Positions 1 through 35,028 of a stretch of 35,028 nt of DNA are shown here, piece after piece (position 1 is the stretch's first letter; each line of letters opens with the position of its first letter). Under the pieces are notes generated by a model. The model saw nothing but the letters and a program-made list of their open reading frames with translations, was not told the origin of the DNA and searched no databases. The position numbers and the translations under genes are program-made. The DNA lies in contig MNVE01000014.1 of assembly GCA_001871475.1 (NCBI GenBank), positions 1 to 35,028 of the forward strand, given 5' to 3'. This stretch comes from Candidatus Micrarchaeota archaeon CG1_02_47_40. Its GTDB lineage: Archaea > Micrarchaeota > Micrarchaeia > Anstonellales > CG1-02-47-40.

Positions 1-1
1 C

Positions 2-328
2 AGGGAGATGCTCAAAGATGCGGTGCTTGTCTCTTCGCATATAGCATTTGAGGCAAAGGAGGAAGGATTTTATGCTGATGTGAAGGGGGACGGGACGGAT
101 TTGAAGATGGAATTTGAGAAGGGTGCAGGGGAAATTTCAGAAATAAGCGTAAAAGCGCCCTCGCGTGCCACTTTCCCCCTGCAGTATTTGGAAGATATAG
201 TGAAAGCTTCACCTGATTTGGGGGAGATAGTTGTGCACCTGAAGAGCAACGCGCCCCTGAAAATAGAGTATTCCGTGGAAGGGGCGAAAGTCTCTTATTA
301 CCTTGCGCCGAGGATTGACAGCGACTGA
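2..328 (+). CDS. pcn: DNA polymerase sliding clamp (PCNA), C-terminal part
   Basis: This is the C-terminal portion of the archaeal sliding clamp that tethers replicative polymerase, ligase and Fen1 to DNA. The open frame runs in from the left window edge (frame of position 2), so the N-terminal half is missing; the ATG at position 8 is internal. Visible family features are the REMLKDA segment, the end strand PLKIEY and the C-terminal YYLAPRI, all typical of the second PCNA domain. The gene ends at a TGA at 326-328, 20 nt before the TATA box of the next gene. Family assignment is from remembered motifs and is fairly secure. Confidence 0.85.
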   Translation, partial: REMLKDAVLVSSHIAFEAKEEGFYADVKGDGTDLKMEFEKGAGEISEISVKAPSRATFPLQYLEDIVKASPDLGEIVVHLKSNAPLKIEYSVEGAKVSYYLAPRIDSD

Positions 329-347
329 AAAAGCCGGACGAAACAGG

Positions 348-357
348 TTTTTATAAG
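348..357 (+). promoter_or_regulatory. TATA box for the small ORF at 379
   Basis: TTTTTATAAG is centred about 26 nt upstream of the ATG at 379. This is the usual archaeal TATA-to-start distance and predicts a leaderless transcript. Confidence 0.6.
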
Positions 358-378
358 GCATGAGGTTGAACTCTACTT

Positions 379-495
379 ATGGCACTGGATAGAGAATTTG
401 CAAAAAGAACGGAAAAGGCTTTTAGGGAATATCGGAAAGGCGGATTCATACCTAAAACAAAGGATGCGTTCTTTGCAGAGTTGGAGAAATGGTGA
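379..495 (+). CDS. small 38-aa protein upstream of acyltransferase
   Basis: A 38-residue ORF (begins MALDREFAKRTEKAFREY, ends ELEKW) starts at an ATG placed exactly where a leaderless transcript from the TATA box at 348-357 would begin. Its stop overlaps the ATG (489) of the following acyltransferase by 7 nt, so the two are probably translationally coupled. It is amphipathic, charged and rich in Lys/Glu/Phe, with no recognised domain. It could alternatively be the displaced N-terminus of the acyltransferase if a frameshift exists, but the promoter spacing argues for a real separate small gene. Confidence 0.55.
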   Translation: MALDREFAKRTEKAFREYRKGGFIPKTKDAFFAELEKW

Positions 496-980
496 AAATG
501 AAAAGGCGCCTCCAAATTACGAAAGCAAGCGGCAAAAATTCCCTTCACCAATGGTGGAGGGTGAAGTGCCCTTTTTTTACTGCCATTAATTACTGTGTAG
601 TGTGCCTTGCAAAGAAGATGCCTTCTTTGACGCTGAAGAATATTTTACTGCGGAGTATAGAAGTGAAAATAGGCAGAGATGCTTCCATTGCGCCTGATGT
701 GGATATTGATTTTCTTTACCCCGAGTTAATTGAAATTGGGGAAAATGCAATAATTGGTTATGGGGCAACAATACTTGCGCACGAATTTTTAATTGATGAA
801 TATAGGACTGGAAAAGTAATTATTGGAAAGGATGCGCTTATTGGAGCAAAGGCAATTATTCTTGCTGGGGTGAAAATTGGAAAGGGAGCAAGAGTGGGTG
901 CTGGAAGCGTTGTTTGCGAGGATGTGAAGGAAAATTCCTTTGTTGCGGGATTACCTGCAAGGGAGATAAGAAAGGGATGA
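489..980 (+). CDS. hexapeptide-repeat acyltransferase (left-handed beta helix)
   Basis: A 163-aa protein of the LbetaH acyltransferase superfamily. The first ~50 residues form a basic/hydrophobic segment; from about residue 58 isoleucine/valine-led hexapeptides appear (IGRDAS, IGENAI, IGYGAT, IGKDAL, IGAKAI, IGKGAR, VGAGSV), followed by the usual C-terminal cap (FVAGLPAREIRKG). A histidine in ILAHEF sits where related acetyltransferases carry the catalytic His. The acceptor cannot be told from sequence; sugar or serine O-acetylation are common roles. ATG 489 lies inside the preceding small ORF. A later start (ATG 498) is possible. Confidence 0.75.
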   Translation: MVKMKRRLQITKASGKNSLHQWWRVKCPFFTAINYCVVCLAKKMPSLTLKNILLRSIEVKIGRDASIAPDVDIDFLYPELIEIGENAIIGYGATILAHEFLIDEYRTGKVIIGKDALIGAKAIILAGVKIGKGARVGAGSVVCEDVKENSFVAGLPAREIRKG

Positions 981-993
981 GAGGGATTTGTGG

Positions 994-1578
994 ATGAATG
1001 GGCGCTCCTTGCTTTTTTGGCTTCTTATATTCGTGCTTGTTGCTGCTTCTGCATACGGCTTTTATTATTATAGGGGAGTGTTTGCGGAAACTTCGCCTTG
1101 GCTCTGGCTGTTTGTGCCTGATTCGGCGCTGGCAATAGTATTTGCATTGCTCGTGGTTGTCGGAGCGCGAAAAGGTGCTTGGGACAATCTCCTGCGCTAT
1201 TTTGCAAGCGTTTCCCTCGTAAAATATGGGGTATGGACGGTTTTTGTCATGATGTATCATCCGCAGGCATATCTTGCTGGCGGAAGGGCGCTTGAATCTG
1301 TTTTCCTTTACATAATTCCGCATATTGGAATGGTTTTGCTGGCGTTGGCGGTTCTGCCGAAAAGAAGAAGTGCGCCTGCGTTGGCATTATGTGCGCTTTT
1401 CTTTCTCTTAAACGATTATTTTGATTATTTTTTTGCAGGGGGAATTGTAGCGGGAATAATTCCGAATGGGAATTTTGGCGTTGTGGCGGGAGTTTCCATT
1501 TTGCTTACCTTTTTCTCGCTTCTGTTTGCGCATTTTGCTTCTTCATGGAAGAAATTACCAAAGATAGAAGTGTTTTAA
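994..1578 (+). CDS. DUF1405-like integral membrane protein
   Basis: A membrane protein of about 194 residues with roughly six hydrophobic helices. The first helix (LLFWLLIFVLVAASAYGFYYY) followed by WLWLFVPDSALAIVF is the pattern of the DUF1405 family (Bacillus YpjA type), whose function is unknown. The ATG at 994 is preceded by GAGAGGG about 9 nt upstream; an in-frame TTG at 988 also exists. It starts 13 nt after the acyltransferase stop, so they are likely co-transcribed. Its stop overlaps the stop of the opposite-strand gene by 3 nt. Confidence 0.65.
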   Translation: MNGRSLLFWLLIFVLVAASAYGFYYYRGVFAETSPWLWLFVPDSALAIVFALLVVVGARKGAWDNLLRYFASVSLVKYGVWTVFVMMYHPQAYLAGGRALESVFLYIIPHIGMVLLALAVLPKRRSAPALALCALFFLLNDYFDYFFAGGIVAGIIPNGNFGVVAGVSILLTFFSLLFAHFASSWKKLPKIEVF

Positions 1579-2483
1579 GGAAAGTTAGCTTTGCCTGCCC
1601 CGCTTACAAAAACGAATCCTTCGTAAAGTGTCCCTTCCTGCTTAATTTCAGAAATTTTTATCTTTTTTAAGAATCTCGCTGAAGCATTATTCGGAAGCAC
1701 TACCGTGCCGCATTCGTCAAGGTTTTCAGCCATTTTGTCCTGATCCAGCCCGCGCACAAGCCTCTCTCCGACTTCCCCGACTGTAAACAACATCTCAGGA
1801 TCGATAACCTGCGGGAAAAGCACATTGAGTTTTTTCTCTGGATTTTCAAGAAACCCAAGGGCAAACGGCACGTCTTTTATGATAGTATATCTTGATTTGC
1901 TTGTCCCGTCTCCTGTGCGTTCCAGCTGGCAAGCTGCCTCGATAGTCATGTCCCCCATCGCAGCAAACACCCATCCGTGCCTTTCCTCCATCATCTCACT
2001 TCTTTTAAGCTGTCGCATTCCTTCCCAAATAAGCGTTCCTATATCCCTAATGTCCCTTGTGAGAGTTTCTGCAACGAAAACAGGACCTTCTTCACCTGCT
2101 GCTTCCTGCATGTTAAAGCCCACTGCCTGAAGAATCATTCCATTCTCTGCGACGGTTCCGCCTAACTTCGCTTCACTCTGGCCGCCCAGGTGCTTTTCCA
2201 GAGTCATATCATTCCTGGTCATTGCTGAATAAAGCCAAAAAATTTTTTCCCCTCCCCCGGAGTTTGCAAATCCCCTTTGGTGCGCAATATAAAGGGGGCG
2301 GCTTTTCTCCAGCCCCCGCACAAAAGCTTGCGAGAGCGGCCTGGCTTCTTCGCTTCCTCCCTCTTTTCTAATCCTTTTCCCGATTGTGCCCTCAAACCCA
2401 AGCGCCCGCTCAAAAAAAGAATTAAGTTGATCTCCCTTTCTTGCAAGGGCATAATTCAAGTTCCCTATTCTTATTTCTTTCAT
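1575..2483 (-). CDS. conserved hypothetical protein, function unknown
   Basis: A soluble protein of about 302 aa beginning MKEIRIGNLNYALARKG and ending FVSGAGKANFP. I recognise no family motif. It has no signal peptide or membrane segment. The ATG at 2483 is preferred over an in-frame GTG at 2492 because a TATA-like TTTATATA (2540-2533) would place transcription start near 2510. The promoter region carries an 11-bp inverted repeat (2485-2530), so the gene may be specifically regulated. It converges tail to tail with the DUF1405-like gene. Confidence 0.6.
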   Translation of the reverse strand: MKEIRIGNLNYALARKGDQLNSFFERALGFEGTIGKRIRKEGGSEEARPLSQAFVRGLEKSRPLYIAHQRGFANSGGGEKIFWLYSAMTRNDMTLEKHLGGQSEAKLGGTVAENGMILQAVGFNMQEAAGEEGPVFVAETLTRDIRDIGTLIWEGMRQLKRSEMMEERHGWVFAAMGDMTIEAACQLERTGDGTSKSRYTIIKDVPFALGFLENPEKKLNVLFPQVIDPEMLFTVGEVGERLVRGLDQDKMAENLDECGTVVLPNNASARFLKKIKISEIKQEGTLYEGFVFVSGAGKANFP

Positions 2484-2484
2484 A

Positions 2485-2530
2485 AAAAACACTAATCCAT
2501 AAGTTATACTCTCTAAAGTTTAGTGTTTTT
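2485..2530. repeat. 11-bp perfect inverted repeat around a start site
   Basis: AAAAACACTAA (2485-2495) and TTAGTGTTTTT (2520-2530) are perfect inverse complements 24 nt apart. They straddle the predicted transcription start of the minus-strand gene (TATA box at 2533-2540). This arrangement fits a repressor operator better than an RNA hairpin, because the distal arm lies upstream of the predicted start site. Confidence 0.55.
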
Positions 2531-2532
2531 AC

Positions 2533-2540
2533 TATATAAA
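2533..2540 (-). promoter_or_regulatory. TATA box of the minus-strand hypothetical gene
   Basis: TTTATATA on the minus strand, about 27 nt upstream of a predicted start near 2510 and 50 nt upstream of the ATG at 2483. It directly abuts the distal arm of the inverted repeat. Confidence 0.45.
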
Positions 2541-2594
2541 TCTTCTTTTCGGATAAGCAAACAGGAGTTTTGTAAAGAGACGAAGGGCAGGAAG

Positions 2595-2603
2595 TTTTAT
2601 ATA
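2595..2603 (+). promoter_or_regulatory. TATA box for rpl10e
   Basis: TTTTATATA lies 66 nt before the L10e ATG. The predicted start near 2626 would give a ~43-nt leader carrying the Shine-Dalgarno GAGGTG at 2657-2662. Confidence 0.55.
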
Positions 2604-2668
2604 CTCAAAGATGGAAAAATAGGAAAACAAGTATAAGGTAAGTATTGCGTTTTTACGAGGTGTTGTGA

Positions 2669-3214
2669 ATGGGATTAAGACCGGCAAGAACATGCAGAAA
2701 TGTAAACAAGGTATCCTGGACGAGATTTTCAAAGAGAAACCCGAAAAAATCTTACATAAAAGCGATGCCGCATCTTGGGCTTAATGTTTACAAGATGGGA
2801 AAGGAAAGCGACAAGTATGAAATGGAATACCAGCTTGTGGCTGTCGCGCCTGTGCAGCTTCGCGATAACGCAATAGAAGCGGCGAGGCAGGCGGCAAACA
2901 AGTACATGGAAAAAATTGCGCTTGAGCAGTACATGTTTAGGGTTATGGTGTTTCCGCATCAGGTGCTCCGCGAGAACAAGATGATTTCAGGCGCAGGAGC
3001 GGACAGGCTGCAAAAGGGAATGAGAATGGCATTTGGCAGGACTACCGACCGCGCCGCAAGGCTGTCTGCAAGGCAGACGCTTTTCATAACAAGGGCAGGC
3101 AGGGACAAGGAAGCGATGGTGATTGAAGCTTACAGGCGCGCGCAGTGCAAGATGTCCGGCAAATTTAGATTGATAAAAAAGGAGCTCATAAGCGCGCCTG
3201 TAGCTGCGGCCTGA
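2669..3214 (+). CDS. rpl10e: 50S ribosomal protein L10e (uL16)
   Basis: The 181-aa protein begins MGLRPARTCRNV and carries the archaeal/eukaryotic L10e hallmarks: MPHLGLNVYKMG, the HQVLRENKMISGAGADRLQKG segment and the GRTTDRAAR region. It occupies the central protuberance of the large subunit near the A and P tRNAs. A Shine-Dalgarno GAGGTG lies 6 nt before the ATG. Length matches the family. The next gene starts about 40 nt downstream on the same strand and may share the transcript. Confidence 0.93.
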   Translation: MGLRPARTCRNVNKVSWTRFSKRNPKKSYIKAMPHLGLNVYKMGKESDKYEMEYQLVAVAPVQLRDNAIEAARQAANKYMEKIALEQYMFRVMVFPHQVLRENKMISGAGADRLQKGMRMAFGRTTDRAARLSARQTLFITRAGRDKEAMVIEAYRRAQCKMSGKFRLIKKELISAPVAAA

Positions 3215-3253
3215 TTAATCCTTTGGCACTTCTAAAAGTGGAGGGTGAATTCT

Positions 3254-4990
3254 TTGCAGGATGATATACATACTGGGGTTGATGCCCTAATTGAGGCGCT
3301 CAAAAGAAAGAAGGTAGTGGAGCTTCCAATATTGGCAGGGGAGTGCGGCATGGGATTTAAGGAGGCGGAGAAGTGGGCACGGGCGCTTGAGGGAATGAAT
3401 TTAGCCGAGATACAGTACAAACTCACAAAAACTTACATCATCTGGAAGGGGAAGGAAGTTTCCGAAAAGGGGAAGGTGCAGGAGGGAAAGGAAGAGCTGG
3501 AGAGAGAAGAAGAGATGGGTGCAAAACAGGAAGTTTCTGCTGTGCCGATAAGAAAAGAGGAAGAGACGCCTGCCAGGGTCATATCCGTTGCGCAAGGCGA
3601 TTCCTGGGAAACCGCAGCCGAACTGCTCTCGCGGGAAAAGAAAAAGAAAATCACCGCAATTCTGCCTACAAGTGCAAAGAAACTGCACAAAAAAATAGAG
3701 GAAATAGAGCGCGAGCAGAAAAAAATAGCCCAGCTTAAGGGAGAGAAGGAGAAACTGCTTGCAGAAGTGTATCTCCCGCTTGAGGCAGAGGTAGGGGCGC
3801 AGGTGCGCACCATAAGCGAGCGGCTTATTGAGATTGAAAAGAACATGCTGGAATTGCAGGAGAAGGCGCTTTCGCTGGCGCCAACTGTGGAGGGAATGGA
3901 AGGATATTATCTGAAGCTTTCGGAAACGAATGATGAGACAAGAAAAATCTTTGGGGAAGTGCAGGAGAAGGTAGGGGATTCGCTTTCCGAGTTAAGAAGG
4001 CTGCAGGAGGATGCGCAGGGAAGGTTTGATAACGCTGAAAAGAACTTAATTGAGCTGAATGCCAAAAGCGCGGAGATAAACAGGGGCGTTGAGAGAATAC
4101 AAAAGATTGAGGCGGAATTGCACATTCAGATAGAAGGCGCAAAAGAGAGAATAAGGAATCAGATGGAAAAGCTGGAGGCGGTTGAGGAAGCGCTTTTTGA
4201 AATGGAGAAGCTGAAAGAAGGGCTGATTTTTGAATCGGGGGAAATAAGCACTGCCGCAAGCGGGCAAAAAGAGAACTTGAAGGCGATTGCCCTCCAGATA
4301 GAGAAACTGCCGCAGATGGAAGGGAGGATTCTCTCGCAGCTTGGCGAGTATTCGCAAAAGGTGGAGGAGCTTGAGAAGTTCAATACCGAAAGCCAGAAGG
4401 AGTTTGACAAATTGCGCGAGGCGGTTGAGACTAATTTTGCGAAAATGTATCTTGAAAAGCTCAAGGAGGCTGGAGAAGAGAACCGCTTTGAAGCGGAGGG
4501 GGCAAAAAGGCAGGAAGAGAATATTGATATGAAAATTGCACAGGCAAGAAAGAGGATAGAAGAATTGTTCAGCGAGGGGGAAGAGGTTGCTGATTCTGTT
4601 TCTGAAAGCCTGCCTGAAGTTGAGGGGGAAGTGAGCGTGCGTGCGGAAGAAGCGAGGGGGAAAGGAAGGAGGATGCTGCAAAAAGTCATACAGCTTGAGC
4701 GCGCGAGCAGGAAGATGGGGGAGGAGATTGAGAGGATGGAAGGAGCGCAGGATGTGCTTATTGGGAGGGAGGAAGAAGAGGGAGAAAGAATAGAGAAGAT
4801 GGATGGAGAAAGAATAAGCAGAGGAAATAAGAAGAGGATAAAGGAGATGAGTAGAGAGAAAGTAAGCGGGATGAAAAGAATGAATGGAGAGGGGATAAAG
4901 AAGATTAATGGAAAGGGAATAAAAAAGATGGTTGGAAAAGAAATTCACGGGATGGAAGGAAAGGGTAAAAAGAAAAAAGGAAGGAAGTAG
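3254..4990 (+). CDS. wHTH plus long coiled-coil protein
   Basis: A protein of about 578 aa. Residues ~1-60 look like a small winged-helix domain (DALIEALKRKKVVELPILAGE ... GMNLAEIQYKLTKTYIIWKG). Residues ~150-480 are almost continuous coiled coil rich in Glu, Lys and Leu. The last ~60 residues are strongly basic with short Gly-Ile-Lys-Lys-Met units (GIKKINGKGIKKMVGKEI) ending KKKKGRK, a likely nucleic-acid-binding tail. TTG 3254 is preferred because GGAGGGTG (3240-3247) is at good distance; GTG 3245 is the alternative. A role in chromosome organisation or as a scaffold is only a guess. Confidence 0.6.
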   Translation: MQDDIHTGVDALIEALKRKKVVELPILAGECGMGFKEAEKWARALEGMNLAEIQYKLTKTYIIWKGKEVSEKGKVQEGKEELEREEEMGAKQEVSAVPIRKEEETPARVISVAQGDSWETAAELLSREKKKKITAILPTSAKKLHKKIEEIEREQKKIAQLKGEKEKLLAEVYLPLEAEVGAQVRTISERLIEIEKNMLELQEKALSLAPTVEGMEGYYLKLSETNDETRKIFGEVQEKVGDSLSELRRLQEDAQGRFDNAEKNLIELNAKSAEINRGVERIQKIEAELHIQIEGAKERIRNQMEKLEAVEEALFEMEKLKEGLIFESGEISTAASGQKENLKAIALQIEKLPQMEGRILSQLGEYSQKVEELEKFNTESQKEFDKLREAVETNFAKMYLEKLKEAGEENRFEAEGAKRQEENIDMKIAQARKRIEELFSEGEEVADSVSESLPEVEGEVSVRAEEARGKGRRMLQKVIQLERASRKMGEEIERMEGAQDVLIGREEEEGERIEKMDGERISRGNKKRIKEMSREKVSGMKRMNGEGIKKINGKGIKKMVGKEIHGMEGKGKKKKGRK

Positions 4991-4993
4991 AAA

Positions 4994-6088
4994 CTAATTT
5001 TCCTTTTCAGGGTAAATCACTTGTGCTATTTTTTCAAGCGAATCAGTAAGGACACTAAAGGGAGTCGGCTTTGCAAACGGATTCGTGTGCACCCTGCCAT
5101 CGTGATGTATGTAAAGTTGGTTTTGCGGGATGTCCTTCAGAGATGAAAGAGCTTCACTTTCCGTGCCAAGGAAGCGCTCAACCTCAAGAAATTGGAAGCG
5201 TGCTTCGCAAGTGCCTTCGCCGGTTATTTGTATGGTGAAGGGGGGATTGTTTTGTGCATAAAGCCGCTTTTGCGCGTGGTGCATCCCTTCTTTTATCAGG
5301 TTTTTTATCGTGTCTAAATCAGGAGAGAAAACCTTGCTTTTATATATCGGCGTCAGATTGGCTTTGCCGTTTTCAGCCAGCGCTCCGTTTTGTTTGTACC
5401 CTCCTGCAAGCTCAAAGTATGCATTGTGCTGCGGCACTTCTATCCTTAAGTTGTAATCTGGCAGAAGGGAGAAAACATTTTCCCAGTAGAGCGCGCTTGC
5501 CTTTATGGGAATATGGTATTTTGCCGCAAGGGAGTATACTCTCGCATCTATCTCTTTTTCAGGCTCTTCTGAAAAGCGCGTTGAGCTGATGATGAATTCT
5601 GTTTTCGAGCCCGCGCGCCATATCCTTGCAAAATGCAGGAAGGCTTTCTCAAGCCAGCCGTCTGCGCCGGGCACTCCTTCTGCGTGGTGGCGGTCGTAGG
5701 AGAATACTATTGAAACTGAATCACCCCCTTTCTTGAGAACCTGCCAGAATTCCTCCCTTGGTTTTGCAAACAGCGTTCCGTTGGTGAATATGTCAAGCTT
5801 TTCGGGCTTTGCGTCTATTATCGCCTCGGTGATTGGCAGGAAATGTCGGTAAATGCATGGCTCGCCCCCAACAAGGGTGACGTGCGGCTTTTCAGTGGAG
5901 ATTTTCCTTAAGTAGGGGAGGATGTTTCTCTCAAACGCCCAAAAGGCAATTGAAGCTCTTCCTTCTGCGGAACTGTCATAGCAATGCTTGCACCTCCCGT
6001 TGCAGATGCGTGTGGGGGCTATTGCTATTTTCAGATGCGCTGGTTTTGGATCTCGGCTTAGGCTTGTTAGTTCAACCGCCTCGTACAT
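4994..6088 (-). CDS. radical SAM domain protein
   Basis: A 364-aa protein with the radical SAM cluster motif CNGRCKHC (Cys29, Cys33, Cys36), which binds the 4Fe-4S cluster that cleaves S-adenosylmethionine. A GGEP motif follows (about residue 75), as in SPASM/MoaA-like members. No clear SPASM cysteine cluster is visible at the C-terminus, so the substrate is unknown. The ATG at 6088 lies about 24 nt from a TATA-like ATATAATAA (6108-6116), suggesting leaderless expression. Transcribed alone, converging with the coiled-coil gene. Confidence 0.75.
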   Translation of the reverse strand: MYEAVELTSLSRDPKPAHLKIAIAPTRICNGRCKHCYDSSAEGRASIAFWAFERNILPYLRKISTEKPHVTLVGGEPCIYRHFLPITEAIIDAKPEKLDIFTNGTLFAKPREEFWQVLKKGGDSVSIVFSYDRHHAEGVPGADGWLEKAFLHFARIWRAGSKTEFIISSTRFSEEPEKEIDARVYSLAAKYHIPIKASALYWENVFSLLPDYNLRIEVPQHNAYFELAGGYKQNGALAENGKANLTPIYKSKVFSPDLDTIKNLIKEGMHHAQKRLYAQNNPPFTIQITGEGTCEARFQFLEVERFLGTESEALSSLKDIPQNQLYIHHDGRVHTNPFAKPTPFSVLTDSLEKIAQVIYPEKEN

Positions 6089-6161
6089 CAATTTGAAAGA
6101 AGAAGAATATAATAATTTTTGAAAGAAATATTCCTAAAGGAATAATATGAAAAAGAATACA

Positions 6162-6704
6162 TCAATATTTTCCAAGCTTTTCCTGCTGAAGTTTCTTTGA
6201 CTTTGCGTCATCCACGACCGCAAGCCAGGAGTCGCCTATCTTCGTCAGGTAGTTTCCGAATGTTTTAGAGAGAGTGACGCACATCGGGCGGTATTTTCTC
6301 ATCGATTCCTTTGCGATTATGGTTTCCCGCTCCACTTTTATCATTCCCACCCTCCTCAAGCGTGGAAGCACCCTATTATAGAAGGTGGCTTTTGAAATCT
6401 GCGAGTTTTTCACGAAATTGTTCATGTCCGCGCCAGTCAGCTTCATTTTTGAGAAAAGAAGGGAAAGAAATGCGCTTGCGCAGGAATTGTATTTCTCCTG
6501 GTATTTTTTGGGGAAGACAAAATTGATTACCTCTTCCGCATTCCACGTGTTGCGCGTGATGTTCTCGTTGCCGTCCTCAAAGGAGCGCAAATGAGGGGAG
6601 TTGTGAGAAGGGAGGTACATTGATTCGGAAGAGGGAATGCCCCGTGAAGCGATTTGAAGTTTCTCCTTTTCAGGCATTTCTTCTTTCTTTTCTTCTTCTG
6701 CCAT
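6162..6704 (-). CDS. winged-helix DNA-binding regulator
   Basis: A 180-aa protein. The first 40 residues are acidic/lysine-rich and probably disordered. Residues ~75-150 resemble a winged helix: LTGADMNNFVKNSQISKATF reads as a helix-turn-helix and is followed by VLPRLRRVGMIKVERETII (wing). The ATG sits 27 nt from a TATA box shared with the divergent peroxiredoxin gene, giving a leaderless mRNA. This arrangement suggests, but does not prove, that it regulates itself or the peroxiredoxin. Confidence 0.6.
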   Translation of the reverse strand: MAEEEKKEEMPEKEKLQIASRGIPSSESMYLPSHNSPHLRSFEDGNENITRNTWNAEEVINFVFPKKYQEKYNSCASAFLSLLFSKMKLTGADMNNFVKNSQISKATFYNRVLPRLRRVGMIKVERETIIAKESMRKYRPMCVTLSKTFGNYLTKIGDSWLAVVDDAKSKKLQQEKLGKY

Positions 6705-6725
6705 ATGGTTTACTATGGAAGGAAA

Positions 6726-6736
6726 CCTTATAAAAA
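6726..6736. promoter_or_regulatory. bidirectional TATA box, wHTH regulator / peroxiredoxin
   Basis: CCTTATAAAAA contains the palindrome TTATAA (6728-6733). Read on the minus strand it is 27 nt from the ATG at 6704. Read on the plus strand it predicts a start near 6758, immediately before the Shine-Dalgarno GAGGTG at 6761-6766 of the peroxiredoxin gene. Confidence 0.6.
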
Positions 6737-6772
6737 CTTGGGGGAGTAATTTGGATTAATGAGGTGATGGGC

Positions 6773-7336
6773 ATGGTCAAGGTAGGCGAGAAAATTCAGG
6801 ATATTGCATTTAAGGCGTTTGTGAATGGAGAGGAGAAAAAACTGAAATTCTCCGATTATAAGGGAAAGTGGATTGTGCTTTTGTTCTACCCGGCGGATTT
6901 CACCTTTGTCTGCCCCACGGAGCTTGAGGAGATGGCGGACATGCACGGGGAGTTCAGGAAAGCGGGCGCGGAAGTCATGAGCGTAAGCACGGATACCGTT
7001 TTCTCGCATAAGGCATGGCACGACACTTCGCCTGCGATAAAGAAGGTGGAATTTCCGATGGTTGCGGACCCGACAGGGAGGATTTGCAGGGAGTTTGGCA
7101 CTTACGTTGAGGAGGAGGGGCTTTCCTTAAGGGGCACTTTTATAATAGACCCTGACGGGGTGCTGAAAGTCATGGAAGTGCACGACAACAGCATAGGGAG
7201 GAATTCGCATGAAACCCTGCGGAAGCTTCTGGCGTGCAGGTTCGTGCGTGAAAGTTCAGGGCAGGTGTGCCCGGCAGGCTGGCAACCCGGAGGGAAGACG
7301 CTGAAGCCGGGAATGGATTTGGTCGGAAAGATTTAG
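6773..7336 (+). CDS. peroxiredoxin (AhpC/Prx1 type, 2-Cys)
   Basis: A thiol peroxidase of 187 aa that reduces hydrogen peroxide and organic peroxides. The peroxidatic cysteine lies in FTFVCPTE (Cys47 from this start) and the resolving cysteine in GQVCPAGW (Cys166), so it is a typical 2-Cys enzyme. The FYPADFTFVCPTE block and the conserved Arg in GLSLRGTFIIDP complete the active site. ATG 6773 is chosen because GAGGTG (6761-6766) is correctly spaced; GTG 6764 and ATG 6767 are in frame but overlap the Shine-Dalgarno. No reductase (AhpF/thioredoxin reductase) is nearby. Confidence 0.9.
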   Translation: MVKVGEKIQDIAFKAFVNGEEKKLKFSDYKGKWIVLLFYPADFTFVCPTELEEMADMHGEFRKAGAEVMSVSTDTVFSHKAWHDTSPAIKKVEFPMVADPTGRICREFGTYVEEEGLSLRGTFIIDPDGVLKVMEVHDNSIGRNSHETLRKLLACRFVRESSGQVCPAGWQPGGKTLKPGMDLVGKI

Positions 7337-8283
7337 GGGAAATGGCTGAACCCTTCTTTCGGGAAGGGAGAAAGGGGGGAGTTTTTTGAGAGGAGAACTT
7401 TATTTTCTTTTGTAATTTTTCCTATCTCGTAAAGCGGGATGTGAAGGCGTGCGGCTGTTTTTCTTGCAAGGGAGAGTTTTTCCTTTTTTATTGCCAGGAG
7501 TATTTCGTAATCGTTGCCGAGGTTTGCAAGGTAAATGGGGGTAAGCTTTCGTTTGGAGGCGAATTCATTTATGCCTGAAAAGAATGGGATGCGCCCATAC
7601 TCAACTCTCGCGCCTTTCCCGCTCTCTTTGCAAATTGAGTAAATGGCAGGTGAAAGCCCGTCGCTTAAATCAGTGGCGGCGCTTGCGAGTGAGAGAGAAG
7701 CGAATTTCTGCATTAATGCGAGTTTGATGGTTGGTTTGTTAAAGCGGGAAAGGAATGCGCGTTCTGCAGGCGAGATGCTGTTTTTTCCTTCCTTGTAAAT
7801 TAAGTATGCTGCGGCGGTTGCACCTACTTTTCCAGTAAGCGCAAGAATATCCCCTTCCCTTGCTCCTTTTCTTTGCAGCGGCTTTTTCGCATAACCTATC
7901 GCCACTCCTGCTATTGCAAGTTTTTCTGTTTTATTTATGTCTCCCCCGAGTATTTTTACTCCGTGAAAGGAAGCGCATTTCTGCATTCCGCGGGCAATTG
8001 AAGCAATATCCTGGCGCTTGAGGTTGGATGGAATTCCCCAGTTTGTCAGAAGGAAAAGGGGTTTTGCTCCAACGGCAGCCAAATCAGAAAGGTTGGCGGC
8101 TATGCTCACCCAGCCGATTGCTTCAAATGGCATTCCCTTTGGGAAATCATCCCCCTCATTTAGCATATCGGTAGTGGCAATGATATTCGTGCCGAGGAAG
8201 GGAGAGTATTCTGCATCGAGAAAGGGGGCTTTGCTTATTCCGAGCTCCTTTCTTATTGTATTTATTATTTCTATTTCATTCAT
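7333..8283 (-). CDS. thiL: thiamine-monophosphate kinase
   Basis: A 316-aa kinase phosphorylating thiamine monophosphate to the active cofactor thiamine pyrophosphate, the last step of the pathway. Family features are the TTDMLNEGDDF metal-binding segment near the N-terminus, SIAANLSDLAAVGAKPL, GGDINKT and DLSDGLSPAI. It is the last gene of the thiM-thiE-thiC-thiL operon; its ATG overlaps the thiC stop by 4 nt. Its end overlaps the end of the convergent peroxiredoxin gene by 4 nt. The C-terminal tail (SPLSPFPKEGFSHFP) is unusual and may be a read-out into the intergenic boundary. Confidence 0.92.
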   Translation of the reverse strand: MNEIEIINTIRKELGISKAPFLDAEYSPFLGTNIIATTDMLNEGDDFPKGMPFEAIGWVSIAANLSDLAAVGAKPLFLLTNWGIPSNLKRQDIASIARGMQKCASFHGVKILGGDINKTEKLAIAGVAIGYAKKPLQRKGAREGDILALTGKVGATAAAYLIYKEGKNSISPAERAFLSRFNKPTIKLALMQKFASLSLASAATDLSDGLSPAIYSICKESGKGARVEYGRIPFFSGINEFASKRKLTPIYLANLGNDYEILLAIKKEKLSLARKTAARLHIPLYEIGKITKENKVLLSKNSPLSPFPKEGFSHFP

Positions 8284-9458
8284 TTTTTCGCACCCTTAAA
8301 GAGTGTTTGACATCTCCGCATAGGACAAAGCTCCTTGCACATGGAACAGGGAGTGTTATCGCAGGTTTCAACCTTTTTGCGTGTTATTGAAAGCTTCTCC
8401 TGCGTCCGCCAGTCAAGCGCATACCTTGCACGCGAAAGTTCAAGGTCGCGTTTTGAAGCGCCTTTTAGCTTGCATATATCGGCAGAATGCGCCGCTATCT
8501 TGTATGCGATAACCCCTTCTTTTATATCTTCCAATGTTGGCAGGCGATAATGCTCTGACGGGGTGACTGCACAGAGAAACTCAACGCCTGCGGCAGCTGC
8601 AACGGTTGCGCCAATTGCGGAGGAAATGTGGTCATAACCGAGTGCCGTATCCGACACAAGGGGACCGAGCACATAATAGGGCGCCTTGTGGCACCATTTT
8701 TTCTGCAATTTCACATTTTCCACTATGGTGTTTAGGGGCATGTGCCCTGGCCCCTCGCAGAAAACAGGCACTTTCCTTTCCCTTGAGCGCAATACCAGCT
8801 CCCCCTGTGTTTTAAGCTCTGAAAGCTGTGCCGAATCATTTGCATCTGCAATGCAACCGGGGCGGAGCGCATCCCCTAAGCTTATTGCACAATCTGTTCC
8901 CTCAAGCAAGTCAAGTATATTATCAAAATTCGCATAAAGCGGGTTCTCGCATTTGTTTCGCACCATGTATTCGGCAAGTATGCCTCCTCCTCTGCTTACT
9001 ATTTTTGTAATGCGCTTTGCTGCAAGGGGGATGGCGCTTCTTTTGAATGCCGCGTGTATTGTAAGGAAGGAGGCGCCTGCTTTTATGTGCTTTTCAATTG
9101 AGTGGAGAAAATCTTCTTCTGAAGGAGAGGGAAAACATTCGTATATGGGAACGCTGCCAACCGGAACGGAGGAGTTTTTTAGGAAGGTGCGCAGGGTGTA
9201 GAGGGTGTTTTTTGTTGAGAGGTCCATCACCGTATCCGTCCCGTAATACTGGGCAATTTCAAGCTTGTTTATCTCTTGCGCAAGGCCGTTTTGCGCAGAA
9301 ATGCCCAAGTTGGTGTTTATTTTAGTGGTGCAGAGGTTTGAGAGAATGCATGAAGGCTTTTTATTGTGGCAGAGAAGCACTGCCCTTCCTGCTTTCAGCT
9401 CGCACTCAAGCTTCTGTACGCTTATTTTCTCCTTTTTTGCGATTTCCCTTAAATCCAT
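8280..9458 (-). CDS. thiC: phosphomethylpyrimidine synthase ThiC
   Basis: A 392-aa radical SAM enzyme that converts aminoimidazole ribotide to hydroxymethylpyrimidine phosphate. The C-terminal cysteine motif CSMCKELC binds the 4Fe-4S cluster; upstream are YGTDTVMDLST, SLGDALRPGCIADA, EGPGHMPLN and CAVTPSEHYRLPT, all ThiC signatures. The length matches the short archaeal/bacterial form lacking the large N-terminal extension. Its start overlaps the thiE 3' end by 10 nt and its stop overlaps the thiL start. Confidence 0.95.
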   Translation of the reverse strand: MDLREIAKKEKISVQKLECELKAGRAVLLCHNKKPSCILSNLCTTKINTNLGISAQNGLAQEINKLEIAQYYGTDTVMDLSTKNTLYTLRTFLKNSSVPVGSVPIYECFPSPSEEDFLHSIEKHIKAGASFLTIHAAFKRSAIPLAAKRITKIVSRGGGILAEYMVRNKCENPLYANFDNILDLLEGTDCAISLGDALRPGCIADANDSAQLSELKTQGELVLRSRERKVPVFCEGPGHMPLNTIVENVKLQKKWCHKAPYYVLGPLVSDTALGYDHISSAIGATVAAAAGVEFLCAVTPSEHYRLPTLEDIKEGVIAYKIAAHSADICKLKGASKRDLELSRARYALDWRTQEKLSITRKKVETCDNTPCSMCKELCPMRRCQTLFKGAKK

Positions 9459-10171
9459 TTTTCCACCGTTTTTAAGAGTTTTTTTGAGGAAGAATAAAAA
9501 TCATTTGACGCCATTATTGCGGAAATTACTGCAATTCCATGCGCTCCGGTTTGCATAATTTTGCTTGCGTTTTTCTCGTTTATTCCGCCGATTGCATAAA
9601 TTGGCTTTTTTACGGATGCGATTACGTCGCTTAAACCAAATATGCCTGCTGGTTTTGCGGCATCCTTTTTTGTTTGGGTGGAAAACACGGGCCCGAAGCC
9701 TATGTAATCGGCAAATTCAGAGGCGGCTTGGGCTTCCTGCAGATTAGAGGCGGAAATACCCAAAATCAATCCTGCGTATTGCGCTTTTTTTACATTCTCC
9801 TCGCTGAAATCATCCTGCCCCAAATGCACTCCGTCCGCATTGCTTGAGAGCGCAATTTCAACAGAATCATTTACGATGAATGTTGTGCCGTAATCCGAGC
9901 AGATGCGCCTCAATTTCCTTGCCATTGATGTTTGCTCCTTAAATGAAAGTTCTTTCTCCCTGTATTGCACCATTCTTATTCCTGCCTTGCAAGCGGCTTT
10001 CACTGCTTCCTCTTCCCTTGCGTGCGAGAGGAGCCTGTCTGTAATCAAATATACTCCTTTTTCTGGCAAGTTTCCACGAAGCCCTGCCTCGGCTTCCCGC
10101 TTATCGCCGGGCAAGTTTTCATCCCGCCTGGGCAGTCTGGTTGCCTCGCCTTTTCGCCTATCGCCTAGCAA
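9449..10171 (-). CDS. thiE: thiamine-phosphate synthase ThiE with odd N-terminus
   Basis: Couples hydroxymethylpyrimidine pyrophosphate and thiazole phosphate to thiamine phosphate. Core motifs: VYLITD, MVQYREKE, FIVNDSVEIA, ADGVHLGQDD, IGFGPVFST.TK and AIGGI, a TIM-barrel of normal size. The open frame starts at a TTG (10171) overlapping the thiM stop, giving about 38 extra N-terminal residues rich in Arg, Gly and Glu. These are encoded by a degenerate tandem repeat (10065-10180). The family normally starts just before VYLITD; a TTG in the NLPEKG segment near 10068 is an alternative start, but none has a clear Shine-Dalgarno. Confidence 0.88.
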   Translation of the reverse strand: MLGDRRKGEATRLPRRDENLPGDKREAEAGLRGNLPEKGVYLITDRLLSHAREEEAVKAACKAGIRMVQYREKELSFKEQTSMARKLRRICSDYGTTFIVNDSVEIALSSNADGVHLGQDDFSEENVKKAQYAGLILGISASNLQEAQAASEFADYIGFGPVFSTQTKKDAAKPAGIFGLSDVIASVKKPIYAIGGINEKNASKIMQTGAHGIAVISAIMASNDFYSSSKKLLKTVEKWI

Positions 10172-10180
10172 GATTCCACC
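10065..10180. repeat. degenerate tandem repeat at the thiM/thiE junction
   Basis: On the plus strand two imperfect units, 10065-10109 (45 bp) and 10110-10166 (57 bp), share GGCAAGTTTYCA at the left, a CCTCGSCTTYYCG core and CGCYTATCGCC at the right; a third partial left end (AGCAAGATTCCACC) begins at 10167. The repeat encodes the thiM C-terminal residues and the unusual thiE N-terminus. Divergence between units suggests an old insertion or duplication. No other copy was noticed in this window. Confidence 0.55.
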
Positions 10181-10968
10181 CTCGCATTTGAAGCGGCAGT
10201 TTCGTCAAGCGAATATGCCTCATCTATTAACTGCCTTTTATATTCTATAGGAAGCAGGGTTTTTTCCGCAGCCAGCTCCCCCGCAACCCCGAACAATGCA
10301 AGCGCGGCTGCGGTTGCATGCACGTAATCTTTCTCAACCGCGCAGAAGCAGGCAATGCAGGAGGCAGCCATGCATCCGGTGCCAACAATCTCGCCCATAA
10401 TCTCGTGCCCGTTTCTTACCAGAAATGTCCTTTTTCCGTCTGAAACGATGTCATCCTTGCTAGTTATTGAAACTACACACCCGAGCTTTGCCGCAAGGTT
10501 TTTTGCAATCTTCTTGGGCTCGCCTGCAACGCTTACTGATTCAACTCCCCTTACCTCTGCCTTCACTCCGGCGATTGAGCCTATTTCTCCTGCATTTCCC
10601 TTAAGCACGGAAATGTTGGAATTTTTCAGGAGGCGCAGGCAGGCATTCGTCCTCATTTTTGTCGCTCCTGCCCCGACACAGTCAAGTATTACCGGAATCC
10701 CTTTTTTGTTTGCGGCTTTTGCAGCCAGTTCCATCGCATCTACCAATTCGGAAGTAAGTGTTCCTATGTTCAAGACGAGTGCGTTTGAAATGCCCGCCAT
10801 TTCCTCAACTTCCTCCCTTGCGTGCGCCATTATGGGAAGCGCCCCGAGGGAGCGCGTTAGTGAAGCGCATTCGGAAATGGTCACCCAATTCGTGATGTGG
10901 TGCACAAGCGGCTTCTCCTTTCTTATCTTTTCAAGTAATGCGTATGGCTGCAATTTCAAGGGAATCAC
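10165..10968 (-). CDS. thiM: hydroxyethylthiazole kinase
   Basis: A 267-aa ribokinase-fold kinase that phosphorylates 4-methyl-5-(2-hydroxyethyl)thiazole, a salvage step. Visible signatures: PLVHHITNWVTISECA, ALVLNIGTL, GIPVILDCVGAGAT, VLKGNAGEIGSIAG and the nucleotide/anion-hole segment IVGTGCMAAS. It begins at a GTG about 26 nt from a TATA box in the short gap after crtB, so it is leaderless and heads the thiamine operon. A TPP riboswitch is not possible in such a leaderless mRNA. The last residues (ARVESC) lie in the junction repeat. Confidence 0.92.
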   Translation of the reverse strand: MIPLKLQPYALLEKIRKEKPLVHHITNWVTISECASLTRSLGALPIMAHAREEVEEMAGISNALVLNIGTLTSELVDAMELAAKAANKKGIPVILDCVGAGATKMRTNACLRLLKNSNISVLKGNAGEIGSIAGVKAEVRGVESVSVAGEPKKIAKNLAAKLGCVVSITSKDDIVSDGKRTFLVRNGHEIMGEIVGTGCMAASCIACFCAVEKDYVHATAAALALFGVAGELAAEKTLLPIEYKRQLIDEAYSLDETAASNARVESC

Positions 10969-10987
10969 CGCTGAAAAAAACGCCTTG

Positions 10988-10999
10988 AAAATATAAAAA
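10988..10999 (-). promoter_or_regulatory. TATA box of the thiamine operon
   Basis: TTTTTATATTTT on the minus strand is centred about 26 nt before the thiM GTG at 10968, predicting a leaderless operon transcript thiM-thiE-thiC-thiL. No room is left for a TPP riboswitch. Confidence 0.55.
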
Positions 11000-11007
11000 G
11001 CAGAGCA

Positions 11008-11871
11008 TTACACTTTTGTATACGAGGGAAGCACCGTCATCTTCGCAACCAGAACCGCCTTGTCAAGGAAGGAAAGGTCATGCCTTTTTGAGAAAACATC
11101 GTAATTGCTTTTTTCTATCCTTTCCAGCACCTTTGCGTAAACCGCGCCCATCAGAAGCGCCCCGAAGCGGGAATCCCCCTCAACGCATTCAAGCACCGAA
11201 TATGCTTTCTCATAGTATGCCCTTGCGCGCTTCACCTGAAATTCCATCAGGCTCCTAAAGCGCGGGTTGAGGACGCCTGAAAGCAATTCCTCCTCCGAAT
11301 AGCCGTATTTCTTCAAATCGTTTAAGGGGATGTATATTCTTCCCTTGCGCGCATCCTCCCCGATATCGCGCAGGATGTTTGTAAGCTGCAGTGCAAGGCT
11401 TAGGTATTTTCCGTATTCTTCTGCCTTTTTGTCTTTTATTCCGAATATGTGAAGGGAGATGGTGCTCATTGTGACTGCCACGCGCTCGCAGTATTTGAGG
11501 AGCTCCTCAAAAGAATCGTATCTTTTTATTGAGAGATCCATGGCGCAGCCGTCAATGAGCCCTTCAAACGCTGCCTTTGGTATTTTGTATTTTCTAACGG
11601 CATCGTAAAGTGCAGTCATTATGGGGTGGGTTGTTTTTCCCCTGTAGCACAAATTCAAATCCCGCCTCCAGCGGGCAAGAAGCGCCTTTGGATTCTTTTT
11701 TCCCTCCTCATCCACTATGTCATCCGCGTAGCGGCAGAAAGCGTAAGAAGCGAATATGGCGTTTCTCTTCTCCTTTGGAAGGAAGGAAAAGCCGAGGTAA
11801 AAGTTGGTGCCCCTCTTCTGCGTGAGCTTCTGGCAGTAATCGTAGCATTGCGTAAGTGAGTATTTTTTCAA
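11008..11871 (-). CDS. crtB: phytoene/squalene synthase family protein
   Basis: Head-to-head prenyl transferase of 287 aa that would join two geranylgeranyl (or farnesyl) diphosphates. Both aspartate-rich metal-binding motifs are present: YADDIVDEE (about residue 47) and LTNILRDIGEDA (about residue 166). It starts at a TTG preceded by GGAGA, 9 nt after the stop of the upstream reductase-like gene, so the two form an operon. No phytoene desaturase or cyclase is visible here, so the final product is unknown; phytoene is more likely than squalene by overall motif pattern. Confidence 0.88.
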   Translation of the reverse strand: MKKYSLTQCYDYCQKLTQKRGTNFYLGFSFLPKEKRNAIFASYAFCRYADDIVDEEGKKNPKALLARWRRDLNLCYRGKTTHPIMTALYDAVRKYKIPKAAFEGLIDGCAMDLSIKRYDSFEELLKYCERVAVTMSTISLHIFGIKDKKAEEYGKYLSLALQLTNILRDIGEDARKGRIYIPLNDLKKYGYSEEELLSGVLNPRFRSLMEFQVKRARAYYEKAYSVLECVEGDSRFGALLMGAVYAKVLERIEKSNYDVFSKRHDLSFLDKAVLVAKMTVLPSYTKV

Positions 11872-11880
11872 GAAAATCTC

Positions 11881-12969
11881 CTATCTTTTTTTCGGGCGCC
11901 ATGCGCAGTTTGCCGCATGATTGCAGGAATTGTTTCTCCCAAGCAAGTGTTTTGCGAAGGGAGTTAAAAAGCCTTTTGCAAGCGTTGGCTTTGAGAGGGA
12001 ATGGAGAAATTTTCCAAAATCCTTTTCTTTTTCCGCCTGTGAAATAAGGTTTGCGAATGCGGAATCGCCTCCGAATTCATAAAGCGCGCGGTTTAGGATG
12101 CCTAATTCAAGGCGGGAAGCAAATTCTTTTTTCCAAAGGGAATCGTAATCGCTTCCGTCAATTATGCTCTTTGCAGCCAAATAGCCCGAAAGGAATGCGT
12201 ACCTCAAGCCGAAGCCGAAAACGAAATCCTGAAATCCCGCCGCTTCTCCAACGTAAAGGGAGGAATCCCTTTTTGCGGAAGAGGGAATGTGAAAGGAAAC
12301 GAAATTCGTTTTGTATTTTGGGTTTTTCACGTTGAAGGGTGAAATCTGCGCAAGTTTGCTGCGCGCAAGCTCAAAATATTTGTTTATGCCTGAAAAATCC
12401 TTCATTATTGCAACACAGAGAGTTGCTGTTTTGTCCGCAATCAGCAAATATGCGTATCCCTTTGGCGCTATTGTATTGTCAAGAAGGAGGAGGAATTGGT
12501 CTTTGGCATTTGTTTCAAAAACCATTTCACGCGCTATTCCTTCCGCAAAAGAAGGGCCTGTTGCAAGTATATTCGCATCCTTTGCCTGCGTGCCAAACTT
12601 CAGCTTCACGCCTGTTTTTATTGCCTGCTTTTTCAGTGAGTAATCCAGCATTCCCTTTTCATTTCCTCTTCTTATTAGGTACCAGAGAGGGCGTGCAGAG
12701 GAGAAAGGATGGCTGGCGCCTTTGCCGTCAATCACCTCAACTCCATAAAGCGGCTTGCAGTAGAAATCCTTTTTTATCCCTATTCTTTCCAGCATTTCCA
12801 AAAAATCCTCATCGCAGGAAGTATTCTCAAGGCACTGGAAAGAGCCAACCCACCTTGTGCCTGCGTTCTTTTCCTTTTCTTGCACCTGCACCTGCAAGCC
12901 CGCGCGCGCAAGGGATATAGCGGCGCATAATCCCGAAGGTCCTGCGCCTGCGATTGTTATTTTTTTCAT
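11881..12969 (-). CDS. geranylgeranyl reductase-like FAD oxidoreductase
   Basis: A 362-aa flavoprotein with the N-terminal dinucleotide-binding motif GAGPSG (residues 8-13), a following acidic KEK segment, and the second FAD contact LYVGEAAGFQDFVFGFGLRYA, characteristic of the geranylgeranyl reductase family. In archaea these enzymes saturate isoprenoid chains of membrane lipids; some homologues act on carotenoids. The ATG at 12969 is exactly 28 nt from the centre of a bidirectional TATA box, so the longer frame reaching 13005 is rejected. It is the first gene of an operon with the phytoene/squalene synthase. Confidence 0.8.
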   Translation of the reverse strand: MKKITIAGAGPSGLCAAISLARAGLQVQVQEKEKNAGTRWVGSFQCLENTSCDEDFLEMLERIGIKKDFYCKPLYGVEVIDGKGASHPFSSARPLWYLIRRGNEKGMLDYSLKKQAIKTGVKLKFGTQAKDANILATGPSFAEGIAREMVFETNAKDQFLLLLDNTIAPKGYAYLLIADKTATLCVAIMKDFSGINKYFELARSKLAQISPFNVKNPKYKTNFVSFHIPSSAKRDSSLYVGEAAGFQDFVFGFGLRYAFLSGYLAAKSIIDGSDYDSLWKKEFASRLELGILNRALYEFGGDSAFANLISQAEKEKDFGKFLHSLSKPTLAKGFLTPFAKHLLGRNNSCNHAANCAWRPKKR

Positions 12970-12991
12970 TGAATCTTGTTTTGGGAGTGAG

Positions 12992-13003
12992 GAATATAAA
13001 TTC
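12992..13003. promoter_or_regulatory. bidirectional TATA box of a leaderless divergent pair
   Basis: AATATAAATT (12993-13002) lies midway between the divergent ATGs at 12969 and 13025, 28 nt from each. Both genes are predicted to be leaderless. Confidence 0.65.
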
Positions 13004-13024
13004 AATCATCCAAAAATTCACTTT

Positions 13025-13252
13025 ATGAAAAACCCGTTTGACAAGAAAGGAAAGGAAGAGAGGGAAAAGAAAGGCGCTGCGCCTGCGAATGCACCCGGAA
13101 GAAAAACAGAGGGGCCGATTATTTATGCCGACTCGCAGGAGGCGGAGCCTCCTTCTGGCGAAGGGAGTGAAGCGCAAAACACGCACAAAAAACTCAAAAA
13201 ATTTTCCCTTGAGCCTGAAGGGATAATGAAAACGGTTAAAGGAAGGAAATGA
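13025..13252 (+). CDS. small charged protein, function unknown
   Basis: A 75-aa protein (MKNPFDKKGKEEREKKGA ... EPEGIMKTVKGRK). It is rich in Lys, Glu, Pro and Gly with few hydrophobic residues, so it is probably largely disordered. The promoter position (28 nt from TATA centre to ATG) supports it as a real, leaderless gene. No family is recognised. It is followed by the convergent aspartate kinase gene. Confidence 0.6.
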   Translation: MKNPFDKKGKEEREKKGAAPANAPGRKTEGPIIYADSQEAEPPSGEGSEAQNTHKKLKKFSLEPEGIMKTVKGRK

Positions 13253-13297
13253 GAGAAAGCTTAATGAAAAACGTGAGGAAAAAGGAGGAGAAGCAGC

Positions 13298-14560
13298 TTA
13301 ATCTGCTTCAAACGCCCCCTTTATCAGCCTCTGCGCCTCCTCCCTCTTCTCCCATTCAACTACAAGGAAGATTTCACTCATCGTATTGTAGAATCCATAG
13401 ATGTTTATGCCGTTTTTTGAGAGCGTGCCCGAAATAAGCGCAAGCGAGCCCGGAGTTTCCTGCAAGCCTATCCCGTTTGTTTTTATGATTGCAAGCTCTT
13501 CCCGGACAGCCATCGCAATCGCTTCCTTGTGCCTTATTATGATGTCGTGTATTGACTGCGCGACCGGCATGAAATTCTCCGCCGGGAAGTAGAGCACCAC
13601 CGATTCTGAATCGGTAGTCATGCCAAGCAGGGCAACCTTCTCTTTTGCAATGTAGGAAATCAAATCCGCCATGAACTCGTGCGAGGAGGGAAGGGAATTG
13701 CCCATAATAGTAAGGGACTGTGCTTTATGCAGGTTTATTTCAACATCAAGCTCTGGAAAGGTATTGGTAATTACAGTGCCCTGCGCATCAAGCGAGGCGG
13801 ATTTGTTTGAAATCATCTTTACGTCTATTCCGGCTGGCTTGTAGTAGAGTGCTTTTTTGTGTATGAACTTCCGTCCTGAATCGGACATTCCGGCAAGCTT
13901 TAGCGCGTCTATCTTATCTATTTTCTGCGTTCCTGCTATCCTTTTTGGGTCGGACGTGCGTATGCCATCTATATCGGAAATAAGTATTATCTCTTTAGCG
14001 CCAAGCGCATCCGCAAGAACGAATGCCGTGCTGTCCGAGCCGCCCCTTCCTATGGTGGTGATTTTCCCTGAAAGCGTTTTTCCTATGAAACCCGGCACGA
14101 TAAGCGCATCCGCTTCTGCAAATGCCTCTGCCAGCCTCACTGCGCGTTTTTTCGTCTCTTCAGCAAGTATTTTCGCGTTCCCGTGTGCGTTGTCAGTTAT
14201 TATCGGCCAATTATTTTTTTCAATGTCAAGGTAGTGCGCCTTCACTCCAAGCGACTGCAGAACGGAGCAGAATATGCGTATGGAGGTGCGCTCCCCCATC
14301 GCAAGTATGTCGTCTATGTTCTCCTTGTTGCCATTCTCTCCGTTCGGGTGCGTTTCCTCAACAAGCTGCATAAGGTCATCGGTGGTTTTTCCCATGGCGG
14401 AAGTGACTACGAGGAGCTTTGTGCCGTTTTTTATTCCGGTTTTCACAAGCTGTGCCGCTGACTTTATCTTTTCAGCCCCCTGCAGTGAGGAGCCGCCTAT
14501 CTTAACCACTAGTAGGGTTGAAGCGTTTTTTGGAGTTTTTTTATTATTTGTATTTTTCAT
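13298..14560 (-). CDS. lysC: aspartate kinase
   Basis: Phosphorylates L-aspartate, the first step to lysine, threonine and methionine. The amino-acid kinase domain begins with VVKIGGSS and contains VTSAMGKTTDDL, MGERTS, VPGFIG, TTIGRGGSDSTA and LISDIDGIRTSDP. The C-terminal ~120 residues form ACT-type regulatory domains (SSHEFMADLISYIAKEKV and GSLALISGTLSKNGINIYG), suggesting feedback control by an end product. ATG 14560 (MKNTNNKK) is preferred over an upstream in-frame codon near 14626, giving 420 aa, slightly short for the family. No neighbouring gene of the pathway is present. Confidence 0.92.
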   Translation of the reverse strand: MKNTNNKKTPKNASTLLVVKIGGSSLQGAEKIKSAAQLVKTGIKNGTKLLVVTSAMGKTTDDLMQLVEETHPNGENGNKENIDDILAMGERTSIRIFCSVLQSLGVKAHYLDIEKNNWPIITDNAHGNAKILAEETKKRAVRLAEAFAEADALIVPGFIGKTLSGKITTIGRGGSDSTAFVLADALGAKEIILISDIDGIRTSDPKRIAGTQKIDKIDALKLAGMSDSGRKFIHKKALYYKPAGIDVKMISNKSASLDAQGTVITNTFPELDVEINLHKAQSLTIMGNSLPSSHEFMADLISYIAKEKVALLGMTTDSESVVLYFPAENFMPVAQSIHDIIIRHKEAIAMAVREELAIIKTNGIGLQETPGSLALISGTLSKNGINIYGFYNTMSEIFLVVEWEKREEAQRLIKGAFEAD

Positions 14561-14709
14561 ATATATCACATGCGCACAGGTTTCTTGAAAAAAAAGAACA
14601 GGAAAGAGCGCGCGATTTTTTAGCAATAGCTGCAGCTAAACCAAGTATAGAAGAAGCGCCATGCGATGTTTGGCAGGTTCAGCATATTCTACATTTAGAA
14701 GGGAGGGGG

Positions 14710-14717
14710 TTTATAAA
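14710..14717 (+). promoter_or_regulatory. TATA box for arrestin-like gene
   Basis: TTTATAAA centred 27-28 nt before the ATG at 14741; predicts a leaderless mRNA. The stretch 14561-14709 between aspartate kinase and this promoter shows nothing I can support as a gene. Confidence 0.6.
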
Positions 14718-14740
14718 GATGGTGGGGGGATAAGGGGTTT

Positions 14741-15196
14741 ATGATAGAAATTTTCCTTGACAGGGGGGCGTATGAGGCGGGCGAGAGTATAAATGCGGAG
14801 ATACGGCTCACCCTCAAAAAAACAGTAAAGGCAAGGGGCATTTTTGCAGCTCTAAAGTGCGTTGAGAGGAAAAAGGTGAAGCGCACAAGAGTTTTGGACA
14901 GCTATGATTACGCGCGCGACGCGGAGCTTGGGGTGCCGCGCAGCACCAACGTAAGGACAACGGAAACGGAGCAGGAGAGGGTTTGGTTTTTGCAGGAGAA
15001 GAGAGTTGCCGGAGAGGGGGAGTATAAAGAAGGAACGTTTCAGGTCGGGTTTTCCCTTCCGAAAAACGCGCCCCCCACAAGCCACGAGTTCGGGCATGAT
15101 AACCTCGTGCATGTTTGGAGATTGAGAGTTAAGCTGGACGTGCCGATGGCGCTTGATGAGAATGCAGAGAAGGAAGTGAAGGTTCTTGGGCTTTGA
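14741..15196 (+). CDS. arrestin-like / Spo0M-type beta-sandwich protein
   Basis: A 151-aa protein. MIEIFLDRGAYEAGESINAEIRLTL at the start (ligand-like 'Y..GE.I...I.L') and the pattern of alternating hydrophobic strands with LHVWRLRVKLDVP near the end resemble the arrestin N-terminal/Vps26/Spo0M fold. No catalytic motif is seen. These proteins act as adaptors or in stress responses; its role here is unknown. The ATG position fits a leaderless transcript. The exact family is uncertain. Confidence 0.5.
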   Translation: MIEIFLDRGAYEAGESINAEIRLTLKKTVKARGIFAALKCVERKKVKRTRVLDSYDYARDAELGVPRSTNVRTTETEQERVWFLQEKRVAGEGEYKEGTFQVGFSLPKNAPPTSHEFGHDNLVHVWRLRVKLDVPMALDENAEKEVKVLGL

Positions 15197-15252
15197 ATGA
15201 AATAAGAAGCTTTTTAATTTTGGAAAACCAAAATCCCAAGCGTAGGTTTTAT

Positions 15253-15396
15253 GCCCTCGTAGTATAACCTGGATAGAATGCAAGCCTGCGAAGCTTGAGA
15301 CCCGAGTTCAATCCCATATGGGGGGCTTCGCCCCCCCTGAGGGTTTCACCCCCCCAAGAAAGGGGATGAAAAGCTGAATAAATCTCGGCGGGGGCG
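15253..15396 (+). tRNA. tRNA-Arg (anticodon GCG), interrupted in the T-loop
   Basis: The 5' part (15253 to about 15310) supplies acceptor strand GCCCTCG, T8, a D-arm with GGA, the anticodon arm CAAGC-CTGCGAA-GCTTG (anticodon GCG at 15287-15289, hence Arg) and the 5' T-stem CCGAG with TTCA. The 3' part is 70 nt further on: AAT, T-stem CTCGG (15384-15388), acceptor CGGGGGC (15389-15395) and discriminator G. The acceptor pairs 7/7 (one G-U), anticodon stem 5/5, T-stem 5/5, and the spliced T-loop reads TTCAAAT. A20, an Arg identity base, is present. The D-stem is weak (A12-A23 mismatch). CCA is not encoded. A T-rich stretch (15397-15411) follows. Confidence 0.72.
15311..15380 (+). other. putative 70-nt non-canonical tRNA intron (T-loop)
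   Basis: The segment between the two tRNA halves. The exact splice site is ambiguous by 1-2 nt (after TTC, TTCA or TTCAA all restore TTCAAAT), always 70 nt. TTCA (15307-15310) can pair with TGAA (15375-15378), the 4-bp central helix expected of a bulge-helix-bulge splice motif, although the 3' bulge looks longer than 3 nt. Inside are two hairpins: GGGGGGC-TTC-GCCCCCC (15320-15336) and one formed by TTTCA/CCCC with GGGG/TGAAA (15344-15371). Confidence 0.55.
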
Positions 15397-15464
15397 TTTC
15401 TTTTTCTTCTGAATCCCTAATCAAAGGGAAACAAATAAAAGGGTTGCAATGGAAATCATTTTCT

Positions 15465-17621
15465 ATGGAAAACAAACATCTTATTATTGCCGGAGCTTTG
15501 GCGGTTGTTATCGTTTTAGTGTCAGTGCTTCTCCTAGGTGGAGAAAGCCAAACCCCTGTTGATGGAAAAGTTTTGAAAGAGAAGTTTGATGCAGCGGTTG
15601 AGAAGGTTGCGCAGATGAAAAAGAACGGCTGCGAGGTTTCGGAGGCTCAAAGGCTTCTGCAGGAAACGAGGAATGCATATGTGCAGGGTGACTTATCCTC
15701 TGCAACGGCGATACTGGCACAGACGGAAGAAACGATAAGGAATGTGGATTGCCCGGGTGCTCCGCCGATTCAGCCCCCTGCAAACAAAACAAACCAAACC
15801 TGGAACGGCACGCTTAAAACGAATTCCGACTCCATTCCGAAATATTCCAAATTTGAAATCTCCTTAAAATCACCCAAAACCTATTCAAATCCCTTTGACC
15901 CGGAAGTGGTGGCAGCAGAGGCGCACTTTACTACTCCTTCGGGGAAAGATGATATTGCCTATGGCTTTTGGTACCAAGAGTATGAAGTAAAGAAGGAAAC
16001 CGTCCAGAAGAATGGGAAAAGCGGGGTAAAAGAAGTATATTCTCCAGTTGGCGAGCCGTTCTGGATGTTCAGGTATGCGCCTGCAGAGTTGGGCAAGTAT
16101 ATGTATTATATCACGATTGAGGAAGGAAGCGCCGCAAGCCTAAGGTATCCGCAAAGCGGAAAGATGGAATTTAATGCAGTGGAATCCAGCTCAACAGGAT
16201 ACATAAAAGTAAGCGAAAAAAGCCCGCAGTACTTTGCATTTGAGAATGGAGGAACCTTCTTTGGCATCGGCAGGGGGCCTCACGATGTGTTTGCCAGCCT
16301 GGCAAAGAACATTGAAACGCACAAGAGCTATGGAATGAACATGATACAGTGCGAGTTTGAAGCCCCGTTTGGGATGGAGCACGAAAAACTTGGAGAATAT
16401 GACTTGGAAATGGCGTATCAGGGGGATTTGGCAGTTGAGCGAGCTGAAGAGCTTGGGGTTTATCTGCAGATGGTTCTGACCCATTTCTCAAACTGGGTGG
16501 ACACTTACACGCTTCCGCCGGAGGCGGGCCTGCAGGAGTTTGAGGAAGGGCTTTTCCAGATGTGGCGCGACAGCCCGTACAACAAAAAGAACGGGGGCGT
16601 CATTGAATACCCCGGGCAGTATTTCACAGATGAAAATGCGAAAAGATATGCCAAAAACAGGATGCGCTATTACATCGCAAGGTGGGGCTATTCGACCCAC
16701 GCCATGTCCTGGCAGTTCTGGGGGGAGCTTGACAACGTCTGGAACCTCGCCTCCGAAGAGGGGAGGAAGCACATAACCCCGCAGGGAATGACCGGATGGC
16801 TTTCCGAAATGGGCGCCTACATCAAGAGCCTTGACACGCGGCACCTTGTCACCGCCAACATAAACCAGGACTACGACCCGTCTGACTCGGGCACGAAGTG
16901 GAAGGAAGATATGTGGCACATGGAGACTATTGACTACATAACCTCGCATGATTATTCCCTGTACAACGAGATGGAGCTTCCCGATGAAATCGGCTATTAC
17001 TACGATTTCGGAAAGCCCATAGTGGTTCAGGAGTATCCCTGCAACAACAACATGGAAGTCTGCCAGCACAACCTGGTATGGCGGCTTTCCTTAAACGGGC
17101 TTGCCGCAACCCCGATGAAATTTTCCTATGATGACGGGCACGATGAATACACGGTTTTTGCGGACTTCATCCGGGGGCTTGATACGGCAGAATATGAAAC
17201 CGGACTGGCTGATGCCGAAGACCTGACCCCGGAGGAGGAAATCCAGCCCCTGGTAGTGCCGTTTGACAAGAAAGGCACAACCGCAACATTCCGGGAAGGG
17301 GGGTACATCTCCCCCGTGAAGGTATACGGAATCTCAAACAAAAAGCAGGCGTATTTATGGGTGCATGATATCACGCACAATTCAGTCGAAACTTCAGATG
17401 ACGGACGGCTTGCAGAAGTTGCAAAATATTCCTCCAAAACCATCCAGAATGCCAAATTCAGGCTTTCGGGGATGGAAAACGGGGCATATTCAATTGAGTT
17501 CTTTGACACTTGGGAGGGAAAGGTCGTTTCAAGCTCACAGCTGGACGCGGACGGAGGCTCCCTTACCATTGAAGTGCCTGCCTTCAAGAAGGACATTGCG
17601 GTGAGAATAACTAAAAAATAG
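15465..17621 (+). CDS. membrane-anchored glycoside-hydrolase-like protein
   Basis: A 718-aa protein. Residues ~5-25 are one hydrophobic signal-anchor, then a helical segment (~30-95) and a Pro/Asn/Thr linker. Residues ~120-230 read like a DUF5060-type beta-sandwich (FEISLKSPKTYSNPFDPEVV). Residues ~240-540 look like a TIM-barrel glycosidase: FFGIGRG, SYGMNMIQCEFEAPFG, LTHFSNWVDTY, MSWQFWGELDNVWN (a possible acid/base Glu), and PIVVQEYPC (a possible nucleophile Glu). The C-terminal ~150 residues are a further beta domain. It faces outside the cell. The ATG at 15465 lies 29 nt from a TATA-like AAATAAAA. Substrate is unknown. Confidence 0.65.
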   Translation: MENKHLIIAGALAVVIVLVSVLLLGGESQTPVDGKVLKEKFDAAVEKVAQMKKNGCEVSEAQRLLQETRNAYVQGDLSSATAILAQTEETIRNVDCPGAPPIQPPANKTNQTWNGTLKTNSDSIPKYSKFEISLKSPKTYSNPFDPEVVAAEAHFTTPSGKDDIAYGFWYQEYEVKKETVQKNGKSGVKEVYSPVGEPFWMFRYAPAELGKYMYYITIEEGSAASLRYPQSGKMEFNAVESSSTGYIKVSEKSPQYFAFENGGTFFGIGRGPHDVFASLAKNIETHKSYGMNMIQCEFEAPFGMEHEKLGEYDLEMAYQGDLAVERAEELGVYLQMVLTHFSNWVDTYTLPPEAGLQEFEEGLFQMWRDSPYNKKNGGVIEYPGQYFTDENAKRYAKNRMRYYIARWGYSTHAMSWQFWGELDNVWNLASEEGRKHITPQGMTGWLSEMGAYIKSLDTRHLVTANINQDYDPSDSGTKWKEDMWHMETIDYITSHDYSLYNEMELPDEIGYYYDFGKPIVVQEYPCNNNMEVCQHNLVWRLSLNGLAATPMKFSYDDGHDEYTVFADFIRGLDTAEYETGLADAEDLTPEEEIQPLVVPFDKKGTTATFREGGYISPVKVYGISNKKQAYLWVHDITHNSVETSDDGRLAEVAKYSSKTIQNAKFRLSGMENGAYSIEFFDTWEGKVVSSSQLDADGGSLTIEVPAFKKDIAVRITKK

Positions 17622-18342
17622 CGCGCATGCCATTTATCGCGCCTATGTTGCGTTGGGTGCATCCCTTCAGTTCCGCCGCTTCCCTTGCACTTATTTTCTT
17701 TACCGCCATGCCCCAGTGAATGGCAAGCAAATCTCCTTTTTTTATCTTTCCAACCAAGCGCACTCCCGCACGCTCAAGCACAATGTTTTCCTTCCTCCTT
17801 CCGAGTGCAAGTCTGCCTCCCTTTCTGCATATTGAAAACCTTTCCACAAGCACGGTTTTTTCGCCGCAGGAAAGTATTTTTCCAGAAGTAATGCAGCACT
17901 TATTGTAATTGGCGGTATTTCTCCTTACCTTATTCGAAAGGAAATTCACATAAAGCACGTGAAAGGAATGATGCGGGAGAGTTCCCTTTGGAAGATTGTT
18001 TGCGAGCTTACCTGCGCGCTGGCTGTTCTTTCCCGCAAAAAGCTCTTTTGCAATGAAATGTTTCAGCGCTTTTTGTGAAATATTCTCAAGCAGTTTATTC
18101 CCAATCCAAAAGGCATTAACGGCGCGCCTGTCAAATGGGAAACACCCATTCTCGCTTGCAATCAGCTTCAGGTATGCGTAATGCGCCCTGAAATGCTTTA
18201 GTTCGGTTTTGAGCAGCCGGCAGTCCTTCCGTTTCATGGCATGAAAAAAAGAGTTTTTTCCGCAATAGCCGAATGAGTTTGGGGGAAAGGCGAATTTTGC
18301 TGAAAGGAGAACACCGTCTTTCAGTCTATCAAGTCCGTGCAT
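17611..18342 (-). CDS. DUF6390-like conserved protein
   Basis: A protein of about 243 aa beginning MHGLDRLKDGVLLSAKFAF. The segment FAFPPNSFGYCG near the N-terminus reminds me of the DUF6390 family, of unknown function; I am not certain. It contains many Lys/Arg and several Cys residues but no recognisable catalytic motif. The ATG at 18342 overlaps the 3' end of the EamA transporter gene by 14 nt, suggesting co-translation. Its end overlaps the end of the convergent glycosidase gene by 11 nt. The longer frame to 18411 is mostly shadow of the transporter gene. Confidence 0.55.
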   Translation of the reverse strand: MHGLDRLKDGVLLSAKFAFPPNSFGYCGKNSFFHAMKRKDCRLLKTELKHFRAHYAYLKLIASENGCFPFDRRAVNAFWIGNKLLENISQKALKHFIAKELFAGKNSQRAGKLANNLPKGTLPHHSFHVLYVNFLSNKVRRNTANYNKCCITSGKILSCGEKTVLVERFSICRKGGRLALGRRKENIVLERAGVRLVGKIKKGDLLAIHWGMAVKKISAREAAELKGCTQRNIGAINGMRAIF

Positions 18343-19243
18343 GACGGAAAGCCCCCAATGCCCTGCGCAGGGCATCAATTGCACCCGCGAAAGCAAATGC
18401 CCCGATTGCAATCAAGAATAGGGAAAACGCCTCCAGGGGCGCAAGCGTCCTGCCCGCAAGCGCCGTCTCCAGCACTGCCGTAACCACTCCCCCCAATGCG
18501 AATATTGCGGTCGCCTTCAGCACGGGAAGGCGCGCCAGCGCATTATACCAGGTCAGAAGGAAGGCAGAGAGGAGAAGGGAGGTAATGAAAAGCCATTGCA
18601 GCAGTTCGGCATTAATTTGGAGAAGGGCTCCTGCTGAATTCGTTGCAACCATGAATGCAATCAATACAAGAGAGCCAAAAAACATCCTGCTAATCATTAC
18701 TACCCGAGGAGGAGTATCTGCCATCGCCTTCCTTGAAATAGTGTATTCAAGAGCCCAGAGAAGGGTAGCGGCAAATACGAGAAGCTGGGGGAAGCCGAAA
18801 GAAAGTTGCGGGGGGAGAAGGAGGGCATTGCCAACCAATATGGTAAATCCTGCGAGCATTTCCTTTCCAGTGGGCTTTTCCTTCAGGATGAAATAGCCGA
18901 AAACGCCTGCAAATATGAAAAGGGAGCGGAATATGAAGGAGCTTACCAATGCCCCGCCTAATTTCAAGCCTGTGAAAAAGAGCGCAAAGGGGATGCTTCC
19001 GCCTATGACGCCTATAAGCAGAAGGTATAGCCACTGCTTTCTTGACAACGCCTTAAAACTGCGCCATTCCCCAAGAAAAAGCACGACCGCTGCTAGAAAA
19101 ATGAACGCCCCGATATTTTTCAGCAGCGTGTATGCAAGCGGCTCCGCCAGTTTTACCGCCGCTCCGTTTGCAAATACGGAAATGCCGCTTATCAGCGCCG
19201 CCGCAAAGGCAAAAACTATTCCCTCGTTCCTCCCGAAAGCCAT
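18329..19243 (-). CDS. EamA/DMT-family transporter
   Basis: A 304-aa integral membrane protein with about ten hydrophobic helices arranged as two EamA repeats (for example LAEPLAYTLLKNIGAFIFLAAV and the later LLLSAFLLTWYNALARLPVL ... ALGGVVTAVLETALAGRTL). Members of this drug/metabolite transporter superfamily export amino acids or metabolites; the substrate is not predictable. The ATG is 26 nt from a TATA box shared with the divergent AbrB-ACT gene. Confidence 0.8.
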   Translation of the reverse strand: MAFGRNEGIVFAFAAALISGISVFANGAAVKLAEPLAYTLLKNIGAFIFLAAVVLFLGEWRSFKALSRKQWLYLLLIGVIGGSIPFALFFTGLKLGGALVSSFIFRSLFIFAGVFGYFILKEKPTGKEMLAGFTILVGNALLLPPQLSFGFPQLLVFAATLLWALEYTISRKAMADTPPRVVMISRMFFGSLVLIAFMVATNSAGALLQINAELLQWLFITSLLLSAFLLTWYNALARLPVLKATAIFALGGVVTAVLETALAGRTLAPLEAFSLFLIAIGAFAFAGAIDALRRALGAFRHART

Positions 19244-19264
19244 AGGTTAGAATGTCAAGGCTAA

Positions 19265-19274
19265 AGTATTAAAG
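19265..19274. promoter_or_regulatory. bidirectional TATA box, EamA transporter / AbrB-ACT
   Basis: AGTATTAAAG lies between ATGs at 19243 (minus) and 19299 (plus), about 27-29 nt from each. As at 12993-13002 the two start codons are separated by exactly 55 nt. Confidence 0.55.
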
Positions 19275-19298
19275 GAATGCTGGTGCAGTAGTGAAAAT

Positions 19299-19703
19299 AT
19301 GTCAAGTTCTCTTATTGCAAAAGTGGATGAGCGGGGAAGGCTTATCATTCCCGCTTCTTTTCGGGAGATATTGAATATAGCAGAAAATTCAAGCGTGCTT
19401 CTTACCTTAAATACCGAGAAAAAAGCGCTTGCCGTGCTCCCCTTTGCATCTGCCGGGGAGCGGCTTTACTCGGTGCGCCTGGCGCTTTCCGATGCGCCCG
19501 GCTCCCTTTCAAAAGTCCTTTTGCTTCTTGCTTCTGAAGGGGTAGATTTGGTGCAGAGCGAGTCTGTTGCATCTGAAAGAGGGAGGAAGGCGCTCTGGAA
19601 GGCGGTCGTGGAGATGAAATACTGCAAGAGGAGCGCTGTGGAGATGAAGAAGCTGCTTGCAAAGGAAAAGGCTGCATCGGAAATTGAGTTTGAGAGGATT
19701 TAG
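19299..19703 (+). CDS. AbrB (SpoVT-type) DNA-binding domain fused to ACT-like domain
   Basis: A 134-aa protein. Residues 1-47 form a swapped-hairpin AbrB domain: SLIAKVDERGRLIIPASFREILNI is the diagnostic beta-hairpin. Residues ~55-134 resemble an ACT domain: YSVRLALSDAPGSLSKVLLLL with the typical Asp/Pro-Gly-Ser-Leu ligand loop. The combination suggests a transcriptional regulator that binds a small ligand such as an amino acid. It is divergent from the EamA transporter, a plausible target. Leaderless ATG at 19299. Confidence 0.75.
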   Translation: MSSSLIAKVDERGRLIIPASFREILNIAENSSVLLTLNTEKKALAVLPFASAGERLYSVRLALSDAPGSLSKVLLLLASEGVDLVQSESVASERGRKALWKAVVEMKYCKRSAVEMKKLLAKEKAASEIEFERI

Positions 19704-19921
19704 CCGTATAAAAGTTCTTTTATAGTGATTTTCTTGCTTTTAGCGGGTTTTTGAAGTTCTTTTATAACCTCTTCTTTTATCTCCCTTTCATCAACAGGAT
19801 GCCAATCATGTTTTGCCATCCAATTAATTTCGCTTTCGCTGAATGCTGCTTTTGCCTCGTATTTTTGCGTGAGTTCAAACCTTTTCAGATGCGTTGCATT
19901 GGAAGTGCCTGCTTTTGCCAT
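19700..19921 (-). CDS. small hypothetical protein (73 aa)
   Basis: Begins MAKAGTSNATHLKRFELTQKY and ends KKITIKELLYG. It has a mid-portion SEINWMAKHDWHPVDEREIKEEVIKELQK that is probably helical. It is the size of an antitoxin or small regulator but no partner gene is adjacent. The promoter is convincing: GTATAAAT on the minus strand at 19951-19958 predicts a start 6 nt before the ATG. Its stop overlaps the end of the convergent AbrB-ACT gene. Confidence 0.55.
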   Translation of the reverse strand: MAKAGTSNATHLKRFELTQKYEAKAAFSESEINWMAKHDWHPVDEREIKEEVIKELQKPAKSKKITIKELLYG

Positions 19922-19990
19922 ATATGCACTGCATGATTTCTGCTGCCGATATTTATACGAGTATGCTCCGAAAGCCTTTTAAACTTTTAT

Positions 19991-20004
19991 GCCCATAAAT
20001 ATGG
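19991..20004 (+). promoter_or_regulatory. palindromic promoter element upstream of HEAT gene
   Basis: CCCATAAATATGGG is an inverted repeat (6-bp arms, 2-nt gap) that embeds the TATA element. The predicted start is near 20025. A GAGTG/CACTC hairpin (20017-20035) lies at or just after the start. The Shine-Dalgarno GAGGTG is at 20055-20060, before ATG 20067. Confidence 0.5.
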
Positions 20005-20094
20005 GTATATGGGAAAAGAGTGGGAAACGCTCACTCGAAGCCCAAATAAAAAAAGAGGTGAAAAAAATGGAAATGAAAAAAGAGTCTGGAAGGA

Positions 20095-20730
20095 ATGGGG
20101 GTGAAGGCGCAAAGCGCACGGAAAGGGGTTTGGTTCACTGACGCATTGGGTAAAGTAAGAAGGGGAGAAAATCTTCTTGTTGAGGAAATGCCTGAAAAAC
20201 GGCTCCTAAAAGGCGCGTTTGGGGAAACCCTTGAAGAAAAATATCCGTATTATGAAAAAGACGGGCAGAGGAGGATTGCAGATAAAGGATTTGCCAATTT
20301 AACCGACGGCAACCGCATAGAACTCCGGTTGAGGGATTATCTCATATGTTCCCTTGAGAAGCTCGCCGAGGGAAATGAGGCATTTCTTAAGGACATTGCG
20401 GTGTATTCCCTGATTGGAGCGCTCACGGATGTGAATTTTACTGTGCGCAACATTGCGGCAACGGAACTTGGGGAGCTGAAAGATGGAAGGGCAGTAGTGC
20501 CGCTGAAAGAGGCGCTCAAAGACGGCGAGTTTTTTGTCCGCGTGAGCGCAGCCGAGTCCCTTGCAAAAATAGGGGATGCTGATGCCGCAGGAGCAGTTGC
20601 ATATGCGGTGCAGAGGGAATATGATGCCATACCTTACGGAAGAGGCATGCTGTTTGTAGCGGAAAAGCTGCAGGCAGCACTTGCCGAGCTTGAGGCAAAG
20701 AATGACATAAGCAGGCACGTCCTGTGCTAA
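20095..20730 (+). CDS. HEAT-repeat protein
   Basis: A 211-aa protein with two or three HEAT-like repeats in the C-terminal half (SLIGALTDVNFTVRNIAATELGELKD, PLKEALKDGEFFVRVSAAESLAKIGD). These alpha-solenoids mediate protein interaction. The start is unsettled: the strong Shine-Dalgarno GAGGTG and ATG at 20067 open a different frame that ends after 24 codons (20141). This frame joins the HEAT frame if one G of the GGGGG run at 20097-20101 is skipped, giving MEMKKESGRNGVKAQSARKG. The ATG at 20095 in the HEAT frame has no good Shine-Dalgarno. Confidence 0.65.
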   Translation: MGVKAQSARKGVWFTDALGKVRRGENLLVEEMPEKRLLKGAFGETLEEKYPYYEKDGQRRIADKGFANLTDGNRIELRLRDYLICSLEKLAEGNEAFLKDIAVYSLIGALTDVNFTVRNIAATELGELKDGRAVVPLKEALKDGEFFVRVSAAESLAKIGDADAAGAVAYAVQREYDAIPYGRGMLFVAEKLQAALAELEAKNDISRHVLC

Positions 20731-20745
20731 GCAGGAGGTGTGGGG

Positions 20746-20955
20746 ATGGTAAAACTTTGTCAGAAAACTGCGCAAAACCGCGTCGAGGAATGCGTTGAGA
20801 AAGGGTTTGCAAAAAGACTCAACGCGTTTCCTCCTCTTGCGGAATGCTTGAGCAAGGAAAAATGCAGCAGCAGGTACGTTTCCCGGAAAGGAATGTCAGT
20901 TTGCATGCAAACTCTTCCCGAAGAGAAAAAAGCAGACTCAACAAAACCAATATAA
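20746..20955 (+). CDS. small cysteine-containing protein (69 aa)
   Basis: Begins MVKLCQKTAQNRVEECVEKG and contains six Cys (including ECVEKG, ECLSKEKCSS, SVCMQT), spaced irregularly, so a metal site is possible but not demonstrated. A perfect Shine-Dalgarno GGAGGTG (20734-20740) precedes the ATG by 5 nt. It starts 16 nt after the HEAT gene stop and is likely co-transcribed with it. The family is not recognised. Confidence 0.55.
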   Translation: MVKLCQKTAQNRVEECVEKGFAKRLNAFPPLAECLSKEKCSSRYVSRKGMSVCMQTLPEEKKADSTKPI

Positions 20956-20995
20956 TCATTAAGCTTCCAAACTCCCTGCAAAGAGGTGCATTTCA

Positions 20996-21247
20996 ATGGG
21001 AGAGGTAGCAGTGAAACTCAAAATTTACCCTGAAGGGATGGAGGAGTTTGAAGAGCTCAAAGTGAAAGTGAAAACCGAGCTTAATGCAAATAAAATAGAG
21101 GAAGAGGAGATTGCTTTCGGGATGAAGGCGATAATTGCAACAGTAATTGTCGGGGATTCGGCAGGCGGAAGCGACGCATTGGAGGAGAAAGCCTCAAAAA
21201 TTGCGGGAGTGTCGCAGGTGCAGGTGGAGAGTGTGGATAGGCTTTAG
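20996..21247 (+). CDS. ef1b: elongation factor 1-beta (aEF-1B)
   Basis: An 83-aa guanine-nucleotide exchange factor for the archaeal EF-1alpha. It begins MGEVAVKLKIYPEG and ends GVSQVQVESVDRL, with GMKAIIATVIVGDSAGGSDALEE in the middle, typical of the archaeal protein at family length. The Shine-Dalgarno GAGGTG (20983-20988) precedes the ATG by 7 nt, and a TATA-like AATATAAT near 20949-20956 gives it its own promoter inside the end of the upstream gene. A long polypyrimidine tract follows. Confidence 0.9.
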   Translation: MGEVAVKLKIYPEGMEEFEELKVKVKTELNANKIEEEEIAFGMKAIIATVIVGDSAGGSDALEEKASKIAGVSQVQVESVDRL

Positions 21248-21256
21248 CAGGAGCCG

Positions 21257-21532
21257 TTTCCCTTCTTCTCCTTTCTTCTTTTCCTTTTCTTTTTTCCCTC
21301 TTTTCTTCTTTCTTTTGTCTTCTTTTCTTTTCCTTTTTCCCTCTTGTCTTCTTTCTTTTGTCTTCTTTTCTTTTCCTTTTTCCCTCTTGTCTTCTTTCTT
21401 TTGTCTTCTCTTTTTTCCCTCTTTTCTTCTTTTTCTTCTTTCTCCTTTCTTCTTTTCCTTCTTGTCTTTTTTCTTTTCTGCTTCTTTTCCTCTTTTCTTC
21501 GTTCTCTTCTCTTTTTTCCCTCTATCTCTCTC
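21257..21532 (+). repeat. polypyrimidine tract with 43-bp tandem repeat
   Basis: About 275 nt of almost pure C/T on the plus strand following ef1b. A perfect 43-bp unit (starting CTTCTTTCTTTTGTCTTCTT) occurs at 21305-21347 and 21348-21390, with a partial third copy from 21391. The few Gs fall at repeated positions. The U-rich transcript end would make it a terminator region, but its length and tandem structure are unusual. No gene lies in it; Phe/Ser-rich frames are artefacts. Confidence 0.8.
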
Positions 21533-21576
21533 GTAGTTTATTCTTTTGTTCGGCTTTCCCCTAACAAAAAGGCTGG

Positions 21577-21586
21577 TTTATAAATA
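21577..21586 (+). promoter_or_regulatory. TATA box for the secreted protein at 21622
   Basis: TTTATAAATA lies 36-45 nt before the ATG. The predicted start near 21608 gives a short leader with the Shine-Dalgarno-like GGTGAT at 21611-21616. Confidence 0.55.
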
Positions 21587-21621
21587 CTGCCAAAACGCCA
21601 GATTATGCTTGGTGATAAAAT

Positions 21622-22338
21622 ATGAATAAGAATAATGCAGTGATGTTTGCAATGCTTCTTTTGGGAGGCATTGTGTATCCGATAACAGACGGTCTTGAGT
21701 TTGGAATCGTGGACTCCCCGTACATAGGCCCCGCAGCGGCTTACAATGCAAGCAGGCATTTCAGCACGGACTGCTCGCAGATGGAGATACCCATGCTTGA
21801 AAGAGTTGTCCGCGTTATGTCAAACAATACAGACTCTTTAAGAATCGGCGGGCTTGGGAGGAGCAATGTAGTCTATTACAGACCTTACCCATTTGCCGCA
21901 AGCGGGCAGAGTGCAAGCCTTTACTACATAAAACTGGAAGGGGCGAGATGCGCCTACTGGGTTAAGAATGAGCCAGTAGTCGGACAGCAGAGACCGCGAT
22001 ACGTCGGCATTGAATACATGCCCCAAAGCAGGGATAGTGGGAAGATTAACTTCTACCCTGAAGCAAACCTGGCAAGCACTGCCGTAACAGTAAGCGAGCG
22101 CAGTGCGGGCAATATGGCTGATGGGTTTGCATTTGCCCTGGAGGGAAGGTCCACCGACCCGATGCCTGGACTGCATTTTGAGTCTCCTAATGGAAGCTCA
22201 AACCAGCTTTACTACCAGGAAAATGGCGGAATCAACCCGACAAGCGGCTATGTGAACGCGCCCTTCACCTCAAGGAAAGGCTCGGTGTTTGAGGGGTTGA
22301 GCCAGTTTTCAGTCGCTTTCAGCATGCTCTTCCAGTGA
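21622..22338 (+). CDS. secreted or surface protein of unknown function
   Basis: A 238-aa protein with an N-terminal hydrophobic stretch (VMFAMLLLGGIVYPITDG) that looks like a signal peptide. The rest is rich in Tyr, Asn, Ser and Gly with few Lys, typical of extracellular proteins: SYIGPAAAYN-like, NVVYYRPYPFAASGQSASLYY, LHFESPNGSSNQLYYQENGG. Two Cys residues (CSQMEIP, ARCAYW) could form a disulfide. No domain is recognised. It carries its own promoter and is followed by a T-rich terminator. Confidence 0.55.
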   Translation: MNKNNAVMFAMLLLGGIVYPITDGLEFGIVDSPYIGPAAAYNASRHFSTDCSQMEIPMLERVVRVMSNNTDSLRIGGLGRSNVVYYRPYPFAASGQSASLYYIKLEGARCAYWVKNEPVVGQQRPRYVGIEYMPQSRDSGKINFYPEANLASTAVTVSERSAGNMADGFAFALEGRSTDPMPGLHFESPNGSSNQLYYQENGGINPTSGYVNAPFTSRKGSVFEGLSQFSVAFSMLFQ

Positions 22339-22350
22339 GTGGAAGGGCGC

Positions 22351-22424
22351 CTTTTTCTTTTTTTCTTTCTTTTTTATTCTTTCCTCCTTTTTTTCTTCTC
22401 TTTTTTTCTTTCTTTTTTTTATTT
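22351..22424 (+). terminator. T-rich terminator tract
   Basis: Several runs of T5-T8 separated by C follow the TGA of the secreted protein gene and reach the 3' end of the convergent metB-like gene. Poly-T on the non-template strand is the archaeal termination signal. It serves the plus-strand gene. Confidence 0.6.
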
Positions 22425-23567
22425 AAGGGAGTTATCCAAGTCTGAAATCAAATCCCCCGAATCTTCTATCCCGACAGACAGCCTGACAAGCCCGTCAGAA
22501 AGCCCCGCCCTCATCCTATCCTCTCTTGAAACTGACGCATGCGTCATTGATGCCGGGTGCTCCGCAAGGGACTCGACTCCCCCAAGGCTTTCGGCAAGAA
22601 GAAAAATCTCAAGGGATTTGAGGAACCTTGCTGCCGCCTCCATCCCGCCCCTAATCTCAAATGAAACCATCCCCCCAAACCCCCGCATCTGTGTTTTTGC
22701 AAGCTCGTGCTGCGGATGGGATTTTAAGCCAGGATAATAAACCCTCTTTACTTTCGGATGAGCCTCAAGGAACTCCGCGACATCCTGCGCATTTTGCGCG
22801 TGCCTTTCCATCCTCAATCCAAGCGTCTTTAGCTGCACATGAATAGTGTGTGCATCAAATGGAGAAGGAACAGCCCCGACTGCATTCTGCTGGAAGCGCA
22901 GTTTCTCGTGCAGCCCTTCATCGCTCACCATGACTGCCCCATTTATGACGTTACTATGCCCTCCGATATACTTTGTTGCGCTATGCAGCACGATGTCGGC
23001 TTCAAGGGAAAGCGGATTTTGAAAATACGGGCTTGCAAACGTATTGTCAACAACGGCAATCGCCCCTCCCTTGTGCGCAATGCCGCTTATTTCCCGTATG
23101 TCGCATAATTTCAGAGTCGGGTTTGTCGGGGATTCCAGCCACACAATCTTCGTATTTTCACGTATTGCGCTTTCCACATTTGCAGGCTCCCGTGCATCAA
23201 CAAAGGAAAAATCCAGCCCGAATTTCCCAAACGTTTTCAAAAAGAGCCGTCTGGTGCCCCCGTATAAGTCATCGGAAGCAACCACATGGTCGCCTTTTCC
23301 AAGCAAGGCCAGAAGAATATTTGCGCCTGCGGCAAGCCCTGAAGAATATCCAAGCGCGTATTTTGCGCCCTCCAGCTCCGCCAATGCTTTCTCGTATGCG
23401 TCCCTTGTGGGATTTGCGCTCCGCGAATATTCGTACCCTCCGGTTGGCTTGTGAATGACTCTTCTTGCGAATGTGCTTGAAACGTGTATTGGGGAAACGA
23501 CATCCCCAACCCTTCCCGGAGAGAATGGATTCTCCCCGGCATGAACTGCCCTTGTAGTTTCACGCAT
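22419..23567 (-). CDS. cystathionine gamma-lyase/synthase (PLP, Cys/Met metabolism)
   Basis: A 382-aa PLP enzyme. The PLP-binding lysine is in SATKYIGGHS (Lys199); other hallmarks are YEYSRSANPTRDAYEKALAELE, SSGLAA, SDDLYGGTRRLF, ESPTNPTLK and VDNTFASP. Sequence cannot separate gamma-lyase from gamma-synthase. Its partner in the operon is a cysteine/cystathionine beta-synthase, so together they could form the reverse transsulfuration route (homocysteine to cysteine). It starts 1 nt after the stop of that gene. Confidence 0.88.
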   Translation of the reverse strand: MRETTRAVHAGENPFSPGRVGDVVSPIHVSSTFARRVIHKPTGGYEYSRSANPTRDAYEKALAELEGAKYALGYSSGLAAGANILLALLGKGDHVVASDDLYGGTRRLFLKTFGKFGLDFSFVDAREPANVESAIRENTKIVWLESPTNPTLKLCDIREISGIAHKGGAIAVVDNTFASPYFQNPLSLEADIVLHSATKYIGGHSNVINGAVMVSDEGLHEKLRFQQNAVGAVPSPFDAHTIHVQLKTLGLRMERHAQNAQDVAEFLEAHPKVKRVYYPGLKSHPQHELAKTQMRGFGGMVSFEIRGGMEAAARFLKSLEIFLLAESLGGVESLAEHPASMTHASVSREDRMRAGLSDGLVRLSVGIEDSGDLISDLDNSLK

Positions 23568-23568
23568 C

Positions 23569-24522
23569 TTAATCCGCCTCCAAAAATCCCTTCTCCCTCA
23601 TCCAATCATCATTGAAAATCTTTCCAAGATAGCTTCTTCCTCCATCCGGCAGTATGACGACTGCAACATCCCCATCCTGGAGTTCTCCTGCAATCTGCAT
23701 TGCCGCAAAAACAGCGGCTCCCGAGCTTCCCCCTGCCAATATTCCTTCCTCCCTTGCAAGCCTCCTTGCAGTAAGGAAAGCGTCTTGGTCGTTTACCGGG
23801 ATTACCCTATCCACGAGCCCCAGGTCAATCGTTTTGGGGAAAAAGTCCTCCCCAATCCCCTCTACCTCGTAGGGCTTTGCTTCCCTTCCTGAAAAAACCG
23901 AGGATTGCGAGTCAACTCCGATTATTTTTACCCCTGGGTTTTTTTCCTTGAGAAAGCGTGCGGTTCCGGTTATTGTGCCGCCAGTTCCCATCCCTGCCAC
24001 AAGGCGTGTTATTTTTCCTTGCGTATCATGCCAGATTTCCGGGCCCGTAGTCCTGTAATGGCTTTCCGGATTTATCGGGTTCTCATACTGGTTTGGGAGA
24101 TATGCCCCCCTTTCATCCGCAATCTTTCTTGCGACTGAATAGTAGCTTTCTGCCGATTCCTTGGGGACTCCGGTCGGAGCTATCACCACTTCCGCGCCAT
24201 AAGCCCTAAGAACGTTTATTTTCTCCCTGCTGACCTTGTCAGGAACTACAAAAACCGTTTTGTATCCTCTTACAGCCGCAGCCATTGCAAGCCCGACCCC
24301 GGTATTCCCGGAAGTAGGCTCAACAATCGTGCCGCCCTGCTTGAGAAGCCCCCGTTTCTCTCCGTCTTCTATCAGCGCAAGCCCTATCCTGTCCTTTATG
24401 CTGCCCCCGGGGTTCAAGAATTCAGGCTTGGCAAGAACAGTTGCCTTTGTTTTTACGATTCTGCTCAACTTGACCAGGGGAGTATTTCCCACAGTTTCAA
24501 GCACGCTTTCTGCGACCCTCAT
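23569..24522 (-). CDS. cysteine synthase / cystathionine beta-synthase
   Basis: A 317-aa fold-type II PLP enzyme. The PLP lysine lies in NPGGSIKDR (Lys43); the phosphate loop is GMGTGGTITG, the substrate loop SGNTG (71-75), and GGSSGAAVFA follows. It lacks a C-terminal CBS domain pair. With the adjacent gamma-lyase-type gene it may be an O-acetylserine/serine sulfhydrylase or cystathionine beta-synthase. Its ATG overlaps the stop of the upstream wHTH gene (ATGA), so the three genes form an operon. Confidence 0.88.
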   Translation of the reverse strand: MRVAESVLETVGNTPLVKLSRIVKTKATVLAKPEFLNPGGSIKDRIGLALIEDGEKRGLLKQGGTIVEPTSGNTGVGLAMAAAVRGYKTVFVVPDKVSREKINVLRAYGAEVVIAPTGVPKESAESYYSVARKIADERGAYLPNQYENPINPESHYRTTGPEIWHDTQGKITRLVAGMGTGGTITGTARFLKEKNPGVKIIGVDSQSSVFSGREAKPYEVEGIGEDFFPKTIDLGLVDRVIPVNDQDAFLTARRLAREEGILAGGSSGAAVFAAMQIAGELQDGDVAVVILPDGGRSYLGKIFNDDWMREKGFLEAD

Positions 24523-24731
24523 GCCAATCTCCTCCCGTTTGCAGAGTATTGGCTCATGCGTGCGTCATCGTGCAGAAACTCCTTCAAATAGCCCTTTCTC
24601 TTCAGCCTGAAAACCGCAAACCGCACCGTCCTTTTGGGCATTTTTGCAATGCGCGCAATCTGTCCCTGCGTCAAACCTTCAGAATTAGAAATAACCCCAA
24701 ATACCTTCCGCTCACTTCTTGCAAAGGCCAC
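24519..24731 (-). CDS. small winged-helix regulator at the head of the cysteine operon
   Basis: Frame of 70 aa starting at a GTG: a wHTH protein with helix-turn-helix LTQGQIARIAKMPKRTVRFAVFRLKRKGYL, MarR/ArsR-like in layout. The likely regulator of the co-transcribed sulfur genes. The start is unsettled: a strong Shine-Dalgarno GAGGTGG (24756-24762) and ATG at 24750 open a frame that stops after 12 codons (MEKTERGGLCKK). Skipping one G in the GGGG run restores MEKTERVAFARSERKVFG. The GTG at 24731 overlaps that run and lacks a spaced Shine-Dalgarno. See findings. Confidence 0.65.
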   Translation of the reverse strand: MAFARSERKVFGVISNSEGLTQGQIARIAKMPKRTVRFAVFRLKRKGYLKEFLHDDARMSQYSANGRRLA

Positions 24732-24784
24732 CCCTTTCCGTTTTTTCCATTAAAACCACCTCGTGCATTTCTTGCAGTGCAGGA

Positions 24785-24796
24785 GGTATAAATACC
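24785..24796. promoter_or_regulatory. palindromic TATA box between cysteine operon and rad50
   Basis: GGTATAAATACC is a near-perfect palindrome. On the minus strand it predicts a start near 24763, immediately upstream of the Shine-Dalgarno of the wHTH gene. On the plus strand it could start rad50 at about 24817, giving a ~39-nt leader. Confidence 0.55.
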
Positions 24797-24855
24797 TGTG
24801 CATTGCGGCAAAGAAGGGCAAACCCTTTTCTTTATTCTTCTTTATATCTAATGCA

Positions 24856-27159
24856 ATGATTCGCTCTATTTCCCTAAAAAACTGGCGTTCTCATGAGCAC
24901 TCTACTTTTGAGTTTTCCCCCGGAGTCAATCTTCTTACCGGAATTATGGGAAGCGGAAAAAGTTCAGTAATGGAAGCGATGTGCTTTGCGCTTTTCGGGA
25001 CTTTCCCCCAAAGCTCGCGCGGGAGGGTAAAACTGGAGGAATTATCAGGTGGAAGGGGGGAAACGCAGGTGGCGCTTGCATTTGATGCGGGAGAGGAAAT
25101 GTATGAGGTGGAAAGGAGGATAGAGAAGGGCGCAGAAGCGAATTTAAGAAAGGGAAAAATGCTCGTTTGCACCGGCGCGAAAAAGGTTAATGATTCAATA
25201 AAGAGAGTTTTGGAAGTGGATTATGAGGCGTTCGTGCGCGCAATATACTCCGAACAAAATCAGATTGACCGGTTGCTTTCGCTTGAGCCTGGAAGGAGGA
25301 AGGCGGAAATAGATGAATTGCTTGGGCTGGATAAATTTGAGGCTGCGCGCGCAAGCGCAACCGGCATGGCTAATGTTTATGAGAAGCTAAGGCAGGAAGC
25401 ACAAAAGGGGTTTGACGCGGAAAAGCTTGAAGAGGAGAAAAAAAAGCTTTTGGAAAAAAAGAGGGAAGAGAAAGAGCTTTCGGAAAAGCTTGCGGAGCTT
25501 GGGAAAGAGTATAAGCGGCTTTCAGAAGAGCTTGGGAAAGTTGAAGGAGAGATGGGCGCGCTAAGGGAGCTCAAGGGAAAACATAAGAAAATGGAGGGGG
25601 AGCTCTTGAGGCAGAAGGGAATGCTTGAGGCGCTTTCAGGGGAGCTTGGGGGAAGGAAGTATGAGGGGGTAAAGGAAATTGAGTTGGGAGCGCTGGAAGC
25701 GGAGTTGGCGGAAATTGAGGGAAAGATTGCGAAAATTGAAGGGGAGGCAAGGAAAAGGCAGCTTGAGGAAAATGCCGTTTTGGTGGAAGTGCGCATTTTG
25801 GAAAAAAGAATAGAGGAGGAGAGGGGGAAGGCAAAAAAGAGAATGGAAATTGAGGCGGAGATGAAAAGAAGATTTGGGGAAAGAAAAATTAAGGAGATGC
25901 AAAAAGAGGAGGAGGATGCGGGTGCGAATGTATTGCGGATAAGCGGGGAGATTGAGAAGGGAAGGGAAAAAACAGAGCAGGCAAAAAAGGTGCTTGAAGT
26001 AATAGGAAGGGAAGGGGATGCCTGTCCTGTCTGCGAATCACAGCTTGAGGAGAAAACGCGCCAGAAACTGATTGCGCAAAGGAAAGGAGAGATTGAAAAG
26101 CAGGAAAGGGAAATGCTTGTGCTGGAAAAGACGCTCATTTTAGAAAGCGCGCGCGCAAGAAAGGCAAAGCGCGAAGTGGAAGAGTTGAGGGGTTTTATTG
26201 CAAAACTTGAAGGGATTGGGAAGGCAGAAAGTGTTGAGGGGTTAATGGAAGAGATTGAAAAGAAGGGAAAATCGGCTGCGCTTCTAAAGGGGGAAAATGA
26301 GAAGGAGGGGGCACTTTTGCTTGAGGGGAGAAAGAGGCTTGAGGAAATAAAAGAAAGGCGCCGTCTTGCGCTTGAGTTTGCGAAAAAGAATGTGGAAAGG
26401 GAGGAAGCTGAAAAAAAAGTTGAAAAGCTTGGCGGGGAGATTGGAAAAAGCGGCTTTTCGGAAGTGCTGTTTGAGGAGAGGGGAAAGAAACTTCAGGAGC
26501 TTGCACTCGCAACGCAGGGAGTGGAAAAGGAGATGAAATTTGGGAAATTACAGGAGGGGGAAATGAGGGAGCTTGTGCACGAGATGGAAAAAACAGTGAA
26601 GATGATGGAAGGGGAACGGGAAAAGATAGTGCGGGCTGGCGAATCGCAAAAGCTTGCAAGCATACTTAAAAACTGCCTCGCGCTCTCGCAGCGGGAAATT
26701 AGGGGAGAGTATGTGGGCTCAATAAATGACACCCTGTCAATAATCTGGCCTGTGGTTTACCCGTACGGGGATTATGAAAAGGTTAGAATAAGGGCGGATG
26801 AGAAGGATTATTTTTTTGAGATGCTCTCTTTGGGGGAGTGGAAGGGCTTTGAGGGGTTTGCCTCCGGAGGGGAGCGCTCCTGCCTTTCCTTGGCGCTAAG
26901 AATTGCAATCGCATCCGTACTCACTCCAAAAGTTTCAATGCTCATTCTTGATGAGCCTACGCATAATCTGGATGAGAACGCGATTGAGAAGCTTGGGAAA
27001 ACCCTTTCCGAGGAGATACCTAAAATAGTGGAGCAGGTGTTCGTGATAACGCATGAGAGAAAGCTAGCGGGAATGGGTTTTGGGAAAACTTATCTGCTTG
27101 AAAGAGATAAGGAGAAGAATGAGCCGACAAGAGTTGAACTTGTTCAATATACCGCGTAA
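24856..27159 (+). CDS. rad50: DNA double-strand break repair ATPase Rad50
   Basis: A 767-aa SMC-like ATPase of the Mre11-Rad50 complex. Walker A GIMGSGKS (29-36); Q-loop region near SEQNQIDRLLSLEPGRRK; long coiled coil from ~190 to ~650; zinc hook CPVC (Cys390-Cys393) at the centre; ABC signature SGGERS (670-675); Walker B LILDEPTH (Asp699/Glu700). ATG 24856 is preferred, as the frame upstream carries no conserved sequence. An overlapping ATG-CAA-TGA sits 5 nt before it. No mre11 lies beside it, although archaeal rad50 is normally linked to mre11 and often herA/nurA. Confidence 0.95.
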   Translation: MIRSISLKNWRSHEHSTFEFSPGVNLLTGIMGSGKSSVMEAMCFALFGTFPQSSRGRVKLEELSGGRGETQVALAFDAGEEMYEVERRIEKGAEANLRKGKMLVCTGAKKVNDSIKRVLEVDYEAFVRAIYSEQNQIDRLLSLEPGRRKAEIDELLGLDKFEAARASATGMANVYEKLRQEAQKGFDAEKLEEEKKKLLEKKREEKELSEKLAELGKEYKRLSEELGKVEGEMGALRELKGKHKKMEGELLRQKGMLEALSGELGGRKYEGVKEIELGALEAELAEIEGKIAKIEGEARKRQLEENAVLVEVRILEKRIEEERGKAKKRMEIEAEMKRRFGERKIKEMQKEEEDAGANVLRISGEIEKGREKTEQAKKVLEVIGREGDACPVCESQLEEKTRQKLIAQRKGEIEKQEREMLVLEKTLILESARARKAKREVEELRGFIAKLEGIGKAESVEGLMEEIEKKGKSAALLKGENEKEGALLLEGRKRLEEIKERRRLALEFAKKNVEREEAEKKVEKLGGEIGKSGFSEVLFEERGKKLQELALATQGVEKEMKFGKLQEGEMRELVHEMEKTVKMMEGEREKIVRAGESQKLASILKNCLALSQREIRGEYVGSINDTLSIIWPVVYPYGDYEKVRIRADEKDYFFEMLSLGEWKGFEGFASGGERSCLSLALRIAIASVLTPKVSMLILDEPTHNLDENAIEKLGKTLSEEIPKIVEQVFVITHERKLAGMGFGKTYLLERDKEKNEPTRVELVQYTA

Positions 27160-28049
27160 GCCAGCCCTCTTTTCCTTTTTTGCTCCTTTTCGTGCGAAAT
27201 CATTTCCGCAAACCTGCAAAAGGAAAGCACTTTCTGCAAGAGAAAAGAAACCAAATTTTCAAGTGCATCGCAAGCCTGCCCGAAAGAAAGCGCATGTTCT
27301 TTTGCCTTTGCAAGCAGGAGAGGGGTTGAAAGATACTGCAGAATCATTTCTCTTATCTCCTTAACCGTTGCAAGCCCTCTATTGTGAATTGTGGAGAGGG
27401 AATAAAGAAAATCAGAAAGTGGATTTTCATTTGTTTTTTCGCAGGAGCGCAAATCAGTGAATTCAGCCGAAAGTTCCCCTTTCCTGATTGAAAGCGCCAT
27501 GTTTTCCATCTCAAACCTGCCCAGCGTCTTTCCTTCCTCATGAAGTTTTGCATAAGCGCGAGCTATCGCACCAAGAAGTTTCATCCTTGCTTTTTCCGAA
27601 AGGGCGTTCGCGTCTATGAATGCGGTTTTTGCGCCTGTTTTTTCCATCGCCTCGCAGGCTTTTCTGTCAAGCAGGAGTTTCCCTGAAACCTCGCAGAGGA
27701 GGTATTTTCCCTTTCCCTCTATCTCAACCTGGGGAAAGCCGTTTGTTTCTTTTTCCTTTGCAAGCAGTTTTCCCAGGTAATTTTTTCCCTGCAGGGAGTT
27801 TAGGATGACTGTTTCTTCCCCGCAGAAAGAGGAGGAGGATGGGGAAAGCAATGAGTATTTTGAAAGGTTGGAGGCGGAAGCTATTTTGAATGCGTTTTCT
27901 GTCTTCGGCGCGTTTTCAGGCAGTAGGAGAGCAGGCATTTCCCCGCGCTGTGCAACGGTTGCCGCTAAATCAATTAGGGGGACAGCAGTGTGGCTGGAAA
28001 AACCCATCTCTTTTTTTGAGACTTTAGACTCGGAAATAGTGCTTTCCAT
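27144..28049 (-). CDS. unknown protein with degenerate kinase-like core
   Basis: A 301-aa protein. Its central part AIARAYAKLHEEGKTLGRFEMENMALSIRKGELSAEF followed by TDLRSCE has the layout of a protein-kinase catalytic loop and DFG region (LHxxGxxHGDxxxxN ... DFG), but the catalytic Asp and DFG are replaced (GRFEMEN, TDL). If this reading is right it is a pseudokinase of the Bud32/RIO-like type; this is a weak inference. A good Shine-Dalgarno (GGGAGGG) precedes the ATG. Its 3' end overlaps the rad50 end by 16 nt. Confidence 0.5.
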   Translation of the reverse strand: MESTISESKVSKKEMGFSSHTAVPLIDLAATVAQRGEMPALLLPENAPKTENAFKIASASNLSKYSLLSPSSSSFCGEETVILNSLQGKNYLGKLLAKEKETNGFPQVEIEGKGKYLLCEVSGKLLLDRKACEAMEKTGAKTAFIDANALSEKARMKLLGAIARAYAKLHEEGKTLGRFEMENMALSIRKGELSAEFTDLRSCEKTNENPLSDFLYSLSTIHNRGLATVKEIREMILQYLSTPLLLAKAKEHALSFGQACDALENLVSFLLQKVLSFCRFAEMISHEKEQKRKRGLAYAVY

Positions 28050-28121
28050 TTTACCCTCCCGTGTGCCTTTAGGTAGAAAAAAGTATTTAATGGTTTGTCA
28101 CGATGCAAAAATAGGTGAGTT

Positions 28122-29018
28122 TTACTGTTTCAGCGTCTCGTGCGCATTTTTAGGGGAAACTGAATTCAGATAGCCGCTTCCCGCCAATTCAAAGCCCGCC
28201 CATGTTGAGAGGCGCGGCAGTATTTCTATGTGCATGGACATTTTCCTGTCTTTTGGGGGCGCGAAGAAATAGAGAATGTTGTAAGAGGGATAGGAGTTTT
28301 TTCTGTCCACCGCATCTATTGTTTTGAGGAGTATTTCCGAAAGAGAGAAAATCTCCTTCTCGTTCATTTTTGAAATGCAGCTTAGCCTCTTTTTTGGCGC
28401 TATCCACGTCTCGTAGTGAAAGCGCGGGCAGAAGGGAATGCAGGAGAAAAAGTGCTTGTTGGAAAGGAGTTTTTTTGCCCCTTTAATGTATTTCTCCTTT
28501 TCCTTCTGCTTCCTGCTTATTTCCATTATGGACTCTGGCACAAAATCAAGCGCCACCAATTGCGTGTGGGAGTGCTCTATGGATGCGCCTGCGCCCAATC
28601 CCTCATTTTTGAAAACGGATATGTAATTTACCTTCTTGTCTTTGTAGAGTGCGCGCACCCTTCTCTTTAGCAGAAGGAGAAAGCGCTGCATCTGCACCTC
28701 TCCAATCTCCGAAAAGCGCTTCTCGTGGTCAGGGGTTTCTACTATTACCTCGTGATGGCCGTATGCCTCCTTCCAAAGCGGGGAGGCTGCCGGGAATTTA
28801 TTGGGGAAGGAGCGGCAGAACCAGCTCTTTTCCGCGGGAATCCTGTCAGTTTCAGGAGGAGTCATGTGCTCGTTGCCCGGGCAGAAATAGCATTTTTCAG
28901 GAGGGACGACTTTTCTTGGCTTTGATATTTCAAACTGCCTGGGGCGCTTGGCGCGCGCTTCGGAGATGATGACGGTTCTGCCTAAATAGTCAGTGCATTT
29001 GTAATTTTCATCAGCCAT
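28122..29018 (-). CDS. galT: galactose-1-phosphate uridylyltransferase family
   Basis: A 298-aa HIT-superfamily nucleotidyltransferase exchanging UMP between UDP-sugar and sugar-1-phosphate. The active-site motif is HSHTQ (His149, His151, Gln153), with His151 the likely nucleophile. CYFCPGNE (Cys43, Cys46) provides a zinc site. Length fits short archaeal members. It starts 9 nt after herA with GTGAT as weak Shine-Dalgarno, so herA and galT are co-transcribed. Substrate could be galactose-1-phosphate or another sugar phosphate. Confidence 0.85.
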   Translation of the reverse strand: MADENYKCTDYLGRTVIISEARAKRPRQFEISKPRKVVPPEKCYFCPGNEHMTPPETDRIPAEKSWFCRSFPNKFPAASPLWKEAYGHHEVIVETPDHEKRFSEIGEVQMQRFLLLLKRRVRALYKDKKVNYISVFKNEGLGAGASIEHSHTQLVALDFVPESIMEISRKQKEKEKYIKGAKKLLSNKHFFSCIPFCPRFHYETWIAPKKRLSCISKMNEKEIFSLSEILLKTIDAVDRKNSYPSYNILYFFAPPKDRKMSMHIEILPRLSTWAGFELAGSGYLNSVSPKNAHETLKQ

Positions 29019-29027
29019 TTTATCACA

Positions 29028-30536
29028 TTATATGAAGGCTTCTACATCCTTTTCCTTTCTTTCCTGCTCCTCTTCGAACTTTCGCGCGGAGTCTTCCAGC
29101 CCTTCACCTTTTGTCGAGTGCTTGCTCTTTCTTTTTCTTACATTTATAAATATTGGGTGGCTGGCGGCTTCGCCTATCACAAGCGCCTCCCCCACCCTCA
29201 AGGTGGTGATGGCATTCTGCGCATAATTGTCTATCCCCTCGCAGCTTTCCGCTATGTGCTTTACATCAAAGGGGTTGGTGACGCGCAGGATTATGTTGCT
29301 GTTGCATTGCGAGAGGGCGGTGGTGGAAAGCTGTACCGGCCTTTGGGATACGAGGCAGATGGAAGCGCCGAACTTCCTGCCTTCCCTTGCAAGAGTTTCT
29401 ATTATGCTCTTTGAGATTGCGCTTTCCTTGGGCGCTTTTTCCCTTGCAAAATTGTGCGATTCTTCTATGAGGAGAAGAAAAGGGGGTATAAGCCCCTTCT
29501 TTCTTCTTAAAAAAAGCCTTCTTGCAAAATAGGAGACGATTATCTGCTTTTTCTTTAAGCTATCTATGTCGGACAGGTCAAGCACGGAAAGCGTGCCGGG
29601 CTTTGCAAGCTCGCCTATTTTTGGGAAATCGCCCTTTGAGATGAGCCTCATGGAGTTTATTTCAGCCAGCCAGGAGAGAATCGGTCCCTTCATGTTGTCC
29701 TTCATCTCACTCGCTTCTATCTCCTTTATCAGCTCTGCCAACCCGACCGTTTCCTGCTTTTCCTTCATCTTGCCCTTCATCCGCTTCAGGAGAAGCGCAA
29801 TCTCCCTCTTCTGCGGTGAGGAAAGCTCGCTCACCCATTCAAAGAGCATTTGGGGAGAAACGTTTTTCAGGGAAACTCTTACTTTCTTCCCGTCAAATAT
29901 CTGCGTCTGCCTTGCGTATTGCCCGCTTTTGAAACCCAAATACTCCCCGTGCACGTCAATTACAATCACTGCAATCCTTCCCTGCTCCTTTCCCCTGTCC
30001 AGCAGTTCCTCTATCAGCACCCCGCAGAGATAGCTCTTTCCCGCGCCTGACATTGCCAAGATTGCCAGGTGCTTCTGCAATAATCTTGTAAGGTTGAATT
30101 TCGCGTCTATGGCGTGATTTTGCAGCTTCCCTAAATTCAGCCCCTTCTCCTCAAAGCCCAGAAGCTCCTTTAATGCCTGCTCGTTTGCGCCCTCCACCTT
30201 TGAGCCCGGGGCGGCGGGGAAGATGCTGCGCACCAATCTTCCTTCCTTGTAGACTCCAAGCGCCCTAACCCTTGCGATTACATACTCCCAGTCCGCAGTC
30301 GGGAAATTCTGCGGCATCGGGGAGCCTTTCTCGTACTCTGAAACGCTTTCCGCATGCTCAAAATAGCGGTTTGCGCGCATTATCTCGGAAATTGTGCCAA
30401 AAAGCATTCCATCCTCGCAGCGTGTCTGGACGAACTGCCCCTTCCTTACATTCGGGGAGGAGATTACGAAGGAGAAGAAGGAGGTGGTGGGGCTGTCTAT
30501 TGTGGAGATGACCGTGCCAAGGGAGGTGGAATCCAT
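29028..30536 (-). CDS. herA: HerA DNA helicase/ATPase
   Basis: A 502-aa hexameric bipolar DNA helicase that works with NurA, Mre11 and Rad50 in end resection. N-terminal HAS-barrel (VISSPNVRKGQFVQTRCEDGM), Walker A LAMSGAGKSY (Gly and Lys at about 164-167), acidic Walker B in LLLIEESHNF, and a downstream sensor/Arg finger region near SQRPVQLSTTALSQCNSN. C-terminal tail is charged. The ATG is 26 nt from a TATA box, leaderless. It is divergent from the CRISPR-Cas operon. Confidence 0.92.
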   Translation of the reverse strand: MDSTSLGTVISTIDSPTTSFFSFVISSPNVRKGQFVQTRCEDGMLFGTISEIMRANRYFEHAESVSEYEKGSPMPQNFPTADWEYVIARVRALGVYKEGRLVRSIFPAAPGSKVEGANEQALKELLGFEEKGLNLGKLQNHAIDAKFNLTRLLQKHLAILAMSGAGKSYLCGVLIEELLDRGKEQGRIAVIVIDVHGEYLGFKSGQYARQTQIFDGKKVRVSLKNVSPQMLFEWVSELSSPQKREIALLLKRMKGKMKEKQETVGLAELIKEIEASEMKDNMKGPILSWLAEINSMRLISKGDFPKIGELAKPGTLSVLDLSDIDSLKKKQIIVSYFARRLFLRRKKGLIPPFLLLIEESHNFAREKAPKESAISKSIIETLAREGRKFGASICLVSQRPVQLSTTALSQCNSNIILRVTNPFDVKHIAESCEGIDNYAQNAITTLRVGEALVIGEAASHPIFINVRKRKSKHSTKGEGLEDSARKFEEEQERKEKDVEAFI

Positions 30537-30558
30537 GAAGAGGTTTTGAGGAGAAAAT

Positions 30559-30568
30559 TAATATATGG
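30559..30568 (-). promoter_or_regulatory. TATA box for herA-galT
   Basis: CCATATATTA on the minus strand, about 26 nt before the herA ATG at 30536. Its ATATATGGA (30561-30569) has an exact inverse copy TCCATATAT at 30617-30625 on the cas1 side. Confidence 0.5.
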
Positions 30569-30602
30569 AATTGAGGGGGGTCGGACTTCTACCCTGTAAG
30601 TG

Positions 30603-30610
30603 TTTATAAG
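30603..30610 (+). promoter_or_regulatory. TATA box for the cas operon
   Basis: TTTATAAG is centred about 28 nt before the cas1 ATG (30635), predicting a leaderless cas1-cas2-cas4-cas12f transcript. A small palindrome GGAGAACTCC (30610-30619) follows it directly. Confidence 0.6.
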
Positions 30611-30634
30611 GAGAACTCCATATATACTTCGGAT

Positions 30635-31618
30635 ATGCAACTAATAATTGACGATTATGGCGCATATCTTGGGCAGAAGGACAACCTCTTCCAAATAAGG
30701 AAGAAAGACGGGACGTGTGAAGAATATTCTGCCGACAAGGTTGAGCAGATACTTCTTGTGAAAAATAGCTGTATTTCTTCAAGAGCCGCACTCTTGGCAG
30801 CACGAAACAACATAGATGTAGTGTTTGTAGGAAAATTCGGAATGCCGGAAGGAAGGATTTTTCCTGCATGTCTTGGAGGAACAAATCTCATAAGAAGAAA
30901 ACAACTTGAAGCAGGGCAGAATGAGAAAGGAGGGAAAATTGCAATAAAACTTATCTGGGCAAAGATCAAGAATGAGGAATTTTTCCTTAAAACTCTCAAC
31001 AAAAGCAGAACTGCGCCTCTTCTTTTGGAGAAAGCGGAAAAAATAAGCGCTATTGCGGAGCAAGTCCGGCAGATGTTAGGCGAGAAATTTGATGCAGATA
31101 GGGTTTTTGGTTTTGAAGGATTGGCTGCGGCGCACTATTTTGAGGGATTGTCACAGGTAATGCCGATTGAAAAGCGCGACCAAGAGGGAAAAGATGCCCC
31201 AAATGCACTCTTGAATTATGGTTATGGAATGTTGTACGGAGAGATAGAGAAAGCCTGCCTTTTTGCCGGTTTGGACCCGTATCTTGGCTTTCTTCATGCA
31301 GATAGGTACGGCAAGCCCTCTCTTGTACTTGATTTGATAGAAGAGTTCAGACCGGTTATTGTTGATAGGGCGATTATTACGCTTTACGCACAGAAACAGA
31401 TAAACGAGAGTGATTTTGAGCAGGGAGGAGATAAGATTTTTCTTTCAAAAGAAGGGAGAAAGAAGATGATAAAGGCAATTATGGAAAGACTGCATGCAAA
31501 AATAACTTCAGATGGGCGCAAGCTTGAGCTTTCGGTGATAATACAGGAGCAGGCGCGAAGAATCGCCTCCTTTGTGAAGGGAGAGAGCGAGTTTGAGCCT
31601 TTTCTTTACAGGTGGTAG
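30635..31618 (+). CDS. cas1: CRISPR-associated endonuclease/integrase Cas1
   Basis: A 327-aa Cas1, the integrase that inserts new spacers. The metal-binding triad is present: Glu161 in FGFEGLAAAHYF, His221 in GFLHADRYG, and the DLIEEFRP motif (Asp233-Glu236/Glu237). The N-terminal beta domain begins MQLIIDDYGAYLGQK. Leaderless ATG with a TATA box 28 nt upstream. It is first of four tightly packed cas genes, 1 nt before cas2. Its presence shows the locus carries its own adaptation module. Confidence 0.96.
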   Translation: MQLIIDDYGAYLGQKDNLFQIRKKDGTCEEYSADKVEQILLVKNSCISSRAALLAARNNIDVVFVGKFGMPEGRIFPACLGGTNLIRRKQLEAGQNEKGGKIAIKLIWAKIKNEEFFLKTLNKSRTAPLLLEKAEKISAIAEQVRQMLGEKFDADRVFGFEGLAAAHYFEGLSQVMPIEKRDQEGKDAPNALLNYGYGMLYGEIEKACLFAGLDPYLGFLHADRYGKPSLVLDLIEEFRPVIVDRAIITLYAQKQINESDFEQGGDKIFLSKEGRKKMIKAIMERLHAKITSDGRKLELSVIIQEQARRIASFVKGESEFEPFLYRW

Positions 31619-31619
31619 G

Positions 31620-31916
31620 ATGTTTTATTGGGTAATTTATGATATAAGCGAAAACAAGAAACGCGGCAGGGTGGCAAGAATATGCAAAAACTACGGGTTT
31701 AGAAGAGTGCAGAAGAGCGCCTTTGCAGGCGAAACTTCAAAGAATAAGGTGGAGATGCTGTTATTGGAATGCAATGAGATTATAGAGGGAGGGGATGATT
31801 ATTTGTTTGTCATTCCGAACTGCACAAGCTGTTTCAATGGGAAAATGATAACCGGCTGTCTTGACGAGAAAAGAGTGAGAAATCAGCCGTATATGTTTGT
31901 AGGTGATGGCGCATGA
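31620..31916 (+). CDS. cas2: CRISPR-associated protein Cas2
   Basis: A 98-aa ferredoxin-fold partner of Cas1 in spacer acquisition. It begins MFYWVIYDISENKKRGRVAR, with the conserved Asp8 at the end of strand 1 and YGFRRVQKSAFAG in the second helix/strand. ATG 31620 is preferred, as it matches family start; an in-frame upstream frame (31593) lies within cas1. The stop overlaps the cas4 ATG by 4 nt, so translation is coupled. Confidence 0.95.
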   Translation: MFYWVIYDISENKKRGRVARICKNYGFRRVQKSAFAGETSKNKVEMLLLECNEIIEGGDDYLFVIPNCTSCFNGKMITGCLDEKRVRNQPYMFVGDGA

Positions 31917-32524
31917 ACAGAATGGGAATTTTGAGCATTCGAGACATATTGAATTACAACTACTGCCCGCGCATAGTATATTTTGAGTATGTTCTGCGCA
32001 GACCACAGGGCAGGACGAAAAAGGAGGATGAGGGATTGAAACAGCATAATGAATTTGTGCCAAGAGGGAAGAGGAATAAGATGGTTAAACGGATTTGTTA
32101 TGACAAGAAGCTGTTTAATCTGCCGCTTTATTCTCCGCGCATGAACCTTCAAACTGTGGCGGATTGCGTGCTTATTGACACAAAAGAGAAGCTTGCTGTT
32201 CCGATGCAGTTTAAGCATGGAAAAACACCTTCTTGCTTGTATCGGACTATGAAATACCAGCTTGTAGCGGAGGCGTTGCTGATTGAGGAGTGCCTTGGGC
32301 TTTCATGTCCTTATGGACTTGTGAAATTCTTACCTGAAGAAACAACTCTTAGAACAGAAATAGACGAAATTCAAAAGCAAAAACTTAAAGAACAGCTTGA
32401 GAGTATTAACAACGTGGTGAGGTTTGAAAGGTATCCCGATGGTCCGAGAACGAGGAATTACTGCGGGGACTGCTGGTATCATGGAAAAGTTTGCACGGGA
32501 TTTGACGGCAAAATAGTGGGATGA
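31913..32524 (+). CDS. cas4: CRISPR-associated exonuclease Cas4
   Basis: A 203-aa RecB-like nuclease that trims prespacers and selects PAM orientation. The 4Fe-4S cluster cysteines are Cys18 (NYCPR) and Cys184, Cys187, Cys194 (YCGDCWYHGKVC). The nuclease motifs ADCVLID (Asp) and MQFKHGK (Gln/Lys) are visible, with QLVAEALLIEE as motif following. ATGA overlaps couple it to cas2 upstream and cas12f downstream. Cas4 beside a Cas12f is known for a subset of Cas14 loci. Confidence 0.93.
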   Translation: MNRMGILSIRDILNYNYCPRIVYFEYVLRRPQGRTKKEDEGLKQHNEFVPRGKRNKMVKRICYDKKLFNLPLYSPRMNLQTVADCVLIDTKEKLAVPMQFKHGKTPSCLYRTMKYQLVAEALLIEECLGLSCPYGLVKFLPEETTLRTEIDEIQKQKLKEQLESINNVVRFERYPDGPRTRNYCGDCWYHGKVCTGFDGKIVG

Positions 32525-34155
32525 ACATGAGTAAAACTACGATTTCAGTAAAATTAAAGATTATTGACTTAAGCTCTGAGAAAAAAGAGTTTCTTGATAA
32601 CTATTTTAACGAATACGCAAAAGCCACGACGTTCTGCCAGTTAAGAATACGGCGACTTTTGAGAAATACACACTGGCTTGGGAAAAAGGAGAAGAGTTCA
32701 AAAAAGTGGATTTTTGAAAGTGGAATATGCGATTTGTGCGGTGAAAACAAAGAACTTGTGAATGAAGATAGAAATTCAGGCGAACCTGCAAAAATTTGCA
32801 AAAGATGTTATAATGGAAGATATGGCAATCAGATGATACGTAAACTTTTCGTTTCAACGAAGAAAAGAGAAGTTCAGGAAAACATGGACATACGAAGAGT
32901 CGCTAAACTAAATAATACGCATTATCACCGCATACCGGAAGAAGCATTTGACATGATTAAAGCCGCCGATACAGCAGAAAAAAGAAGAAAGAAGAATGTC
33001 GAGTATGATAAAAAAAGACAGATGGAATTTATTGAGATGTTTAATGACGAAAAAAAACGTGCGGCAAGACCAAAAAAACCAAACGAAAGGGAAACCCGTT
33101 ACGTTCATATTTCTAAATTGGAAAGTCCGTCAAAGGGATATACTCTGAACGGAATAAAAAGAAAAATAGACGGCATGGGTAAAAAAATTGAGAGAGCAGA
33201 AAAAGGTCTCTCAAGAAAGAAGATTTTTGGTTATCAGGGCAATAGAATCAAACTTGATTCGAATTGGGTCCGGTTTGACCTTGCCGAATCGGAGATTACT
33301 ATCCCCTCACTGTTTAAGGAAATGAAACTAAGGATAACTGGACCGACCAACGTTCATTCAAAAAGCGGGCAGATATATTTTGCAGAATGGTTTGAGCGGA
33401 TAAACAAACAACCGAATAATTACTGTTATCTGATAAGAAAAACAAGTTCGAACGGCAAATATGAATATTATCTTCAATATACTTATGAAGCCGAAGTTGA
33501 GGCGAATAAGGAGTACGCTGGGTGTTTGGGGGTTGATATAGGATGTTCTAAACTTGCTGCCGCAGTTTATTATGATTCAAAAAACAAAAAAGCACAAAAA
33601 CCAATTGAGATATTCACGAATCCGATTAAAAAAATCAAGATGCGGCGCGAGAAACTGATTAAACTTCTTTCCAGAGTTAAGGTGCGGCACAGACGCAGAA
33701 AACTCATGCAACTCAGTAAAACTGAACCCATTATAGACTATACGTGCCACAAAACCGCAAGAAAAATTGTTGAAATGGCAAATACTGCCAAAGCTTTTAT
33801 CTCCATGGAGAATCTTGAAACTGGGATAAAGCAAAAGCAACAGGCAAGAGAAACAAAAAAGCAGAAGTTTTATCGGAATATGTTTCTTTTCAGAAAATTA
33901 AGCAAACTAATAGAGTACAAGGCTCTGCTGAAAGGGATAAAGATAGTATATGTGAAACCCGATTATACAAGCCAAACTTGTTCTTCATGTGGCGCAGACA
34001 AAGAAAAAACCGAGCGCCCATCACAAGCAATATTTCGCTGTCTTAATCCAACATGCCGATATTATCAAAGAGACATAAATGCCGACTTCAACGCCGCAGT
34101 GAATATAGCTAAGAAAGCTTTAAATAATACTGAAGTAGTAACTACGTTATTATGA
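32521..34155 (+). CDS. cas12f: miniature type V-F effector Cas12f (Cas14-type)
   Basis: A 544-aa RNA-guided DNA nuclease, the size of Cas12f1/Cas14a (400-700 aa). Split RuvC catalytic residues: Asp339 in LGVDIGCSK, Glu430 in ISMENLE, Asp522 in NADFNAA. A target-nucleic-acid-binding zinc finger lies between motifs II and III: Cys487/Cys490 (TCSSCGA) and Cys507/Cys512 (CLNPTC). An N-terminal zinc finger is also present: CDLCGEN (Cys70, Cys73) and CKRC (Cys93, Cys96). ATG 32521 overlaps the cas4 stop; ATG 32527 is an alternative. TnpB is excluded by the cas1-cas2-cas4 operon and the adjacent tracrRNA/array. The gene is visibly more AT-rich than its neighbours. Confidence 0.93.
   Translation: MNMSKTTISVKLKIIDLSSEKKEFLDNYFNEYAKATTFCQLRIRRLLRNTHWLGKKEKSSKKWIFESGICDLCGENKELVNEDRNSGEPAKICKRCYNGRYGNQMIRKLFVSTKKREVQENMDIRRVAKLNNTHYHRIPEEAFDMIKAADTAEKRRKKNVEYDKKRQMEFIEMFNDEKKRAARPKKPNERETRYVHISKLESPSKGYTLNGIKRKIDGMGKKIERAEKGLSRKKIFGYQGNRIKLDSNWVRFDLAESEITIPSLFKEMKLRITGPTNVHSKSGQIYFAEWFERINKQPNNYCYLIRKTSSNGKYEYYLQYTYEAEVEANKEYAGCLGVDIGCSKLAAAVYYDSKNKKAQKPIEIFTNPIKKIKMRREKLIKLLSRVKVRHRRRKLMQLSKTEPIIDYTCHKTARKIVEMANTAKAFISMENLETGIKQKQQARETKKQKFYRNMFLFRKLSKLIEYKALLKGIKIVYVKPDYTSQTCSSCGADKEKTERPSQAIFRCLNPTCRYYQRDINADFNAAVNIAKKALNNTEVVTTLL
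34118..34126 (+). promoter_or_regulatory. putative TATA box for tracrRNA inside cas12f 3' end
   Basis: CTTTAAATA lies in the last codons of cas12f. About 27 nt downstream is 34149, just before the first tracrRNA hairpin (34161). A separate promoter would allow tracrRNA to be made independently of the cas operon. Confidence 0.4.
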
Positions 34156-34340
34156 TTTACTCCGAGTAATCGGATGTGGATTATAGCACAGCAACCTATA
34201 TGGAAGCTGGGAACCGGTTTATCCGGAAATGCGCACCGTTGCATGGAATTATGTGCGCTTAAGACCTTATGATATCGCGCGGCTTGACTTCGCGATAGAC
34301 AGGTCAACTATTGTCTCGGTTCAACGTGCCAATTAGCAGG
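34150..34340 (+). ncRNA. candidate tracrRNA of the Cas12f locus
   Basis: Non-coding stretch between cas12f and the array on the same strand, the usual place for Cas12f tracrRNA. Structure seen: hairpin TCCGA-GTAA-TCGGA (34161-34174); CCGG-TTTAT-CCGG (34214-34226); an anti-repeat at 34238-34259, GTTGCAT then AATT..GTGCGCT, matching the repeat's ATGCAAC, GAATT and AGCGCAC segments in antiparallel order. A second partial anti-repeat, TCTCGGTTCAACGTGC (34314-34329), also pairs with the repeat. In the characterised Cas12f1 tracrRNA a TTGCAT anti-repeat and a second downstream anti-repeat occur in the same order. Ends are approximate. Confidence 0.7.
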
Positions 34341-34440
34341 TCTTTATAAATAGCCTGCAGATTTTCAAGTTGCTTTTCTTAGTGCAGAAAAGAAGGCAGG
34401 AGAAGCCTCCGTTTGGCAAAAAAAGGCGGTTGTATCTACT
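34341..34440 (+). promoter_or_regulatory. CRISPR leader with TATA box
   Basis: A 100-nt stretch directly before repeat 1. TTTATAAA at 34343-34350 predicts transcription of the array from about 34372. The segment is A/T-rich with several A runs. Leader-proximal spacers should be the newest. No ORF is seen here. Confidence 0.55.
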
Positions 34441-35028
34441 GTTTCAGCGCACGAATTAACGAGATGAGAGATGCAACTTCACTGTCAGATAAAGAATAAG
34501 CCACTCTGGTGTCCGTTTCAGCGCACGAATTAACGAGATGAGAGATGCAACTCTGATATTTCCGAGCGTTGAGGATGTGGCAACTGGGGTTTCAGCGCAC
34601 GAATTAACGAGATGAGAGATGCAACTAGACAAGCTCACGAATGTAGTAGCTCATGTTGCCTTTGTTTCAGCGCACGAATTAACGAGATGAGAGATGCAAC
34701 TCTCTCCGCGCAAATCGTATCTCCATGTTCCGCTCCGTTTCAGCGCACGAATTAACGAGATGAGAGATGCAACCAGCCATTTATCTTCTTATTTACTATG
34801 ATTGGGCGGGTTTCAGCGCACGAATTAACGAGATGAGAGATGCAACTTTCTGTCAATCCTTCCGCCAATACTTTGTTTTCAAGTTTCAGCGCACGAATTA
34901 ACGAGATGAGAGATGCAACTGGATATAGGGTATTTGAGATACCCCACACGGGCTTGTTTCAGCGCACGAATTAACGAGATGAGAGATGCAACTATGATTT
35001 ACTGCGCTCGTAGTTGCGACAAAGTGGC
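34441..35028 (+). CRISPR. CRISPR array, 8 repeats and 8 spacers, continues past window
   Basis: Eight identical 37-nt repeats start at 34441, 34515, 34589, 34664, 34737, 34810, 34883 and 34956. Each begins GTTTCAGCGCACGAATTAAC and ends GAGATGAGAGATGCAAC. Spacers are 37, 37, 38, 36, 36, 36, 36 and 36 nt; the eighth (34993-35028) ends exactly at the window edge, so the array probably goes on. The repeat resembles the Cas12f1/Cas14a repeat type (GTTG...ATGCAAC). Absence of any repeat mutation over eight units indicates an intact, recently active array. Confidence 0.97.

Follow-up and report, generated by a model that had tools for sequence, protein, structure and literature searches.

The window (the whole 35,028-nt stretch of DNA analysed here) was contig 12 of genome G000, a 1.15 Mb assembly of 16 contigs that was 93% complete. 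At 15253-15396 it possessed a tRNA-Arg(GCG) gene with a 70-nt intron inside the T-loop, at position 58/59. The 5' exon (15253-15311, + strand) encoded the 5' strand of the acceptor, the D arm, the anticodon arm (CTGCGAA), the 5' strand of the T-stem and TTCAA of the T-loop, an assignment based on identity to the spliced query over positions 1-59, on intact homologs and on a covariance model. The 3' exon (15382-15396, + strand) supplied AT of the T-loop, the 3' strands of the T-stem (CTCGG) and acceptor (CGGGGGC), and the discriminator G. Removal of the intron (15312-15381, + strand) from the 144-nt gene left 74 nt with 7/7 acceptor pairs (one G-U), 5/5 pairs in both the anticodon stem and the T-stem, the anticodon loop CTGCGAA and the T-loop TTCAAAT; the D-stem contained one A-A mismatch. 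The mature sequence would be no different with a junction at 56/57 or 57/58. Within the intron were a conserved structured element (CCC-AUAU-stem-CUGA-GGG-UUUCACCCCC; 15313-15353, + strand; model R2, E 1.1e-7) and a second hairpin (UUCACCCC...GGGGAUGAA; 15345-15370, + strand). The initial annotation had proposed these gene boundaries, the isotype, the 70-nt T-loop intron, the three fully paired stems and the T-loop, all of which held (the D-stem mismatch was not part of its claim), as did its two G/C-rich intron hairpins (15313-15343 and 15345-15370).

No tRNA was called in the window by ARAGORN (bacterial settings) or by Rfam at gathering score, and RF00005 without intron awareness reached 17.7 bits at the locus through mis-pairing. 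An intron-aware scan scored the gene at 19.3 (cut-off 18.9), and a covariance model with a T-loop insert, based on tRNAs of G000, gave 56.8 bits (E 6.5e-12), an optimistic E-value as the model's 26 training rows included the spliced Arg(GCG) sequence. Searching with the spliced sequence recovered full-length, intronless 74-nt homologs in four genomes of the same order, G012 (89%), G019 and G033 (both 88%) and G030 (86%), each matching over 1-74 with the T-loop TTCAAAT. Apart from the two exons of this locus, the same search in G000 returned weaker matches only, the best being tRNA-Gly(CCC) (79% over 6-57), so that the 16-contig, 93%-complete assembly shows no second tRNA-Arg(GCG). Given that incompleteness, an intact copy may still be hidden. 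In 18 ORFs of the window, 24% of the Arg codons were CGU or CGC, which are read by GCG, and tRNA-Arg(GCG) is therefore needed. In G024 (L056, C45) a further homolog runs into an assembly gap right at its T-loop (TTCAANN), which might hide another intron.

Splice-site structure and splicing enzymes

A bulge-helix-bulge (BHB) splice site built on a TTCA/TGAA helix had been suggested by the initial annotation, and this held in part. The TTC/GAA pairing was present; as the sole BHB helix, UUCA/UGAA was demoted to an alternative, because it leaves a 5-nt 3' bulge. The refined central helix, GUUC/GAAU (4 bp, for 58/59, bulges AA^U and AA^A), lies among the junctions that yield the 7-nt loop TTCAAAT, with its predicted 5' strand GTTC at 15306-15309 (+ strand, then the 5' bulge AA^T) and its predicted 3' strand GAAT at 15376-15379 (+ strand, then the 3' bulge AA^A). 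For all T-loop inserts of G000 we evaluated the junctions that preserve a loop of 7 nt, assuming bulges of 3 nt with cleavage behind their second base and permitting G-U pairs. A perfect 4-bp central helix was found in 25 of 27 genes, compared to 3.8 expected from shuffled inserts. Twelve genes had the 56/57 type, mostly GGGU/GCCC with bulges UC^N and AA^A and an inner helix of up to 8 bp; here the intron ends tracked exon changes, GGGU/GCCC becoming AGGU/GCCU in tRNA-Ser(GCT) and GAGU/GCUC in tRNA-Ile(GAT). The 58/59 type (nine genes) paired GUUC with GAAC, GAAU or GGAU, and the 59/60 type (four genes) used UUCR/UGAA or UGAG. Arg(GCG) belonged to the 58/59 type with 4/4 pairs, one of them G-U. 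Taken alone its BHB had a shuffle probability of 0.108, and it therefore rests on the group of genes.

The strict hBHBh' form was not met at Arg(GCG), where the inner helix was zero at the bulges and G53 was shared with the T-stem. As G53 of the T-stem is drawn into the GUUC/GAAU helix, the splice motif is predicted to be a relaxed rather than a strict BHB. Relaxed forms count as members of the wider archaeal BHB intron family. For the unspliced RNA, the lowest-energy fold computed was at -55.7 kcal/mol and the splicing-competent one at about -48 (~7 kcal/mol worse), with a T-stem probability of 0.04; in the absence of RNA data, this preference for a non-splicing structure is a real caveat to the splicing reading. 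A group I or group II self-splicing intron was rejected, as the insert is only 70 nt (such cores are usually >200 nt) and had no Rfam self-splicing match.

The splicing endonuclease EndA of G000 (392 aa) had ARMAN-2 EndA as its best PDB match (4fz2, E 6e-136, full length). Its alignment retained the catalytic Tyr/His/Lys and the Tyr-Lys of the ARMAN-specific loop (ASL; residues per PMC12397907), and its nearest proteins came from Candidatus Micrarchaeota, including Burarchaeum, Fermentimicrarchaeum and LFW-35. We conclude that it is an epsilon2 EndA of the ARMAN-2 type and that an endonuclease for relaxed motifs is present, its activity being inferred from sequence; epsilon2 ARMAN-type EndA cuts relaxed motifs (PMC12397907, PMC6379350). 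The ligase RtcB was also present (PF01139, E 2.8e-169). A BHB-type T-loop intron, as initially read, is supported by the intact homologs, the lack of a detected second copy, the BHB at the TTCAAAT junction and the ARMAN-type epsilon2 EndA. Separately, the RtcB tRNA ligase gene (L017:15043-17982, G000 C6) was itself split by an intein with a LAGLIDADG-like domain.

T-loop introns across the genome

RF00005 identified 11 tRNAs in G000 at E<=1e-3 and gave 34 matches at E<=10, the weak ones repeating one layout (...GTTC, an insert, then ...AAT with the remaining T-arm and acceptor). The covariance model with a T-loop insert found 32 tRNAs at E<=10, of which 29 were at E<0.01. Our intron-aware scan, which permits inserts in the T-loop and at 37/38, called 29 tRNA genes at a score >=18.9; all except Gln(TTG) and Phe(GAA) had a T-loop insert (27/29, 33-135 nt long), and a 37/38 intron was scored in 11 of the 29. 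There were no matches at >=18.9 in 701 kb of Markov-random sequence, whereas 350 kb of real sequence gave 20 genes, 18 of them with a T-loop insert. The ratio of 27/29 covers detected genes only and is no full census, and the loci were partly picked from earlier tRNA matches. Further tRNAs were found by eye and left unscored (Asn, Pro, Val, Thr(GGT), Arg(TCT) and Arg(CCT)), with no T-loop insert in Thr(GGT) or Arg(CCT). T-loop introns also occurred in G001 (11/24 genes called), G005 (5/19), G010 (8/10) and G030 (3/10); these ratios are biased upwards by stretches partly chosen for length, and we use them as evidence of presence only. The standard Rfam tRNA model misses most tRNA genes of G000, so that counts of tRNAs in such archaea can be in error.

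The initial annotation had considered a T-loop intron noteworthy in a DPANN-like genome, which requires correction, since non-canonical DPANN tRNA introns are already known (Nanoarchaeum, ARMAN-1/2; PMC4033280, PMC4090602). What stands out instead is the interruption of the T-loop in nearly all high-confidence tRNA genes of G000, by introns that group into families.

Two further oddities were seen among these genes. Composite introns with nested repeats (CTTGCCCTTCGGGCAAG hairpins, TCGCCAAATCAGGAATTTGGCGAAGGG) occurred in tRNA-Ser CGA (L017), tRNA-Ser TGA (L022) and tRNA-Leu CAA (L089), and three G000 tRNA-Val genes (L002, L038, L046) seemingly carried an extra D-arm insert too.

A structured element shared among introns

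Introns of the 58/59 and 59/60 types, that of Arg(GCG) included, often held the pattern CCC-AUAU-[stem]-CU(A/G)A-GGG-UUUCACCCC. Its short core was present in 18 copies in G000 at one mismatch, compared to none for a reversed-pattern control. In 38 distinct copies the paired positions covaried: the outer pair was C-G, A-U or G-C, and the inner pairs alternated between GG/CC, CC/GG and AA/UU. Double-change cells numbered 42 versus 16 in shuffles and covariation was 0.52 versus 0.12, with none of 500 shuffles as high. Rfam gave no match to the element in the window at gathering score and none that was credible in eight element loci at E<=1. The 11-nt tetraloop receptor pattern UAUGG / CCUAAG fitted some copies, and its GG/CC part was AA/UU or CC/GG in others. 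A tail hairpin (GGG-UUUCA-CCC) was rejected as part of the element for want of covariation.

Of the 84 genomes of the order, 17 contained the element; it was absent from all 213 genomes of the same class that belong to other orders. The class A pattern alone gave false matches elsewhere (many at loci without a tRNA), so its count of 33/84 was not used as a prevalence. In sampled loci, which do not comprise all copies, scripted placement of 41 copies put 10 in the T-loop, two in the anticodon loop and 10 at 2-3 nt past a tRNA 3' end; inspection by eye added six in the T-loop, two in the anticodon loop, one fused to a tRNA 3' end and one antisense at a tRNA 5' end, and about nine lay elsewhere. 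Among 12 strong copies in G000, six were in the T-loop, one in the anticodon loop, two just past a tRNA and three elsewhere, the last three directly following TATA-like boxes and a leader motif. The host tRNAs differed between genomes with little overlap, which therefore suggests repeated entry.

The leader motif (GTAGAAGTCCGACCCC) was rejected as part of the element, as it mostly stands alone after TATA-like boxes. It was present in the window at 30577-30592 (- strand), upstream of a HerA-like gene (29028-30536), and at about ten other G000 sites, roughly 20 nt past TATA-like boxes; it could be a shared operator or 5' UTR element. An element-like sequence, CTAAGGGTTTCATTCC, was also situated close to the 16S rRNA gene (L093, G000 C11 near 248 kb).

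Origin of the interrupted genes

The explanation we consider very likely as a whole is that the only detected tRNA-Arg(GCG) gene of G000 carries a BHB-type T-loop intron, whose precursor would be cut at 58/59 by the epsilon2 splicing endonuclease of the genome, with RtcB joining the exons into a normal 74-nt tRNA with the T-loop TTCAAAT. This intron would belong to a set of no fewer than 27 T-loop introns of G000, with junction types 56/57, 58/59 and 59/60, and many of the 58/59-59/60 introns, that of Arg(GCG) among them, would derive from the structured RNA element of the order, which may have repeatedly entered tRNA genes. The gene structure, the homologs, the BHB enrichment, the presence of the enzymes and the covarying element were demonstrated directly, whereas splicing, for want of RNA data, and the spread of the element as introns are inferences.

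Alternatively, the element might mainly serve tRNA transcripts as a functional RNA signal (a 3' trailer, or a hairpin for processing or termination) and have been recruited into introns, without having spread as introns. This is a possible reading: ten called copies begin exactly 2-3 nt past a tRNA 3' end, the element structure is under selection, and three of the strong copies in G000 are not in tRNAs but just past TATA-like boxes and the leader motif. However, it would be surprising to find a trailer signal within the T-loops or anticodon loops of many isotypes, or in other places. Instead, as the Randau-Soell protection hypothesis proposes (PMC3293823, PMC4033280), T-loop introns might be kept since they destroy the attachment sites that integrating elements use in the 3' halves of tRNA genes. 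The 3' half, where integration usually occurs, does hold nearly all interruptions, but selfish spread accounts for the identical pattern and we had no integrase or integrated-element data; a protective role, which could only be inferred here, appears unlikely. That the Arg(GCG) locus is a pseudogene broken by insertion, with a functional copy elsewhere, agrees with the A-A mismatch in the D-stem and with an assembly that is only 93% complete. Against it, no other copy was found, the exons and all other stems are intact, the CGU/CGC share of Arg codons is 24% in the 18 window ORFs, and 26 other G000 tRNA genes have an identical layout; we regard it as very unlikely, though it cannot be excluded without RNA data. 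An assembly or binning artefact, for which the multi-contig assembly and the gap at the same place in the G024 homolog might speak, is all but excluded, as the pattern recurs on most tRNA-bearing G000 contigs and in the independent genomes G001, G005, G010 and G030.

Related systems are known in several archaea. Non-canonical BHB tRNA introns are known at 53/54, 56/57 and 59/60 (PMC4090602) and share with those of G000 the T-loop location, BHB junctions and a short, non-coding intron; the reported ones, however, are scattered over many positions, whereas 27 of the 29 genes detected in G000 are interrupted in the T-loop. 'Large-scale intron transposition' in Thermoproteales (Fujishima 2010, cited in PMC4090602 and PMC4033280) likewise left tRNAs of different isotypes with similar introns, several of them per gene. 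Thermoproteales are of another phylum, and the element of the G000 order, with its covarying structure, also occurs away from tRNAs and at 2-3 nt past their 3' ends. Pyrobaculum calidifontis has 71 introns in 46 tRNA genes (PMC8450103). In Atabey- and Freyarchaeia, 92-95% of tRNA genes contain introns, often at non-canonical positions (PMC11291895), a very high load similar to that of G000, but these are Asgard archaea and the relevant parts of that paper describe no T-loop bias or shared element. ARMAN-1/2 belong to the same phylum as G000 and have the same enzyme type of broad BHB specificity (epsilon2 EndA: PDB 4fz2, 9w2k; PMC12397907, PMC4033280); tRNAs with multiple introns are known there, but genome-wide T-loop saturation is undescribed in the literature found. 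Neither T-loop saturation in Micrarchaeota nor the element turned up in a search of mostly open-access literature that did not reach the primary papers of 2008-2011. Non-canonical tRNA introns and intron transposition were already known; what is new is the saturation of T-loops with introns in Micrarchaeota, together with the shared element.

A bolder reading, about as likely as not, is that this small structured RNA element of the order inserted repeatedly at fixed sites of tRNA genes (58/59-59/60, 37/38 and 2 nt past the 3' end) and was kept because EndA and RtcB splice it out; together with a second class at 56/57, it would leave almost every G000 tRNA gene without an intact T-loop. If true, intron gain would have a concrete agent in a structured element that is associated with tRNAs and excised by enzymes of the host. 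The concentration of T-loop introns in the 3' half, the usual target of mobile elements, makes the cause of broken archaeal tRNA genes testable, and within one order, because intact and interrupted orthologs both occur there.

Apart from the tRNA gene, the window encoded a complete-looking type V-F CRISPR-Cas locus (30635-35028) with Cas1, Cas2, Cas4 and a Cas12f/Cas14b of 544 aa (E 1.1e-167), and a CRISPR array (34424-34993) of at least 8 repeats spaced at 73-75 nt.
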